The notes under the pieces were generated by a model. That model was given only the letters and a program-made list of their open reading frames with translations, searched no databases and had not been told where the DNA came from. A stretch of 64,000 nucleotides of DNA from Echinicola pacifica DSM 19836 (GTDB taxonomy: Bacteria; Bacteroidota; Bacteroidia; Cytophagales; Cyclobacteriaceae). A program made the position numbers and the translations under genes. Shown piece after piece: positions 1 through 64,000 of this stretch. The stretch lies in assembly GCF_000373245.1 (NCBI RefSeq), contig NZ_KB890738.1, forward strand, positions 62,001 through 126,000. The letters are read 5' to 3'. Position 1 is the stretch's first letter; every line of letters starts with the position of its first letter.

Positions 1-1403
1 TAAGATCAGACATGTGTGGCATCGGTGATCCGGGTACTGCCACCCGGAGACATGCTTGTGATCTCATGCAGATGGAGCAGGACAATGGTTTGGTAAATTC
101 ATTTTGGCCCATGGGCTATAAAATACTAGCCGCAGCAAATACAGTGATCAATGCCAGAGACGTGGTCGCCGGCACAGATGAGGAAATAAATCCAGTGGTG
201 GCCGAGGCTTATTTCTTAAGAGCCTATGTTCATTATGTGTTTGTAAGGCTGTTTGGTGAGATCATCTATATGGATGGGACGCCTATGGAAGATCCTTATG
301 CGGCTACTCAGTCTTCAGTAGCGGACATCTATAAAGGAATCATTTCTGATTTGGAATTTGCAAACCAGTGGTTGCCTGATGTCCCTGCGGACCGGTCTCA
401 CCCAGGCAAGGCGGCCTCCTATGGCATGCTCGCTTCAGTATATATGACCAGAGCGACCTCTGAGGCTGCTGAAGGTTCTGATTGGCAAAATGCCTATACC
501 AATGCCAAGGAAGTCATAGATAATGAAGGCCAATATGGCGTGGCATTGGACCAGAGATATTACGATATTTTTGCCCCTGATTATACTTCTTCCGAAGTAC
601 TCTTCAAGCTCAATATGATAGCCAATGACAATCACAATATCACTCCTGGGGAGCTCGGAGGAGGAAATGCAGGTACTGATCAGCTTACCTCAATCACAGG
701 CCCCAGAGGTGACGAAAGATTCGAAGCATTAAATGCTGCCGCTTTTGGATGGAGCGCAATTGTCCCTGAGCTAAAAGTATATGACTCCTGGGATGGCAAA
801 GACTATAGAAAAGCAGTGAGTCTGGATACAGCCATCACCTATCAGGGAGTCATGGATTATCCCTTCACTGAGTGGAGCAATGTACCTCAGAATGTAGCTA
901 GACCTGCTATCGCCAAATATTTCAGAGCCACTGGAGAGGCTGGATTAAGAACGGGTACTGCCCAAGGAGCCAGCTTAAGAGATTCCAACGTGAAGCATAT
1001 CATCATGAGGTATGCAGAAGTACTACTGATCGCCGCTGAGGCAGCGGTAGAACTAGGAAATGACAGCGAAGCGGTATCCTATGTCAACCGAGTAAGGGCC
1101 CGTGCCAGAAATGCCGGTGGAACTGCAGACAATAAATACCAGCCTAGCGCGGCTCCTGCAGATCATATGGGTGGGCTGACCATTGAGGATATCATGGAAG
1201 AGCGCAGATTAGAATTAGCTTTTGAAGGCGTAAGATGGTATGACATCGTACGAAGAAAAATGGGCAATGTATTCTCTGGAGCAGCTCCTGCATTAGAGGA
1301 TAGGAACTTTGACCCAGCCGTGGATTATTTATGGCCTAAATACTATGTGGATGTGGACCTATTACCTGGCCTGACTCAGAACCCTGGGTACGAAGGACTG
1401 TAA
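1..1403 (+). CDS. SusD/RagB-family outer-membrane glycan-binding lipoprotein, 5' partial
   Basis: The reading frame is open to the left edge, so the lipoprotein signal and first helices are outside the window; at least 466 codons remain. The visible part has the TPR-rich SusD fold with the usual landmarks: an EAYFLRAYVHY helix, the RYAEVLLIAAEAA helix, VNRVRARA, and the C-terminal EERRLELAFEGVRWYDIVR signature followed by NPGY at the end. SusD proteins sit on the cell surface as a lid over a SusC TonB-dependent transporter and bind oligosaccharide. The genes just downstream are alginate genes, so alginate oligomers are the inferred ligand; the SusC partner is expected just upstream, out of view. 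The family is certain, the ligand is inference. Confidence 0.93.
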   Translation, partial: RSDMCGIGDPGTATRRHACDLMQMEQDNGLVNSFWPMGYKILAAANTVINARDVVAGTDEEINPVVAEAYFLRAYVHYVFVRLFGEIIYMDGTPMEDPYAATQSSVADIYKGIISDLEFANQWLPDVPADRSHPGKAASYGMLASVYMTRATSEAAEGSDWQNAYTNAKEVIDNEGQYGVALDQRYYDIFAPDYTSSEVLFKLNMIANDNHNITPGELGGGNAGTDQLTSITGPRGDERFEALNAAAFGWSAIVPELKVYDSWDGKDYRKAVSLDTAITYQGVMDYPFTEWSNVPQNVARPAIAKYFRATGEAGLRTGTAQGASLRDSNVKHIIMRYAEVLLIAAEAAVELGNDSEAVSYVNRVRARARNAGGTADNKYQPSAAPADHMGGLTIEDIMEERRLELAFEGVRWYDIVRRKMGNVFSGAAPALEDRNFDPAVDYLWPKYYVDVDLLPGLTQNPGYEGL

Positions 1404-1662
1404 TAATCGCGGATACACAAAAAAATTGGAACCAGGATGCTGTGGGTTTCTCCTTAATAGGGAGATGCCCGCAGATCCTCCTTCCATAAAGGTCGCTAAA
1501 AAGCCAGATCTAAGATCCCCCTACCCTAGGGCCCTTAGCTTACGCTGCATGAAGCCTGACAACCCCCATCGCTGAGCCTAAGATCAGTAATATACAGGGC
1601 AGGAAATCATCCTTCATATACCATCTAAATTTCCATTTACCAGAAACTTAGACGACCAAAAG

Positions 1663-1674
1663 TTGGTGTACCAA
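1663..1674. promoter_or_regulatory. Candidate GntR (FadR-type) operator, site 1
   Basis: TTGGTGTACCAA has perfect 5-bp arms (TTGGT/ACCAA) around a 2-bp centre. An extra ACCAA lies at 1655-1659, making ACCAA-N3-TTGGT-N2-ACCAA. This fits the TnGT-N(0-3)-ACnA pattern known for FadR-subfamily regulators. The site is 236 bp before the regulator's ATG. Binding is inference. Confidence 0.5.
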
Positions 1675-1873
1675 TAGTGAGAATAGTATATTAATAAGAG
1701 TACTCAGACCACGAAGACCTATCATAAATCCCGATCAAAATCTGGAAACCAACTGGGGGAAGCTTTTACAAACTCCCGTCCAGGGCCAGCCAATTGGGAT
1801 TTGGTCAGTTATTTGAATATTTTTATAAAATATCATTAATAAACCTTTGGAACTGAAATTGGATAACCTTAAA

Positions 1874-1885
1874 TTGGTTGACCAA
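1874..1885. promoter_or_regulatory. Candidate GntR (FadR-type) operator, site 2
   Basis: TTGGTTGACCAA has the same arms as site 1, 25 bp before the ATG at 1910. It is placed so that bound regulator would block its own transcription or translation start. The repeat of the same arms and spacing within 211 bp supports a real site. Confidence 0.5.
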
Positions 1886-1909
1886 TTATTGATCAATTCA
1901 ATAAGTCAT

Positions 1910-2656
1910 ATGGAAATACTTAGCAATTTTAGTCAGATCGAAATTGAAACCCCTGTTGATAAAATTATCAATCAGATTAAGAATTTAATTTCGACCGGAC
2001 AATTAAAATCAGGAGATCGTTTGCCTCCAGAGCGCAAGCTTTGCGAGAAGCTTGGTGTAGGTCGGACCCAATTGAGGGATGCGATCAAGAAGCTGGAGTT
2101 TTATGGGATACTGAAGACCCTACCGCAAAGTGGGACCGTGGTAGCGGGTATGGGCATTACGGCCCTGGAGGGATTGATCTCCGACGTCTTAAGACTCGAA
2201 GTGACAGACTTCAAATCACTGGTGGAGACTCGAGTGATCCTAGAGACAAAAAGTGCCTCTCTGGCAGCGGAGCGAAGATCTGAAGCCGACCTAAGGGAGA
2301 TCGAGAAGGCAATGAAAACCCATAAGCAGAAAGTAAAAGATGGGAATCATGCAGTGGAGGAAGACTTAATGTTTCACTTGAAGATCGCTGATGCGAGCAA
2401 GAATTCGGTGCTCACCTCACTGATGCTAATCATCACACCAGATATCCTGTCTTATTTTAAGCAGCATGATGTCTGCGGAGAAGGGCGTTATCTGGCAGCA
2501 GCCGAGGAGCATGAGAGGATGTTTGAGCTTATAAAAGACCAGAATGTACAGGAGGTAGCACTACTTATGGAAGCACATCTTTATGACATCCAGAAATTTG
2601 CTGAAACGAGAATTGAGAGATATAATATTAGACAAACACCAAAAATAAAATCATGA
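1910..2656 (+). CDS. GntR-family transcriptional regulator, FadR subfamily (alginate/uronate locus)
   Basis: The protein has an N-terminal winged helix (about residues 5-75, with SGDRLPPERKLCEKLGVGR typical of GntR) and a C-terminal all-helical FCD ligand domain (RVILETKSASLAA, MFHLKIADASKNSVL, EEHERMFELI). I chose the ATG at 1910 (248 aa, the usual FadR-type length); the frame is open upstream to a TTG at 1847, but that would put a palindromic operator inside the gene. It lies between susD and the lyase operon, all on the same strand, so it is most likely the local repressor responding to an alginate breakdown product such as DEH or KDG. Family is clear; effector and targets are inferred from context. 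Confidence 0.9.
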   Translation: MEILSNFSQIEIETPVDKIINQIKNLISTGQLKSGDRLPPERKLCEKLGVGRTQLRDAIKKLEFYGILKTLPQSGTVVAGMGITALEGLISDVLRLEVTDFKSLVETRVILETKSASLAAERRSEADLREIEKAMKTHKQKVKDGNHAVEEDLMFHLKIADASKNSVLTSLMLIITPDILSYFKQHDVCGEGRYLAAAEEHERMFELIKDQNVQEVALLMEAHLYDIQKFAETRIERYNIRQTPKIKS

Positions 2657-3225
2657 GAGAGAGCTAATAAAAGGAAATAAAAAATGGATCAGCTATTAAG
2701 CCAACCCATTTGCAGATAGAATCAAGTTCAGTTTTAGGAACATTTGGCCGTGCATCCTGAAAAAAAAGAACCGACTCATTGTCCATTACAAAGATAAGGT
2801 TTTTTATTATTCTTTCTATTTTCTGCAAGTGCCTGACCGGCAAGAAGAATCCACGTTTTCACCTTTATATATCGCATAAATACGCATATAGCTCTTAAAT
2901 TTTAGAACAAAAATACCATTCCTTCTTCAAGGGCCCTGGCAAGAATTTGGGGAATTTGGGAAGGTACTAGGCAGCCTTATGTTTCTGCCAAAGAGAATTT
3001 ATCGATTTCATACAAAAACCACCCTTAAAAAAGGTAATAATACTTAACCCAAAATAATAAAGAGAATGAATTCTAAAAGTAAAACCATCAGCAGCATCTC
3101 CTCGGATAGTCCCTTGCAAGCAAAGCCTATCCAATCAAGGAGAATAAGCCAATGAATATCGATAAACCACTACTACAAAAACGAAGCGACAAAGCCGTAT
3201 TAATAACCTACTTAAGAGCATAAAA
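2657..3225. other. Intergenic region before the PL17 lyase gene
   Basis: AT-rich region of 569 bp without a full-size gene. I see no TTGGT-N2-ACCAA copy here. Near its end is a short frame with a strong ribosome binding site (listed separately). The promoter of the lyase operon should lie here but no clean TAnnTTTG box is evident. Confidence 0.5.
3152..3223 (+). CDS. Possible 23-codon leader peptide upstream of the lyase gene
   Basis: ATG at 3152 is preceded by AAGGAG at 3137-3142, an unusually good Shine-Dalgarno for this genome. The 23-codon frame ends with TAA at 3221-3223, three bases before the GTG start of the lyase gene, an arrangement that allows translational coupling. The peptide is basic and has no recognisable motif. 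It may equally be chance or a decayed start. Confidence 0.25.
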   Translation: MNIDKPLLQKRSDKAVLITYLRA

Positions 3226-5484
3226 GTGAGTAAAACGCTAAGCAATATTCTACTAATCACCTGTTTTGGATTGCTATTGGGAGCCTGCGACAGCAGCCCA
3301 AAGAAGCAAACATTAGGACATACCAGCATCCTATTTGACGAGGCCACCATAGCCCAGGTGGATGAAGCGATGAGCTGGCCGCTATTTGAGCAGTCTGTAG
3401 CGGAGGCCAAGTCATTTGTGGAAGAGCAAATGGCACTAGGCATACAGGTTCCTGTACCCAAGGATCTCGCTGGTGGCTATACCCACGAGCGGCATAAGCT
3501 AAATTACCTAAGCATGCAGCAGGCTGGAAAGCTATTTATCATCACGGGAGAAGAAAAATATGCTCAGTATGTAAAGGACCTGCTGATGGCCTATGCCGAG
3601 CTATATCCAAGTCTGGATAGACATCCTAGTCGTAAGTCATACTCACCAGGCAAGTTTTTTTGGCAATGCCTGAATGATGCTAACTGGCTAGTCTATACCA
3701 GTCAGGCCTATGACTGCATATATGATTGGATGAGTGAGGAAGAGCGGAATATAGTAGAAAGCAAACTTCTGAGACCTCAGGCAGACTTCCTGTCTATCGA
3801 GACTCCTCAGTTTTTTAACCGTATCCATAATCACAGCACCTGGGCCAATGCCGGAGTGGGAATGCTAGGCTTGGTAATTGGCGATACGCTATTGGTACAT
3901 CGCTCACTTTATGGACTGGAGGATGATGGGCTGGACACTGAAACCACCGACAATGACGGGGCCCGAATCAAGAATCAGGAACGTGCCGGATTTTTGGCTC
4001 AGCTGGATTTATTATTCTCCCCGGACGGATTCTATGCAGAGGGACCTTATTACCAGCGATATGCTATCTATCCTTTTGTGGTATTTGCTGCGAGCTTACA
4101 GAATGCTAAGCCAGACCAGAAGATATTCGAATACAGAGATGGGATTCTAGGCAAAGCTGTCTATGCTTTGGTAAATCTGACAGATGAGGAGGGTGAATTT
4201 TTCCCCATCAATGATGCCCAGAAGGGAATGTCCTATTACTCCAGAGAGTTGATATCGGCGGTGAATATCGCCTATCACTTTGCTGGGCAGAATCCGGAAT
4301 TACTCTCCATAGCGCAGAAACAAAATACGGTATTGCTGGATGCAGCGGGCATGCATGTGGCCAAAGACATTGAAGCAGGCATGAGCCAGCCCTTTGCCCA
4401 TAAGTCCATGGAGCTCACAGATGGCACCGATGGAAACAGCGGAGGCCTAGGCATCCTACGGATGAAAGGCGAGACTGGCAGCCTGTCAGCGGTATTAAAA
4501 TACACCGCCCAAGGGATGGGACACGGGCACTTCGACAAGCTCTCCCTCTCGGTCTATCAGGAAGGTGCGGAAGTATTGCAAGATTATGGCGTGGCGCGTT
4601 TTGTAAATATTGAACAGAAAGACGGTGGCGGGTATCTCAGTGAAAATCAAACTTTTGCGAAGCAAACTATCGCTCACAATGCCCTCGTGGTGAATCGCCA
4701 AAGTCACTATACCGGATCCACAGAACTAGGCAGCCAATACCACAGTGATCGCTTCTTCTTCGATGCCGGAAATGAGGACATCAAGATCGTAAGTGCTAAG
4801 GATGCTCATGCCTATGAAGGCATAGGACAGCAGCGTACCATCGCTTTGATACAGGATGAGCTTTTCGAAAAGCCGATTTTGATCGATGTGCTAAGCGTCG
4901 CCAGCGAGTCCAAAAACCACTATGACTTACCTTATTATTATTTTGGTCAACTGCTTTCTACCACTTGGGAAAACAAGATAGCAGAAACACTAAGGCCTCT
5001 TGGTGAGTCTGACGGATACCAGCATCTATGGATGGAAGCTCAGGGAACAGCTTCTGCCGGCAACTCCAAGATCACTTGGATGGATAGAAATCAGTTCTAT
5101 ACGCTCAGTACTTTGAGCCTGGAAGGCGACCAAATGACCCTGGCCCGTACGGGCGCAAATGACCCCAAATTCAATCTTCGCAGAGACCCTATGGTCATGA
5201 TCAGTAGAGAGGACGCGAGTACCAGTTTTGTAAGCATTCTGGAGCCACACGGGAGCTATTCCACAGTGAGCGAACTCTCTCAAGGTGCTTCATCGCAGGT
5301 ACAAGGCTTGAAGATACTCTTTGAATCCGAGGAATATATAGCCATAGAATGGCAGCATATATCGGGTCAAACCTACCGTCTTGCGATAGCAAAATCCAAT
5401 AATGGACAGGAGGAATCACATCAGATAAAAATAGAAAATAAATTATGGGACTGGAAAGGCTCATACAGTTACATTAAAATATAA
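3226..5484 (+). CDS. Oligoalginate lyase, polysaccharide lyase family 17 (heparinase II/III-like)
   Basis: A 752-aa lipoprotein (lipobox LLGAC, Cys21) with an N-terminal alpha/alpha toroid and a C-terminal heparinase II/III beta-sheet domain, as in the exo-type oligoalginate lyase Alg17C. Seen landmarks are GGYTHERHK (about 84-91), SPGKFFWQCLN, HNHSTWA (Asn202-His203) and EGPYYQRYA (Tyr275/276), which match the catalytic Asn/His/Tyr region of PL17, and GMGHGHFDKLS with the later active-site His. The reaction releases 4,5-unsaturated monouronate from the end of alginate oligomers by beta-elimination, here probably in the periplasm or anchored to the outer membrane. The start is GTG. The next gene follows after 6 bp, giving an operon with KdgF, permease and reductase. 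Confidence 0.92.
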   Translation: MSKTLSNILLITCFGLLLGACDSSPKKQTLGHTSILFDEATIAQVDEAMSWPLFEQSVAEAKSFVEEQMALGIQVPVPKDLAGGYTHERHKLNYLSMQQAGKLFIITGEEKYAQYVKDLLMAYAELYPSLDRHPSRKSYSPGKFFWQCLNDANWLVYTSQAYDCIYDWMSEEERNIVESKLLRPQADFLSIETPQFFNRIHNHSTWANAGVGMLGLVIGDTLLVHRSLYGLEDDGLDTETTDNDGARIKNQERAGFLAQLDLLFSPDGFYAEGPYYQRYAIYPFVVFAASLQNAKPDQKIFEYRDGILGKAVYALVNLTDEEGEFFPINDAQKGMSYYSRELISAVNIAYHFAGQNPELLSIAQKQNTVLLDAAGMHVAKDIEAGMSQPFAHKSMELTDGTDGNSGGLGILRMKGETGSLSAVLKYTAQGMGHGHFDKLSLSVYQEGAEVLQDYGVARFVNIEQKDGGGYLSENQTFAKQTIAHNALVVNRQSHYTGSTELGSQYHSDRFFFDAGNEDIKIVSAKDAHAYEGIGQQRTIALIQDELFEKPILIDVLSVASESKNHYDLPYYYFGQLLSTTWENKIAETLRPLGESDGYQHLWMEAQGTASAGNSKITWMDRNQFYTLSTLSLEGDQMTLARTGANDPKFNLRRDPMVMISREDASTSFVSILEPHGSYSTVSELSQGASSQVQGLKILFESEEYIAIEWQHISGQTYRLAIAKSNNGQEESHQIKIENKLWDWKGSYSYIKI

Positions 5485-5490
5485 GACAAT

Positions 5491-5865
5491 ATGAAGCGAT
5501 TTAGTGAAAAGTTTATCCTTACAAAGAAGGTCGAATGGGAAGAACTTGGTGGAGGTGTATCTCGCAAGTTTTTGGGCTATGACAACCAGATCATGATGGT
5601 CCAGGTAAAGTTTGAGGCAGGCGCAGAAGGCACTCCTCATGCCCACTTCCACACGCAGGCGACCTATGTAGCTCAAGGGAAATTTGAGTTTATCATCGAT
5701 GGCGTAAAGCAGATCGTGGAAGGTGGTGATGGTGTATATATCGAGCCCAACCTTCTGCATGGTGCCAAATGCATAGAAGCGGGAATATTAATCGACGTAT
5801 TCAGCCCGGTAAGGGAAGACTTCCTCGATGGTGGCGCAGTGTCATACTTTGGAGATAAGGCTTAA
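5491..5865 (+). CDS. kdgF: KdgF-type cupin, unsaturated-uronate ring-opening enzyme
   Basis: A 124-aa single cupin. The metal site is visible as His50-x-His52-x-His54-x-Gln56 (PHAHFHTQ) and His90 in NLLHGA. KdgF proteins convert the 4,5-unsaturated monouronates released by pectate or alginate lyases to the linear ketone form (DKI or DEH), a step that otherwise happens slowly without enzyme. The position right after a PL17 lyase (6-bp gap) and 2 bp before a uronate-type permease fits this role. The product is not exported, as no signal peptide is present. Family and context agree well. Confidence 0.88.
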   Translation: MKRFSEKFILTKKVEWEELGGGVSRKFLGYDNQIMMVQVKFEAGAEGTPHAHFHTQATYVAQGKFEFIIDGVKQIVEGGDGVYIEPNLLHGAKCIEAGILIDVFSPVREDFLDGGAVSYFGDKA

Positions 5866-5867
5866 CT

Positions 5868-7142
5868 ATGAAAATCAAAGGCTTAAGGTGGTGGATTATC
5901 GGACTGATTTTCCTCGCCACCGTCATCAACTATATCGACCGCACCGCACTCAGTGTGATGTGGCCAGGTATTTCGGAGGAGCTAGGCTTCACGAAGAATG
6001 ATTACGCGATCATGCTCAATGTCTTTATGGTGGCATATGCTCTAGGGCAATCACTTTCCGGAAGGATGTTTGACAAGGTGGGCACGCGGATGGGCTATGT
6101 GATCAGCATCATGGTCTGGGGAGCATCAACAGCCCTCCACGCGGTAGCCCGCGGAATGCTGTCCTTTTCTGTCTTCCGTGTCATGCTCGGCTTATCAGAA
6201 GCTGGCAACTGGCCTGGCGCAGTAAAGAGCAATGCGGAGTGGTTTCCTGTCAAAGAGCGCGCCATTGCCCAAGGCATTTTCAATGCTGGCGCCTCCATGG
6301 GTTCTGTCATTGCCCCTCCCCTGATCGCCATGTTGTATGTGGGTTTTGGATGGAGAATGACCTTCATGATCGTGGGTAGTCTGGTGGTGCTCTGGGTGAT
6401 CCCCTGGCTGATCATCAATAAGGCTACGCCTAATAAGCACCCTTGGATCACCGATGAGGAGAGAGACTTCATCATGTCTGACCGACAGGAAGATAAGAAT
6501 ATACCTGAGGAGGAAGAGCAAGTTCTTTCATTAAAGGAAATCATGTCCCATAAAGAATCCTGGGCAGTATTGGTCTCCAGGTTTTTTCTGGAACCTATCT
6601 GGTGGTTATTCGTAGGCTGGATGCCGATCTACCTAGCCGACAAGTATGGCTTTGATGTCAAAGAAATAGGGTTTTTCGCTTGGGTACCTTATGTAGGCGC
6701 CGCGATAGGCAGCTTATCGGGAGGCTGGTTTTCTGGCCGAATGATCAGCAGCACAGGAAGTGTGGACAAGGCTCGAAAGACCACCATTACTATAGGTGCT
6801 GTCCTGATGTTCCTGGGGCTGATAGCCACCATCCTTATGGCCAATACACCGGAGAAGTTTGTAGGTATTGTGGCTGTGGTGCTTTTTGGATTTCAGTTTT
6901 CCATTAGCAATGTGCAGACCTTGCCGAGTGACCTCTTCAGCGGAAAATCCGTGGGTACACTTGCTGGATTTGGTGGTACAATCGGCGTGATCTCCGTGAT
7001 CCTCATGAACTTCCTGATCCCTATCATCACTACAGAATCATACACTCCAGCATTTATAGCCATCGCCCTATTCGTACCCTTAGGCGTGATATCCATCTAT
7101 GTATTGTGTAAAAAAATAGAACCAGTAAAAATTAAAAAATAA
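5868..7142 (+). CDS. MFS permease, anion:cation symporter (hexuronate transporter) family
   Basis: A 424-aa protein with 12 predicted membrane helices. It begins RWWIIGLIFLATVINYIDR, the ACS-family first-helix signature with NYIDR, and carries GLSEAGNWPGAVKSNAEWFP, the loop typical of ExuT-like hexuronate carriers. It probably carries DEH or unsaturated uronate from periplasm to cytoplasm. The gene starts 2 bp after kdgF, so the two are translated from the same message. Substrate is inferred from neighbours. Confidence 0.88.
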   Translation: MKIKGLRWWIIGLIFLATVINYIDRTALSVMWPGISEELGFTKNDYAIMLNVFMVAYALGQSLSGRMFDKVGTRMGYVISIMVWGASTALHAVARGMLSFSVFRVMLGLSEAGNWPGAVKSNAEWFPVKERAIAQGIFNAGASMGSVIAPPLIAMLYVGFGWRMTFMIVGSLVVLWVIPWLIINKATPNKHPWITDEERDFIMSDRQEDKNIPEEEEQVLSLKEIMSHKESWAVLVSRFFLEPIWWLFVGWMPIYLADKYGFDVKEIGFFAWVPYVGAAIGSLSGGWFSGRMISSTGSVDKARKTTITIGAVLMFLGLIATILMANTPEKFVGIVAVVLFGFQFSISNVQTLPSDLFSGKSVGTLAGFGGTIGVISVILMNFLIPIITTESYTPAFIAIALFVPLGVISIYVLCKKIEPVKIKK

Positions 7143-7165
7143 CTAACCAAATAATTGAACAAAAC

Positions 7166-7918
7166 ATGAAACTAAAAGGTAAAGTAGCAGTAGTAACAGG
7201 AGGTGCCCGTGATATAGGGCGCGCAGTATGTGTAAAATTAGCCACTGAGGGAGCAAAAGTTGTAGTAAACTATTACGAAAGCGAAGGAGACAGCAAAGCC
7301 ACTTTGGAGGCAATCAAGGCTGTTGGCGGTGAAGCTATCGCAGTATATGGTGATATGACCAAGCTCGAAGACATCGATAATATGGTTGCAAAAACCAAAG
7401 AAGCTTTTGGCGAAAAAGTGGACATCCTGGTAAACGTTGCCGGTGGCCTATTTGCACGTAAGACTATTGAAGAAGTGGACGAGTCATTCTATAACTTGAT
7501 CATGAATGTCAACTTCAAATCTACTGTGTTTGTAACCAAGGCTTTCAAACCTCTAATGGGTAAAGGTGGAGCTATCGTCAACTTCGCGTCTCAGGCAGGT
7601 CGTGACGGCGGAGGACCTGGTGCCTTCTTATATGCGGCTTCAAAAGGTGCTATCTCTACGCTTACCCGTGGTCTTGCCAAGGAATTGGGTCCACAGGGAA
7701 TCAGAGTAAACGCCCTGAATCCAGGTATGATCGCTACCAAATTCCATGATGATTTCACTAAGGATGAAGTGAGAACAAAAGTGGCTGGCGGCACTCCTTT
7801 GAGAAGAGAAGGTAAAGCAGAAGAAGTAGCTGACTTGGTAGCTTACCTAGCCAGCGATGAGGCTTCTTTCCTTACAGGAAACAATATTGATATCAACGGT
7901 GGACTAGCGTTCTCTTAA
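7166..7918 (+). CDS. SDR-family oxidoreductase, probable DEH reductase
   Basis: A classical short-chain dehydrogenase of 250 aa: TGGARDIG nucleotide-binding motif (11-18; Asp replaces the more common Gly before IG), NVAGG (90-94), catalytic Ser142, Tyr156 and Lys160 (YAASK), and the C-terminal NGG. In alginate loci of this phylum such an enzyme reduces DEH (4-deoxy-L-erythro-5-hexoseulose uronate) to 2-keto-3-deoxygluconate with NAD(P)H. It is last in the operon, 23 bp after the permease. KDG kinase and KDPG aldolase, needed to finish the path, are not in the window. Sequence alone gives SDR; the DEH role rests on context. Confidence 0.85.
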   Translation: MKLKGKVAVVTGGARDIGRAVCVKLATEGAKVVVNYYESEGDSKATLEAIKAVGGEAIAVYGDMTKLEDIDNMVAKTKEAFGEKVDILVNVAGGLFARKTIEEVDESFYNLIMNVNFKSTVFVTKAFKPLMGKGGAIVNFASQAGRDGGGPGAFLYAASKGAISTLTRGLAKELGPQGIRVNALNPGMIATKFHDDFTKDEVRTKVAGGTPLRREGKAEEVADLVAYLASDEASFLTGNNIDINGGLAFS

Positions 7919-8023
7919 TCAATATCTGATTACCAATCTATCCCCTAACATTAGCTCAGACTAGGCCACAACCCTACTGAAAGTGAAGAAGAGGCCGGAA
8001 ATCCTGACTTATGGGCACATATT

Positions 8024-8535
8024 GGGCACATCAGCGTCTAAGTAAAGCCCTATTAAAGGAAGCTGATTTACGAAGTTTTCCATGCTTTCAGGAGTTTTGC
8101 GCCACGGCGCAAAGAGGTGGTTTCACAGCATGAGTACATCTAATAAACCAGTACAGATTAATTTCTGTACTGGTTTTTGCTTTTCTATAGGTACTAATCC
8201 TGCAAGCGAATATATAAGTTGCTTAGCACTATCGACCTAAGACCTTATGACAAGCCAATAGGAAAAGTGTGCCAATACCGGGCACAGAGGAGTCTATAAA
8301 AGGCCATGTTTTAGGAAGATGATTTACGAAGTTTTCCATGCTTTCAGGAGTTTTGCGCCACGGCGCAAAGAGGTGGTTTCACAGCATGAGTACCTCTAAT
8401 AAACCAGTGCAGAATAGTTTCTGTACCTGCTTTTGCTTTTCTATAGGTACTAATCCTGCAAGCGAATATATAAATTGCTTAGCACTATCGACCTAAGACC
8501 TTAAGACAAGCCAATAGGAAAAGTGTGCCAGTCGG
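8024..8535. repeat. Tandem duplication of a 256-bp intergenic unit
   Basis: Copy 1 is about 8024-8279 and copy 2 about 8280-8535. Landmarks such as gatttacgaag (8065 and 8321), the 18-nt hairpin and gtgtgcca (8267 and 8523) are all exactly 256 bp apart, so there are no net insertions or deletions, only point differences. Each copy holds a TTTGCGCC-AC-GGCGCAAA hairpin (8096-8113, 8352-8369), flanked by catgct...agcatg outer arms. Copy 1 also has a perfect 13-bp stem (8145-8157 with 8164-8176); in copy 2 that stem has lost several pairs. Both copies keep a 52-codon open frame (8082-8240 and 8338-8496) of unknown meaning. Confidence 0.9.
8145..8185 (+). terminator. Probable terminator of the alginate operon (copy 1 hairpin)
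   Basis: A perfect 13-bp stem (8145-8157 / 8164-8176) with loop TTAATT is followed by TTTTTGCTTTT. It lies 226 bp after the reductase stop. The matching place in repeat copy 2 no longer pairs well. Confidence 0.6.
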
Positions 8536-8570
8536 TACATAAAAGTCTTAGCTAAGCCTAAGGATAACAA

Positions 8571-9686
8571 TCAGTGTTTTAGCGGGATGACCATATTCCA
8601 GGTTTTCTCAAATTCCCAATCCTTAGGTCCTAGGCCGGTAGCGGCAAAAAGATGAGTCGGTTTACCATCTTCAATTAGCAGGGAAGGTCTTTCGAAATGA
8701 TTGTGATGGACTGTTTCCCCATTTGACCAAAGTATATTTTTGCTATAAGCGAGAGGTTTTTCGGCCAGCTCCCAGTGAATCCCATCATAAGAGGAAGCAT
8801 GAATGCCCCCGCCGGGCTCACCGCAGATCTTACCAAAACGATCTTTCATGATAAGCTCGTAATGGTCCTTCACCCACCATACAAAAGGATCCTCCACGTC
8901 ATTGTCGGGAGAATCAGCAGTCGCAAAATTAAAGATTGGCTCCTCCTTGAGGCGCTCATAGGGTCCCTCCATATGCTTAGCTTTGGTCACTCCTAGCAAT
9001 AAGGGAGGATTCAGGTCCACCGATGATTTATAGATCATCAGTATTTCGTTGGTCTTTTCATTGACGACAGGAGATGGGTTAGAAGTAATGGTCGCATCCC
9101 ATTTGCCCGGTCGTGGGGAAAGAATTGGCTGATCCATTCTAGTCCAGGGGCCTTTCACCGATTTGGAATAAGCCATACCAATACGTTTATTGAGCCAGGC
9201 CTTGCTAGCACGACCATCAGCCCAGATATTTTCGCTAGTGTTGGGAATGTCAAAATCGTAAGTGGTCCCCATATAGTACAGGAGGAAATATTCCCCAAAC
9301 TTGATCATCCGCGGGTTATGCGTCACCAATCCATCAAAATGCTCCCTTCCTCGAGGCGGGAGCACGACCTCCTGAAATTCATACGGGCCAATAGGCGTAT
9401 CAGAAACCGCCCTCACTATCTCGGAGTTGGACACCCATTTACCAAAGCCAATTTCCTTAGGCCATCGAGAAGCAAACATATGGTACTTTCCATCCTCGCC
9501 CTTCACCACGGAGGATCCCCAGACCCAATAGTCCTCCATCGCAAATCCACCCCCCACAGGTGCAGGAAGTAATCTATCGATGAAGGCCTCTTCCTCCTGT
9601 CCTCTGCCTGCCACCGCACAGCCCGCCAAACTCAATACAGCAGCTCCTTTGGTGATATCGAATATAAATTTCCGACGATTGTACAT
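8571..9686 (-). CDS. Secreted five-bladed beta-propeller glycosidase (GH43/GH117-like)
   Basis: A 371-aa lipoprotein or Tat-type exported protein: it starts MYNRRKFIFDITKGAAVLSLAGC, with twin Arg4-Arg5 and a lipobox ending at Cys23. The rest shows the repeated blade motifs of GH43-like propellers: EDYWVWGSSVVKGEDGKYHM, THNPRMIKFGEYFLLYYMG, IGMAYSKSVKGPW, KWDATITSNPSPVV and VEDPFVWW. Acidic residues in EDYWVWGSS, DATITSNP and VEDPF would be the catalytic set. The gene is alone, convergent to the alginate operon, with no SusC/D of its own. The exact family and substrate cannot be given from sequence reading; exo-acting removal of a terminal sugar is the family habit. Confidence 0.72.
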   Translation of the reverse strand: MYNRRKFIFDITKGAAVLSLAGCAVAGRGQEEEAFIDRLLPAPVGGGFAMEDYWVWGSSVVKGEDGKYHMFASRWPKEIGFGKWVSNSEIVRAVSDTPIGPYEFQEVVLPPRGREHFDGLVTHNPRMIKFGEYFLLYYMGTTYDFDIPNTSENIWADGRASKAWLNKRIGMAYSKSVKGPWTRMDQPILSPRPGKWDATITSNPSPVVNEKTNEILMIYKSSVDLNPPLLLGVTKAKHMEGPYERLKEEPIFNFATADSPDNDVEDPFVWWVKDHYELIMKDRFGKICGEPGGGIHASSYDGIHWELAEKPLAYSKNILWSNGETVHHNHFERPSLLIEDGKPTHLFAATGLGPKDWEFEKTWNMVIPLKH

Positions 9687-9963
9687 AGTAAATTTTACCT
9701 AAAGAATGATCAACGATTTCAAAATGCTAAACCGATTTTTCACGGCTCAACAGAAGCCCAAAGCCCTCACAAGAATAGCAAAATCCCAACTCAAAAGCTA
9801 AAAAACCCCAAGAATTCAGGCCAGAGCTCTTCCCAGCTCTTCCGAGCAATGGATGGTAAAAAAGCATAAAAATCATGAAAGTAAAAGCTTGCTAAAGTAG
9901 GCCAATAATAGGCAGATGGGGTTGTGATCGTAAGTTTATAAAATTCAGAAAGATGAATACTGT

Positions 9964-10733
9964 TTGACCTTTGGAATGTTTGGAGATGGATATTATAATG
10001 GCAGGGATCCCAAGAATTGCGTGGGTGGGTATTTAGCTTTGATTGATGTAGAGCAGAAACATGCATTGACCTATACCTATGCGACCAATAATAATTCGAC
10101 GACCTTCGGGGACATCTATTCTAACAAGCTGCTGGGAGTTGTACACAGCCAAAGCTCCAATACTTTTACCTCCAAAGACCTCATACCCAATATCGGGGCA
10201 GCAGGGGATTGCAGCAATGATGACAACGGTAACCCGACGATAAACAGGGACAAGAGGATTTCGGGGACCAAATTCAACCACCTGAACCTGCCTGAGGAGA
10301 TCAGCTTCTCTACAGGAGGGAAGTTGAGATTTGCCTACGACGCGGAGGAGAACAAACTGACCCAAAAGGTATACAACAGTAGCGGAGCTCTAACCAAGAC
10401 TCAGGATCACATTGGGTGCTTCTGGACGCGGCACTGGATTACCTGATGCATGTGGAGGGAAGGATAGTGGCCGAAAACAGTGAACTGTGGAACGATTACT
10501 ATGTGAAGGAACATCTGGGGAATGTACGTCTGGTACTTCGCAGTCCTGTCAGCCAGGTCTATTTAGCTACGAGGGAGAATGGCCGTGCAGCAGCAGAGGA
10601 GGAGGCGTTTTCCATGGTATCCGAATCCAGACAGACTGAGCCTGCAAATAATATGACCGAAGGGGGAAACCAGGTGGCCTAGCTGAATGCCAACAGATGA
10701 CGCATGGTAGGTCCGGGACGTACCCAGGAAATC
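9964..10733 (+). pseudogene. RHS repeat-associated core protein remnant
   Basis: Two overlapping frames (9964-10446 and 10416-10682) together read like the YD-repeat and core region of a Bacteroidota RHS protein: DDNGNPTINRDKRIS, FNHLNLPEEISF, GKLRFAYDAEENKLTQKV, then YYVKEHLGNVRLVLR. A frameshift lies near 10400-10440. Beyond it the frame continues through TAG at 10680 and a TGA soon after as L-N-A-N-R-stop-R-M-V-G-P-G-R, normal RHS sequence with stops, until it meets IS256 sequence near 10733. The 5' part and the toxin end are absent. It is clearly decayed; the original protein would have been a large secreted polymorphic-toxin-like or cell-surface protein. Confidence 0.8.
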
Positions 10734-11044
10734 TGGAGAGACAATTGGGAAGAGCTGACTGCATTCCTAGCTTTCCCCATGGAAATCAGAAAGATCATCT
10801 ATACACCAATATCATCGAAAACCTGAATGGGAAAATCAGAAACTATACCAAGAATAAGCTTTCCTACCCCACAGATGATTCAGTAATGAAATCCGTATTC
10901 CTTGCGGTCAACGAATCCACAAAAAAGTGGACGATGCCAATTCGGGATTGGGGAACCATACTGACCCAATGATTATGTTTGAAAACCGTCTAAAATTCTC
11001 ACCATCCCTAAAATTCATTTACACACTTTTCGGGATAGTGTCTC
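10733..11044 (+). mobile_element. IS256-family element, 3' end remnant with terminal repeat
   Basis: From about 10733 the sequence encodes the C-terminal part of a Mutator/IS256-type transposase: [19 protein letters not shown], then after a frameshift near 10805 [19 protein letters not shown] and [18 protein letters not shown]; a second shift near 10970 leads to [10 protein letters not shown]. The end of the element is seen at about 11018-11044, where the reverse strand reads GAGACACTATCCCGAAAAGT, the form of terminal repeat found in this family. The left end and the catalytic DDE region are missing, so the element cannot move by itself. It joins directly to the RHS remnant. Confidence 0.82.
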
Positions 11045-11671
11045 TTTATTTCTTGTATGAATTTCAATAAAATAATTTGTTCGTTGATCTTCATGATCAA
11101 AAAGGAATTCATAATCTCCAAATGCTTTAGTACAGTTTAACAATATTTTTTTTATTGCCTCCTTGATTTGTAACCCACCATTTATTTCATCTAAATCATA
11201 ACTTTTAATTGACAAAGGATCATGATTGATTGAATCACTATGCCCAAATTTTTGATCTCTATCCTTCCTAATCATTTTAAAAAAGTCTGTTGACCTGATT
11301 TCATCTATAAGCTCCATATTTTGTGCATGCTTAAGGTCAAAACTTGATCCCAAATGATCATTCACTTTTCTAGATAACTTTTCAAGGCTTGCTATATTAG
11401 TTTTCTCACGACCTTCCCACCCATTCTTTTCAATTAAAAAATTGTTCTTTTGGCCTTTTTTGAATTTGGTATCTCGCTCCATTAGCTTTGAAAGTTCCAT
11501 TACTATCATGTACATAAGTGAAACCCTATAAAATTTAAATGGAGGCTTTGAAACTAATTCCCTTTCTTCATGAGGTCTCTCTTTATTAATTAATTTAAGC
11601 TCATTTAAAGACGTACAAAAAAGCTTACAGCTCATTTGAACATATTCGAAATTCTCAATTTTTTCTCCCAT
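11015..11671 (-). CDS. HEPN/AbiU2-like protein, C-terminus supplied by an IS end
   Basis: A 218-aa mainly helical soluble protein with no signal peptide. Landmarks: FYRVSLMYMIVMELSKLMER (48-67) and RKDRDQKFGHSDS, where Arg138-x5-His144 fits the R-x(4-6)-H motif of HEPN nucleases and the LRDKxxAHSD region of AbiU2-type abortive infection proteins. The last eight codons (T-L-S-R-K-V-C-K) lie inside the IS256 terminal repeat at 11018-11041, so the native C-terminus was probably cut by the insertion. No antitoxin-like partner (for example MNT nucleotidyltransferase) is adjacent. Function is unproven: a toxin or phage-defence RNase is the best guess, possibly inactivated by the truncation. Confidence 0.5.
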   Translation of the reverse strand: MGEKIENFEYVQMSCKLFCTSLNELKLINKERPHEERELVSKPPFKFYRVSLMYMIVMELSKLMERDTKFKKGQKNNFLIEKNGWEGREKTNIASLEKLSRKVNDHLGSSFDLKHAQNMELIDEIRSTDFFKMIRKDRDQKFGHSDSINHDPLSIKSYDLDEINGGLQIKEAIKKILLNCTKAFGDYEFLFDHEDQRTNYFIEIHTRNKETLSRKVCK

Positions 11672-12048
11672 CTTTAAGTCATTTCTCTTTTAAAGATAGT
11701 ATATCTTTCTAAGAATTACTCCAGATTCTTCCTGATCCACACTCCCCGTTATAGAATTTTATTTCAAATTAAGTATTATAAGGAATTCAAATTACCTTTA
11801 TGATAAAGGTAATTTTCCCCTTTGAATAATCCGAAAAAGGCTTACCACTCATGTTTTTAAAAGTCAAAATATTAACTGCCTCACGGTAATAGGAAAGAAC
11901 TTCTTTTGTAAAATTATACTCCAAGGGGATGGACTGGGCTATTTTCTTTTTTTATCAATAACAATTTTAAAAACTTTTCGCCCATTTCGATTGGTGGATA
12001 TTCCAGAGCAGTATTGACCAGAATATCCAGTAGGAAAATGTCAGTAAC
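11672..12048. other. Unexplained stretch with large palindrome and gene remnant
   Basis: On the minus strand a frame without start codon runs from 12048 to a stop at 11787-11789 (87 codons), containing EYPPIEMGEKFLKLLL and YYREAVNILTFKNMSGKPFS. I cannot identify it; the EYP...EKFL part has a faint TonB C-terminal look. Overlapping its end is a 25-bp perfect palindrome at 11790-11814. This is probably a remnant joined to the ISAon1-type fragment next to it. Confidence 0.35.
11790..11814. repeat. 25-bp perfect palindrome
   Basis: Arms of 12 bp (11790-11801 and 11803-11814, AATTACCTTTAT / ATAAAGGTAATT) flank a single G. It is followed on the plus strand by TTTTCCCC. It lies about 120 bp upstream of the HEPN-like gene, which reads away from it on the minus strand. 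It could be an operator, a terminator or an element end. Confidence 0.6.
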
Positions 12049-12357
12049 TTAACGTTTCTTCTCGTTTCTTCATTGAGCCATTTCCTTCTCTTTATTTTAA
12101 GGAAACACGCTTTTCCACGAACAGGAAAATCTTGGATACGCACCCCATCATAGAAGCCTATGGCGGTAAGCTTAGCTCCTAGAACATGTTCAGGATGAAT
12201 GTCCTGCTCCTCCAAATAAATATAGAAGCTATCATTTTTAAACTCTTAAAAAGTGATATTAAAATAATCTAGCAGCCTGCTGGTAAAACTAATCTTGAAA
12301 TTTCCTTCCCGTCCATTTTCTTTTTTAACAAAGAAAATCATTTCATCCCAATCCCCC
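12049..12357 (-). pseudogene. ISAon1-family transposase N-terminal region, remnant
   Basis: The minus strand reads LGDWDEMIFFVKKENGREG, SRLLDYFNITF, stop (TAA at 12246-12248), EFKNDSFYIYLEEQDIHPEH, then LTAIGFYDGVRIQDFPVRGK and LKIKRRKWLNEETRR. The parts IQDFPVRGK and IKRRKWLN are hallmarks of the ISAon1-type element's first protein, which precedes its DDE transposase. An internal stop and loss of the downstream part show it is dead. Together with the IS256 fragment it marks this as an insertion-prone place. Confidence 0.72.
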
Positions 12358-12459
12358 AACTTTTAGGACTGATCCAAAATCAGCGATTTCGGGATAGAGG
12401 ATTCAAGAAAATTTAAAAATATTTTATTGCCCCATTTTATGTGAAGATCGTGTGCAAAT

Positions 12460-12498
12460 AAAAAAGCCACTTACAATTTTACATCGTAAGTGGCTTTT
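12460..12498 (-). terminator. Terminator of the tRNA-Asn transcript
   Basis: Perfect 13-bp stem AAAAGCCACTTAC (12462-12474) with 12486-12498; on the minus strand it is followed by TTTTT. It starts 5 nt after the tRNA 3' end. Confidence 0.75.
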
Positions 12499-12502
12499 GA
12501 AG

Positions 12503-12576
12503 CTCCTCCTCTTGGGCTCGAACCAAGGACCCTCTGATTAACAGTCAGATGCTCTAACCAACTGAGCTAAGGAGGA
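12503..12576 (-). tRNA. tRNA-Asn (GTT)
   Basis: A complete cloverleaf on the minus strand: acceptor TCCTCCT / AGGAGGA with G discriminator, D arm GCTCAGTTGGTTAGAGC, anticodon GTT at 12542-12540 within the loop CTGTTAA, T arm CTTGG-TTCGAGC-CCAAG. CCA is not encoded. Its 3' end faces the decayed islet at 9.9-12.4 kb, the usual side for integration. Confidence 0.96.
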
Positions 12577-12742
12577 ATATGTTTGTTTTTTTGAAGGATT
12601 AAACGTAGTGTTTTACCTTCTTTTCGCTAAGCCGTTTGTTTAACGTGATGCAAACATAGCAGGATGTTTATTTTTTTCCAAATCCTGAGTAAAAAAAAGT
12701 GCATTCTTATTCATTTCGGCCTTAAAATCAGGCTATTATTTT

Positions 12743-15274
12743 TTATTCTTTTTTTTCATCTCCCTCATCTGCTGGCAAATCCTCCTCAGGTTTATCCGTT
12801 TTTTCCTTTTCAGGGATAACCACCGGAGTCCCTGTCACCGTGGATCTGATATGCAAATCCCGTTGTGGAAAAGGGATTTCAATATTATGCTCATTAAATT
12901 TCTTATATATATCCTTCATCACCTCATTTCTCATCCCCACCCAATCATCAAAATCATTCACCCAGAATAGCACCCGGTATTCCACCGCACTATCTGCAAA
13001 ATTTTGGAGGAACACACTGGGGGCAGGATTTCTCATTACCCCTTCCCGGCTGATAATCTCAAATAGCAGCCCTTCTACCTCCTCCGTATCCGAGCCATAG
13101 GCCACGCCTATAAACAACTCCACCCGTCTTCGCTTATTCGACAAGGTCCAGTTGACCAGCTGCTGCGACAAGAGGTCGCCATTAGGCATCACCACCTCTG
13201 AGCCATCATAAGCCTGGATCTTACTCGCCCTTATGCCCACTTCCTTCACCACGCCACTTTGACCCGCCACCTCGATGGCATCGCCAATCTGTATCGGCCG
13301 CTCAAAAGCCAGGATAATTCCCGAAACCAGGTTATTAATTATCGTCTGAAGACCAAAGCCAATACCTACCGACAAGGCACCTAATACGATCGCTACATTG
13401 TCCAAAGGAATCCCTGCCGCCGTCACCGCCAGCAAAAATCCAATGCTGAATACCGCCAGCTTTATCAATAATATGGAAGAACCCAAGCGCTGCTTCCTAT
13501 TTGCCGCCATCTTCTGATCCTTGGCCTCCACGAAATAGGAAATATACTTGGACAGGATACTGGATATCCATAAGATAATAATAAAGGTAAATACACTCCC
13601 AAAATTAAACTCCGTCTGGCCTATACCTCGGCTCTTGGACAGAAATGCCATTACATGGAAATGTAAAAAATCATACACGGTAAGGTTTACGACCAGATAA
13701 TACAACCAAATCATCGTTGCCAAAAACACAAACACCCTCTTCACCTTGTCCTGTATATCCTGGAAATCAAAATAGGCCGTATAATCCTTCGAGCTCTTTT
13801 TCCCCACCTCGATCTGAAGATAAATCGCCTCCATGATGACGAGGACAAAAACAAATAAACCCACTGCCTGCATCAAACTAGTCATGGCCGCCACCCCAAG
13901 AATCTTGGCCAAACTATACCTACCCAGAATATTTGCGATCAGAGAGCCACCCTGAATTACCAGAAACATCCTCAGCAGGAAAATAACATACTTAGGGCGC
14001 TTGACGCTGGAAACTTTGGCCACCTGAATGATCCTTACTCCCAACCCTAAACTCAGTAAACTCAATACTAATAAAGGCCATCGCTCCAGCAGCGCCCGCT
14101 CTATATATAGGTTACTCACACTATATAAGGCAAACATCAATAGAAAGGCATACCAATACCACATATTCCCCTTCTTTAGGCTGGAGGTAATCAGCACAGT
14201 AGTGACGACCATCAGCAAGGCCAAAACCAACACCACCAGCACCACCGGAGGATTGTCATAAAGGAAACTCACGAAGGGCAGCACTATGATCAGAGCCGAT
14301 AATAGAGGGAACTTCGGGATAAACTGTGTCCGCTGTAAAATAATATCGGCAAACTCCTTTTCTATTTTTATGCGCCTTAGCAAATATTTAAACCAGATAT
14401 AAAATGCCAGCATTAGAATCCCAACTACCCAATGCACCGACAGATGTGCCTCTGAATACACCCTAAGTAGAATAGAATTCATTACCAAAGAGTAATTAAA
14501 CACGTCTTTGATCTCCTTGAATTTTTCGTCAGGACCCTTTTCCCATATATAATTTACCTCCTTATTAAATAACGCCCGCTCCAGTTTCCTTTCTCGCTCA
14601 TCAATCTCCTCCATGAAATCCTTGACATCAATCAGAGAATTGGACAGCTTACTCTGAAAATCTGCAATCTCTAATTGCCGGTCCATAAATAGGCTATCAC
14701 CAATCGCCACCCGAGCTTTCAGCTCCTTCAGCTGCTCCTGGAAAGCACCTAATACCAGGCTATCCTTAATATTGATTTCAAAAACCCTATCTTCTTTTAT
14801 CGCTCGAAGGGAATCATAAGCCGTCACCACCTCCGTACTGCGCTCATCGATTATATCCTTATAATACTCCAATCGCTCCGACTGGTACTTGGTAAAATCC
14901 CTTAAGCCATCCAAATAGCGTAGATTGATATCCGAATCATCCACTCCCAATCGCGTTTTTACCGCCTGAATCCTCCGCTCTACCTCTGGAAACTCCGCAC
15001 TTACCTCAGTGGTATCAACCTCTCTGGACAATACCTTATTAATATGGTTGGTCGCCAAAATATAAGCTTCCACACTATGGATCATTGAATTGATGCTGCG
15101 GCGCTTTGGCTCCTCCTCCACCTTGGTGGTATCGGGGCCCTCCGAAAATAAGGAGTCCTTTATCCCTTCCAGCGCTCCTTGGATTTGGTAAGAATAACCA
15201 GAGGTGGAAATCCCCATAAAGCAAAAACATACAAACACGGTGAAAGCCTTTGTATAATTATCTAGTAATCGCAT
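12743..15274 (-). CDS. Large mechanosensitive ion channel of the MscS family
   Basis: 843 aa. A signal-like hydrophobic start (FTVFVCFCFMGIS) is followed by a long periplasmic, coiled-coil-prone part (about 30-270), then many membrane helices (about 280-630) and the MscS core: LGALSVGIGFGLQTIINNLVSGIIL is the pore-lining helix, followed by FERPIQIGDAIEVAG, the start of the beta domain, and a cytoplasmic cage (VFLQNFADSAVEYRVLFWV). The acidic, Lys-rich tail after about 815 is low complexity. This is the layout of MscK/MscM-like channels, which open on membrane tension and release solutes during osmotic downshock. It has no operon partner. The family is firm; gating details are unknown. Confidence 0.93.
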   Translation of the reverse strand: MRLLDNYTKAFTVFVCFCFMGISTSGYSYQIQGALEGIKDSLFSEGPDTTKVEEEPKRRSINSMIHSVEAYILATNHINKVLSREVDTTEVSAEFPEVERRIQAVKTRLGVDDSDINLRYLDGLRDFTKYQSERLEYYKDIIDERSTEVVTAYDSLRAIKEDRVFEINIKDSLVLGAFQEQLKELKARVAIGDSLFMDRQLEIADFQSKLSNSLIDVKDFMEEIDERERKLERALFNKEVNYIWEKGPDEKFKEIKDVFNYSLVMNSILLRVYSEAHLSVHWVVGILMLAFYIWFKYLLRRIKIEKEFADIILQRTQFIPKFPLLSALIIVLPFVSFLYDNPPVVLVVLVLALLMVVTTVLITSSLKKGNMWYWYAFLLMFALYSVSNLYIERALLERWPLLVLSLLSLGLGVRIIQVAKVSSVKRPKYVIFLLRMFLVIQGGSLIANILGRYSLAKILGVAAMTSLMQAVGLFVFVLVIMEAIYLQIEVGKKSSKDYTAYFDFQDIQDKVKRVFVFLATMIWLYYLVVNLTVYDFLHFHVMAFLSKSRGIGQTEFNFGSVFTFIIILWISSILSKYISYFVEAKDQKMAANRKQRLGSSILLIKLAVFSIGFLLAVTAAGIPLDNVAIVLGALSVGIGFGLQTIINNLVSGIILAFERPIQIGDAIEVAGQSGVVKEVGIRASKIQAYDGSEVVMPNGDLLSQQLVNWTLSNKRRRVELFIGVAYGSDTEEVEGLLFEIISREGVMRNPAPSVFLQNFADSAVEYRVLFWVNDFDDWVGMRNEVMKDIYKKFNEHNIEIPFPQRDLHIRSTVTGTPVVIPEKEKTDKPEEDLPADEGDEKKE

Positions 15275-15642
15275 ATTATTTAGGAAAAATGGTGTTATTC
15301 ACTTAAAAATAAGAATTATTTATTCTGCCCTTACCCATCATCAGGCCTTTTTACTAATTATTTTTTTCTCCACTATCCTCCATCGAGGCCAGCTTATGCT
15401 AATATTTGTCCGAATTCACTACTATATGCCCGTCTTACCACCCGCAATCCCATTTATATCACTTAAATTCTGGGATTTCCTTATCTTAAATGTAAATAAA
15501 CGATGGCAGCAATTAATAGCATATTTTTTACGAAAACTTATTTTAGTAAGTAAATTTTTTATTAAAACTTACGAGGTATTCAATTATAATTTAATTTTTA
15601 CGTAAATTCACCTTCTTAATACACCATGAATAAAAACAGGAT
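15275..15642. other. Divergent AT-rich promoter region
   Basis: The 368 bp between the divergent mscS-type and fucosidase genes hold no credible gene. The sequence is very AT-rich (especially 15480-15610) and should carry both promoters; no clear -7 box could be chosen. Confidence 0.5.
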
Positions 15643-16980
15643 ATGAAAACCTCACTGCGTATATTATTTGGACTAGCTATACTGATCTCCACCATTCATC
15701 CTAGTGCCAAGGCGCAGGACAGCAAGGAGCAAGAGAAAATGGAATGGTTTCAGGAAGCCAAGCTAGGGGTATTTATCCATTGGGGAATCTATGCCGTCAA
15801 TGGAATTGACGAATCCTGGTCCTTTTTCAATGATTATATTTCGCATGAGGACTATATGAAGCAGTTGGATGGATTCAACGCCAGCAAGTATGATCCTGAG
15901 AAATGGGCGAGCCTCATCCAAGAATCAGGTGCCAAATATGCGGTCCTCACCGCTAAGCACCATGACGGAGTAGCACTTTGGGACACCAAAGCCAGCGACC
16001 TCAATGTGGTGGATAAGACCCCTGCCAAAAGGGACCTGGTTGGCCCATTCATGAAAGCCCTCGAAAATAAAGGCCTCAAAAAAGGCATCTACTTTTCCGT
16101 GCTGGACTGGTCACATCCTGATTACGATCGCAAGACCCGTACCCAGTACCGATACAAGGACAATCCTGAAAAGTTTCAAAAATTCGTAGATTTCAACTTT
16201 AAGCAATTAGAGGAACTATCTCTAAACTACCATCCAGACCTCTACTGGTTTGATGGGGACTGGGAGCACAAGGCGGAGGAGTGGAAGAGCCAAAAACTAA
16301 AAAGCCAACTTCAGGAATGGAACCCTAATATCATCATCAACTCAAGAATCGGCGGTAACCTAGGCGACTATGCCACACCTGAGCAAGGGGTCCCCGTGAC
16401 TAGTCCCGACAGCAAATATTGGGAATTATGCCTCACCATGAACAACAGCTGGGGATATCAACGCAATGACCTCGCCTATAAATCGCCAAGCGAGCTCCTA
16501 CGGATCTTTGTGGATTGCCTCCACATGGGCGGAAATCTTCTGCTGGACATTGGCCCAAAAGCTGATGGCACTTTCCCTGAGCAATCCGTGGACATACTCA
16601 AATCCTTTGGGAGATGGACCAGCAAGCATGCTTCAGCCATCTACGAAACCCAGGCAGGAATCCCTGAAGGACACGTATATGCCCCCACCACCCTTTCAGA
16701 AGATAAGACCATCCTATACATCTACCTGGACTATAAGGTAAATGAATCTTTGGTCATCAAAGGTCTTAAGAATAAAATTAATAGAATCTGGGTGGTCGGC
16801 GACGGTACCAAATTATCCCATAGGGAAGTGGGCAAACAATATTGGTCTCACATTCCTGGACTCAAATACATCGACATCCCTGATCATGTGTATGATAAAG
16901 ACATCACCGTGCTTGCGGTATTACTGGACGGCCCTGTGGAGCTTTACAGAGAAAAAGGACAAGTAATCGAGAGCAACTAA
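15643..16980 (+). CDS. Alpha-L-fucosidase, glycoside hydrolase family 29
   Basis: 445 aa with a cleavable signal peptide (to about Ala24, PSAKAQ). The catalytic (beta/alpha)8 domain shows WFQEAKLGVFIHWGIYAV (35-52), YAVLTAKHHDGVALWDTK (His106-His107) and HPDLYWFDGDWEH, in which Asp204 is the expected nucleophile; a C-terminal beta domain follows after about 345. It hydrolyses terminal alpha-L-fucose with retention of configuration, in the periplasm or outside the cell. The gene is monocistronic with its own terminator. Fucose on algal fucoidan or on glycans are possible sources; the alginate locus nearby suggests brown-algal material, but that is inference. Confidence 0.93.
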   Translation: MKTSLRILFGLAILISTIHPSAKAQDSKEQEKMEWFQEAKLGVFIHWGIYAVNGIDESWSFFNDYISHEDYMKQLDGFNASKYDPEKWASLIQESGAKYAVLTAKHHDGVALWDTKASDLNVVDKTPAKRDLVGPFMKALENKGLKKGIYFSVLDWSHPDYDRKTRTQYRYKDNPEKFQKFVDFNFKQLEELSLNYHPDLYWFDGDWEHKAEEWKSQKLKSQLQEWNPNIIINSRIGGNLGDYATPEQGVPVTSPDSKYWELCLTMNNSWGYQRNDLAYKSPSELLRIFVDCLHMGGNLLLDIGPKADGTFPEQSVDILKSFGRWTSKHASAIYETQAGIPEGHVYAPTTLSEDKTILYIYLDYKVNESLVIKGLKNKINRIWVVGDGTKLSHREVGKQYWSHIPGLKYIDIPDHVYDKDITVLAVLLDGPVELYREKGQVIESN

Positions 16981-17002
16981 ACCTCAATAACTCCATCCAC
17001 TA

Positions 17003-17037
17003 AGACTCCTTCTGCTTATAGAAGGAGTCTTTTTTTG
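17003..17037 (+). terminator. Terminator of the fucosidase gene
   Basis: 11-bp perfect stem AGACTCCTTCT (17003-17013) / AGAAGGAGTCT (17020-17030) followed by a run of seven T. Confidence 0.9.
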
Positions 17038-17071
17038 TCACAAAGGAATAAGCTCCATCCTCAAAAAGAGC

Positions 17072-17122
17072 CATAATGACATACAATACAGAGTAGAAGA
17101 GGCTAAAGCAGTCATAATGACA
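17072..17122. promoter_or_regulatory. Direct repeat upstream of the Hsp20 gene
   Basis: CATAATGACA occurs at 17072-17081 and again at 17113-17122, 41 bp apart (about four helix turns). The second copy is part of the palindrome GTCAT-A-ATGAC. Both lie 90-140 bp before a heat-shock gene. A regulatory role is a guess. Confidence 0.3.
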
Positions 17123-17211
17123 GCTAAAATAAGCTAGAACAGCTTTGGTATGAATTTCACTATAGTATGTTTGAAATCGAAAATTAATAGAAAACATAAA
17201 AACATACCATT

Positions 17212-17640
17212 ATGAAACTTGTAAGATATAATCACTTGGAACCTAATTACCCATCTTCATTTTCTGGTCTTTTGGACAAATTCTTTAATGAATCAGTACA
17301 GCAAGCTGGCCCGAAATTCATTCCATCAGTGGACATTTCTGAGGATGAGAAGGCGTACGAACTGGAGCTTGCCGTGCCAGGGATAAAGAAGGAGGATTTT
17401 AAAATCGATTTGGTGGACGGTAAACTAACCATATCCGGAGAGCGCAAGCAGAAGGAAGCTAAAGAAGGTAAAAACTACCATGCTGTGCAAACCCAATACG
17501 GGGCCTTCAGCAAATCATTCTTCTTACCCGAAGATGTATCGCCCGACACTATAGAGGCTGTTTATGAGGAAGGAATATTAAAAGTAAGCCTACCTAAAAC
17601 GGAAAAGAAAGTTCAAAAATCCTCCATTAGTGTGAAGTAA
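17212..17640 (+). CDS. Small heat-shock protein, Hsp20/alpha-crystallin family
   Basis: 142 aa. The alpha-crystallin domain spans about 36-130, with PSVDISEDEKAYELELAVPG, GKLTISGERKQ and the end motif VYEEGILKVSLPK. It acts as an ATP-independent holdase in the cytoplasm and hands clients to the DnaK system, of which grpE and dnaJ are elsewhere in this window. The gene stands alone with its own terminator, 228 bp before an HtrA protease gene, a pairing that suggests a protein-quality-control neighbourhood. The start has no Shine-Dalgarno, as is normal for this phylum. Confidence 0.95.
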   Translation: MKLVRYNHLEPNYPSSFSGLLDKFFNESVQQAGPKFIPSVDISEDEKAYELELAVPGIKKEDFKIDLVDGKLTISGERKQKEAKEGKNYHAVQTQYGAFSKSFFLPEDVSPDTIEAVYEEGILKVSLPKTEKKVQKSSISVK

Positions 17641-17647
17641 TTGTAGA

Positions 17648-17678
17648 AGGTAAGCAGAGGTTCTGCTTACCTTTTTTC
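17648..17678 (+). terminator. Terminator of the Hsp20 gene
   Basis: 11-bp perfect stem AGGTAAGCAGA (17648-17658) / TCTGCTTACCT (17662-17672), 3-nt loop, then a T run. Confidence 0.9.
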
Positions 17679-17867
17679 ATCCTTAGCAAACAACTAATAC
17701 ATAAGAGTGAGCGGAAATATCCAAATATTATTGAAGACTTATCATTGTTAAAAGGTGTTAAATAGCCTATTTTTAATAAATCTTTAATAGGTATTCGGGA
17801 ACTAAGCAGCCCTATATTCGTGTATTATTAGCAGTAAAACTATCATTAAAATTTTAGGAGAAACCAT

Positions 17868-19355
17868 ATGAATAGAAAGCAATTCTTCCTCAGCATTATC
17901 CTTGCCTCAGTGATTGGTGGCCTGGTGGCCATTGCAGGAGTAAGTTTCTTATCTCCCAGCAATAAGACTTCCAGCTTTGAAGAAAAGCAGAACACCAGTT
18001 TTGTAAACTGGCTTAAGGATGACAAATTTAATGTTCCCGATGGGATCAATTTTGTAGCCTCTGCAGACCAGGTACTTCCAGCAGTGGTCCATATCAAGAG
18101 CGCGGTCACTATGCAAAGCAATAGGGGCGGCGGCAATCCATTTGAGGAGTTTTTTGAGTTTAGGAATCCTAATGGAGGCCAATCTCAACCTCGCGAAGGG
18201 ATGAGTTCAGGCTCTGGCGTTATCATTTCCAAAGACGGATATGTGGTCACCAATAATCACGTGATCGAAGACGCCAAAGACATCAACATCACCCTGTATG
18301 ACAATACCAATTATGAAGCAAAACTCATCGGGACGGATCCGACCACGGATCTTGCTTTGCTTAAAATAGAAGCTTCCGATCTTCCTTTTGTGCCTTTTGG
18401 CGATTCTGACAAAGCCCAGGTGGGCGAATGGGTACTTGCTGTCGGCAATCCCTTCAATCTTACCTCAACGGTAACAGCAGGAATCATCAGCGCAAAAGCC
18501 AGAAACATTGGAATCCTTCGTAATGAAAATAACAACCTCCAGATAGAATCTTTCATCCAGACGGATGCCGTAGTCAATAGAGGTAATTCCGGTGGCGCCC
18601 TAGTCAATCTGGCAGGTGAGCTGATCGGTATCAACACTGCTATCGCCAGCCAAACGGGAGCTTTCAGTGGCTATGCCTTTGCTGTACCAAGCTCCATCGT
18701 CAAAAAAGTAATGGACGATCTATTGGAATACGGTACCGTGCAGCGTGGCTTGCTTGGAATCTCCATTCAGGATGTCAATATCGCTAAAGAATTCCTGGAC
18801 AAGGATATTGCCGTAAATCAAGGAGTCTATGTAGCGGATGTAAATGAAGACTCCGGCGCGGATGAAGCAGGTCTGGAGCCTGGTGATATCATCATAGCCG
18901 TAGATGGAAAAACCACCAATAATGTGTCGCAATTACAGGAACTCGTAGCTAGAAAAAGGCCGGGCGATGAAGTGAAGGTAAAATACCTCAGAGACGGAAA
19001 AGAGAAGGAAGTAGAGGCCACCTTAAAGAACCTATCAGGCACCACCAAAGTGGTCAAGAAGGCTGAGGTAAGCACCAATGAATTCGAATCTGTAACCTTC
19101 AAAGACCTTGAAATCGGCCTGCAGGAGCGCCTCAATATTGATGGTGGTGTGATCATCGAAGATATCGACAACGAAAAGTGGGAAAAGGCGGGAGCCCGCG
19201 AAGGCTTTGTCATCACGCATATCGGACGTGATAAAGTAGGCGATTCCAAAAATCTTAAGAGAACTCTACAAGCCAATAAAGGCGAAGAAATAATGATCCT
19301 TGGGATTTACCCTAATGGACAGAAATCATATTTCGAGATTACACTCGATAAATAA
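17868..19355 (+). CDS. Periplasmic serine protease/chaperone, HtrA (Do/DegQ) family
   Basis: 495 aa. An N-terminal hydrophobic segment (about 6-30) is a signal or membrane anchor. The trypsin-like domain has the full triad: His131 (VTNNHVIED), Asp161 (DLALLKIE) and Ser241 (NRGNSGGAL). Two PDZ domains follow at about 270-370 (LLGISIQDV, GLEPGDIIIAVDGK) and 400-490. DegP/DegQ-type enzymes form cages that degrade or refold damaged envelope proteins. The gene is preceded by 227 bp with TATATTCG at 17813-17820, a possible variant -7 box. Length and domain order are normal. Confidence 0.95.
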   Translation: MNRKQFFLSIILASVIGGLVAIAGVSFLSPSNKTSSFEEKQNTSFVNWLKDDKFNVPDGINFVASADQVLPAVVHIKSAVTMQSNRGGGNPFEEFFEFRNPNGGQSQPREGMSSGSGVIISKDGYVVTNNHVIEDAKDINITLYDNTNYEAKLIGTDPTTDLALLKIEASDLPFVPFGDSDKAQVGEWVLAVGNPFNLTSTVTAGIISAKARNIGILRNENNNLQIESFIQTDAVVNRGNSGGALVNLAGELIGINTAIASQTGAFSGYAFAVPSSIVKKVMDDLLEYGTVQRGLLGISIQDVNIAKEFLDKDIAVNQGVYVADVNEDSGADEAGLEPGDIIIAVDGKTTNNVSQLQELVARKRPGDEVKVKYLRDGKEKEVEATLKNLSGTTKVVKKAEVSTNEFESVTFKDLEIGLQERLNIDGGVIIEDIDNEKWEKAGAREGFVITHIGRDKVGDSKNLKRTLQANKGEEIMILGIYPNGQKSYFEITLDK

Positions 19356-19386
19356 TATTAGTGTTTAGTTGGTTTATGTATGTATC

Positions 19387-19420
19387 AAAAGGCTTCCCAT
19401 ATTGGGAGGCCTTTTTTTTT
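19387..19420 (+). terminator. Terminator of the HtrA gene
   Basis: Stem AAAGGCTTCCC / GGGAGGCCTTT (one G-U pair) with loop ATATT, followed by a run of T to 19420. Confidence 0.88.
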
Positions 19421-19871
19421 GATCGCAAATGATTTAAGGTGGCCCTCCTAGTTTACTCCCTTTCTCCTGCACCGCCAAAGAACCCTTAAGTCCTAAAGCA
19501 AGAGCTCATTCAGAATAGGTAACTGCTGCACTTCCGTTTATATTCAAAATCCAGAGTGAATCCATGGAATTCACAAGGCATAATAATGACCATCGAACCC
19601 TTACAGGTAAGAAAAAATAAGGCTAAATTTAAGCTATCCTTAAAACATCAAATACTAAATTTTTTGATAGGTTTATTGGTTTTTGCATTATAAAAACTTC
19701 AATTAAATATGAATAATCCAATTTATTTTAAACAGTATTACTGAATTTCAAACACAAAAACCGATCTTTAAAATACGTTTTATTGTATTTGTCTTGCTTT
19801 TAAGTATTTTTTAAAAGATATTAACAATCATATTATCAGCAGAATAGAAGAAATTACTACTCGATTTAACC
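19421..19871. other. Intergenic region before the FkbH-like gene
   Basis: 451 bp, increasingly AT-rich to the right. No gene, repeat or clear promoter box is recognised; no acyl-carrier protein gene is hidden here. Confidence 0.5.
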
Positions 19872-21764
19872 ATGGAAGTACTATATCCAAAAGTGGATAA
19901 GGTGAAACTTATCATTTGGGATCTTGACGAAACATTTTGGCAAGGCACCCTGAGTGAAGAAGGAGTCACCCCAATCCCTACAAATATTGAACTAGTCAAA
20001 GCCCTAAGCGAGCGCGGAATCATCAATAGCATAGTTTCTAAAAATGATTTCGCTATGGCCAAAGCCAAATTAGAGGAACTTGGGATTTGGGAATATTTCG
20101 TATTTCCAGCTATTGAATGGAAACCTAAGGGCGTCCTTATCCAGGAAATCATCAAGAATTGCCAATTGCGCGCACCCAACGTAGTATTCTTAGATGACAA
20201 TCATTCTAATCTTGAAGAGGCGAGATTTTATAATCCTGAAATCCACGCTTTCTTCCCAGACTTCATCCCTCATATCACCGAGCACCAAGCTTTCAAGGGA
20301 AAGGAGGATGCAGCATTGACCAGACTAAAGCAATACAAGATTCTGGAAGAGAAGCACGATGTCGAGAAAACCTACTCTTCTAATGAGGATTTCTTACGTG
20401 CCTCCAATATCCAGGTACAGGTCATCGAGGATTGTAGCGAATATATTGACCGCATATCCGAGCTCATCGAAAGAACCAATCAGCTAAACTTCACCAAAAA
20501 AAGAATAGATAGAGATGCGGTAAAATTGCTTTTGGAAGACCGCTCCAAGCAGTCTGCAGTAATCCATGTCAAGGATAACTTTGGGGATTATGGCGTAGTT
20601 GGCTTTTACACCTATAATAGTGATCATACCCTGGAGCATTTTGTATTTTCCTGTCGGGTATTGAATCTCGGCATCCCCTGCTATATCTATCATAAACTTA
20701 ATAGCCCTCAGCTTACTATCATTCCGGAAGTGGCAGAAACACTGGAGGGTCAAGCACCCACCTGGATCACCGAAAGCCAGCAGCTTGATATAGCACCTAA
20801 GAAAAAAGCTAAGGCCTCCGCCTTAAAATTACTATTCAGAGGACCCTGTGATTTTAAGCAATCCTTATTTTATCTGGAACAAAACGGCATAAGCATCGAT
20901 GAGGAGGTAAACTATGTGACCGATCACCTTCCCTTGATCCCTTTGAGTACTTACACCTTAGTGCAAGCGCTGCAGCTCTCCACTGATCAGAAAGCTCAAA
21001 TATTAGCTCATACTCCTTTCATTGACCATCATTATCATGAAACCAGCATTTTGGATGATTTGCCAGACGCCTTGGTCCTGGCGGTGGAGACCGACCTATA
21101 TCAGCCACAGTATGAAAACAAGAAATATGGCTTCCGCATCTGCCTAGGTAATTCCCTAAAGGACCTTACCGACCCAGCAAATCACCCGTATTTCCTGGAT
21201 TACTTCCTCACCAGAGGGGCATCAAAATACTCGGAGGAGGATTTAATTAAGTTCAGTAAAGATTTCAAGCATTTAGGCCCTATTAGCCCCGAGGATTTCT
21301 CCGAAAACCTCCGGGAAATTAGAAAATCCATTCCCGGACATATCCCTATCCTATTTGTCAATATACCGACACAAGGACAGGAAGCCCTTCATACAAAGAA
21401 TCTAGCATTCAATAGCCAGCTGGACCAGTTTATCAGCGAGCAAGCGAATTGCTTCCTGGCGGATGTACGCAAACTGGAGGGCGCTAGCTATGATCATCAT
21501 TCCATAACCAAAAGCTACTCTAGAAAGAACTATTTGGACCTTTCTTCACTGCTATTTGACTTACTGAAAACCAGCACGAAAAAGGAGATAAACTCCAAAA
21601 TCAGTCCGATTACTATTGCTAAAAATAAAGTACGAGTAGCTTATCTAAAAAGCAAAAACTTTGTCCGCAAAAGTATCTGGATGAAACTGAAGAACATTAA
21701 ATTCATCTTATTAACGGAATTATTTTCTGAGGAACTGCTTGCTGAATTCCTCTTGATGGTATAA
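19872..21764 (+). CDS. FkbH-like HAD-superfamily protein with SGNH-like C-terminal domain
   Basis: 630 aa. Residues 10-150 form a HAD domain with DLDETFWQG (nucleophile Asp17, Asp19), SKND and VFLDDNHSNLEEAR, exactly the FkbH/IIIC type. Residues 160-290 match the GNAT-like half of FkbH proteins (TNQLNFTKKR, FGDYGVVGFY, FVFSCRVLNLGI). In polyketide systems FkbH makes glyceryl-acyl-carrier protein from 1,3-bisphosphoglycerate. The remaining part (about 300-600) starts LLFRGPCDFKQSLFYLEQ and ends with PILFVNIPT and YDHHSITKSYSRKNYLDLS, the look of an SGNH/GDSL hydrolase or acyltransferase domain with terminal His; I treat that as tentative. No carrier-protein or synthase gene is nearby, so the acceptor is unknown. 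A role in acyl decoration of a surface glycan is conceivable. Confidence 0.78.
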   Translation: MEVLYPKVDKVKLIIWDLDETFWQGTLSEEGVTPIPTNIELVKALSERGIINSIVSKNDFAMAKAKLEELGIWEYFVFPAIEWKPKGVLIQEIIKNCQLRAPNVVFLDDNHSNLEEARFYNPEIHAFFPDFIPHITEHQAFKGKEDAALTRLKQYKILEEKHDVEKTYSSNEDFLRASNIQVQVIEDCSEYIDRISELIERTNQLNFTKKRIDRDAVKLLLEDRSKQSAVIHVKDNFGDYGVVGFYTYNSDHTLEHFVFSCRVLNLGIPCYIYHKLNSPQLTIIPEVAETLEGQAPTWITESQQLDIAPKKKAKASALKLLFRGPCDFKQSLFYLEQNGISIDEEVNYVTDHLPLIPLSTYTLVQALQLSTDQKAQILAHTPFIDHHYHETSILDDLPDALVLAVETDLYQPQYENKKYGFRICLGNSLKDLTDPANHPYFLDYFLTRGASKYSEEDLIKFSKDFKHLGPISPEDFSENLREIRKSIPGHIPILFVNIPTQGQEALHTKNLAFNSQLDQFISEQANCFLADVRKLEGASYDHHSITKSYSRKNYLDLSSLLFDLLKTSTKKEINSKISPITIAKNKVRVAYLKSKNFVRKSIWMKLKNIKFILLTELFSEELLAEFLLMV

Positions 21765-21950
21765 AAGAATGGCGGCATACCAAAAAGCCATAGCGTGAAT
21801 TGAGATCGAGGTATATAAGATTATGCTTATACGCCGAGTAAAGTAAATGCCTTCTCTTGAGTATTCAGAGCAATTAGTTGGTAAAAAACAATAAGATTAA
21901 CAGGTAATTATATTGGGCCTTATGGAGCAAGTCTAAGGCTTATCAACTAA

Positions 21951-22001
21951 AAAAATCCCCCTATTATCAATCTTCGGATCAATGAATAGGGGGATTTTTA
22001 T
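21951..22001. terminator. Bidirectional terminator between FkbH-like gene and adenosine kinase
   Basis: 15-bp perfect stem AAAAATCCCCCTATT (21951-21965) with 21985-21999, A run on one side and T run on the other, between two convergent genes. Confidence 0.9.
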
Positions 22002-22020
22002 TCTCCTGGGACGGGTAATC

Positions 22021-23028
22021 TTATAATTCAGGTTTTAATCGCTCCAAAATCGTCTGAGCTTGAGATTTCTCCAAGCGCGGGCCGAATTGACTTACGACCT
22101 GAGAGGCTGCCAGGCTGGCCAATTTCCCGCTGGAAGCATAGGAATGACCATTGGTAATTCCATAAAGGAAAGCTCCAGCAAACATATCGCCGGCACCATT
22201 ACTATCCACCGCTTCGGTGGCATAAGGCTCAATATCGATGAAAGTATCTCCATCATAGATCATAGCCCCATTTTTTCCTTGAGTGATTACAAAGTGCTTT
22301 GCTATTTTCTTAAGCTCTTCGCGAGCATCGAGCAAGCTATCCTTACCTGTAAAGATCATCGCCTCTTCCTCATTGGCAAAAAGCATATCAACGCCTTCGC
22401 CTATCACTTCCACAAATCCATCTTTGAAATACTTCACCATTGCCGGATCAGAAAAGGTCACCGCCACCTTGGTACCGCTTTCTTCTGCGACTTTCTTAGC
22501 TTGGATCATTGCTTTTCGCGCCTCTGGAGAGGTCACCAAATAGCCCTCAATGTATAAATAATCTGCTTCGGGGATGACACTAGCCTCCACATCAGAGCTG
22601 GAAAAATTTTGTGTAATTCCCAAAAACGTATTCATGGTCCTTTCGGCATCCTGGGTCACCATCACGAGGCATTTGCCTGTAATTCCTTCTTCCAATTGGC
22701 CTACGGAAAGATTATGCTGCACACCGGCTGCCTTAAGGTCCTGCACAAAAAACTCTCCAAGAGCATCATTGGCCACTTTGCAATTATAATATGATCTTCC
22801 TCCAAACTGGCTGACAGCAATCACGGAATTTGCGGCAGAGCCTCCACACTGTTTTTTGGCCTCAGCGGTATTGATTACCTTCATTAGCTCGTTTTGCCTC
22901 TCCTCATCCACCAAAGTCATCAGCCCCTTTTCTACCTTATTTTCAGTCAAAAACTGATCAGAAACCTTAAATTCTATATCCACAAGGGCATTTCCCATAC
23001 CCACTACATCATACTTCTTCTGTGTCAT
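22021..23028 (-). CDS. PfkB-family sugar kinase, probable adenosine kinase
   Basis: 335 aa ribokinase fold. It shows GMGNALVDIEF at the N-terminus, CGGSAANSVIAVSQFGG (PfkB signature 1), and AVDSNGAGDMFAGAFLYG (signature 2), with Asp of GAGD as the catalytic base. The overall pattern is that of bacterial adenosine kinases (adenosine + ATP to AMP + ADP, purine salvage) common in Bacteroidota, rather than ribokinase or fructokinase. Start ATG at 23028. The GNAT-like gene ends upstream 29 bp away on the same strand, so the two may be co-transcribed. Confidence 0.85.
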   Translation of the reverse strand: MTQKKYDVVGMGNALVDIEFKVSDQFLTENKVEKGLMTLVDEERQNELMKVINTAEAKKQCGGSAANSVIAVSQFGGRSYYNCKVANDALGEFFVQDLKAAGVQHNLSVGQLEEGITGKCLVMVTQDAERTMNTFLGITQNFSSSDVEASVIPEADYLYIEGYLVTSPEARKAMIQAKKVAEESGTKVAVTFSDPAMVKYFKDGFVEVIGEGVDMLFANEEEAMIFTGKDSLLDAREELKKIAKHFVITQGKNGAMIYDGDTFIDIEPYATEAVDSNGAGDMFAGAFLYGITNGHSYASSGKLASLAASQVVSQFGPRLEKSQAQTILERLKPEL

Positions 23029-23057
23029 TTTTATATTTAGTTAATATAGTATTCTAC

Positions 23058-24221
23058 TTATTCAAAAATCCGGTGACGCTCAAATGGTTTTTCCCTATCG
23101 AATAGATAACGGTAGGTATGGTGAGTTTTGTAGATTTTGGCATTTAGCTGCTCACATACCCGCATCATTTTAGGGCTAAAATCACCTATCCAATTCATCT
23201 CAATGGTCTCATAAGGGAAGGACTTATTATAAGTCATATCACTAAAATTCTTCACCATAGCACTTTCCACGCCCTTGCCTTGATGGGCAGGAACCACGCC
23301 AAATACCAATCCGAGCATTTTGATGGGAGGCTTAAACATCTTATAATAAAGGAATTTCGCCTTACCCAGCAAATCCAATTTCCCATTCACATGCTGGAAA
23401 ATCTGATTTAATTCTGGGATGGAGATGAAGAAACTTATGGGCTCACCTTTATAAAAGCCAAAGTAAATCAAACGTTCATCAACCACAGGTTTCAGCTTTT
23501 TGAGCATGATTTCCGCCTCCTTGATCGTCATGGATTTCCCCATATGACGTGCCCAAGCTTGGTTATATACCGCTGTGAAGTACTCAGGAAACTTCTTATA
23601 CATCTCTTTTCCTTTCAGATAGCGATAGGAATAATCGGGATCTTCCAGGGTGATGGCCGCTCTTTTATAGAATTTAGGGTCAAAGTCAACTCCCAAAACC
23701 TGACGCATATAGGTAAACTGCTTAAAATATACCTGAAAACCATATTCTTCAAAAAAGTCCTTATAGTAAGGGTAGTTCCAAGGCATATTATAATTAGGGG
23801 GAGTAAATCCCTCTACAAGGAGTCCCCACCACTTGTCACGCTCACCAAAATTCACGGGGCCATCCATGGCCTCCATGCCTTGCTGCTGCAGCCAAGCCCT
23901 CGCGGTATCAAATAATTTGAAAGCGGCAGTTTTATTTTCTATGCATTCGAAGAAACCCATTCCACCGGTCGGCTGCTTTTCTTTCCACTTGGGATTGGTA
24001 AAAGCCGCTACTCGGCCTATCGTTTCTCCCTCATCATTCAGCAATAACCAACGCTTACACTTGGCGCCTCTTTTTAGCAATTTATTCTTGACTGGATCAA
24101 AAAGCCCCTCAATATCCTCATCAAGAGGCCTAATCCAATTTGGTTCTTCTTTATATAACCTGACAGCCATCTCCAGAAACTCCCGCGCATCGGAAGAACT
24201 GGTTACCTCCAGTACATTCAT
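23058..24221 (-). CDS. GNAT-like acyltransferase of the YghO type
   Basis: 387 aa without signal peptide. The central to C-terminal part has GNAT features, notably GLVFGVVPAHQGKGVESAMV (about 320-340), with the Q-G-K-G acetyl-CoA pyrophosphate loop. The N-terminal half (FLEMAVRLYKEEPNWIRPL, GRVAAFTNPKW) is typical of a long-conserved but uncharacterised Bacteroidota family related to E. coli YghO. Substrate unknown. It lies just upstream of adenosine kinase on the same strand. Confidence 0.7.
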   Translation of the reverse strand: MNVLEVTSSSDAREFLEMAVRLYKEEPNWIRPLDEDIEGLFDPVKNKLLKRGAKCKRWLLLNDEGETIGRVAAFTNPKWKEKQPTGGMGFFECIENKTAAFKLFDTARAWLQQQGMEAMDGPVNFGERDKWWGLLVEGFTPPNYNMPWNYPYYKDFFEEYGFQVYFKQFTYMRQVLGVDFDPKFYKRAAITLEDPDYSYRYLKGKEMYKKFPEYFTAVYNQAWARHMGKSMTIKEAEIMLKKLKPVVDERLIYFGFYKGEPISFFISIPELNQIFQHVNGKLDLLGKAKFLYYKMFKPPIKMLGLVFGVVPAHQGKGVESAMVKNFSDMTYNKSFPYETIEMNWIGDFSPKMMRVCEQLNAKIYKTHHTYRYLFDREKPFERHRIFE

Positions 24222-24306
24222 TGTATCTATATTAATTTTGGAATGTTAAAAATAGCGAGATTTCGCTGGAATATGAAGGATGATCCTTACTATCATGGGG
24301 GAATAT

Positions 24307-24555
24307 CTATTTCTTAAACATCAACTCCTGAACATAACGAAACCTGACAAATCCTGCCGACTTCAAAAATGCCTTTCTATCTACTAAACCTTTTGCCTTC
24401 AGCCTTCGGTAATCTACAATCGGACGGTAAACAAAAAAGTAAACCAGAAACAATATAAGAAAATACTCAAACGGTATATATTCGAATATATAGAGCTGCA
24501 TCACCAACATCATGGGCATCATAGCTATAATATGATAAGCAATAAGCTTTTTCAT
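24307..24555 (-). CDS. Small hypothetical membrane protein
   Basis: 82 aa: two hydrophobic stretches (about 4-22 and 27-45) followed by a basic cytoplasmic tail (YRRLKAKGLVDRKAFLKSAG). No family recognised. It sits alone between the GNAT-like gene and the rimO terminator. Length and composition suggest a real gene, but there is no functional clue. Confidence 0.5.
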   Translation of the reverse strand: MKKLIAYHIIAMMPMMLVMQLYIFEYIPFEYFLILFLVYFFVYRPIVDYRRLKAKGLVDRKAFLKSAGFVRFRYVQELMFKK

Positions 24556-24700
24556 ATCAAGTAGGTTTTTAGTAAAAGAACTCCTTCGGCCTATTTCCTA
24601 AGGAAACCATTTTGGGTTACTTATTATGTCTCAATGCCTGGATCATCACAGCATTTACCTTCGCAATCTTCTATAAGTTAAAAACTATTCTCCTAACATA

Positions 24701-24747
24701 CAAAAATCCACGTAATTTTGGCATTTATCACCAATATTACGTGGATT
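24701..24747 (-). terminator. Terminator of rimO
   Basis: 12-bp perfect stem AATCCACGTAAT (24705-24716) / ATTACGTGGATT (24736-24747), with TTTTTG following on the minus strand. Confidence 0.85.
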
Positions 24748-24777
24748 CTACAATTATTATAATTGAAACTGTTTTTC

Positions 24778-26091
24778 TTATTCTACTACATCACCATAAA
24801 GATCAAATTCGGTGGCATCGGAAATTTTTACCTCCACAAAATCACCTATTCGGCAATAATGTGCAGCAGCGTCGATCAACACCTCATTATCCACCTCCAC
24901 AGAGTCAAACTCTGTCCGGCCCACAAAGTATCCATTCTCCTTCTTATCGATAAGCACCTTAAAGGTTTTGCCCACTTTTTCTTGATTTAGATCAAAGGAG
25001 ATTTGCTCCTGCACTTCCATCAGGTGATTGGCACGGGCTTGCTTTTCTTCCGCAGGCACATCATCGGCCATGCCGAATGCATGCGTATCCTCTTCATGAG
25101 AATAAGTAAATACACCCAATCGCTCAAAACGCATTCTCTCCACAAAGTCCACCATTTCCTGAAACTCCTTCTCCCCCTCTCCCGGATGTCCGGCGATCAA
25201 GGTGGTCCGTATGGCTATCCCAGGGATTTTTTCCCGGATGCTATGGATAAGCTCCTCTTGTTTCTCCCTGCTTGTACCTCTTCTCATGACTTTCAGCACA
25301 TCAGAAGATCCATGCTGAAGAGGAATATCGAGGTAATTACAGATATTCGGATGGTCCTTCATCACATCAATTACGTCCATCGGAAACCCCGTTGGGTAAG
25401 CATAATGTAAACGAATCCAGTCGATGCCATTCACGTCTGCCAAAGCCCCCATGAGGTCAGCGAGTCGCCTTTTCTTATATAAATCCAACCCATAATAGGT
25501 GGAATCCTGCGCAATCAGCAATAGCTCTTTGGTGCCATTAGCAGCCTTATGCTCCGCTTCCCGTACCAGCTCCTCTATCGGGGTGGACACATGGCCTCCT
25601 CTCATCAGCGGAATAGCACAGAAAGAACAAGGCCGATCACAACCCTCAGAAATTTTCATATAGGCATAATGTGAGGCATGCGTCAACAGACGCTCACCCA
25701 CCAACTCATGCTTATAGTCTGCTTTAAATTTCTTAAGTAATGCAGGCAGGTCTCTGGTACCAAAGAAAGCATCTACTTGAGGAATCTCTTTTTCCAAATC
25801 ATCCTTATACCGCTGAGAAAGACAGCCGGTAACATACACCTTCTCTACCAGTCCTTTTTCCTTTGCATCCACATACTGCAATATGGTATCCACGGATTCC
25901 TGCTTAGCATTATCAATAAACCCACAAGTATTGATAATCACAATATTATTATCAGATTCCCCAGATTCATGATTTGCATTTATCCCATTGCCCTTAAGCT
26001 GGGTAAGGATCACTTCTGAATCCACCAGATTCTTGGAGCATCCCATCGTGATGATGTTTACCTTATCTTTTTTTAGTGTTCTCGCCTTCAA
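24778..26091 (-). CDS. rimO: Ribosomal protein S12 methylthiotransferase RimO
   Basis: Radical-SAM methylthiotransferase that adds a methylthio group to Asp of ribosomal protein S12. Order: UPF0004 domain with cluster cysteines Cys18, Cys56 and Cys90 (MGCSKNLVDSE, NTCGFID, TGCLSQRY), radical-SAM domain with CDRPCSFC (151, 155, 158), and C-terminal TRAM domain. The DSE and GCSKN details separate it from MiaB. The frame is open to 26235, but I set the start at TTG 26091 (437 aa, normal length): a TAnnTTTG promoter box lies at 26109-26116, so transcription starts after the upstream in-frame ATG, and AAGGAAAAAG precedes the TTG. Confidence 0.93.
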   Translation of the reverse strand: MKARTLKKDKVNIITMGCSKNLVDSEVILTQLKGNGINANHESGESDNNIVIINTCGFIDNAKQESVDTILQYVDAKEKGLVEKVYVTGCLSQRYKDDLEKEIPQVDAFFGTRDLPALLKKFKADYKHELVGERLLTHASHYAYMKISEGCDRPCSFCAIPLMRGGHVSTPIEELVREAEHKAANGTKELLLIAQDSTYYGLDLYKKRRLADLMGALADVNGIDWIRLHYAYPTGFPMDVIDVMKDHPNICNYLDIPLQHGSSDVLKVMRRGTSREKQEELIHSIREKIPGIAIRTTLIAGHPGEGEKEFQEMVDFVERMRFERLGVFTYSHEEDTHAFGMADDVPAEEKQARANHLMEVQEQISFDLNQEKVGKTFKVLIDKKENGYFVGRTEFDSVEVDNEVLIDAAAHYCRIGDFVEVKISDATEFDLYGDVVE

Positions 26092-26108
26092 ATCTTTTTC
26101 CTTTGTTG

Positions 26109-26116
26109 CAAAAGTA
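26109..26116 (-). promoter_or_regulatory. -7 promoter box of rimO
   Basis: TACTTTTG on the minus strand, a perfect match to the Bacteroidota -7 box TAnnTTTG, 17 bp before the TTG start. No clear -33 TTG was found. Confidence 0.55.
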
Positions 26117-26289
26117 CAAAAAGTTATAGAATACACCTGCTTATCAGCGCATTTGTAACTCCAATCTTCCATATCCATTCCCCAAAATGAAAATAGTTTC
26201 TCGCTAGCGCCCCCTCTAATCAGACAAAACAACACTATCTACTTATCTACCAAGGCTTTTAGTGAGGGTGTGGATGAAACAACGGCCAT

Positions 26290-26346
26290 AAAAAAATCCG
26301 CATTCCCCCATAAAAACGAATGGTGAAATGCGGATTATAGAATATA
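26290..26346 (-). terminator. Terminator of the Gfo/Idh/MocA gene
   Basis: 10-bp stem AATCCGCATT (26295-26304) / AATGCGGATT (26337-26346), with T run on the minus strand. Confidence 0.75.
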
Positions 26347-26424
26347 ATAAGGTCTTCTCAAAAAGAATTTCGGCTAATCAAAAAAGCCAAATTCCAAGGA
26401 ACCCTTACCTATTAAAAGCGATGA

Positions 26425-27888
26425 TTATACCTCCCAACCTTCGCGGTAGGTACGGCCCACAAATTGGTTGGCATCTTCAAGGTTAGTGATCTGCATTTTT
26501 TCACCATCCCAAAGTAACTTCTTACGGCCATAATATTCCGTCTTGCCCTTGGCATTTTCTTTTCTTAGCATATAACTTCTGATTGCCAGGTTACCCATAA
26601 GTACCGTCTCAGTCATAGGTCCGGCATAGTCAAATGAGGAGGTCAATTCCTTATGCTCCTTGCTTGCAAAACCAGCTTTACAGGCATCCACCCACTTGCG
26701 TTGGTGGCCATATTCTGGCTCTGGGAAGTCCTCCGTTTCAGGGCCAAACTCGGTGGTACCATCATTGAGGTACAACTTAGGCATCAATGGAGAGCTATCA
26801 TTAATATTGGTAGAGATTATGCCTTTTTCGCCAATGATCAATACGCCGTTGGCACTTTCAGCTCCTCCGATATCGTGATCAGCAGGGATAATATCAGGGT
26901 GTGAAGGACGAATACCACCATCACTCCAAGTCATTTCTATTGGAGCCTTACTTTTATCTGTCGCATCAAAGTGCAAAGTAATAAAAGATGAGGCAGGGCA
27001 TCCTTCCGGATGATAATCAGGCGTCCACATCTGAGAGTACACTGCCCCTACGCTGCATTCAGCATCTTTGGGGTAGTGAAGGCCCAGGGTCCTGAAAGGG
27101 ATATCCACTAGGTGGCATCCTACATCGCCCAAAGCACCTGTTCCATATTCCCACCATCCACGCCAGTTGAACGGATGAAGATTTGGAGTATAAGGAATTT
27201 TCTTGGATGGGCCTAACCAAAGGTCCCAGGCGAGATCATCCGGCTTCTGGCTTGGATCAGGCTGAGGGAAGGTATTCCCCTGAGGCCATACTGGACGATT
27301 GGTCCAGATCTGCACCTTAGAGATGGCCCCTAACTTGTCTGAATCCACCCATTTCTGGATCATCCCTAATAATGGATTGGAGCCACCCTGGTTTCCCATT
27401 TGGGTTACCACTTTTTGGTCTCTCGCCATCTGGGTAAGCATCCGCGCCTCACGAATATTATGAGTCATAGGTTTCTGCACGTACACGTGTATGCCTCGTT
27501 GCATCGCAAATGCCGCAGCCGGACCATGCACGTGATCTGGCGTAGAAATGGTCACTGCATCAATGTCCTTTTCCTTGTCAAGCATCACCCTGTAATCTTG
27601 GTACCTCTTGGCATCAGGAAAATTCTTAACGGACTGTGCTGCAGAACCTGAAAAATCAACGTCACACAAGGCAACAACGCGCTCTCTGCCATTGACAGAA
27701 GCGTTCTTAATATCACTTATTCCTTTACCTCCGGCGCCTATGGCCGCAATATTTAGTTGATCACTGGGAGCAGTAAATCCTACTCCACCCAAGACATGCC
27801 TTGGCACAATGAATACTGAAGAGGCTAATGCTGTGTTTTTAATAAAATTTCTCCGAGAATTATCGGCTTTTTTTTCCGGGTTTTCCAT
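26425..27888 (-). CDS. Gfo/Idh/MocA-family oxidoreductase with twin-arginine signal
   Basis: 487 aa. The start at 27888 gives MENPEKKADNSRRNFIKNTA, a Tat signal (Arg12-Arg13), so the folded enzyme with its cofactor is exported to the periplasm. The Rossmann domain follows with IAAIGAGGKG, then TPDHVHGPAAAFAMQRGIHV and VQKPMTHNIREARML, the EKP-like motif of this family with Gln in place of Glu. The C-terminal part has EYGTGALGDVGCHLVD. Family members act as NAD(P)-dependent sugar dehydrogenases or, in some branches, as glycosidases by an oxidative route. It is divergent from a SusC/D pair, which may supply its substrate. Activity cannot be assigned. Confidence 0.88.
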   Translation of the reverse strand: MENPEKKADNSRRNFIKNTALASSVFIVPRHVLGGVGFTAPSDQLNIAAIGAGGKGISDIKNASVNGRERVVALCDVDFSGSAAQSVKNFPDAKRYQDYRVMLDKEKDIDAVTISTPDHVHGPAAAFAMQRGIHVYVQKPMTHNIREARMLTQMARDQKVVTQMGNQGGSNPLLGMIQKWVDSDKLGAISKVQIWTNRPVWPQGNTFPQPDPSQKPDDLAWDLWLGPSKKIPYTPNLHPFNWRGWWEYGTGALGDVGCHLVDIPFRTLGLHYPKDAECSVGAVYSQMWTPDYHPEGCPASSFITLHFDATDKSKAPIEMTWSDGGIRPSHPDIIPADHDIGGAESANGVLIIGEKGIISTNINDSSPLMPKLYLNDGTTEFGPETEDFPEPEYGHQRKWVDACKAGFASKEHKELTSSFDYAGPMTETVLMGNLAIRSYMLRKENAKGKTEYYGRKKLLWDGEKMQITNLEDANQFVGRTYREGWEV

Positions 27889-28716
27889 TGGGTATTTAGT
27901 TAACAGGGTTTTGCTTAATCGAATTACCTTCCTAAAAATAGGCATTTTTCTGTATCAATTCCTACTTTTACTTATTTAATAACATTGGCCAAAGCCTCAT
28001 AAACACCTCTTCAAATAGAGGTAATATTTCCTCCTTGATATAATCCTTCGCTTTCCATTCTTTGCCCAATTCCAAGGATCGACATCTATGTAAAAATATA
28101 ATTATTTATATTCAAAACTTTATTTTTCTAAAATAATCCATCAACTGTTGGAATTATCGGCGTTTCAGATCAAAATCATCATCCATTTCATACCCGAAAT
28201 AAATCCTTTTATAAAAAATTTTATTTTTTGATTAATATTATATAATTTACTACCAATTGATACAATATTAACCCTAAACCTAGTTCATATGAAAAATTTT
28301 AACCCGAATATAGTAGCCTTATTTTTTACTTTTAGACATGGCCGGAATAGAACCCATTAGGCCTTCGGGAATTTTTACCCTATCCCATTATCCAAAATAG
28401 CATTCTCAGTTTACAACCTTCCTTATTTGGTTATAGCTCAGAAAATGCAAACGTTCTCATTTTGAATTTCTCATAATACCTAAATAAAAACCTATGCTAA
28501 ATCTAATCAAACTACCTACTTTCTACGGTTCGGGATAATGATCCCTCAACCCTAAAGAAAGCTCCGAAATTTATGGTGCCGTAAAATTTTTGATTTTCTG
28601 ATGGACCAGCCTAGTTTATTTCTTCTGAAGAGATAAGTTCTGTTTTGGAATACCAGTGCTCAGGACCTTTGCTTTACCTTTTTTTTGGAATTAAAAACCA
28701 TAATAATCTAACCCTC
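27889..28716. other. Long AT-rich divergent region upstream of susC
   Basis: 828 bp without a credible gene. Most of it is very AT-rich. TACTTTTA at 28327-28334 resembles a -7 box, but lies almost 400 bp before the susC start, so a long leader or another promoter is possible. No regulator gene or SusR-like sensor is present. Confidence 0.4.
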
Positions 28717-31700
28717 ATGAAAAAAACTATAACCCACCTAAAAGTGGGCCTGGCAGCGCTATGCTTATTTCTAGCGGCCAGTTTCCCCAATCATGCGGCC
28801 TATGGCCAGAGCATACAGATCACAGGTACAGTCACAGATGCAGATAATGGAGAGTCCATCCCCGGCGTCAATATCTCTCAAAAAGGCACCACCAGCGGAA
28901 CCATCACCGACTTAGACGGCAAATTCAGCCTCCAAGCCCCCGGAGATGGTATTTTGGTATTTTCATTTATTGGATACACCACGCAGGAAGTACCTATTAA
29001 TGGTCAAAAATCAATAAATGTCACCCTTTCCTCCGATGTAACAGGTCTGGAAGAAGTGGTGGTAGTAGGCTACGGTACTCAGAAGAAAGCCGACTTAACC
29101 GGTGCTGTGTCCGTAGTAAAAATGGACGAAATGAGCCAGCAACCTACCGCCAACCTTACCAGCCAGCTGCAAGGCCGAGTGTCCGGGGTAACCATCACCG
29201 GATCAGGACAGCCTGGACAGGCCCCTCAGGTAAAAATCCGAGGCGTCAACACCTTCGGGAATAACACTCCTCTATATGTGGTAGATGGTGTCCCTACGGA
29301 CGGCATCAATGACCTTAACCCAAATGATGTGGAAACCATGCAGGTCCTTAAGGATGCTGGTGCAGCCTCCATCTACGGGTCAAGAGCGGCCAATGGCGTG
29401 ATCATCGTCACCACAAAGAGAGGTCGTGGAGATGTGAAAGTGAATTATAATATGTACATCGGTACGCAGACGGTGAGAAGCGGCAACCCATGGAATATCC
29501 TGAACCCTCAGGAAATGGCGAACCTGAAATTTCAAGCCATCAGAAATGGCAATCCGGATGCCGTCATCAATGACGAGCAATATGGATCAGGCCCTAATCC
29601 GGTATTGCCAAATTATATCTCCCCAGCAGGGTCTCAGACGGTCGATGAATCCACCTATAATGTGAATCCTTTCTATACCGATGCTCAGGACCTAGACAAC
29701 TTCAACCGAATAGTGGAGGCCAATAAGTCTGGCACCAACTGGTTTCAGGAGATCTTTGCGCCAGCAAGAATCCAAAGTCATAACCTATCTGTAAGTGGCG
29801 GTGGTGACCAAGGAAACTATTTCTTCAGCACCAATTATTTTGAGCAGCAAGGTACGCTCATGAATACTTATCTAAAGAGATATACTATTCGAGCAAACAG
29901 CGTCTATAATGTAACTAAAAACATTAGAATCGGTGAAAACTTAGGGTATTCAATCTCTCAAAACCCAACCATTTCCAATTTGGACGAGGGAAGTGCTATT
30001 GGCATGTCCTTCAGACAGCAGCCTATCATCCCCGTATATGATATCATGGGCAATTTTGCCGGATCCTTTGGGCCGGGCTTGGGAAATGCCAAAAACTCGG
30101 TAGCTATCCAAGAAAGAACCGCTAATAACCGCGGAGTGGCCAGCAGGCTCTTTGGTAATGTCTTTGCTGAAGTGGATTTCTTAAAGCACTTTAAGGCAAG
30201 AACAAGTTTTGGGGGACAATATTATGCCAACTCATATAATAGATTCCAATTCCCGGAATATGAAAACTCCGAAAACTTAAGTGTTAACCAATATACTGAA
30301 GGAGCAGATTTTAATTTCAACTATACCTGGACCAATACGGTCACTTATACGCGAGAAATAAATGATAAGCATAACCTGTCCATTCTTGCAGGCACAGAGG
30401 CCTATAAAAATAACGGCAGAAATATGGAAGGATACACTCAAGGATACTTCTCTTTTGACCCGAACTATGTAACGCTAACGAATGGATCTGGCACACAGCA
30501 GCATACCAGCTCCCTGTATAAGGATGCACTATTCTCCATCTTTGGCAGAGTAGATTACTCTTATGATGACCGATATATCGTCAGTGCGACGGTACGTCGT
30601 GATGGATCCTCCCGATTCCTGAATGAGCAATTTGGGGTGTTCCCAGCAATAAGTGCAGGCTGGAGAGTCTCCGAAGAGGACTTCATGCCAGAATCCAACT
30701 GGCTGGACGACCTGAAAATCAGAGGTGGATATGGAGTGATGGGAAATCAGCTGAACGTAGCACCTGACAACTCCTTCTCCACTTATGAAGGGGTGAAGAA
30801 TTCCTCTTATTACCCAATCGATGGAAGCAATTCCGTAATTACCGAAGGATTTCAGCAAAAGCGAATTGGCAATCCTGATGCAAAATGGGAGAGAAATATC
30901 AACTCAAATATAGGTGTAGATGCAAGTTTATGGCAAGGTAAATTACAGTTGACCATCGATTATTACACCAAAACGGTGGATGATCTACTATATAACCCAG
31001 AGGTAATCGCCACTGAGGGTACTGCCGAGCCTCCCTATATCAATATTGCCAAGATGACAAATAAAGGGCTGGACTTTGATGCGAGCACGTATTTCACCAT
31101 AAGCAAGGACCTGACTTTCAATACCTCCTTATCCTTCACGACTTATAGCAATGAAATTGTGAAAATTGCTGACGGGGTACCTTATTTTGATCAGGAAGGT
31201 CGTCGATTTAATGGTAGTAATATTATCAGAAACCAGGTAGGCCGACCAGTAAGTGAGTTCTTCGGCTATCAGGTCGTAGGATTCTGGGACTCTCAATCTG
31301 AGGTAGATCAAGCCAACACCTCTGCTTCGGAGATATTGAATGATCCTAATGCCACCTACCAGGATGGAATCGGAGTAGGTAGATTTAAGTATCAGGATGT
31401 CAATGGTGACGGTATCATCACGGCTGATGATCGTACAGGTCTTGGCAATCCAAATCCAAAATTCAGCTACGGTATCAACCTTGGCCTGGAATATAAAAAC
31501 TGGGATTTCAGCATGTTCCTTTATGGAGTTAGCGGAAATGACATTTGGAATAATGTAAAATGGTGGACCGATTTCTATAGCTCATTCCAGGGAGCAAAGA
31601 GTTATACTGCCCTATATGACTCCTGGACTCCAGAGAATATGAATGCCTCTGCTCCCATCCAAGAGAGCCAAGGCTCATTCAGTACTGCTGGTGTACCGAA

Positions 31701-31956
31701 CTCTTATTTTGTGGAGAAAGGATCTTATTTAAGAGCAAAACAAACTCAAATAGGCTATAACTTCACCAAGACTCAGATCGATCGACTGCACTTGGGCGCC
31801 TTGAGAGTATATGTGCAAGCGGCCAATTTATTTACCATTACCAAGTATTCAGGTCTGGATCCAGAAATTTCAGGTGGCACCACCAATTTTGGAATTGATG
31901 AAGGACAATATCCGAATCAACGTCAGTTTATCTTTGGTTTAAATGTTTCTTTCTAA
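28717..31956 (+). CDS. SusC/RagA-family TonB-dependent outer-membrane transporter
   Basis: 1079 aa. Start chosen at ATG 28717, giving a normal signal peptide (MKKTITHLKVGLAALCLFLA... to about Gly35). A carboxypeptidase-D-regulatory-like domain follows (GTVTDADNGESIPGVNISQ, about 43-115), then the plug (GLEEVVVVGYGTQKKADLTG, LQGRVSGV, DAGAASIYGSRAANGVIIVTTK) and the 22-strand barrel ending RQFIFGLNVSF. There is no STN domain, so it is not expected to signal through a FecR/ECF pair. It imports an oligosaccharide or other large nutrient using TonB energy, with the SusD encoded 18 bp downstream. The substrate is not evident because no glycosidase gene follows. Confidence 0.95.
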   Translation: MKKTITHLKVGLAALCLFLAASFPNHAAYGQSIQITGTVTDADNGESIPGVNISQKGTTSGTITDLDGKFSLQAPGDGILVFSFIGYTTQEVPINGQKSINVTLSSDVTGLEEVVVVGYGTQKKADLTGAVSVVKMDEMSQQPTANLTSQLQGRVSGVTITGSGQPGQAPQVKIRGVNTFGNNTPLYVVDGVPTDGINDLNPNDVETMQVLKDAGAASIYGSRAANGVIIVTTKRGRGDVKVNYNMYIGTQTVRSGNPWNILNPQEMANLKFQAIRNGNPDAVINDEQYGSGPNPVLPNYISPAGSQTVDESTYNVNPFYTDAQDLDNFNRIVEANKSGTNWFQEIFAPARIQSHNLSVSGGGDQGNYFFSTNYFEQQGTLMNTYLKRYTIRANSVYNVTKNIRIGENLGYSISQNPTISNLDEGSAIGMSFRQQPIIPVYDIMGNFAGSFGPGLGNAKNSVAIQERTANNRGVASRLFGNVFAEVDFLKHFKARTSFGGQYYANSYNRFQFPEYENSENLSVNQYTEGADFNFNYTWTNTVTYTREINDKHNLSILAGTEAYKNNGRNMEGYTQGYFSFDPNYVTLTNGSGTQQHTSSLYKDALFSIFGRVDYSYDDRYIVSATVRRDGSSRFLNEQFGVFPAISAGWRVSEEDFMPESNWLDDLKIRGGYGVMGNQLNVAPDNSFSTYEGVKNSSYYPIDGSNSVITEGFQQKRIGNPDAKWERNINSNIGVDASLWQGKLQLTIDYYTKTVDDLLYNPEVIATEGTAEPPYINIAKMTNKGLDFDASTYFTISKDLTFNTSLSFTTYSNEIVKIADGVPYFDQEGRRFNGSNIIRNQVGRPVSEFFGYQVVGFWDSQSEVDQANTSASEILNDPNATYQDGIGVGRFKYQDVNGDGIITADDRTGLGNPNPKFSYGINLGLEYKNWDFSMFLYGVSGNDIWNNVKWWTDFYSSFQGAKSYTALYDSWTPENMNASAPIQESQGSFSTAGVPNSYFVEKGSYLRAKQTQIGYNFTKTQIDRLHLGALRVYVQAANLFTITKYSGLDPEISGGTTNFGIDEGQYPNQRQFIFGLNVSF

Positions 31957-31974
31957 GCCTAAAAAATTAAAATC

Positions 31975-33759
31975 ATGAAAAAATTATCAATATCATATAT
32001 ACTTCTGGCACTCTTGGCACTGGGGATCACCTCATCCTGCTCAGAGGAGTTTCTAGACCAACCTGCCCTTGGCGCACTAGGCGATGATGTACTCGCCAAT
32101 CGGGACGGTGTAAACAACCTACTCATAGGAGCCTATGCGGCACTAGATGGCCAAGGCTCTGGCGGAACAGACGCCCTTGGCGGAGGCAGTGGCTGGGAAG
32201 CTGCTCCCGAAAACTGGATCTATGGCACTGTAGCCGGCGGCGAAGCTTCCAAAGGCAGCTTTGCAGGTGATCAGCCCGCTATTGATCCTATCGTAAATTT
32301 CTATAGTAGTGCTTCCAATGGATTCTTCAACACCAAATGGAAAGCGACTTATGAGGGAATAAAACGTACCAATAACGTACTCACCATCCTCGCCGCTACA
32401 GAGGATCTCACTCAGGAGGAAAGAGATAATATCTCTGCTCAAGCTAGATTCTTAAGAGGCCACTTTTATTTTGAACTGAAAAAAATGTTCAATATGGTAC
32501 CTTGGGTAGATGAAAATACTGAAGATCCTAATCAACCAAATAACGTAGATATTTGGCCAAACATAGAGGCAGATTTTGAGTATGCTTACGACAAGCTTCC
32601 TGAAACGCAGGATGACTTTGGCAGAGCAAACAAATGGGCTGCCGCCGCATATATGGGGAAAACCTATCTATATCAGAAAAAATACCAGGAGGCAAACACC
32701 ATCTTCAAGCAGGTAATTGCGAATGGGGTCAATTCTGCAGGTGTTAAATATGAGCTATTGGGCAAGTTTGCAGACAACTTTGATGCAGCTAAGGAAAATA
32801 ATTCTGAAACCATCTTTGATATCCAAATGGTGGCCAATGCAGGTACAGGGACGATAAGTAACTCCAATTCTGGAAATATGCTGAACTTCCCATACAATAG
32901 CCCCTTCCGTTGCTGCGGATTTTATCAGCCTACACAGGACCTGGTAAACTCCTTCAAAACAGACCCTACAACAGGTCTTCCTATCCTGGACAACTATAAC
33001 CAAGATCCGGTAAAATCCGATATGGGACTTACTTCTACTGATGCATTTGTTCCTTATACAGGATCCCTGGACCCACGCTTGGACTGGACTGTAGGCCGAA
33101 GAGGCATTCCTTATCATGACTGGGGACATCACCCAGGTCAGACCTGGGTAAGAGACCAAAGCTATGGCGGGCCCTACGCTCCTAAGAAAACCATCTACTG
33201 GCAAGCCACTCAAGGCCTCTATTCTGACCAAAGCACCTGGGCACCAGGTACAGCGATCAACGTCCACGTCATCCGCTATGCTGATGTCCTGCTGATGACT
33301 GCGGAGACGGAAGCCCAGCTAGGTAATCTAACAGGAGCTATGGCTCTGGTCAATGAGATACGAGCAAGAGCGATGAACGTAGATGGCTACTTGAAGCAAT
33401 ACATCAATGTCAACGCACCGATGAACGGATTTAGCACCACGCCTGCGGCTAATTACAATATCAATCTATACACCAGTGCGCAATTTGGCGATATGGACAG
33501 TGCGCTGAAAGTCATCTATAGAGAGCGTAAGCTCGAACTTGCGATGGAAGGTCACCGATTCTTTGACTTAGTGCGATGGGGAATCGCTGAGAGTGAACTC
33601 AACGCTTACTTCGCTTATCAAGGTTCTATCACCAAGGATGTGGAGGGCGGAAAATTCACCGCACCAAAAAACAATTATTACCCAATTCCACAGCGTCAAA
33701 TTGACCTTAGTGTGAAGGATGGCACTCCGATGCTCACTCAAAACCCTTCTTATAATTAA
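31975..33759 (+). CDS. SusD/RagB-family nutrient-binding lipoprotein
   Basis: 594 aa lipoprotein (signal ending ITSSC, Cys22, then SEEFLDQPALGALG, typical SusD N-terminus). Helical TPR landmarks: ARFLRGHFYFELKKMF, VIRYADVLLMTAETEAQLGN, ALVNEIRARA, and at the C-terminus YRERKLELAMEGHRFFDLVRWG and YYPIPQRQIDLS. Forms the surface lid on the SusC encoded just upstream; the two make one operon, ended by the terminator at 33782-33812. At nearly 600 residues it belongs to the longer SusD types. Ligand unknown. Confidence 0.95.
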   Translation: MKKLSISYILLALLALGITSSCSEEFLDQPALGALGDDVLANRDGVNNLLIGAYAALDGQGSGGTDALGGGSGWEAAPENWIYGTVAGGEASKGSFAGDQPAIDPIVNFYSSASNGFFNTKWKATYEGIKRTNNVLTILAATEDLTQEERDNISAQARFLRGHFYFELKKMFNMVPWVDENTEDPNQPNNVDIWPNIEADFEYAYDKLPETQDDFGRANKWAAAAYMGKTYLYQKKYQEANTIFKQVIANGVNSAGVKYELLGKFADNFDAAKENNSETIFDIQMVANAGTGTISNSNSGNMLNFPYNSPFRCCGFYQPTQDLVNSFKTDPTTGLPILDNYNQDPVKSDMGLTSTDAFVPYTGSLDPRLDWTVGRRGIPYHDWGHHPGQTWVRDQSYGGPYAPKKTIYWQATQGLYSDQSTWAPGTAINVHVIRYADVLLMTAETEAQLGNLTGAMALVNEIRARAMNVDGYLKQYINVNAPMNGFSTTPAANYNINLYTSAQFGDMDSALKVIYRERKLELAMEGHRFFDLVRWGIAESELNAYFAYQGSITKDVEGGKFTAPKNNYYPIPQRQIDLSVKDGTPMLTQNPSYN

Positions 33760-33781
33760 TACCAACTGCTTTATATACTTG

Positions 33782-33812
33782 AAAAGGGAGCCTATTTTGG
33801 CTCCCTTTTTTT
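33782..33812 (+). terminator. Terminator of the susC-susD operon
   Basis: 11-bp perfect stem AAAAGGGAGCC (33782-33792) / GGCTCCCTTTT (33799-33809) and a T run. Confidence 0.9.
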
Positions 33813-33895
33813 TGATATTAATTAAATATTAAGTGTGTCGATTTGATTTAAACTATTCATAATCCCACTTTCGAAATGGCCGGAAAATAAATACC

Positions 33896-33984
33896 TACTT
33901 TTGAAACTCGTACAGCAAACGATATTTTTTTAACTCCTTGCTTTACTTTTTAAAAAAGACGTTGATGCGAATCAGCGTCTTTTT
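33896..33984 (+). ncRNA. Candidate small RNA transcription unit
   Basis: A perfect -7 box TACTTTTG at 33896-33903 is followed about 50 bp later by a terminator hairpin: AAAAAGACGTTGAT (to 33966), loop GCGA, ATCAGCGTCTTTTT (33971-33984, one G-U pair). No reading frame links the two, and the upstream operon already ends at 33812. The transcript would be roughly 75-80 nt, starting near 33908. A -33 box is weak (TTTC at 33869). The unit might otherwise be a remnant. Confidence 0.35.
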
Positions 33985-34076
33985 CTTTGCTGTATCGAAG
34001 CCTTCCTTCTCCTCCACCAGAGCGCCGCCGGAAATCACATGAGGGAGCACTTCGCCAAAAAACACAAAACAATAGA

Positions 34077-34112
34077 CAAAAAAAATCCCTCCAACAAACA
34101 GTCAGAGGGAGC
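34077..34112 (-). terminator. Terminator of ftsY
   Basis: Stem TCCCTC (34086-34091) / GAGGGA (34105-34110) with a run of eight or more T on the minus strand. Confidence 0.7.
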
Positions 34113-34184
34113 AAGTATTTTTATTGGTAAGAAGAAAACCTGTAATTAAGTTATCATTTCAGAGCTATCGAAAGAGTATCGATT

Positions 34185-35144
34185 TTATGATTTTTGCTTA
34201 AATAGGGAATCAACAAATTCAATTCTATTAAAAACCTGAAGATCTGTGACCTTCTCACCAACGCCTATATATTTTACAGGGATTTTAAACTGATCAGATA
34301 TACCGATTACCACACCACCCTTGGCGGTACCATCAAGCTTGGTGATTGCCAAGGCGTTGATTTCGGTAGCTTTGGTAAATTCTTTGGCTTGGATGAAGGC
34401 ATTTTGGCCCGTGGAACCATCCAGCACCAGAAGGATTTCATGTGGTGCATCATCGATAAATTTCTGCATGACCCTTTTGATTTTGGTCAGTTCGTTCATC
34501 AGGTTCACTTTGGTATGGAGTCTTCCGGCGGTATCTACGATCACGACATCCGCGCCCATTTCCACGCCCTGCTTGACGGTGTCAAAAGCAACAGAAGCAG
34601 GATCAGCATTCATGCCATGAGAAACTACGGGGACATCCACGCGCTCCCCCCAGAGGATAAGCTGATCCACAGCGGCAGCACGGAAGGTATCGGCGGCCCC
34701 AAGGACCACTGATTTTCCAGCGCTTTTAAACTGGTGAGCGAGCTTACCGATGGTGGTAGTTTTCCCAACACCATTCACTCCGACGACCATGATTATATAA
34801 GGCTTCTTATCAGCAGGAAGGTCAAAATTAGACAGGTCCTGAGCGTTATTTTCTTCCAATAAGCCCACGATTTCTTCCCGAAGGATTTTATCCAGCTCGG
34901 TGGTGTTGACATATTTGTCTCTGGCGACCCTTTCTTCGATTCGCTGAATCACCTTGATGGTAGTATCGACACCGACATCAGAGGTTATCAGAATTTCTTC
35001 CAGCTCATCCAACACTTCATCATCCACTTTGGACTTGCCGATTACGGCCTTTCCAAGCTTAGAGAATAGATTATCACTGGTTTTTTGAAGGCCTTTATCC
35101 AGGCTTTCCTTTTTATCTTTAGAAAAAAATCCAAAAATTCCCAT
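34185..35144 (-). CDS. ftsY: Signal recognition particle receptor FtsY
   Basis: 319 aa from ATG 35144 (a second ATG two codons upstream is possible). The NG domain fills nearly the whole protein: N domain about 15-95, then GTPase motifs GVNGVGKTTTIGKLA (P-loop), DTFRAAA, VIVDTAGRLHTK, ITKLDGTAKGG, and the closing GVGEKVTDLQVF. The acidic A domain of E. coli FtsY is missing, usual for this phylum. It docks ribosome-SRP complexes at the inner membrane. It is the last gene after rpmB-rpmG-DUF4295, separated from them by a strong hairpin. Confidence 0.96.
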   Translation of the reverse strand: MGIFGFFSKDKKESLDKGLQKTSDNLFSKLGKAVIGKSKVDDEVLDELEEILITSDVGVDTTIKVIQRIEERVARDKYVNTTELDKILREEIVGLLEENNAQDLSNFDLPADKKPYIIMVVGVNGVGKTTTIGKLAHQFKSAGKSVVLGAADTFRAAAVDQLILWGERVDVPVVSHGMNADPASVAFDTVKQGVEMGADVVIVDTAGRLHTKVNLMNELTKIKRVMQKFIDDAPHEILLVLDGSTGQNAFIQAKEFTKATEINALAITKLDGTAKGGVVIGISDQFKIPVKYIGVGEKVTDLQVFNRIEFVDSLFKQKS

Positions 35145-35177
35145 AGTCATTCACATCTTAGACCCGAATATAATCAT

Positions 35178-35211
35178 AAAATCCCTCTCGAAACGAATCG
35201 AGAGGGATTAT
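35178..35211 (-). terminator. Hairpin between the DUF4295 gene and ftsY (terminator or attenuator)
   Basis: 12-bp perfect stem AATCCCTCTCGA (35180-35191) / TCGAGAGGGATT (35198-35209); on the minus strand it is followed by TTTTATG, a short T tract. It may reduce read-through from the ribosomal genes into ftsY. Confidence 0.6.
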
Positions 35212-35241
35212 CCCTTTTGCATTACGATTTAAGCAAGGCAA

Positions 35242-35394
35242 TTACTTTGCAAGGGTATCCTTCACCTCAGTGGTGGGTACCATCTCTTCTCTGAAAGTGT
35301 ATGCGCCAGTTTTCTCAGACTTTACAGCCTTAATTACCTTAGCGTAAGTCACACCACCTTCTTTTTTCAGGGTTGCTACTACTTTCTTAGCCAT
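35242..35394 (-). CDS. DUF4295 family small protein
   Basis: A 50-aa basic protein beginning MAKKVVATLKKEGGVTYAKV and ending EVKDTLAK. It is found in Bacteroidota only, always between rpmG and ftsY, and probably is a ribosome-associated factor; no activity is known. The start has the same context as its neighbours, and the codon boundaries fit 51 codons including TAA. Confidence 0.88.
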   Translation of the reverse strand: MAKKVVATLKKEGGVTYAKVIKAVKSEKTGAYTFREEMVPTTEVKDTLAK

Positions 35395-35450
35395 ATCTTT
35401 TTAGGTTTAATGGACAGCTTGCATCAAGCAAACCTGTCGGCTCCTTAAAA

Positions 35451-35633
35451 TTATTTAATTTCTTTATGAACCGTCACCTTCTTCAAGATTGGATTGAACT
35501 TCTTAAGTTCCAATCTCTCGGTTGTGTTTTTACGGTTTTTGGTCGTGATATATCTTGAAGTGCCTGGAACACCACTATTCTTGTGCTCTGTACATTCCAA
35601 AATCACTTGAACTCTGTTACCTTTCTTAGCCAT
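35451..35633 (-). CDS. rpmG: 50S ribosomal protein L33
   Basis: 60 aa, [18 protein letters not shown] with the L33 fold: [14 protein letters not shown] and [16 protein letters not shown]. The zinc cysteine pairs of the C+ paralogue are absent apart from one Cys, so it is a zinc-free C- form. Located 31 bp after rpmB in the ribosomal cluster. Confidence 0.96.
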
Positions 35634-35664
35634 CGCTCTCTGTATTTATTGGATTCGGAATTGA

Positions 35665-35910
35665 TTACTTAATAATGCTAATGTGCCCCTTTGCCTGAGC
35701 TTCTTTCAACACTGCGCTTATGCCCTTCTTATTGATTGTTCTCAATGCTTTTGAAGAAACTTTTAACGTGATCCAAGCATCTTCCTCTGGCACATAGAAA
35801 CTCTTCTTGTGCAGGTTAGGATAAAACTTACGCTTGGTCTTGTTGTTCGCATGCGATACATTATTACCTACTCGAGGTCTTTTACCGGTGATGTCACAAA
35901 CTTTTGCCAT
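35665..35910 (-). CDS. rpmB: 50S ribosomal protein L28
   Basis: 81 aa with the L28 signature [38 protein letters not shown] and [14 protein letters not shown]. It is the first gene of the rpmB-rpmG-DUF4295-(ftsY) run and therefore next to the promoter, which should lie at 35911-35980. Binds 23S rRNA in the large subunit. Confidence 0.97.
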
Positions 35911-36174
35911 GATATATGATCGTAATTTTTAAGACGTTTTTCTAATTGAGTCTGCAAATATCGGAAGATTTCCTGAATAACCAAAAGACCAGCCAAAAAA
36001 TATTAGCTAAATGATTGGATTTCATCTCCATTGACTTCTTTTACTCATGTTTTTCCTGCCAAAACCCCTATAGGCAACATATTTGCTCCCACTTAGGCCA
36101 TGACAGTCGCTTTCACTATATTTATGTTTCTATAGCGAAAGCCCAAATATACGAAAAAATTAAAAACTAAGTCT

Positions 36175-37410
36175 ATGATGGATCAAACAACTGCAACCCA
36201 AAAAGCAATATCTACCGAAAATAAGTATGGAGCCCATAATTATCACCCCCTCCCAGTCGTCCTAGCCAAAGGTGAAGGAGTATATATGTGGGATGTGGAA
36301 GGAAAGAAATATTATGACTTCTTATCCGCATACTCCGCCGTAAACCAAGGCCACTGCCACCCAAGAATCCTCCAAACGCTCACCGAGCAAGCCAGCACCC
36401 TTACTCTTACCTCCAGAGCTTTTCATAATGATATATTGGGGAGTTTTGAAAAATTCCTCTGTGAATACTTCAACTTCGACAAGGTCCTCCCAATGAACAC
36501 CGGCGCCGAAGGGGTGGAGACAGCCATTAAAATCGCTAGAAAATGGGGCTATGAAAAAAAAGGAATTCCCGAAAATGAAGGAATCATCCTCGTCGCTCAA
36601 AACAATTTCCATGGACGGACCACCACCGTCATCTCTTTCTCAAACGACGATAACGCTAAGAAAAACTTCGGCCCTTATACCCCCGGATTCATCACCATCC
36701 CCTATGATGACAGCCAAGCGCTAAAAGACGCCCTCGCCTCCAACCCCAACATCATCGGATATCTCGTGGAGCCAATCCAGGGAGAAGCAGGAGTATATGT
36801 CCCCTCCCCCGGATACCTCAAGGAAGTCGCTTCCCTATGTAAAGAACATAATGCCCTATTCATAGCTGATGAAATCCAAACGGGGATCGCCAGAACTGGC
36901 AAACTACTAGCCTGCGATCATGAGCAGGTAAAACCCGATATGCTGATCCTAGGAAAGGCCATCTCTGGTGGCTTCTATCCTGTATCGGCAGTTCTTGCTG
37001 ATGATGAAGTCATGGAAGTCATCCAACCCGGCCAGCATGGATCTACCTTTGGAGGTAACCCACTAGGTGCGAGGGTGGCAATGACCGCCTTGCAAGTAAT
37101 TCAGGATGAAAAATTGGCTGAAAATGCTGACAAAATGGGAGAACTATTCCGCAATAGAATGCAAGATCTGGTTGGGAAATACGACTTGCTAAAACTGGTG
37201 CGTGGCAAAGGTCTGCTGAATGCCGTAGTTATCAATGATAGCGAAGATAGCGATACCGCCTGGAACATCTGCCTGGCCCTCAAGGAAAACGGCCTTCTCG
37301 CCAAACCAACCCACGGAAATATCATCCGATTTGCTCCACCACTAGTTATTACCGAGGAGCAAATTCACGAATGCTGTGATATCATTCAAAAGACGATTGC
37401 TGAATTTTAA
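36175..37410 (+). CDS. rocD: Ornithine aminotransferase
   Basis: 411-aa class III PLP aminotransferase. Landmarks: [20 protein letters not shown] near the N-terminus, which is typical of ornithine-oxo-acid transaminase, [20 protein letters not shown] (phosphate site), [20 protein letters not shown] (Asp for the pyridine nitrogen), and [16 protein letters not shown] with the PLP lysine. It converts ornithine and 2-oxoglutarate to glutamate semialdehyde and glutamate, linking arginine and proline metabolism. It stands alone with its own terminator. Two adjacent ATG codons (36175, 36178) could be the start. Confidence 0.93.
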
Positions 37411-37438
37411 TTTATCAAAACCTCAGATTCAGATCTTA

Positions 37439-37475
37439 GCAGAAAGCCTACCAATCAGGCTTTCTGCTTTTTTTT
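37439..37475 (+). terminator. Terminator of rocD
   Basis: 11-bp perfect stem GCAGAAAGCCT (37439-37449) / AGGCTTTCTGC (37457-37467) then a run of eight T. Confidence 0.9.
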
Positions 37476-37881
37476 AGCATAAATCCTATAGGATTTTTCA
37501 CCTTTTTTTCCCTCAACAATAACCTCTTCCCTTCTTCTTAAGCACCCGAAATAAGCCGGTATTACCATTTCAATGGACAGCGCCTCCATACTACTATATC
37601 CCAAAGCCAGCGGAGAAACACGCTTAAACTAAAATAGTATTTTCCGCTTATTGAGAATTTTAATAGGAGAATCTTGAGAGAATCCTTCAGCAATCGAAGT
37701 TAAACCAGCCATCCCGCAGGATCGAGTGACAGAATTTAAGCTGCGCACCCATTCTATATTTCCCCTTAAGAAAGCTAGATTCATAGGCCCTGCTTTTCCC
37801 GAATAGGATTATCCTCCACATTACAATTCCATAACCTTAATTATTATTACCTTTGCAAGGACCAAATAGAAACCAATAACG
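37476..37881. other. Intergenic region between rocD and hemB
   Basis: 406 bp without a gene. The hemB promoter box is at its right end. The rest shows no recognisable element. Confidence 0.5.
37848..37855 (+). promoter_or_regulatory. -7 promoter box of hemB
   Basis: TACCTTTG, a perfect TAnnTTTG match, 26 bp before the ATG, implying a leader of about 20 nt. Confidence 0.55.
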
Positions 37882-38856
37882 ATGTATCAAAGACCGCGCA
37901 GAAACCGTAAATCTGCAGTTATCCGCAGCATGGTGGAAGAAACCCGCCTTTCAGTAAAAGACTTCATCTTCCCGTTATTTGTCATCGAAGGCATCAATCA
38001 AAAAGAAGAAGTAGCCTCCATGCCCGGGATGTACAGACGCTCAACAGACTTATTACTTAAGGAAATAGAGGAATGCTTAAATTTAGGAATTAAGGCTTTT
38101 GACATTTTCCCAGCTTACCCTGAAAGCAAAAAAGATCGATTTGCTACCGAGAGTATTAACCCGGAAACCTTTTACCTCAAAGCGATCAATAAGATAAAAA
38201 CCACTTTTCCCGAAGCCTGCATCATGACAGATGTGGCGATGGATCCCTATAGCTCAGACGGCCATGATGGACTGGTGGAGAATGGCCAAATCCTAAATGA
38301 CGAGACACTACCCATCCTAAGCAAGATGGCAATCGCCCAGGCTCAGGCAGGCGCAGACATCATCGGACCATCAGACATGATGGACGGCAGAGTGGGACAT
38401 ATCCGGACCGCCCTAGACCAGGAAGGCTATACAGACGTCTCTATCATGTCTTATACCGCCAAATACGCAAGTGCATTCTATAACCCCTTCCGCGATGCGC
38501 TGGACTCAGCCCCTAAGTCAGGTGACAAAAAAACCTATCAGATGGACCCCGCAAATCTCCATGAAGCGCTGATCGAGGCTGAACTGGATGAAATAGAGGG
38601 CGCTGACTTCCTCATGGTCAAGCCCGCACTGGCGTATCTGGATGTCATCAAATTGCTGAAAGACAATACCCAGCTACCTATAGCAGCCTATAATGTAAGC
38701 GGGGAATACTCGATGATCAAGGCCGCCCATGAAAAAGGATGGCTTGATGGGGAAAAAGTCATGCTGGAATCACTTCTTAGCATTAAAAGAGCCGGCGCGA
38801 AAGTCATCTTAAGTTATTTCGCCAAGGAATTCGCTCTACTAAACAAGGATAAATAA
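37882..38856 (+). CDS. hemB: Delta-aminolevulinic acid dehydratase (porphobilinogen synthase)
   Basis: 324 aa TIM-barrel enzyme that condenses two aminolevulinates to porphobilinogen in tetrapyrrole synthesis. The two Schiff-base lysines are in SYTAKYASAFYNPFR and MVKPALAYLDVI. The metal loop reads DVAMDPYSSDGHDG, with Asp instead of the Cys cluster, so it belongs to the non-zinc (magnesium or similar) type. The residues S-S-D-G-H-D are a little different from the common T-x-H-G-Q-D form. Monocistronic with strong terminator. Confidence 0.96.
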   Translation: MYQRPRRNRKSAVIRSMVEETRLSVKDFIFPLFVIEGINQKEEVASMPGMYRRSTDLLLKEIEECLNLGIKAFDIFPAYPESKKDRFATESINPETFYLKAINKIKTTFPEACIMTDVAMDPYSSDGHDGLVENGQILNDETLPILSKMAIAQAQAGADIIGPSDMMDGRVGHIRTALDQEGYTDVSIMSYTAKYASAFYNPFRDALDSAPKSGDKKTYQMDPANLHEALIEAELDEIEGADFLMVKPALAYLDVIKLLKDNTQLPIAAYNVSGEYSMIKAAHEKGWLDGEKVMLESLLSIKRAGAKVILSYFAKEFALLNKDK

Positions 38857-38920
38857 TTCCAAACCTACTTTTCAATCTGGACCTGCTGCTAAGTGGGTTC
38901 ACTTTACCCCTTATTAAAAC

Positions 38921-38960
38921 AGGCCCTCCATCTATTTGTTAGATGGAGGGCCTGTTTTTT
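38921..38960 (+). terminator. Terminator of hemB
   Basis: 14-bp perfect stem AGGCCCTCCATCTA (38921-38934) / TAGATGGAGGGCCT (38940-38953) and T run. Confidence 0.92.
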
Positions 38961-39570
38961 ATGCCTTTTACGGAATCAAAAGTTATCCTCCTCCATTTCC
39001 ACGCCTTTCCCCAGTCCCTTTGGGACAAAAAGAACAATCAATCCAATCATCACCTATTCATATAGAGCTTACTTTTTAGGAATATGCCCTTTTGCCGAAA
39101 AAAGGGGTTTAAAATGAGCCTCATTTCTTACATTTTCGCAGAAAAAGAAGAATGTGGGTATTTCATAAAGCAGTCATCAATCAGACCATCAGCACCAAAA
39201 CATCTATGGCTTTTGATCGAAACCGCAATATTCAATGCATAAACAAATAAAAATATACCTATTTGATCAAAAAATAGAATTTTATAAAAGTGGTTATTAA
39301 TAGTCACCCAATTTGAAAACGAAAAATCAAAAATTTTAAAAAAAAAGATTGAAAACATATATGGATGCAAAAACACCCCTCATTTTATAGTTTTTGCAGT
39401 TTTTCATCATTTTTATGGTATTTCAAAACCTTATTAACCAACATTTTTTACATTATCATTAATTTTAGGTTTGTTTTTTTACGTAAAAAATATTTACCTT
39501 TAGAATACTAATGAATCGCCAACCCATAAAATATTTCGAAAAATAAGTCTATCTAAACATTCAACTAATT
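38961..39570. other. Intergenic region upstream of amt
   Basis: 610 bp, strongly AT-rich in the right half. No gene is credible here and no P-II gene is present. A full -33/-7 promoter for amt is at 39470-39502. Confidence 0.5.
39470..39502 (+). promoter_or_regulatory. Promoter of the amt-porin operon
   Basis: -33 box TTTG (39470-39473), 21-bp spacer, -7 box TACCTTTA (39495-39502; one mismatch to TAnnTTTG). The spacing is right for Bacteroidota. Leader would be about 60 nt. Confidence 0.5.
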
Positions 39571-40881
39571 ATGAAATGGAGTTTTAACGATCTCGCCCAA
39601 GTAAGCACAGAAGCGATCACCCAGAGCGCAGATTTCAGCGCTGACATTACCCAGAACTTACTAACAACAAACAATGTGTGGATGATGCTATCCACTGCCT
39701 TAGTATTTATTATGCACCTTGGATTTGCCGGGGTAGAAGCTGGATTTGGCCAAGCCAAAAACACAGTTAACATTTTATTCAAGAACACTGTCACTCCCAT
39801 CATTGGGATATTGACTTATGCTCTATGCGGGTTCTTTTTAATGTACCCTGGATTTGCCGTTCCGGGATGGATTGGATTTGATGGCGCCGGATGGAGCTCC
39901 TTCTGGTTTGCACCTGAGAGCGTAGATGTATCAGCTGCTTATGCTGACGCAGGCTACACTTACTGGACTGACTTCCTATTCCAAGCCATGTTTGCAGCCA
40001 CCGCAGCGACTATCGTATCAGGAGCCATCGCCGAAAGAGTAAAACTCTGGGCCTACCTTCTCTTTACAGTAGTGTATGTCGGGATCGTGTATCCTATCAT
40101 CGGAAGCTGGAAATGGGGTGGTGGATTCCTTGATGATTGGGGATTCTATGACTTTGCAGGCTCCACACTAGTACACTCTGTAGGTGGCTGGGGTGCGCTG
40201 GCTGGGGTTATATTAGTAGGCCCACGTATCGGGAAATATGTGAATGGCAAGACTGTAGATAAGCCAGGAGCAAGTGTACCATTGGCAGTGATAGGTGTAT
40301 TCCTATTATGGCTCGGATGGTTTGGCTTCAACGGCGGTTCAGTACTGTCAGCTGATCCGGGATTAGTATCCTTTGTATTAGTGACCACCTCTTTGGCTGC
40401 TTGCGCCGGAGGAATGGGAGGCTTCCTTGCAGGATATTTCGTGTTCAAGAGACTCGACCTAGGTATGGTGCTAAATGGCATCCTTGCTGGACTAGTAGGC
40501 ATCACCGCCGGAGCAGATGTCATCAATCCAGGCGCTGCACTGATAGTAGGTTTTGTGGCTGGCATCCTCGTAGTATTGTCCGCTGTTCTTCTTGACAGCC
40601 TCAAGCTTGATGATGTGGTAGGAGCAGTATCCGTCCACCTTACTTGCGGCATCTGGGGAACACTCGCGGTAGGCATCTTCTCTACCAACCCTGATCACAG
40701 CTTCCTTACTCAACTTACCGGAGTCCTTATCTGTGGCGCCACTGCCTTCACAGCAGCCTTCATCATCTTCTATATACTAAAAGTAACTGTAGGCATCAGA
40801 GTTTCTGAAGAACATGAAAAAACCGGACTTGATTCTCACGAGCATGGTATCAGAGGATACACCATCGTGTATGACGAATAG
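39571..40881 (+). CDS. amt: Ammonium transporter, Amt family
   Basis: 436 aa with 11 predicted membrane helices after a 35-residue extracytoplasmic N-terminus. The Amt signature is clear: FLFQAMFAATAATIVSGAIAER, and the two pore histidines are His202 (LVHSVGGWGALAG) and His356 (SVHLTCGIWGTLAVGIF). It conducts ammonium inward. Amt genes normally travel with a P-II gene (glnK) that plugs the channel; none is adjacent. The short C-terminal tail (EEHEKTGLDSHEHG) is the P-II contact region in relatives. A porin gene follows 137 bp downstream. Confidence 0.96.
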   Translation: MKWSFNDLAQVSTEAITQSADFSADITQNLLTTNNVWMMLSTALVFIMHLGFAGVEAGFGQAKNTVNILFKNTVTPIIGILTYALCGFFLMYPGFAVPGWIGFDGAGWSSFWFAPESVDVSAAYADAGYTYWTDFLFQAMFAATAATIVSGAIAERVKLWAYLLFTVVYVGIVYPIIGSWKWGGGFLDDWGFYDFAGSTLVHSVGGWGALAGVILVGPRIGKYVNGKTVDKPGASVPLAVIGVFLLWLGWFGFNGGSVLSADPGLVSFVLVTTSLAACAGGMGGFLAGYFVFKRLDLGMVLNGILAGLVGITAGADVINPGAALIVGFVAGILVVLSAVLLDSLKLDDVVGAVSVHLTCGIWGTLAVGIFSTNPDHSFLTQLTGVLICGATAFTAAFIIFYILKVTVGIRVSEEHEKTGLDSHEHGIRGYTIVYDE

Positions 40882-40922
40882 AATAAACTAACCACCAACC
40901 ACTTACCACTGGTAATTATAAT

Positions 40923-40967
40923 GCCCTGCCCCCTGAACAAACGCCAATCTCTTCAAGCGGGCAGGGC
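40923..40967 (+). other. GC-rich hairpin between amt and the porin gene
   Basis: 9-bp perfect stem GCCCTGCCC (40923-40931) / GGGCAGGGC (40959-40967) with a 27-nt loop and no T run. It might set mRNA stability or the ratio of the two products. Confidence 0.5.
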
Positions 40968-41018
40968 CAATTATCGGCCAATCCTACAATTAACAGATAA
41001 TTATTAATCAAAATTAAA

Positions 41019-42182
41019 ATGAAAAAACTTCAACTACTAATTGCAGTATTATTTCTGGGCACTATAAGCAGCTTGACTGCCCAGGACCTGTCCAAAGTGA
41101 GCATCTCTGGCTCTGTGGACGCTTATTATAGAGCCAATTTCAATGCGCCTAATAAGAGCATGATTCTAAGCGACGGCTCCGAACTTGGACCACAAGCACC
41201 CGCTACCTCCTTCGCAAACCTCCCGGGTTTCGCCCTTGGTATGGCCAATATCATCACCGCTTATGAAGGTGAAAAAGTAGGATTTGTAGCCGACTTAGTT
41301 TTCGGGCCTAGAGGAGCCGATGCAGTTTTCAATTCTACAGGTAGTTCCAATATTGTAAACCAACTTTATGTTTACTGGAGTGTAACCGACGCTGTAACCC
41401 TGACCTTCGGTAACTTCAATACCTTCCTGGGTTATGAAGTAATTTCCCCAACAGGCAACTTCAATTATTCCACCTCTTATATGTTCTCCTATGGTCCATT
41501 CAGCCATACAGGACTAAAAGCAGACATCGCACTTACTGACAACTGGTCATTAATGGCATCTGTGATGAACCCTACCGATCTGACAGACTTCAACCCTGTG
41601 GGCACCTATTATGGTGGACTTCAATTAGGTTATGAAAATGACAATGGCGGTACCTGGCTAAACCTACTTTACGGAGATCAAGATGGAAAACTAGACGACA
41701 CAGGCCTACTCAGCCCTGTCTCGATGTCCGCAGGAAGTACTTTCCAAATCGACCTAACCACTGGCTACAATGTATCTGAGGCGGTGTACCTAGGCATCAA
41801 CGCCACGTATAACACCACTGCTGCCGGCGAAATGTATAATGGAACCAGCATCGTGGACACAGATGGTGATGGCGCTGGATTCTATGGCTTTGCAGGATAT
41901 CTTCAAGCGGCTGCTTCAGAAAACTTCTCCGTAGGTCTTCGTGGTGAATACTTCAATGTATTCAACAATGGTCTTGATGGCGTGGTAGGTGTGGATGATG
42001 CTGGTGACGGAAATGTATTTGCCCTTACCTTATCCGGAAATGCAAAAATCTCCGAAAATTTCATGCTTATCCCAGAAGTTAGACTAGACAGCATGTCTGA
42101 GGATAACTACTTCTTAAACAACGATCTTGCAGGATCTAAGAGTTTGTCTTCTTTCTTACTAGCAGCCGTATTCTCTTTCTAA
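41019..42182 (+). CDS. Outer-membrane beta-barrel porin, linked to amt
   Basis: 387 aa. Signal peptide ending SSLTAQ (Ala21), then an amphipathic barrel: ISGSVDAYYRANFN, GFALGMANIITAYEG, LTFGNFNTFLGYEVIS, SYMFSYGPFSHTGLKAD, final strand FLLAAVFSF with terminal Phe. It belongs to the BBP2-like group of Bacteroidota porins, which often occur next to amt, so it is likely to pass small nitrogen solutes to the periplasm. It is probably co-transcribed with amt; a terminator follows. Function is inferred. Confidence 0.82.
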   Translation: MKKLQLLIAVLFLGTISSLTAQDLSKVSISGSVDAYYRANFNAPNKSMILSDGSELGPQAPATSFANLPGFALGMANIITAYEGEKVGFVADLVFGPRGADAVFNSTGSSNIVNQLYVYWSVTDAVTLTFGNFNTFLGYEVISPTGNFNYSTSYMFSYGPFSHTGLKADIALTDNWSLMASVMNPTDLTDFNPVGTYYGGLQLGYENDNGGTWLNLLYGDQDGKLDDTGLLSPVSMSAGSTFQIDLTTGYNVSEAVYLGINATYNTTAAGEMYNGTSIVDTDGDGAGFYGFAGYLQAAASENFSVGLRGEYFNVFNNGLDGVVGVDDAGDGNVFALTLSGNAKISENFMLIPEVRLDSMSEDNYFLNNDLAGSKSLSSFLLAAVFSF

Positions 42183-42502
42183 TATTTTTTTGCTGACAAA
42201 CTGAAATTTTTCAGTGAAAACCACGTGCTTTGAAAAAAGACGTGGTTTTCTGGTTTTCACAGAAAATTATATTTTCTACGATATAATCCACCCCTACCTC
42301 TTCGGTATTCTTAACAGAAACATTATTTTTTAGATTCTCAAAAAACCTCTATTCGAGTGAATATTGAATTATTTCCATATATAATTTCACGTATAGCAGT
42401 GTTTAACTACGAAAAATTGGTTTTTACTGTAACCTTTGCACGCATTTTTACGATATGTCTAGGGAAGGTTAAACAATAATTCAAAAAAAAATAGATAAGA
42501 GC
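42183..42502. other. Intergenic region between the porin and the small repeat protein
   Basis: 320 bp holding the amt-porin terminator at 42216-42256 and AT-rich sequence. TAACCTTTG at 42429-42437 is close to a -7 box but has one base too many. Confidence 0.45.
42216..42256 (+). terminator. Terminator of the amt-porin operon
   Basis: 11-bp perfect stem GAAAACCACGT (42216-42226) / ACGTGGTTTTC (42240-42250). The T tract is inside the stem and in the following TGGTTTTC, so it is a less standard form. Confidence 0.6.
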
Positions 42503-42814
42503 ATGGTAAAACTAGCAGTAATGGTTGCAGCAGGTTTTTTCGGATTTGAATCCATAGAAGCAATAGGTCAGGAAAAAGAGCGAAAAGAGCTCAAGGGACC
42601 CAAAGCAAAAAACTATAAGCCGTGGAAAGACCAAGCCCGGACAGGCACATTGGTGGTCGATATAAATGGTGATTTGACCACTGGCCCAGCTTTCAAAAAT
42701 CAAAAAGCATGGGAAAAAGAAAGTGAATTAGTAACAATAAATGCTGACTTACAGCCGATCAGCAAACCAAAAGGCCCCAAAGGCAAAAATCAAAAACCTT
42801 GGGAAGACAATTAA
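42503..42814 (+). CDS. Small secreted protein with three GPxxKNxKxW repeats
   Basis: 103 aa. The N-terminus (MVKLAVMVAAGFFGFESIEA) looks like a short signal peptide. The rest is hydrophilic and holds one motif three times: KGPKAKNYKPWK (31-42), TGPAFKNQKAWE (60-71) and KGPKGKNQKPWE (90-101), that is G-P-x-x-K-N-x-K-x-W. The linkers are acidic or neutral. I know of no function; similar motifs appear in other small secreted Bacteroidota proteins, by memory only. The repeats suggest binding of a repeated or charged partner such as polysaccharide. It is a single gene ending at a shared terminator. Confidence 0.68.
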   Translation: MVKLAVMVAAGFFGFESIEAIGQEKERKELKGPKAKNYKPWKDQARTGTLVVDINGDLTTGPAFKNQKAWEKESELVTINADLQPISKPKGPKGKNQKPWEDN

Positions 42815-42830
42815 TTCCTTTTGATATAAC

Positions 42831-42864
42831 AAAAAAAAAGCTGCCCAAAGGCAGCTTTTTTTTT
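42831..42864. terminator. Bidirectional terminator between convergent genes
   Basis: 15-bp stem of A9-GCTGCC (42831-42845) with GGCAGC-T (42850-42864), serving the repeat protein and the pseudouridine synthase gene. Confidence 0.9.
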
Positions 42865-42865
42865 G

Positions 42866-43600
42866 TTATCCACTATACGTATTCTCTAAATGCTGATCCT
42901 GAGCCTTAACTTTTTCAAACTCCAGGTATTGCTCCCAAAAAGGCTCTTCAGGTAAAGCAGCTCTTAAGTACAATTTCTCCTTTTTGACAGGGTGCAAAAA
43001 CACAAGATGGAAAGCATGTAAATTAATACTAGCATCCGGATTGGGCTTTGCAAATCCATATCTCAGATCACCACGTATCGGGCAGCCCATAGCCGCTAGC
43101 TGCACCCTAATCTGGTGCGGTCTACCCGTCTTTGGCCTTACTTCTACCAACCAGTGGTCATTCAGCTTTCCAAGACGCTTATAATCTAGGTCGGCACGCT
43201 TAGATCCTGGCTCTTCTCTTTCGAAAACCTCGGTTACATTCCTCTCTTCATCCTTCACCAGGTAATGAGTCAGCTTGCCGATCACATCCTTTGGTCTTTT
43301 CTTCACAATGGCCCAATATACCTTGAAGATCTCTCTTTTCTTAAACATGAGCATCATCCGCTCCAAGGCCTTGGAGGTACGGGCAAATACCACCAGACCA
43401 CTTACAGGCCGATCCAGTCGATGCACTGGGTGCAAAAATACCGCGCCGGGCTTTTCATACTTCTTGGCAATATAGTCCTTACAATAATCAGTAAGTGTCT
43501 TATCCCCTGTACGGTCCCCTTGCACGAGCACCCCAGCTGCTTTATTGACCACCAATAGATGGTTATCTTCATAGACTACGGTAAACGGTTGCTTTGCCAT
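42866..43600 (-). CDS. RNA pseudouridine synthase, RluA family
   Basis: 244 aa without an S4 domain. Catalytic motif HPVHRLDRPVSGLVVFART contains the nucleophilic Asp, followed by KTGRPHQIRVQLAAMGCPIRGD, typical of RluA-type enzymes. N-terminal VVYEDNHLLVVNKAAGVLVQ is also canonical. Makes pseudouridine in rRNA or tRNA; the exact site cannot be said from sequence. RF3 lies 74 bp upstream on the same strand. Confidence 0.92.
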   Translation of the reverse strand: MAKQPFTVVYEDNHLLVVNKAAGVLVQGDRTGDKTLTDYCKDYIAKKYEKPGAVFLHPVHRLDRPVSGLVVFARTSKALERMMLMFKKREIFKVYWAIVKKRPKDVIGKLTHYLVKDEERNVTEVFEREEPGSKRADLDYKRLGKLNDHWLVEVRPKTGRPHQIRVQLAAMGCPIRGDLRYGFAKPNPDASINLHAFHLVFLHPVKKEKLYLRAALPEEPFWEQYLEFEKVKAQDQHLENTYSG

Positions 43601-43674
43601 ATTTTATATATTATTTAAATCCCTTTTAGTACTACTTTCATTAGGCTACTATTCAGCTACAATCCTTAGAATGC

Positions 43675-45255
43675 TTAAAATTCCGAAGTAAAGTGGAAGT
43701 CAATATCCGGATAATTGTCCTGAACCATCTGTAACCAAGCTCTGGATTCCGCCATAAAGACCAGTTTGCCATCCTTATCCCGAGCGATATGACGGTTCTT
43801 GGATCGGACAAACTCATCCAGCTGCTTCTTATCGGTGCTGCTGATCCAGCAGGCCTTGTAGAGGTTCATAGGCGCAAACTCCACTGTGGCGTTGTATTCA
43901 TTTTTCAGCCTAAACTGAATCACCTCAAACTGCAGCTGCCCCACAGTCCCGATCACTTTCCTAGACCCTATGTCAAAGGTGAACAACTGTGCCACACCTT
44001 CTTCCATCAGCTGTTTAAGCCCCTTCTCCAACTGCTTAGTTTTCATGGCGTCCTTATTGATCACCTCCTTGAATATCTCAGGGGAGAAGGACGGAATTCC
44101 TTTGAAAGTAAGACTTTCACCTTCCGAAAGCGAATCACCTATCTTGAGATTCCCAGTATCATAGAGTCCTACAATATCCCCTGGAAAAGCCTCATCTATA
44201 ATTTCTTTGTCCTGAGCCATAAAAGAGGTCACATTCGAGAACCTTACAGGCTTGGGAGTCCGCATGCTTTTATACGGCTTATTTCTCTGGAAAGTCCCTG
44301 AGCAGATCCGTAAGAAGGCTATTCGGTTTCTGTGATTAGGGTCCATATTGGCATGAATCTTAAAGATAAAGCCACTAAATTTACTTTCATCAGGTAAGAC
44401 CTCACGCTCTTCAGCATTTCGGCTTTTTGGTGCTGGCGCAATATCAATAAAGGTATCCAGCATTTCCTGCACTCCGAAATTATTAACCGCAGAGCCAAAA
44501 AACACAGGGGCTACTTTGCCATTAAGGTAATCTTCCTTATTAAATTCCGGATATACCCCTTCGATCAGCTCCACATCCTCTCTCAATTGGTAGGCGTTAT
44601 TCTCTCCCACCAGTCCTTCCAATTTAGGGTCATCAAGATTCTCGATCTCGACGATTTCACCTGACAGTTTACGCTGAGAGGGTCTGAATAGGTTTAGGGA
44701 GTTATTATATAGATTGTACACTCCTTTGAAGGTCTTCCCCATGGAGATGGGCCAAGATAGAGGACGCACCTTGATATTGAGTTTTTCTTCTACTTCATCC
44801 AGCAGATCATAGGGATCACGGCCTTCACGGTCTAGCTTATTGATAAAACAGATCACAGGGGTATTCCTCATCCGACATACTTCCATCAGTTTCTCGGTTT
44901 GGATCTCCACCCCCTTGACGCAGTCGATGACCATGATGACACTATCCACAGCGGTCAGGGTCCTATAAGTATCTTCAGCAAAATCCTGGTGACCCGGAGT
45001 ATCCAAAAGGTTTATTTTTACATCCCTGTATTCAAACCCCATCACGGAAGTCGCCACAGAGATACCTCTCTGCTTCTCTATCTCCATCCAATCGGATTTA
45101 GCATGGGTATCTATCTTATTGGATTTCACAGCCCCAGCGGTCTTAATAGCCCCACCAAAAAGCAATAGCTTCTCAGTAAGGGTGGTTTTTCCCGCATCCG
45201 GGTGGGATATAATCCCAAACGTACGTCTCTTTTGAATCTCCTTCGTTAAACTCAT
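43675..45255 (-). CDS. prfC: Peptide chain release factor 3
   Basis: 526-aa translational GTPase. G1 [16 protein letters not shown]2/G3 with GISVATSVM and [14 protein letters not shown]4 [10 protein letters not shown]; the longer C-terminal domains III-V follow. The [11 protein letters not shown] sequence separates RF3 from EF-G and tetracycline-resistance proteins. It recycles RF1/RF2 after peptide release. Length is normal. Confidence 0.96.
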
Positions 45256-45349
45256 CTTTTTCAGGCTCCTTAATTAGCAAGGTGCAAAGGTAGCTGATAT
45301 AATTGAAAGATGGAAAACTTTGATCCTGCAAGCTGAAGGACTATGCTTA

Positions 45350-46588
45350 CTAAGCCAAAAACGGATCATGATCCACCTTGAACTCCGAGGAATTCTCATC
45401 TGCGGCCATCAGGACAATTCTAAAAGTAGTCCCCTTTCCAGGTTCTGAATCATACACGAATATTCTTCCCTGATGATAGCCTTCGATGATCCGTTTCGCT
45501 AAAGTAAGCCCCAATCCCCAGCCTCTTTTTCGAGTGGTAAAGCCAGGATTAAAGACTTTCTTAAACATGCTCTTATCTATGCCTTTGCCGGTATCTGTAA
45601 TATCGATATGTACAAATTTCTCACTCTCTTTGATGATCTGTATGGAGATACTTCCTTGCCCCCGCATGGCATCCACCGCATTTTTGCAGATATTCTCAAT
45701 TACCCACTCAAATAATGACTTATTCATCATTGCCTCCACATCCTCTGCATGGCTGTTGAGCGCGATGGAGACCTTACTACTGATACGTGGCCGCAGATAA
45801 TTGACTGCCTCCTCTATCACGGAATACACATTCTCCTGCTTGATCACTGGAGAACTGCCAATATTACTAAACCGCTCCGTCACCATCCGCAACTTCGCTA
45901 CATCCTTATCCAGCTCCACGATCACCTCTTTATTCTCTTCCCAAACGGGGGAATTTTTCAGGTAATCAATCCATGCCATTAAGGAAGCAATGGGGGTACC
46001 GAGCTGATGCGCCGTTTCTTTGGTAAGACCGGCCCACACTCTGTTTTGCTCAGCGATTTTGCTCTGGTTAAATACGGCAAAAGCCAGCACGCCAAACACC
46101 AAAATCACCGAGAGCTGTACGTAAGGGTAGTATTTTAGTCGGGTAAGCAGTTCTGAGTTGGTATAATACATGTATTGATTATCCACAATCTGAATGGGCT
46201 CATAATCAAGCTTCATCCGCTGCACCTCAGCACGGAGCTTATTTTCGATATCTTCCTCAGTCGCATTTTTCTTGAAGGTAATATTTCGGTACTGACCGCT
46301 AGGTTTGCCGAAGGCATCCGCTACAATTACAGGGATATTATGATTCTCCTGGATAATCCCCTGATGAATAAAAGTAAGGTTATCAGAATTATTAGCCACG
46401 TATTCCATGGCATTGGCATATAGGGTGATCTGCTTTTTCTCACGCTCTTTTAGCTCGCTGACCAGCGTATTGGTGTAGTATATCGAACCAATACTTATAA
46501 TAAGAGAAGCCAGAAAAATGATCCACTTCACCTTGCCTCTATTATGATATAAATCCAGCGTTGCCAGATCCTGAATTTTATTTCTCAT
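45350..46588 (-). CDS. Membrane sensor histidine kinase
   Basis: 412 aa. Two membrane helices (about 22-42 and 156-174) enclose a 110-residue periplasmic sensor (EYVANNSDNLTFIHQGIIQE...). The H box is ETAHQLGTPIASLMAW with His194, followed by the N box (ICKNAVDAM), DTGKGID and the GWGLGLTLAKRI G box. There is no HAMP domain. No response regulator gene is adjacent, so the partner is elsewhere. The signal is unknown; the family is abundant in Bacteroidota. Confidence 0.92.
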   Translation of the reverse strand: MRNKIQDLATLDLYHNRGKVKWIIFLASLIISIGSIYYTNTLVSELKEREKKQITLYANAMEYVANNSDNLTFIHQGIIQENHNIPVIVADAFGKPSGQYRNITFKKNATEEDIENKLRAEVQRMKLDYEPIQIVDNQYMYYTNSELLTRLKYYPYVQLSVILVFGVLAFAVFNQSKIAEQNRVWAGLTKETAHQLGTPIASLMAWIDYLKNSPVWEENKEVIVELDKDVAKLRMVTERFSNIGSSPVIKQENVYSVIEEAVNYLRPRISSKVSIALNSHAEDVEAMMNKSLFEWVIENICKNAVDAMRGQGSISIQIIKESEKFVHIDITDTGKGIDKSMFKKVFNPGFTTRKRGWGLGLTLAKRIIEGYHQGRIFVYDSEPGKGTTFRIVLMAADENSSEFKVDHDPFLA

Positions 46589-46736
46589 TCAATAAATTTC
46601 TCTTTGACTTTAGGGCATTGGCAAGCCCAAACAGCTACCCACCACTTCCAATATGGCTTCAACGTTAATTTTTGCAAAATATTTCATTATTCCATCCCGG
46701 TTATAGATATTATCAATCGACTATTGAAAATATCAG

Positions 46737-46768
46737 TTTGAAACAGAACCAAGATTCTCGTAAATTCG
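46737..46768 (+). promoter_or_regulatory. Promoter of the dps gene
   Basis: -33 box TTTG (46737-46740), 20-bp spacer, -7 box TAAATTCG (46761-46768; TTCG instead of TTTG). Spacing is right; leader about 25-30 nt. Confidence 0.45.
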
Positions 46769-46801
46769 GATAATATTTTAAATAAACAAAACAAATATAA
46801 T

Positions 46802-47272
46802 ATGGCGACCAACGAAATAGGACTAAAAGTAAAAGATAGCAAAGTATTGGCTGAAAAGCTGAACAACCTTTTGGCTAATTATGAAATTTATTACCAGAAT
46901 CTGAGAAATTTCCACTGGAACGTTTCCGGTCCTAATTTCTTTGAGCTACATGCCAAGTTTGAGGAATTATACAATGAGGCAAATGAAGCCATTGACGAAA
47001 CTGCTGAGAGGATCCTCACTCTGGGTGAGCGTCCATTGAGCAGCTTCTCAGAATATATCGAGCAAGCAGTCATCAAGGAGGCAAAGAAGATCTCTGAACC
47101 TACCAAAATGGTAGAACAGGTACGTGACAATCTGGGCACACTATTGACCTTGGAGAGAGAAACCTTGGAGATCGCCAGCGCTCAAGGTGATGAAGGAACT
47201 GTAGCGCTGATGAGTGACTATATCACTTCCAAAGAAAAAGTGGTGTGGATGCTTTCTGCCTATCTAAGATAA
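46802..47272 (+). CDS. dps: Dps-family ferritin-like DNA-protection protein
   Basis: 156 aa four-helix bundle. Ferroxidase ligands are visible in NLRNFHWNVSGPNFFELHAKFEELYNE (His and later Asp/Glu: EAIDETAERI), the inter-subunit site typical of Dps. Dps shells of twelve subunits store iron and protect DNA from hydrogen peroxide. The N-terminus is short with few lysines, so DNA binding may be weak. Monocistronic. Confidence 0.93.
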   Translation: MATNEIGLKVKDSKVLAEKLNNLLANYEIYYQNLRNFHWNVSGPNFFELHAKFEELYNEANEAIDETAERILTLGERPLSSFSEYIEQAVIKEAKKISEPTKMVEQVRDNLGTLLTLERETLEIASAQGDEGTVALMSDYITSKEKVVWMLSAYLR

Positions 47273-47293
47273 TAGTTATTAAACCCCTAATGG

Positions 47294-47346
47294 GCCCAAT
47301 GAATAGCGCTTGAAGTCTATTCATTGGGCTATTTTTTTGTCCTTAA
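47294..47346 (+). terminator. Terminator of dps
   Basis: 13-bp perfect stem GCCCAATGAATAG (47294-47306) / CTATTCATTGGGC (47327-47339) followed by a T run. Confidence 0.9.
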
Positions 47347-47350
47347 AAAT

Positions 47351-48661
47351 TTAATTACTCTGCTTTATCCATTTCCACAGGGTTCTATAGTTCACCTTGG
47401 TCCCATGGACCAAAATCCCTATCCTATAGATCTTACCCGCCACCCAAGCCGTAAAGAGGAATCCCACAATAAGAAGGGTCATCGACAAGATCAGGTCAAA
47501 GGCAGGTATTCCAAAACTAGCTCTTCCGACCATCGCTATGGGGGAGGTCAAGGGGATCACTGACAGCCAGAAACTCGCTTGACTATTTGGGTCATCCAGA
47601 ATAAAAATAAACAAGCCAAAGTAACTCGCCATCAATGGAATGGTCACTGGCAGCATAAACTGCTGTGCATCCGCAGGGGAGTCCACTGCGGCACCTATCG
47701 CTGCAAAAACAGCTCCATACAGCAAGTATCCGCCAAGGAAATAAAAGAGGAATGTGAAGATCAAAGCCACGAAATCGATGCCTTGCATGGCCACTAGGAA
47801 TTGACCTACCTGACCAGAGGCCATCATCTGCTCAGCGGCCTCGCCACCTGCCATTTCCATCGCCTGCTGCTGCGGCATCTGCATACCAAAATAACCCATG
47901 ACCACCGTGGAGATGGTCGTCATCAGCAGGATCCAGATCAGGAATTGTGTAAGGCTTACCGCTCCTATTCCCAGCACCTTCCCTACCATAAGCTCAAAGG
48001 GACGAATGGAGCTTACCAAAATCTCTATAATACGGCTGGATTTTTCCTCGATTACCCCCTGCATGACTTGATTTCCATAGATAAAAATAAAGGTGTAAAT
48101 GAGTATCCCAAGAAAAAACCCTAATCCATAATTGATCGCTGAATTGGAAGCTTTCTCCACTCCACCTTTCTCCAAAGTGATGGAATTGATGTTTACATTA
48201 GTTTTTAGCTGCTTTATGAGCAGGGGATCGATTCCCGAATCATAAAGCCTTATCTCTTCAATTTTACGTTTCAGCTCACCTTCCAGCTCGGATATAAGCC
48301 CCATGGGAGCAGATTTTTCAGAATAAAATAATATTCCTTCCGGGCGCTCCAATTCCAGAGGGGGAATATGCAAAAAACCATACCGCTCACCAGCTACCAC
48401 CATTTCCTTGGCTTTGTCGGCGGGAAGATCAGAATAGGAAAACGCAAATTCTCCATTAGATTCTAAAAAGAAGGCCTCAGTCTCGTCCACCACTTCTATG
48501 ATCCGAAGGGCATCTCCCCCACTTTCGCTGGTGGATATCCAAAGAAACAATCCTAAAATAGCAGGAAATACTAAGGGAGTAAGGATGGTAGTCAGGAGAA
48601 AAGATTTCTTTCTTACGCGAGCAAGGTATTCTCTTTGGATCACCAAAAAAATTTTTCTCAT
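47351..48661 (-). CDS. ABC-2 type exporter permease, NatB-like
   Basis: 436 aa. One helix near the N-terminus (KKSFLLTTILTPLVFPAILGLF), a large extracytoplasmic loop (about 45-185), then five or more helices (LGFFLGILIYTFIFIYG, SSRIIEILVSSIRPFELMVGKVLGIG, VALIFTFLFYFLGGYLLYGAVF). This is the NatB/YhaP layout (sodium or drug efflux in Bacillus). It overlaps the ATPase gene by 4 bp (ATGA), so translation is coupled. Substrate unknown. Confidence 0.9.
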   Translation of the reverse strand: MRKIFLVIQREYLARVRKKSFLLTTILTPLVFPAILGLFLWISTSESGGDALRIIEVVDETEAFFLESNGEFAFSYSDLPADKAKEMVVAGERYGFLHIPPLELERPEGILFYSEKSAPMGLISELEGELKRKIEEIRLYDSGIDPLLIKQLKTNVNINSITLEKGGVEKASNSAINYGLGFFLGILIYTFIFIYGNQVMQGVIEEKSSRIIEILVSSIRPFELMVGKVLGIGAVSLTQFLIWILLMTTISTVVMGYFGMQMPQQQAMEMAGGEAAEQMMASGQVGQFLVAMQGIDFVALIFTFLFYFLGGYLLYGAVFAAIGAAVDSPADAQQFMLPVTIPLMASYFGLFIFILDDPNSQASFWLSVIPLTSPIAMVGRASFGIPAFDLILSMTLLIVGFLFTAWVAGKIYRIGILVHGTKVNYRTLWKWIKQSN

Positions 48662-49557
48662 GGGGTCGTTTCTTTAACTTTTTGAATAAATATTTCCTCA
48701 ATGGTAGGGATCATCTCTGTAAATCCTATGACTTGCCCAAAGGGCAAAATCTCATTTAAAAGCTCATTGGGCTCTCGGCCTTCAAGTAAAGCCTTAAATT
48801 TCCACTTGCCTTCCTGCTGTCTCACCATTTCCCAATGTGCGGGGAAAGGAAGTCCATCTGGAAGGAGCTCCACCATAAATGTACCCGTCTTGGCCTGATC
48901 TCTGATCTCCCCGACTGATCCATCCAGGACCTTTTGGGACTTATTGATCATCGCAATATGATCACATAAGAGCTCCACTGATTCCATCCGGTGTGTGCTG
49001 AGGACGACGGTGGTACCTTGGGATTTTAATTCAAGGATCTCATTTTTTATAATTTCTGCATTTACTGGGTCAAAACCAGAGAAGGGTTCGTCCAAAATGA
49101 GCAGCTCTGGATCATGGATCACCGTGGAGATAAACTGCACTTTCTGCGCCATGCCTTTGGACAGGTCTTCGATTTTCTTCTCTGCCCAGTTGGCTATATC
49201 AAGTTTCTTAAGCCACTTATCCACTTTCTCATGCGCTTGGGAGGAGCTTAGATTTTTCAGTTGAGCGAAATAAAGCAGTTGCTCACGGACTTTCATCTTC
49301 TTATATAAACCTCTCTCCTCAGGGAGATAGCCGATATTGCGAATGTGCTTTGAGGATAATTGCTCCCCATTGAGCAAAACACTTCCGCTATCTGCCTCTA
49401 TAATTTGATTGACAATTCGGATCAAGGTTGTTTTGCCAGCGCCATTTGGTCCTAGCAAACCATATACGCCTCCTCGAGGAATAGTTAAATCCACATCCGT
49501 AAGTGCCTTATGGTCTCCATAGCTCTTATTCAGAGCAGTTATTGTAAGTATATTCAC
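48658..49557 (-). CDS. ABC transporter ATP-binding protein, NatA-like
   Basis: 299 aa. Walker A GPNGAGKTTLI, Q-loop, signature LSKGMAQKVQF (variant of LSGGQ), Walker B LLILDEPFSGFDP, H-loop STHRM. The C-terminal extension of about 80 residues is typical for this group. Partner of the permease encoded downstream with ATGA overlap. Divergently placed against nothing on the other strand; own promoter expected at 49560-49650. Confidence 0.93.
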   Translation of the reverse strand: MNILTITALNKSYGDHKALTDVDLTIPRGGVYGLLGPNGAGKTTLIRIVNQIIEADSGSVLLNGEQLSSKHIRNIGYLPEERGLYKKMKVREQLLYFAQLKNLSSSQAHEKVDKWLKKLDIANWAEKKIEDLSKGMAQKVQFISTVIHDPELLILDEPFSGFDPVNAEIIKNEILELKSQGTTVVLSTHRMESVELLCDHIAMINKSQKVLDGSVGEIRDQAKTGTFMVELLPDGLPFPAHWEMVRQQEGKWKFKALLEGREPNELLNEILPFGQVIGFTEMIPTIEEIFIQKVKETTP

Positions 49558-49798
49558 CTATAGCTTATTAAGATATTTACTTTAAAAGTATCAAAATCTT
49601 CTAATATGATCCTATTGATATGCTTAAAAAACGCAGTCTGGCAAAAATAAGGGGAATAGATTAGGCACAATGATTATTTCTCTGATTCATTACCTTTGAA
49701 TCCAAAACCTGAAAGCAGCAAATAAGATAAAGAAATAAGGAGAGTTAGAATAATCCATATGGGGACGCCCACCCCTCATAAGCATCGAGTTTGGGGTA

Positions 49799-50692
49799 TT
49801 ATTGCAGCACCAGAGAGCCCACAGATACATCAATCTCAAACTCCATCAAATTGGCTGCATTTTTTTTGTACCCTTTGCTCACATAGACCTTTTCCTCTAG
49901 CTCTGAGAGATAGGAAGGCAATTTAGTCCTGCACATAGCGGTGGAGTTGATACGAATAATATAAGGGTACTGAGGAGATGGTAAGGCGATATAAACTGCG
50001 CCTGCCCCTACGGTGGTGGTCACCAGGCAGGGACCAATATCATGGGGCATCTTACGGAAGTTTAGATTTACCTTGCCATAATTGACATCAAAAATCAGGT
50101 TTCTAGCATTGGCGTGGGCCACGTTTATGCCATCGACAGTCCCCATATTCACCTTTACCAGTAAGGTATCCATGGCTACAGAGTTGATGGCTTCATCCTG
50201 GAAAGTCAAATAAACATCAGCCGTAGCGGTATTGATTTTACATTTTTTGACTTTGATATGTGACAGATCCACATTGGCACGGCCAATACCAAACTGCAAA
50301 TTCAAATCATAATTAAAATCTTCGCTTAGGCCTACTTCCCATGTATGATCAAAGTCGCCTTCTGCACTTGCAAAAAGTTTTGAGGAGAGGCTTTTGCCAA
50401 AGCTTTCTCTATCTACATCGCTATGATTCAGAGTAGCTTTGAGGGTATTATCATCTATTGAGTATTGGAATTCAGGTAATATATTCACCTTTGACAGGTG
50501 AGCATGGATCATTAATGGCTTATTAGAATATAATCGATCGATAGAGGACACTCCTTTATAGGAGGAGAAGTTTAATTGAACCTGATCAAATCCACTTCTT
50601 TCCTTCACCGCAAACTCCTTGACGATCTGAGCTTCTGCCCAGTGAGCCATTCCACAGGCCAGAAAAACGATTAAGCACAATCTATTCAACAT
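49799..50692 (-). CDS. Secreted hypothetical protein, toastrack-like (DUF4097-like) fold
   Basis: 297 aa with signal peptide (ending GMAHWAEAQ). The body is a string of short beta strands with the look of a DUF4097/LiaF-type beta-solenoid: QVQLNFSSYKG, DLNLQFGIGRANVDLSHIKV, INTATADVYLTF, LLVKVNMGTVDGINV, LIFDVNYGKVNLNF. No catalytic residues are visible. It lies downstream of dnaJ on the same strand but beyond a terminator. Role unknown; such domains often sit in envelope-stress proteins. Confidence 0.6.
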   Translation of the reverse strand: MLNRLCLIVFLACGMAHWAEAQIVKEFAVKERSGFDQVQLNFSSYKGVSSIDRLYSNKPLMIHAHLSKVNILPEFQYSIDDNTLKATLNHSDVDRESFGKSLSSKLFASAEGDFDHTWEVGLSEDFNYDLNLQFGIGRANVDLSHIKVKKCKINTATADVYLTFQDEAINSVAMDTLLVKVNMGTVDGINVAHANARNLIFDVNYGKVNLNFRKMPHDIGPCLVTTTVGAGAVYIALPSPQYPYIIRINSTAMCRTKLPSYLSELEEKVYVSKGYKKNAANLMEFEIDVSVGSLVLQ

Positions 50693-50736
50693 ACGAATAA
50701 CCTACGAAAGCTTAGGTAAAAGGTTGGCAGAGGCAT

Positions 50737-50768
50737 AAAAAAAACCGGAAAAAATCCGGCTTTTTTTA
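50737..50768 (-). terminator. Terminator of the grpE-dnaJ run
   Basis: Stem GCCGGA...TCCGGT with A- and T-runs on both sides, between the dnaJ stop and the next gene on the minus strand. Confidence 0.8.
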
Positions 50769-50784
50769 TAGTCCTATTGAGGTT

Positions 50785-51900
50785 CTAGAAAAACTCCTTC
50801 ATTTTATCGAAAAAGCTCTTCTCAGAATTACTTGGATCAGGAATAAAATTCTCAGAAGTTCTGAGAGATTCCAGCATATCTTTTTCCTCTTTGGAAAGCT
50901 GTCTTGGCGTCCATACATTGACATGTATGAGTTCGTCTCCACGGCCGTATCCATTCAGATCTTTGATTCCTTTCCCCTTGAGTCGAAGAATTTTTCCACT
51001 TTGGGTTCCTGGCTCAAGTTTGATTTTCACTTTACTTTCTATGGTTGGCACTTCTATATGTGCTCCTAGAGCAGCATCAATGAAACTAACATAGAGGTCA
51101 TATACGACATTATTTCCATCACGCTGAAGCAGGTCATGCTCGATTTCTTCAATGACAATGAGCAAGTCTCCGGCCACACCGCCTGGGGTTTCATTCCCTT
51201 TTCCAGAAAGGCTCAGTTGCATTCCATCAGCCACGCCAGCAGGGATATTGATAGGGATCACTTCCTCTTTCAACATCAAGCCTTTGGCATCAGCATGGTC
51301 TGGCTTCTTATCGATGATCTGTCCTGTACCGCCGCAAGCAGGGCAAGTACTTGCAGACACCATCTGACCAAGCATCGTATTCACGACTTTCTTAATTTGC
51401 CCCTGACCTTGACAGGTATTACAGGTTTTGAAGGAAACACCGTCCGCGACCACGTGACGTTTCACTTTTATTTTTTTCTCTACGCCGTTGGCCACCTCTT
51501 TTAGGTTGACCTTTAATTTGACACGAAGATTGGTTCCTTTGCGCATTCTACGACCGCCGCCACCGCCGCCGCCGAAGAAAGACTCAAAGCCTCCACCACC
51601 GCCGCCAAACACGTCGCCGAATTGGGAGAAGATGTCATCCATATTCATCCCGCCACCGCCATAGCCGGCATTGCCGCCTACGCCTTGATGGCCAAATCTA
51701 TCATAGCGTTCTTTCTTCTCTGGATTGCTGAGCACCTCATAGGCTTCAGCGGCTTCTTTGAACTTATCTTCTGCTTCCTTATTGTCTGGGTTTTTGTCAG
51801 GGTGATATTTGATCGCCATCTTTCGATAAGCTTTTTTTATCTCCTCCGCAGTCGCCCCTTTGGACAGCCCTAGTACCTCGTAAAAGTCTCTCTTTGCCAT
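50785..51900 (-). CDS. dnaJ: Chaperone DnaJ with only one zinc site
   Basis: 371 aa. J domain (1-70, HPD at 33-35), Gly/Phe-rich linker (71-118, many glycine runs), zinc region, then two C-terminal beta domains and DKMKEFF tail. A canonical DnaJ has four CxxCxGxG motifs; here only two are present, CNTCQGQG (Cys160, Cys163) and CPACGGTG (Cys186, Cys189). They correspond to motifs II and III (zinc site II). Motifs I and IV are replaced by [10 protein letters not shown] and [11 protein letters not shown] with no cysteine. Site II is the one linked to client transfer to DnaK, so function is likely kept. It follows grpE by 6 bp. Confidence 0.95.
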
Positions 51901-51906
51901 AATTTC

Positions 51907-52527
51907 TTAAGATCCAATGACTACCTTGGCGTATCTCACGACCTTATCGCCAAGGGTATAGCCTTTTTCTACCACATCAATTACTTTCCCCTTCATCTCT
52001 TCAGAAGGCGCGGGAATCTGGGTGATGGCTTCCTGCGTATCCGCATCAAAATCCTTCCCTATCAGATCCTCCATTGCCTTCAGCCCTTTGGCCTCAAGCA
52101 TTTTGTATAGTTTATTATATATCAACAAGCTTCCTTCAAGGGCCTTCTCCTGCCCACTCGCTTGCTCTTCTGCTCTAATCGCTCGCTCAAAATCATCCAC
52201 CACAGGAATCAGATCCCTCAATACATCCTCAGAGGCTGTTTTGATCAGATCAAGTCTTTCTTTGGAAGTCCTTCTTCTGTAATTCTCAAATTCAGAATAT
52301 AACCTCAAATACTTGTCCTTCATCTCCTGAGCTTCCGCCTTATATTTCTCCTCTGCTGACGGCTCTTCTGAGCTTGCTTCGGCATTTACTTGCTCTTCGT
52401 TGGTGGAAGAGCTCTGTTCTGCATTCTCATCAAAAGCAGTTTCCGCTTGCTTATTTTCAGTCTGCTCTTCTGGAGCTACATTTTCCTTATTCATATCTTC
52501 TTTTGACAAATTTTCCTGATTTGACAT
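51907..52527 (-). CDS. grpE: Nucleotide exchange factor GrpE
   Basis: 206 aa. An acidic, low-complexity N-terminal tail (1-65, rich in Glu, Asn, Ala) precedes the long dimer helix (YKAEAQEMKDKYLRLYSEFE, NYRRRTSKERLDLIKTASED) and the small beta domain with PVVDDFERAI and VVEKGYTLGDKVVRYAKVVIG, the GrpE signature. Releases ADP from DnaK. Co-transcribed with dnaJ; dnaK is not in the window. Confidence 0.96.
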   Translation of the reverse strand: MSNQENLSKEDMNKENVAPEEQTENKQAETAFDENAEQSSSTNEEQVNAEASSEEPSAEEKYKAEAQEMKDKYLRLYSEFENYRRRTSKERLDLIKTASEDVLRDLIPVVDDFERAIRAEEQASGQEKALEGSLLIYNKLYKMLEAKGLKAMEDLIGKDFDADTQEAITQIPAPSEEMKGKVIDVVEKGYTLGDKVVRYAKVVIGS

Positions 52528-52600
52528 ACGAATTATCTTTTTCGCTTCCTTCCTACTTTATCAATTTGTTTGCCATACTGCATCAACTGACAAAGTGACA

Positions 52601-53593
52601 TTATTCTATAATGGCTTGGTAAAGGGAATCTTTAAGTTTATCGAGGTTATACTGGCTTACGGAGGAGATAAAGATACATTCTATCCCTTCAGGGAGGTCT
52701 GCACGCATCTCATTCATCAACTCTTCATCCAGCATATCTGACTTAGATACCGCCAAAATGCGCCTTTTATCCAGGAGCTCAGGATTGTACTCTTCTAATT
52801 CCTTCAGTAGAATACCATATTGTTCCTTGATACTCTCTGCATCTGCAGGCACGAGGAATAAGAGGATGGAGTTTCTTTCAATATGCCTCAGGAAACGCAG
52901 GCCTAGGCCTTTGCCTTCAGAAGCGCCTTCAATAATCCCTGGGATATCAGCCATTACGAAGGATTTATCATCTCTATAGCCCACCACACCCAGGTTAGGC
53001 ACTAAGGTGGTGAAAGGATAATCACCTATTTCTGGCTTAGCAGCCGATATGGAGGATAATAAGGTCGATTTACCAGCATTAGGAAAGCCTACTAAGCCCA
53101 CATCTGCCAGTAATTTTAGTTCTAATACAATCCATTCTTCTATCCCATCTTCCCCAGGCTGCGCATAATGTGGCGCCTGATTGGTGGATGTTTTGAAATG
53201 ATCGTTTCCTAAACCACCACGTCCTCCAGAAGTCAGGATGATCTCTTCTCCGTCTGCATTCACCTCAAAGCGCACCTCTCCGGTCTCCGCATCTTTGGCG
53301 ACGGTACCCAAGGGTACCTCTAAGACGATATCTTTTCCATCACGGCCTTTTCTTCTTCCTCCTTCTCCTCCTTTACCCCCTTCGGCGATGACATGTTTTC
53401 GAAATTTCAAATGTAGCAAGGTCCACAACTGGGAATTGCCACGTAAGATAATATGGCCTCCACGACCACCATCACCTCCATCAGGCCCACCTTTGGGCAC
53501 ATGTTTTTCTCTGCGAAAATGCGCCGAGCCTGCTCCTCCAGAGCCTGATCGGGAGCAAAATTTCACGTAATCTATAAAGTTGGAATCTGCCAC
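52601..53593 (-). CDS. obg: GTPase ObgE/CgtA
   Basis: 330 aa: glycine-rich Obg fold ([28 protein letters not shown]) followed by the GTPase domain with [24 protein letters not shown] and [17 protein letters not shown]. Essential ribosome-assembly and stress GTPase. It ends before the C-terminal OCT domain of some relatives, normal for Bacteroidota. Sits between adk and grpE, all on the minus strand. Confidence 0.96.
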
Positions 53594-53681
53594 AGTGCTA
53601 TATTTTTTACAAATAAAAGAGGCTAAGATTTACTCTTAGCCATCCATTAACTGCCACAAAGTTACAATTATTTTTCGGGTA

Positions 53682-54254
53682 TTAATAGTTATCTATAACC
53701 TCACAGATATTTCCGAAAATCTCCTCAATACTTCCCACTCCATGTATGGTAGATAATTTACCTTGAGCATCATAATAACTCGCCACAGGTAGGGTCTCAT
53801 CATTATATACACGGATTCTGGTATTGATTTTCTCCTCATCCTGATCGTCCACTCTTCCCGAGGTCTTACCACGCTGTCTGATTCGTTCTTTCAGTTCCTC
53901 TTCAGGGACATCCAGGGCTATCATCCCGGAGATGCCCATATCTTTATCCTCAAGCAGGCCATCTAAGGCTTCCGCCTGAGCCACGGTACGAGGAAATCCA
54001 TCCAAAATAAAGCCTTTGGCAGAGGTACTGGACTTAATCTTGTCATCCACCATACCAATGACCACCTCATCTGGCACCAAGTGCCCCTCATCCATATATT
54101 TTTTGGCCAATTTTCCCAAATCCGTGCCTTCACCAAGGTGTTTTCTAAATAGATCTCCAGTGGAAATATGCTCCAGTTGGTATTTCGCAATTAGCTTTTC
54201 ACTTTGCGTCCCTTTGCCGGCACCCGGAGGGCCAAATAATACTATGTTTAGCAT
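53682..54254 (-). CDS. adk: Adenylate kinase
   Basis: 190 aa, short LID form. GPPGAGKGTQSEKL P-loop, GDLFRKHL (AMP site), LDGFPRTVAQAEALD signature, and RIRQRGKTSGRVDDQDEEKI LID without zinc cysteines. Interconverts ATP + AMP and 2 ADP. It follows hpt after 37 bp and precedes obg by 88 bp in one transcription direction. Confidence 0.97.
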   Translation of the reverse strand: MLNIVLFGPPGAGKGTQSEKLIAKYQLEHISTGDLFRKHLGEGTDLGKLAKKYMDEGHLVPDEVVIGMVDDKIKSSTSAKGFILDGFPRTVAQAEALDGLLEDKDMGISGMIALDVPEEELKERIRQRGKTSGRVDDQDEEKINTRIRVYNDETLPVASYYDAQGKLSTIHGVGSIEEIFGNICEVIDNY

Positions 54255-54291
54255 GATTCTTATGGTTTTTATAGTGTTTAGGTGTTCCCTT

Positions 54292-54819
54292 TCACTTTAG
54301 TTGATATATTTCTTTAAGGTTGCGGCCATACCCGTCATAATCCAGGCCATAGCCAACCACAAATTTATTTGGAATCTCGAAACCTACGTATTTTACGGAT
54401 ACCGCAGCGGTCAAGGCTTCAGGTTTCAGCAATAAGCTGACCACCTCCACGCTAGAAGGGGCCTGAGCTTTCAGCTCATTAATTAAATAAGCCATACTCA
54501 AACCCGTATCCACAATATCCTCCACTACCAATACATGTCGCCCCGCTAAGGAACCTGTTAGCCCCAGAACCTCCTTCACCTTACCAGTGGATGACATTGA
54601 TTCATAAGAGGATATTTTTATAAAAGACATTTCCAAAGGGGTATCGACTGCCTTCATAAGGTCTGACAAAAACATAAATGCCCCATTAAGCACCCCCAAA
54701 ACCACTGGTTCTTTCCCAGCATAATCTTGGCTTAATTGTGCCCCTATTTGGTTCACTCTGTCCTTCAGCTCCTCAGCAGACAGGTACAACTTGAATTCTT
54801 TATCTCTTACTTTCAACAT
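54292..54819 (-). CDS. hpt: Hypoxanthine phosphoribosyltransferase
   Basis: 175 aa type I phosphoribosyltransferase. PRPP loop VLVVEDIVDTGLSMAYL, GVLNGAFMFLSDL and the C-terminal FEIPNKFVVGYGLDYDGYGRN are typical of Hpt. Salvages hypoxanthine and guanine to IMP and GMP. I start at ATG 54819 rather than 54873, because a TATATTTG -7 box lies at 54854-54861, so the upstream ATG would be outside the message. First gene of hpt-adk-obg-grpE-dnaJ. Confidence 0.95.
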   Translation of the reverse strand: MLKVRDKEFKLYLSAEELKDRVNQIGAQLSQDYAGKEPVVLGVLNGAFMFLSDLMKAVDTPLEMSFIKISSYESMSSTGKVKEVLGLTGSLAGRHVLVVEDIVDTGLSMAYLINELKAQAPSSVEVVSLLLKPEALTAAVSVKYVGFEIPNKFVVGYGLDYDGYGRNLKEIYQLK

Positions 54820-54832
54820 ATACAATAAAAAA

Positions 54833-54849
54833 GCCCTAAAATTTAGGGC
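54833..54849 (-). other. 17-nt palindrome in the hpt leader
   Basis: GCCCTAAA-A-TTTAGGGC, followed by TTTTTT on the minus strand. It may terminate the upstream M42 peptidase message (stop at 54958) or form a 5' hairpin in the hpt message, whose start is predicted in the same place. Confidence 0.5.
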
Positions 54850-54853
54850 GTTA

Positions 54854-54861
54854 CAAATATA
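54854..54861 (-). promoter_or_regulatory. -7 promoter box of hpt
   Basis: TATATTTG on the minus strand, perfect TAnnTTTG match, 35 bp before the chosen ATG. Confidence 0.5.
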
Positions 54862-54957
54862 GAAAAATTTCATTTTAGCCGCCTATTTTGCTCTATAAAG
54901 ATGTCAATTACAGCCCTTCCGACCTCCATAGCCCTCCAAAATGAGATTTTCCATCTA

Positions 54958-55875
54958 TTACAGATGTTGCATAAGATACTTATATAGGTTAATCATTGCT
55001 TCCAGATCAAGCAAAGACACCTTTTCGTCGGGGGTATGCACATTATCTTCCGGGGCTCCCACAAAGCACCAATCTATAGGATAGGGGCTCATCTGAATCT
55101 CTCTACCGTCACTCCCTCCGGCTCCTTCCACTTCGAGCTGATAAGGCACACCACTTTCGGCAGCTAAAGCCACTATTTTATTAATATAGGTTTTGCGGGG
55201 GATAAATTGATCCCTAAGGGAAATCGCAACTCCCTCATGATGCTTCACCCCTTCGGTCACCCAGGTGATATCAGAGATAAGCGCCTGCCGTACCCCCCAC
55301 TTTTCGTAAATAAACTTGGCCAGAAACGGCACACTGCCTCCGCCATGTTCTTCATAAGTAGAAAACACCACCAGGCCATCTTCCAGATCTTCACAAATTT
55401 CCAAGGCATTAAATACCCCAAGGCGGTTATCCAGATAAGCGGCTTGAATATATTCATCATCTACTCTTATATTTTGCTTATAGGAAAGGTTGGTACCTGG
55501 CTGGATACCCCGAGGGAAACCATGAATAAGTTGATCCTCCACTATATGCGCAGTACATTCGATAGGACCTAAGGCATCCTCTCCTACCAGGATATTTCCA
55601 TCCTGAACATCCGGTCCTCCAACAGGCACCAATTGGTTGTGATAACGGCAAGTAAAGCCTATCGTATCCAGGTGAGCGAAGACCGCGGTGCGTGGATTTC
55701 CGAATTTTAAGACAATATTATCTTGAAATTCTTCACCAAAATAGACTTCTGGCAGAACCTTCCATGACTTTTTACGTTGTTGGACATAATCCATAATGAA
55801 AGACGAGAAATTGTGTTCATCGCCTGAAACGCCTGTTTTTTGTAACATTTGATACAGAAAATCCATGTTTGGCAT
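54958..55875 (-). CDS. M42-family metallo-aminopeptidase-like protein
   Basis: 305 aa. Metal ligands of the M42/M20/M28 clan are visible: FAHLDTIGFT (His, Asp), AAYLDNRLGVFNALE (bridging Asp), STYEEHGGGS (catalytic Glu and metal Glu), SDITWVTEG (Asp) and a final His near the C-terminus (EDNVHTPDEKV). The small PDZ-like insert of M42 (VGEDALGPIECTAHIV) is present. Probably a cytoplasmic aminopeptidase. At 305 aa it is slightly shorter than typical (about 350). Single gene. Confidence 0.82.
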   Translation of the reverse strand: MPNMDFLYQMLQKTGVSGDEHNFSSFIMDYVQQRKKSWKVLPEVYFGEEFQDNIVLKFGNPRTAVFAHLDTIGFTCRYHNQLVPVGGPDVQDGNILVGEDALGPIECTAHIVEDQLIHGFPRGIQPGTNLSYKQNIRVDDEYIQAAYLDNRLGVFNALEICEDLEDGLVVFSTYEEHGGGSVPFLAKFIYEKWGVRQALISDITWVTEGVKHHEGVAISLRDQFIPRKTYINKIVALAAESGVPYQLEVEGAGGSDGREIQMSPYPIDWCFVGAPEDNVHTPDEKVSLLDLEAMINLYKYLMQHL

Positions 55876-55962
55876 AGTTTATGAGTTGTTTGTTTCTGCA
55901 AATTTGGAACTAATTATCTTAAAACAAACTGTAAAAAATTTATAGTTATTGAATAAAAAATT

Positions 55963-55970
55963 TACATTTG
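55963..55970 (+). promoter_or_regulatory. -7 promoter box of the ompA-type gene
   Basis: TACATTTG, perfect TAnnTTTG match, 77 bp before the ATG. A leader of about 70 nt, AT-rich, is predicted, as expected for a highly expressed outer-membrane protein. Confidence 0.5.
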
Positions 55971-56047
55971 CATTACACTTAATCGTTACTAAGTTTGGAT
56001 TTAAATCAATTAAACACTTAATTTTGAAAAAAAATTTTTTTTGAATC

Positions 56048-57319
56048 ATGAAAAAATTATTACTATCAACATTAATGGCTGGCGCATTGGCAGTTGGAGC
56101 TAATGCCCAGAACGACTTCAACAAGTGGTCAATTGACGTTAATGGTGGATTTAATAAACCGATGAGCCCTATGTCTCCAGGTTTTTATTCTCCATCATTG
56201 AATCTAGGACATGCTGATGTTGGGGTAAGGTACATGTTTAACGAGAAGTTCGGGATGAAACTGGACTACGGCTTTGGTAAATACCAAGAAGCTGATGGTA
56301 CTCCTTCATTCGAAACAAACTACTCCCGTATCAACCTGCAAGGTGTTGCTAACGTGGGTAGAATGATGAACTTTGAAACTTGGACGAAGACAATCGGTCT
56401 ATTGTATCACTTAGGAGCTGGTTACGGAACTGTAACTCCTAAAGAGAACGAATGGGTTGACTTCAAAGATGAGACTTATAATTTCATCACAGGTTTAACG
56501 GCTCAGGTAAGACTGGGTAACAGAGTATCCCTTAACGGTGACATCTCTACAATCATCAGCGGACGTCAGAATGTAGCCATCGATGGTCACACTTCTATTC
56601 TTCCTACTGACCAAGGTTATTATGGCGCTAACGCTGTATCTTGGACTGGTACATTGGGTCTGTCTTTCTACCTAGGTGGAAATACAACACATGCTGATTG
56701 GTATGTAAGAGAAGGTATGTATGCAACTAAGAGCGAACTTGAGAACCAAATCGGTGAAATCAAGGATATGCTTAAAGACTCCGATGGAGACGGTGTACCT
56801 GATTACCTTGACAAAGAGCCTAACACTCCTTCTGGAGCACGTGTAGACTCTCATGGTAGAACTCAGGACTCTGATGGTGACGGTATCCCTGATCACTCTG
56901 ACGAATGTGCTTTTGTACCTGGCCCAGCCTCTAATAACGGTTGCCCAGTAGAAGAAGTTGAAGAAACTGACTTCTTCCAGAAAGCCATCAACGACGGTTA
57001 TGTAAACGTATACTATGCATTTGATAGCGCTAAGCCACTTGGCTACTCTGCTTCTTCTGTAAATTATGTTTCTAACTTCCTTAAGAGAAATCCAGGTGTG
57101 AACGTTGAAGTTAAAGGTTATGCTGACGAAATTGGCCCTGATAACTACAACCAGAAGCTATCTGAAAAAAGAGCTAAAGCTGTTTACGATCAATTGATCG
57201 CTGCAGGTATTGACTCTAGCAGAATCTCTTACAAAGGTTATGGTGAAGACACTAGCGTAGATAAGCAGTCTGCTGATGCAAGACAACTTGCTAGAAGAGC
57301 TTCTTTCCAAGTTCAATAA
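56048..57319 (+). CDS. OmpA-family outer-membrane protein with TSP3 calcium repeats
   Basis: 423 aa. Signal peptide ending VGANAQ, an N-terminal 8-strand barrel (about 22-220), a calcium-binding thrombospondin type-3 linker (DSDGDGVPDYLD, DSDGDGIPDHSDEC, Cys pair) and an OmpA-like peptidoglycan-binding domain (about 300-423: VYYAFDSAKPL, VEVKGYADEIGPDNYNQKLS, RISYKGYGE). It anchors the outer membrane to the cell wall; in Bacteroidota it is one of the most abundant membrane proteins. Codon use is strongly biased to the preferred set compared with neighbours, fitting high expression. Confidence 0.95.
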   Translation: MKKLLLSTLMAGALAVGANAQNDFNKWSIDVNGGFNKPMSPMSPGFYSPSLNLGHADVGVRYMFNEKFGMKLDYGFGKYQEADGTPSFETNYSRINLQGVANVGRMMNFETWTKTIGLLYHLGAGYGTVTPKENEWVDFKDETYNFITGLTAQVRLGNRVSLNGDISTIISGRQNVAIDGHTSILPTDQGYYGANAVSWTGTLGLSFYLGGNTTHADWYVREGMYATKSELENQIGEIKDMLKDSDGDGVPDYLDKEPNTPSGARVDSHGRTQDSDGDGIPDHSDECAFVPGPASNNGCPVEEVEETDFFQKAINDGYVNVYYAFDSAKPLGYSASSVNYVSNFLKRNPGVNVEVKGYADEIGPDNYNQKLSEKRAKAVYDQLIAAGIDSSRISYKGYGEDTSVDKQSADARQLARRASFQVQ

Positions 57320-57342
57320 TCTAACGCTAAGCGTATAAATTT

Positions 57343-57373
57343 AAAACCGGCCTTTTCAGGTCGGTTTTTTTTT
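57343..57373 (+). terminator. Terminator of the ompA-type gene
   Basis: Stem AAAACCGGCC / GGTCGGTTTT (one G-U pair) with T run to 57373. The promoter box of upp begins only four bases later. Confidence 0.85.
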
Positions 57374-57376
57374 GTG

Positions 57377-57384
57377 TATTTTTG
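57377..57384 (+). promoter_or_regulatory. -7 promoter box of upp
   Basis: TATTTTTG, perfect TAnnTTTG match, only 6 bp before the upp ATG at 57391. The -33 position has TTTT (57353-57356) at a 20-bp spacing. Confidence 0.4.
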
Positions 57385-57390
57385 GCTTAT

Positions 57391-58038
57391 ATGTTTATAC
57401 TCACCGAACAAAATTCAATAGCGTGTCACTTTCTGCAAGGCCTACGGGACATCCAGCAACAAGGTGATCGGCTGAAGTTCCGCAGAAATATGGAGCGCCT
57501 TGGAGAGGTCATGGCTTATGAACTATCAAAATCCATGGCTTATCAGCCTCTTGAAATCACCACCCCCCTAGCCAAGACGGTCAGCCCACGAATAGAAAAC
57601 TCACCTGTAATCATCTCTGTCATGAGAGCTGCCGTTCCCTTCTACCAAGGATTTATCAATTACTTTGATGAAGCTGATAGCGGTTTTATTGGGGCCTATA
57701 GAAATGACAATTCGGATGGTAAGGAAGTAGATATCACCTTTAGTTATCTCGCCGCTCCCTCCATAGAAGGCAGAGAAGTCATACTCGTGGATCCTATGCT
57801 CGCAACAGGCAAATCACTGGTGACAAGTGTAGAACAGCTCCTTAAAAACGGCACACCAAAAAAGGTCCATATAGCCGCCATAATTGCAGCACCTGAGGGA
57901 GTAGAATACATCCAAGACAGCCTGAACCTCCCTTACGAAATCTGGTTGGGTGCCATGGATGAAAAATTGAATGACAAAGCCTATATCGTCCCAGGATTGG
58001 GTGATGCAGGTGATCTGGCCTTCGGCCCAAAACTATAA
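57391..58038 (+). CDS. upp: Uracil phosphoribosyltransferase
   Basis: 215 aa from ATG 57391. PRPP motif VILVDPMLATGKSLV, SVMRAAVPFYQGF and the uracil-site end AYIVPGLGDAGDLAFG (GDAGDR-like) identify Upp. Converts uracil and PRPP to UMP. If the -7 box at 57377-57384 is right, the message has almost no leader. The next gene (antiporter) begins 6 bp after the stop, so they form an operon. Confidence 0.95.
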   Translation: MFILTEQNSIACHFLQGLRDIQQQGDRLKFRRNMERLGEVMAYELSKSMAYQPLEITTPLAKTVSPRIENSPVIISVMRAAVPFYQGFINYFDEADSGFIGAYRNDNSDGKEVDITFSYLAAPSIEGREVILVDPMLATGKSLVTSVEQLLKNGTPKKVHIAAIIAAPEGVEYIQDSLNLPYEIWLGAMDEKLNDKAYIVPGLGDAGDLAFGPKL

Positions 58039-58044
58039 GCCAAC

Positions 58045-58974
58045 TTGATCTATTTATTTTTAATTATAGGTTTTATCATCCTCCTGATCGGAGGAAAAAC
58101 CCTCGTGGATGGAGCGTCTGCCATTGCTGTGAAACTCGGCATGAGCCCCGGGCTTATAGGCTTAACCATTGTGGCATTTGGCACTTCAGCCCCAGAACTA
58201 TTAGTTAGCATTACCGCGGCACTAAAAGGCACCAGTGACATCGCAATCGGAAATGTGGTGGGCTCCAACATCTCCAATATTACACTGGTATTAGGAAGTG
58301 CGGCCATACTATATCCCATCAGTATTAACCGCAATATCCTCAAATGGGACTATAGCTTCACCCTTGCCTCTAGCATATTGTTTTTCCTACTGGCCCTAGA
58401 CGGGCTAATTAGCCTTTGGGATGGAATATTCCTTTTGGTATTGCTCGTCATTGCCAACTGGATTCTCATCCGTAAATCCCAAAACAACAGTGAGGAATCT
58501 GGTGAGGAAGAAATAAAAAAAGCCGGCAACCAGCCTCTATGGAAGGCCATAGGCTTGATTTTGCTAGGGATTGTAGGCCTTTACTATGGCTCAGAGCTAT
58601 TGGTAAACAACGCCATCACCATAGCCCAACAATATGGAATCAGCGAAAGGATCATCGGAGTGACTATCATCGCTATCGGCACCAGTCTGCCGGAGCTTAC
58701 GACGTCCATCCTAGCCGCTTTGAAGAAAGAAACAGATATTGCTTTAGGTAATATATTAGGGAGTAACTTGCAGAACATTCTCTCCATCATTGGCGTTACT
58801 GCTATTATACATCCCATGAATGTAAGTCAACTCTTCCTATCCTCGGATTTCTTATGGATGATGGGGTTCACCGCCCTTTTATTCCCGATTATGCGAACTG
58901 GTTTTAAAATCGGACGCTGGGAAGGAGGCTTATTGATCGCCTTGTATGGACTTTATCTCATCGCTCTGCTATAG
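58045..58974 (+). CDS. Calcium/sodium antiporter, CaCA family (YrbG-like)
   Basis: 309 aa, about ten membrane helices in two inverted halves. Each half has the alpha-repeat: GLTIVAFGTSAPELLVSITA with GNVVGSNISNI, and GVTIIAIGTSLPELTTSILA with GNILGSNLQNI. The acidic Glu of both repeats is present. The start is TTG at 58045, 6 bp after upp; no ATG gives a full first helix. Exchanges calcium (or other cations) for sodium across the inner membrane. Confidence 0.93.
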   Translation: MIYLFLIIGFIILLIGGKTLVDGASAIAVKLGMSPGLIGLTIVAFGTSAPELLVSITAALKGTSDIAIGNVVGSNISNITLVLGSAAILYPISINRNILKWDYSFTLASSILFFLLALDGLISLWDGIFLLVLLVIANWILIRKSQNNSEESGEEEIKKAGNQPLWKAIGLILLGIVGLYYGSELLVNNAITIAQQYGISERIIGVTIIAIGTSLPELTTSILAALKKETDIALGNILGSNLQNILSIIGVTAIIHPMNVSQLFLSSDFLWMMGFTALLFPIMRTGFKIGRWEGGLLIALYGLYLIALL

Positions 58975-58977
58975 ATT

Positions 58978-59436
58978 ATGATTGAGTATATATTACAGTT
59001 CCTGGCCATTTATACCGTTTGCTTATTCAAGTTCCTGGGAGGACCACTCCTTGGAAATGCCGCAAACTATTCCATCCTGGAGATTGTCATTGTCACCGTA
59101 TCTGGCATGATGACCAGCGTGATAGTCTTTGCCTATCTCGGAGAATGGATCAAATCAGTCTGGACCATCAAGGTGCGGAAAAACCCAAAGCGCTTTAGCA
59201 AAAAAACAAGAATCATCGTGAAGGTTTGGCAAAAATTTGGGGCGATAGGCGTCGCAGCCATTACCCCGCTATTCCTTACCCCCATAGGTGGGACCATCCT
59301 TTTAGCTTCTTTTGGGGTAAAGAGAAATAAGATTTTCCTTTATATGTTTATTAGTGCCGTATGTTGGGCTTTTATCCAGGGCATGTTTATCCATCAAATA
59401 TTGGAAATCCCCTTCCTTAAAAATCTCATTGTCTAA
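58978..59436 (+). CDS. Small integral membrane protein, tentatively DedA/VTT-like
   Basis: 152 aa with three or four helices. The portion VWQKFGAIGVAAITPLFLTP with IGGTILLASFGVKRNKIFLY recalls the central part of DedA/VTT proteins, but the length is short and key arginines are missing. It begins 3 bp after the antiporter stop, so it belongs to the upp-antiporter operon. Function unknown. Confidence 0.55.
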   Translation: MIEYILQFLAIYTVCLFKFLGGPLLGNAANYSILEIVIVTVSGMMTSVIVFAYLGEWIKSVWTIKVRKNPKRFSKKTRIIVKVWQKFGAIGVAAITPLFLTPIGGTILLASFGVKRNKIFLYMFISAVCWAFIQGMFIHQILEIPFLKNLIV

Positions 59437-59516
59437 ACCCCGAAGATCAAGTCCCTATTTAGCTACTGCACCTTAACCCCATATGATCAGAGACAAAAGT
59501 CAGTTTCAAGAATTGA

Positions 59517-60416
59517 TCAGTCTTCATCCGGCATAATATCAATATCCCGGATCAACACTTTCTTAGCAATCTTCTGACCAGTAATCGTCGCAGCTAAGCC
59601 TCCAAGGGCCGTTTCTTTATATTTGTTTTCCATGCTGGCGCCAATTTCGCCCATAGCGTCTATACATTCATCCACTGGAATGACGGCATCGACATCCGCT
59701 AAAGCGATTTGCGCTGAACTATTAGCAATAGCGGCAGCGCTGGCATTCCTCACCACGCAAGGTACCTCTACCAGACCAGCCACTGGATCGCAGACCAAGC
59801 CGAGCATACACTGAATGGTGATCGCCACCGCATTGAACACCTGGTCTGTGGAGCCTCCAAGGCAATACACCATAGCGCCTGAAGCCATCGCAGCAGCTGA
59901 GCCCGTCTCAGCCTGACAGCCTCCCACAGCACCCGCTAAGCTTGCCTTCTGCTCTATAATCAAAGCTATACCAGCACCTAATAACAAACCCTCTAGGATA
60001 AGCTCATCCTCTAACTGGTGAATCTCCTGAAGCGTGTACAATGTCCCCGGTAATATCCCTGAAGCTCCAGCTGTAGGTGCTGCCACCACTCTCCCCATGC
60101 AGCTGTTCACTTCCTTGGCCGCTAAGGCCCGAGCTATCAAGCGCTGGAAATCAACCGATAAAACGGCTAAGGGATGACGATACACCTTCTTAGCGCCATT
60201 ATTTATCATTCCCGAGCGGGAATTCATGTCTTCATTCAAGCCTATATCTACCGCCTCTTTCATGACGGAATAGGCATTCTGCAGGTGAGCCCATATCTCT
60301 TTCTCGCTATGTCCTCGTTGATCAACCTCGTACTCTAGCACCACCTCGTGGAGCCGCATGCCATTTTCCTCACTATAGGTCTTCCAACCTGAGAAACTTT
60401 CAAATAAATAACTCAT
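59517..60416 (-). CDS. sdaAA: L-serine dehydratase, iron-sulfur type, alpha subunit
   Basis: 299 aa from ATG 60416. Signature sequences: SRSGMINNGAKKVYRH, GRVVAAPTAGASGILPG (substrate loop), and conserved cysteines in GGCQAETGSAAAMASGAM, GLVCDPVAGLVEVPC that bind the [4Fe-4S] cluster. Deaminates serine to pyruvate and ammonia. The partner beta (ACT-like) subunit that usually lies adjacent in two-subunit types is not here; it may be elsewhere, or the alpha part may work alone. Confidence 0.9.
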   Translation of the reverse strand: MSYLFESFSGWKTYSEENGMRLHEVVLEYEVDQRGHSEKEIWAHLQNAYSVMKEAVDIGLNEDMNSRSGMINNGAKKVYRHPLAVLSVDFQRLIARALAAKEVNSCMGRVVAAPTAGASGILPGTLYTLQEIHQLEDELILEGLLLGAGIALIIEQKASLAGAVGGCQAETGSAAAMASGAMVYCLGGSTDQVFNAVAITIQCMLGLVCDPVAGLVEVPCVVRNASAAAIANSSAQIALADVDAVIPVDECIDAMGEIGASMENKYKETALGGLAATITGQKIAKKVLIRDIDIMPDED

Positions 60417-60654
60417 ATCGTATCCGGGTTTACACTTCATGTAAATGTAAAAAGTAAATCTGACTATCAAGAAAAATCCAGCGCTGATTTTCAGCGATAG
60501 TTATTCCCGAAATCTTTCAAAAATCAATCGAATCGCAGAGTGAAAAATCCAGCGATAGATAAGAATCACTTACAAAAATAAGAGGTGGTAGTGAAAGAAA
60601 AATAACCTTCAAGACTGAAAGGCTGGCATAAACTAATCAATTGAGCCAAGGCAT

Positions 60655-60692
60655 AAAAAAACCCCTCCCAAGAATTGGAAGAGGTTTTTTGA
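60655..60692. terminator. Terminator of the sigma-barrel-FKBP operon
   Basis: AAAAAACCCCTCC and GGAAGAGGTTTTTT form an imperfect stem around CAAGAATT; on the minus strand the stem is followed by TTTTTTATG. Confidence 0.65.
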
Positions 60693-60716
60693 TATTAAAT
60701 CTAACACCTAACACTA

Positions 60717-61673
60717 TTATTTAATTCCTGTAATTTCAGCATCAAAGAATATTGGTTGGAACGGATTCAGCTGAACATTCAAATATCCTTTTTGGAAATA
60801 ATCATTTCTAATTGACTGCGGTAATACTCGAGCCAAATTGGTATAGGCTGCAGAGGAGGGAGAGATCACTTGAATTTTTGCTTTATTATGAAGGTTATTT
60901 AGTCCTACATCCACAAAGCCTAAGTTATCTTTAACTCCTAATGTAGTGGGAACACTAGCGGAAGACTTCGCAAATGGATCCGTTGCACCTAGCTCGTACA
61001 TTCCATAAGTAAAGCTAACGGTATTTCCGTTTTTAGACTTTTCGGTATCTGTATCTCCTTGATCAATGACCTTTACATATACATCCTTCTCCATTTTGGT
61101 GAATCCCTCAAGATCATTCTCTATCAGGTATTCCTGAATCATATTGTCCTCCATTGCCGCTACTTCATCTTTAGAATATATCTTGGCAAAAGTCACTTTA
61201 ATTTTCAAATGGCTATAAGGAGGAATCAGAGTACCATATCCATAATCCGAAAAACCTACATAAGAAGGAACATAAAGAGTCAAGGTCTCCCCGACCTCTG
61301 CTAAACCTACTGACAAATTCATGGCTATAGGGGCTAGGGTCTGTGCTCCCACATCATACCTAAATAGCACCGGATCCCCATCTTCCATGGTATGCTCACC
61401 GATGAATGCTCCCTCGAGGGTTTCCATTTCATAATAGATCCCTACGATGTCCTCATCTTTGATTTTCACACCATCTTCTACATCCACATCCCGGGTATAA
61501 TAATAGCCTGAGATGGTTTTTTCGGCTTCAATTCCCTTTTCAGAGATATAAACCTCTAAGGCCTTATCATCTCGTGTTACTTGCTTTTCATATTCCGTGG
61601 GCTCATCATTTAGACAAGAAGTCATCATCACACCCAAAGTCACCGCAGAGACTGCTACTAAAATTCTGTTCAT
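60717..61673 (-). CDS. FKBP-like lipoprotein, double-domain
   Basis: 318 aa lipoprotein (signal ending MMTSC, Cys20). The first half (about 60-170) matches FKBP-type peptidyl-prolyl isomerases at the fold level: AMNLSVGLAEVGETLTLYVP and YGYGTLIPPYSHLKIKVTFA. The second half (about 185-318) seems to repeat it in degenerate form. The active-site aromatic residues are not well kept, so it could be a chaperone without isomerase activity. It is the third gene of the sigma-factor operon, 20 bp after the barrel gene, suggesting control by the ECF sigma factor. Such lipoproteins are related to GldI. Confidence 0.72.
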   Translation of the reverse strand: MNRILVAVSAVTLGVMMTSCLNDEPTEYEKQVTRDDKALEVYISEKGIEAEKTISGYYYTRDVDVEDGVKIKDEDIVGIYYEMETLEGAFIGEHTMEDGDPVLFRYDVGAQTLAPIAMNLSVGLAEVGETLTLYVPSYVGFSDYGYGTLIPPYSHLKIKVTFAKIYSKDEVAAMEDNMIQEYLIENDLEGFTKMEKDVYVKVIDQGDTDTEKSKNGNTVSFTYGMYELGATDPFAKSSASVPTTLGVKDNLGFVDVGLNNLHNKAKIQVISPSSAAYTNLARVLPQSIRNDYFQKGYLNVQLNPFQPIFFDAEITGIK

Positions 61674-61693
61674 GTTGGTAAAGTTTATTTTTG

Positions 61694-63079
61694 CTATTTT
61701 TTAAATTGAAAATTCATCCTCAAGTTGACTCCTCCCACCGAGAATTGCTGGTTGGTGAAAGTCATATTTCCTAGAGGTAATTTATAATACGGCTCTATGG
61801 ATAGGAAGGTGCCATTGGTTAGGCTATATTCATAGCCAAAGGACAGGTTTAGCATCTTTCCTAGGTCCACATTAGATTGTCCATCTTCTGGTTTATATTC
61901 TTCACTATAGGTCTGCACCGATTGGGCACTAATCAAACTACCGGTAGCACTGGTAGAAAATCTAGAGTCCACAGAGAAAGTTTCCGTTCCTGTCTGATTG
62001 AGGTAGATCATACTCGACAGGCCTGTGATCAGAAAGAAATCCGCACGTGATTTATCGACCAACTTATATTTCAAATTGATGGGGATATCCAAGCTAGAAT
62101 ACCGGAAAGTATAATCAGATCCTAAATAGTTATTCGTAAACCCTACACCAAGGCTATTGAAATCTGAACGTACAGTCATCGATTCGGGAAGCTCCGCGGG
62201 ACTGTCACTGTGGATATTCTGCTGCTGTGCATAAGTCACTCCAACATCAAGCTTCAATCGCTTACTAAAGGAAAATTCTGATACGAGTCCTCCATTAAAC
62301 TGCATGCCCGATTCTGAGTTAGCGACGGTCTGGGGACCGCCTATGATCCCTAACCTGAATGGCATATCTTCAGATTTATCGGATTGATTCATTATACTTG
62401 CGGTATTTTTCTCAGCGCCAGTGCCTGTGTCGCCTTTCCATTGATCAAGGTATTCTTTAGCCTGCTGCTCATCCATTACAGCTTGCTCGGATGCCATCAT
62501 GCTGGATTTCAAACTTTGATTAGTGGCTAGGGATTGACGATTTACTTGGCCAGGAGCAGCTTTTGAGCTTGGAGACTCCCCTAGAATAGCAACCTCACCT
62601 AAATAGTCGGCAATCATAGCCTCATCGTAGGAATCCATCCTTGGCAGGGATTCCAATGCATCACTATCTGTTCTTGGCTGAATTGATAGCGTCTCAGGAA
62701 CAGCCATAATTTCAATACTATTGGAAGATTGAATAACTGGTTTGGCCTCTGCCAGTTGCGGCCCTGTATCCTCCTTGGAGGAATCTATTGGGGCCTTCAG
62801 GAGTTCCTCGATATCCTTGCTTTTATTAGCTATGGTCCCCTTAAAGGTCGAGACACCTTGTTCGATTTCTTTTTCGTATGGAAAGAAAACCAAAGCTAAA
62901 ATCACGGCCGCGGCAATTCCAGAAGCCAGATATGGCCATACAGCCCAACGTTTCTTAGTTGGTTTATTAAAATATACCTGGGAAAACTTATCCCACTCTT
63001 GCGGGTCAAAGGGCTCCTCATATTCTGCGAAGGAGTCCCTGATCTTCTCCACCAGCCGTTTATCGAATTGCTCCTTCAT
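61694..63079 (-). CDS. Putative anti-sigma-like protein fused to an outer-membrane beta-barrel
   Basis: 461 aa. Residues 1-45 are charged and cytoplasmic in character (EEPFDPQEWDKFSQVYFNKP, the short motif at the start of Bacteroidota anti-sigma-like proteins). A single membrane helix follows (about 47-67). After a 170-residue low-complexity stretch, residues 240-461 form a PorT-like beta-barrel: FRLGIIGGPQTV, KLDVGVTYAQQQN, SLDIPINLKYKL, ending VNLRMNFQFKK. The gene overlaps the sigma gene by 20 bp. The layout implies a protein that reaches from cytoplasm through periplasm towards the outer membrane. Function is not known to me. Confidence 0.72.
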   Translation of the reverse strand: MKEQFDKRLVEKIRDSFAEYEEPFDPQEWDKFSQVYFNKPTKKRWAVWPYLASGIAAAVILALVFFPYEKEIEQGVSTFKGTIANKSKDIEELLKAPIDSSKEDTGPQLAEAKPVIQSSNSIEIMAVPETLSIQPRTDSDALESLPRMDSYDEAMIADYLGEVAILGESPSSKAAPGQVNRQSLATNQSLKSSMMASEQAVMDEQQAKEYLDQWKGDTGTGAEKNTASIMNQSDKSEDMPFRLGIIGGPQTVANSESGMQFNGGLVSEFSFSKRLKLDVGVTYAQQQNIHSDSPAELPESMTVRSDFNSLGVGFTNNYLGSDYTFRYSSLDIPINLKYKLVDKSRADFFLITGLSSMIYLNQTGTETFSVDSRFSTSATGSLISAQSVQTYSEEYKPEDGQSNVDLGKMLNLSFGYEYSLTNGTFLSIEPYYKLPLGNMTFTNQQFSVGGVNLRMNFQFKK

Positions 63080-63608
63080 CTTTTATTTTATTTAACTCTA
63101 TTATTTTTTCTCTTAGTCTCTGCTTGGCTCTAGCCAAATAAGTACGACAGGTACTTGCCGGAATATCGAGTGTTTCTCCAATTTCTTTATGACTAAATCC
63201 CTCGATCTCATACATATTAAAGATGATTCGCATCACCTCTGGAAGTTCTCTCATGGCTCCCATGATATCATCTCTGGATAGCTCATCGATAATATTGGGA
63301 TCCAAGGTCTCTGCATGAGCCTTTTCTATTTCCATAACCGCATAATGCTTGACATTTTTACGGTAATAATCAATGGAAGTATTGATCAGAATCCTACGAA
63401 ACCAAGCTTTGAAAGAACTGCCCTCATTATATTGATTCATACGGTCAAAAGCTTTCATAAAACTGTCATTAACAATTTCACAGGCTTCCTCGCGGGAATT
63501 GGAGTATCTTAGCGAAATGCTCATAGCATAGCCATAGTAATGCTTATACAGCATTTCAAAGGCTTTGGGGCTACCACTTTTTGCTTCTTTGATAAGATAC
63601 TGGTCCAA
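63060..63608 (-). CDS. ECF-type RNA polymerase sigma factor
   Basis: 182 aa. Region 2: KAFEMLYKHYYGYAMSISLR, DSFMKAFDRMNQYNEGSSFK, WFRRILINTSIDYYRK; region 4: ELPEVMRIIFNMYEIEGFSH with KEIGETLDIPASTCRTYLAR. No FecI-type regulator is adjacent; the following gene overlaps by 20 bp and is likely its regulator. The start is TTG at 63608; no ATG lies nearby in frame. It probably controls its own operon, including the FKBP lipoprotein. Confidence 0.93.
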   Translation of the reverse strand: MDQYLIKEAKSGSPKAFEMLYKHYYGYAMSISLRYSNSREEACEIVNDSFMKAFDRMNQYNEGSSFKAWFRRILINTSIDYYRKNVKHYAVMEIEKAHAETLDPNIIDELSRDDIMGAMRELPEVMRIIFNMYEIEGFSHKEIGETLDIPASTCRTYLARAKQRLREKIIELNKIKDEGAIR

Positions 63609-63697
63609 ATGAATGGGCTTTATTATGTATTGCTTTTCGTCTAGACGGTAAGAGTAAAAAAAACGCTACAAACGATAAAAAAAAATAAAACTAATTG

Positions 63698-63741
63698 CTG
63701 GACTATTTCCTTTCAGTCAGGTCCAAAAGGAAATAGTCCAG
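63698..63741 (-). terminator. Long hairpin, probable terminator of the OsmC-like gene
   Basis: 16-bp perfect stem (63698-63713 / 63726-63741) with 12-nt loop. On the minus strand, 9 nt later, comes TTTTATTTTTTTTTT. The T tract is further than usual, so it might also act on the sigma-factor promoter just beyond. Confidence 0.6.
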
Positions 63742-63776
63742 GGAAAATAGCTGTCAATGCAGTAGCTTAAGAAAAA

Positions 63777-64000
63777 TTAAAAATTAAATTTCAGCACTTG
63801 ATTAATAGCCGGATCAAGACTCAGTGCTACAGGGCAGGTTTTGGCTGCATTTTTTAATTTTTGTCGAAATTTCTCGTCCTCTAAAGGATTTTCCCAAAAG
63901 AATTCAACAATAATTTCTTTAATTTTTCTTGGCTGACTTTCCATTACTTTAGTGACTTCCCAGCTTAGGCCTTCCAATTCTATTCCATCACGATCGGCTA
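63777..64000 (-). CDS. OsmC/Ohr-like protein, 5' partial
   Basis: Open to the right edge; 73 C-terminal residues are visible. The end ENAAKTCPVALSLDP-like region (here NAAKTCPVALSLDPAINQ) contains the conserved redox Cys of OsmC-family proteins and ends KFNF. OsmC proteins reduce organic hydroperoxides. The first Cys and most of the fold are outside the window. Confidence 0.78.
   Translation of the reverse strand, partial: ADRDGIELEGLSWEVTKVMESQPRKIKEIIVEFFWENPLEDEKFRQKLKNAAKTCPVALSLDPAINQVLKFNF

Follow-up and report, generated by a model that had tools for sequence, protein, structure and literature searches.

Three genes on the minus strand of the Echinicola pacifica DNA analysed here (a stretch of 64,000 nucleotides, the window, to whose minus strand all window coordinates below refer) are likely, taking all lines of evidence together, to form an autoregulated sigma/anti-sigma operon of the Reo/Dma type, with a regulon made up mainly of surface lipoproteins and a sigma factor that would be released when the cell surface is damaged. 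They encode an ECF sigma factor (63060..63608; 182 aa, TTG start; assigned from the ORF and Pfam), a 461-aa Dma/Reo-type putative anti-sigma factor that is predicted to span both membranes (61694..63079; assigned from Pfam, alignment, AlphaFold and Foldseek) and an FKBP lipoprotein (60717..61673; Pfam FKBP_C, AlphaFold and Foldseek). An ORF check of the window places the three ORFs, the 20-bp overlap between the first and second and the 20-bp gap between the second and third exactly where an earlier note on this DNA had put them. A terminator-like hairpin with a 19-bp stem (63698..63741) lies between osmC and the sigma gene with its promoter and marks the upstream boundary, and a hairpin search located a second terminator-like hairpin, with a T run, 3′ of the FKBP gene (60662..60683); since there are hairpins on both sides, the unit between osmC and the L-serine dehydratase gene looks like a single operon. 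We note that the inverted repeat at 63698-63741 is long and near-perfect.

The product of the first gene is a short protein that matches sigma-70 regions 2 and 4 only (Pfam Sigma70_r2, 5e-12; r4_2, 2e-15), and it is thus classed as an ECF factor. It scores 76 bits against the RpoE equivalog model TIGR02939, for which the cut-off is 236, and is also below the cut-offs of the NCBIfam models TIGR02985 and NF058625. Its TTG start (63606-63608) is kept in 45/45 Cyclobacteriaceae loci, which argues for TTG as the true start; possibly it serves to hold sigma levels low. The proposal in the earlier note leaned on the operon being conserved, and it proves to be so: it is present in all 11 Echinicola whole genomes sampled and in further Cyclobacteriaceae genera, its order is kept in every one of the 45 named Cyclobacteriaceae loci retrieved, and the sigma and 461-aa genes overlap by 20 bp in 39 of these and by 17 bp in 3 more. 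Such conservation of order, start and overlap is far beyond chance. The 20-bp overlap and the unbroken pairing of sigma and barrel protein in all 45 loci also weigh against a reading in which the sigma factor runs housekeeping expression of surface lipoproteins and the barrel protein is an anchor or has some other role, and is not an anti-sigma factor; in the portions of the published accounts consulted, Reo, Dma1 and Dma2, which share this architecture, act as repressors of their sigma factors, and their loss de-represses the regulon (PMC9308784, PMC13088901), so that we regard this reading as highly improbable. Two outgroup MAG loci encode the sigma factor and the barrel protein and have no FKBP gene. 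The FKBP gene is likewise absent from distant sigma and barrel pairs (L017, L019-L021, L023), for which no matching promoter was found in the available sequence, this being short upstream of the sigma gene for some of them.

The order of parts that had been read from the 461-aa sequence, a head, a membrane helix, a linker and a barrel, is supported by an AlphaFold model made from a 50-sequence alignment (mean pLDDT 70.8). The head, residues 1-45 (62945..63079), is modelled with helices at 4-19 and 26-36, is highly conserved in the alignment, and is presumed to lie in the cytoplasm and to bind the sigma factor. It runs into a long helix, residues 44-94, of which residues 47-67 (62879..62941), preceded in the sequence by positively charged residues, are predicted to span the membrane; the earlier note was right about the membrane helix itself but too short in giving its extent as 47-67. 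Residues 98-201 (62477..62788) are predicted to be disordered (pLDDT < 50), are poorly conserved in sequence and would form a periplasmic tether, and beyond a short helix at 204-218 the model ends in an eight-strand beta-barrel, residues 241-458 (61706..62359; pLDDT mostly 84-98), of the outer-membrane type. Pfam OMP_b-brl_2 covers residues 251-422 of this part (E-value 8e-9), and in Foldseek the closest PDB matches of the model are OmpA barrels (E-value 1e-9), so that the barrel tail of at least eight strands claimed beforehand is matched by a predicted OmpA-like barrel of eight. Odd-numbered connections between strands are long (7, 23, 30 and 11) and even-numbered ones short (4, 3 and 4), the OmpA pattern, as expected of a barrel that is inserted in the outer membrane with its N-terminus in the periplasm. 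Sequence searches of solved structures with the 461-aa protein, on its own or in profile form, produced no useful match. The barrel strands are better conserved than the tether in the alignment, as might be expected of a receptor that recognises a glycan or another ligand outside the cell and passes the signal on along the tether, the kind of ligand sensing that the authors of the Dma2 study propose in Bacteroides; against this, no polysaccharide-utilisation genes were seen among the Cyclobacteriaceae targets of the promoter motif described below, and we consider such a ligand sensor improbable here.

A split relative is found elsewhere in the E. pacifica genome (C19:31872-32513, locus L247; also L248). 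Here the gene for an ECF sigma factor is followed by that for a 269-aa protein, made up of a head, a membrane helix and a linker without a barrel, and then by genes for an outer-membrane barrel protein in its own right and a repetitive exported protein of 315 aa. This arrangement suggests that head and barrel are modules that can occur apart.

The third gene encodes an FKBP-type PPIase, with an FKBP fold and a Pfam FKBP_C match at residues 70-161 that exceeds the curated cut-off (29.4 against 21.1 bits). Its AlphaFold model (pLDDT 91.6) contains two FKBP folds (domains 27-166 and 168-317), bearing out the two FKBP-like domains that had been claimed, and the best structural matches are to the tandem-FKBP structures FKBP51/52. 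Cys20 is followed by LNDEPTE, an acidic, surface-lipoprotein-like start. The lipoprotein profile matches the N-terminal region of a T9SS-translocon PPIase (PDB 6h3i_B), which, like GldI, BamJ and BamK, is an FKBP-type PPIase of the Bacteroidota, although the E. pacifica lipoprotein differs from GldI, BamJ and BamK in having two FKBP domains and in missing their curated NCBIfam cut-offs (48.1/157.6, 26.9/100 and 30.8/120 bits respectively). Its weak likeness to GldI and to the PPIases BamJ and BamK, which co-purify with the BAM of Bacteroides thetaiotaomicron, could indicate a strict barrel-assembly sensor, for which failure of BAM to insert the barrel would be the trigger and an FKBP-led folding response the result, a functional counterpart of Escherichia coli sigma-E. 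The predicted architecture of the 461-aa protein points the same way, as does the induction of EcfO-Reo by the BamA inhibitor bacteroidetocin A, reported in the portions consulted of two accounts (PMC9308784, PMC13114119). The missed GldI, BamJ and BamK cut-offs count against it, as does the predicted regulon (see below). We also considered, and rejected, the idea that the FKBP gene must accompany the sigma factor, since two-domain relatives unlinked to sigma occur in operon-free genomes; the linkage to sigma is thus a recruitment and not a defining feature. Tandem clusters of FKBP-type lipoproteins, some of them two-domain and all unlinked to sigma, are seen in other Cytophagales (L261, L263 and neighbours).

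A predicted sigma-dependent promoter, TGTAGC-N17-CGTCTA, lies at 63642..63670 and would make the operon autoregulated. The consensus among operon promoters is TGTAGC-N17-CGTCTW; TGTAGC-N17-CGTCT stands just 5′ of sigma in 16/16 aligned operons, and TGTAGC-N17-CGTC is found in 38 of the 45 named loci (24 of them with the full CGTCTW) and is absent from the searched stretch in the other 7. Because the operon has its own predicted ECF-type promoter, release of the sigma factor should raise the FKBP protein, as had been claimed. When spacers of 16-18 nt were allowed, the 11 Echinicola genomes contained 44 motif sites, 40 of them with a 17-nt spacer (p 2e-15). The bare tally was set aside, as 44 sites against 39 for the reversed control is practically no excess, and the case for the motif is therefore carried entirely by the fixed 17-nt spacer and by recurrence before orthologous genes. 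Written as TGTAGCR-N16-CGTCTW, the motif has 19 sites in five operon-bearing genomes of five genera (reversed control, 1) and 4 sites in eight operon-free genomes of the Cyclobacteriaceae (reversed control, 5), and with the last motif base left open seven more operon-bearing genera have 34 sites against 9 for the reversed control. Any single genome has few exact-motif sites, and a one-mismatch scan of the E. pacifica genome gave 14 matches, fewer than the 52 of its control, so that bare matches were not used; the one-mismatch sites of E. pacifica considered below are those with support from orthologues (the glycosyltransferase) or from members of the same family in other genomes (DUF4397).

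Besides the sigma operon, the motif precedes genes for serpin, Kazal-type, LVIVD-propeller and DUF4397 lipoproteins, small outer-membrane proteins and a glycosyltransferase. In Echinicola the sites recur at the sigma operon, before the gene for an LVIVD-propeller lipoprotein (9 genomes) and before that for a group-1 glycosyltransferase, which has the exact motif in 9/11 Echinicola genomes and one mismatch in E. pacifica. The E. pacifica gene (L249, C17:21000-27000) sits among other glycosyltransferase genes, a neighbourhood reminiscent of Phocaeicola vulgatus, whose EcfO regulon includes a glycosyltransferase of the LPS region. Serpin genes were searched for independently of the motif. Among the genomes that encode a serpin, the motif lies at the expected distance 5′ of a serpin gene in 12 of the 13 that bear the operon and in none of the 9 that lack an intact one (Fisher p 2e-5, in a test that ignores phylogenetic relatedness). 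The one exception, G081, bears the operon and has a serpin without the motif, but does carry the motif 5′ of a Kazal gene. Kazal-type lipoprotein genes with the strict motif occur in seven operon-bearing genomes and in none of four operon-free genomes, and several Kazal genes of operon-bearing genomes are without it. The E. pacifica genome gave no serpin, Kazal or LVIVD match, and the function there must therefore extend beyond protease defence. The targets predicted for it are the operon itself and, with one mismatch each in the motif, the genes for the glycosyltransferase and a DUF4397 lipoprotein.

In the genomes scanned there is no bamA, surA, degP or other BAM gene 3′ of the motif, and a sigma-E-like regulon for outer-membrane protein assembly was rejected on these grounds. 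This result, together with predicted outputs that are mainly surface lipoproteins, protease inhibitors included, makes the strict barrel-assembly sensor rather unlikely in our view. We favour over it a general alarm for outer-membrane or surface damage, because the predicted outputs are surface-protective and no assembly factor but the FKBP lipoprotein was found among them. The earlier note had taken the barrel itself as the sensor, whose failure to fold or insert would release sigma and raise the FKBP chaperone; its anatomy and its logic of FKBP induction are supported, but the predicted regulon speaks against control by barrel assembly alone.

For the damage alarm that we favour, the helical head would keep the sigma factor sequestered at the inner membrane, as its resemblance to known proteins of this kind suggests, and the membrane helix and disordered tether are predicted to link it across the periplasm to the OmpA-like barrel in the outer membrane. 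The sigma factor would be released when this chain is broken or freed, whether through damage to the outer membrane or the exposed barrel loops or because the barrel is not inserted, and it would then raise its own operon, the FKBP lipoprotein with it, and a small envelope regulon predicted from TGTAGC-N17-CGTCTW. In the Cyclobacteriaceae the output would be mainly surface-type lipoproteins, above all serpins and Kazal-type inhibitors but also LVIVD and DUF4397 proteins, with small outer-membrane proteins and, in Echinicola, the glycosyltransferase of a glycan gene cluster as further products. Most likely the response shields the cell surface from proteolytic or other attack on the outer membrane. 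A narrower version, which we put forward tentatively and with somewhat less than an even chance of being right, is that the dual-membrane anti-sigma factor of the Cyclobacteriaceae is an alarm for surface proteolysis or attack, such that cleavage of or damage to the barrel would free sigma and lead to the display of serpin, Kazal, propeller and FKBP lipoproteins.

The control of outer-membrane stress in the Bacteroidota is poorly understood, as is sensing by dual-membrane anti-sigma factors. The Cyclobacteriaceae operon is compact and conserved, with a clear promoter code and few predicted outputs, so that the signal, whether barrel assembly, loop cleavage or membrane damage, is testable with a simple reporter. 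It would also connect protease inhibitors of two unrelated types, bacterial serpins and Kazal-type proteins, with a specific predicted regulatory circuit.

Among known systems, sigma-E/RseA of Escherichia coli shares the envelope-stress logic, although the E. pacifica sigma factor is far below the RpoE model cut-off and RseA is not known to have a barrel; E. coli FkpA is an FKBP-type periplasmic chaperone. Reo was reportedly described in 2013, and Dma1 is said to have been described in 2024 in PNAS. CirY/CirZ of P. vulgatus is similar in that a sigma factor and its anti-sigma factor share a transcript with a folding factor of the periplasm, but that factor is a Spy-like chaperone and not an FKBP protein (PMC13114119). 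EcfO-Reo of Bacteroides fragilis and P. vulgatus comes closer, and in the portions of the two accounts consulted (PMC9308784, PMC13114119) it comprises an ECF sigma gene followed by one for a large anti-sigma factor with a C-terminal barrel, predicted to cross the inner membrane, periplasm and outer membrane, is induced in P. vulgatus by the outer-membrane-directed toxins BcpT and bacteroidetocin A, and controls lipoproteins and an LPS-region glycosyltransferase. Reo of P. vulgatus is there said to span from cytoplasm to surface and likely to sense outer-membrane stress (PMC13114119). The order of sigma factor and dual-membrane barrel anti-sigma factor is thus shared, as are lipoproteins and a glycosyltransferase among the outputs, but NigD lipoproteins are prominent there, and those portions do not mention a co-operonic FKBP lipoprotein or serpin or Kazal targets. 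Dma1/Das1 and Dma2/Das2 of B. thetaiotaomicron have the same four-part anatomy, given for Dma2 as an N-terminal sigma-binding domain, a TM helix, a long disordered tether and a C-terminal barrel, and the dma2 operon also has three genes, for an ECF sigma factor, an anti-sigma factor and an output protein (PMC13088901). That output protein is a DUF4943 protein, whereas the third gene in the Cyclobacteriaceae encodes the FKBP lipoprotein, and the outputs differ too, being NigD1 and vesiculation for Dma1 and PUL changes for Dma2. The belief in the earlier note that no such system had been described is therefore mistaken, since Reo (2013, 2022) and Dma1 and Dma2 (2024; PMC13088901) are the same kind of protein, and with the outer-membrane-stress proposal of the Reo authors and the architecture already known its idea was largely anticipated. 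By its anatomy, set beside the published descriptions, the operon belongs with the Reo/Dma kind; its third gene, for the FKBP lipoprotein, and a regulon with protease inhibitors, neither of them mentioned in the portions of the Reo/Dma literature consulted, appear to be new, and the novelty in the Cyclobacteriaceae thus appears to lie in the predicted regulon of surface lipoproteins and not in the architecture of the anti-sigma factor.
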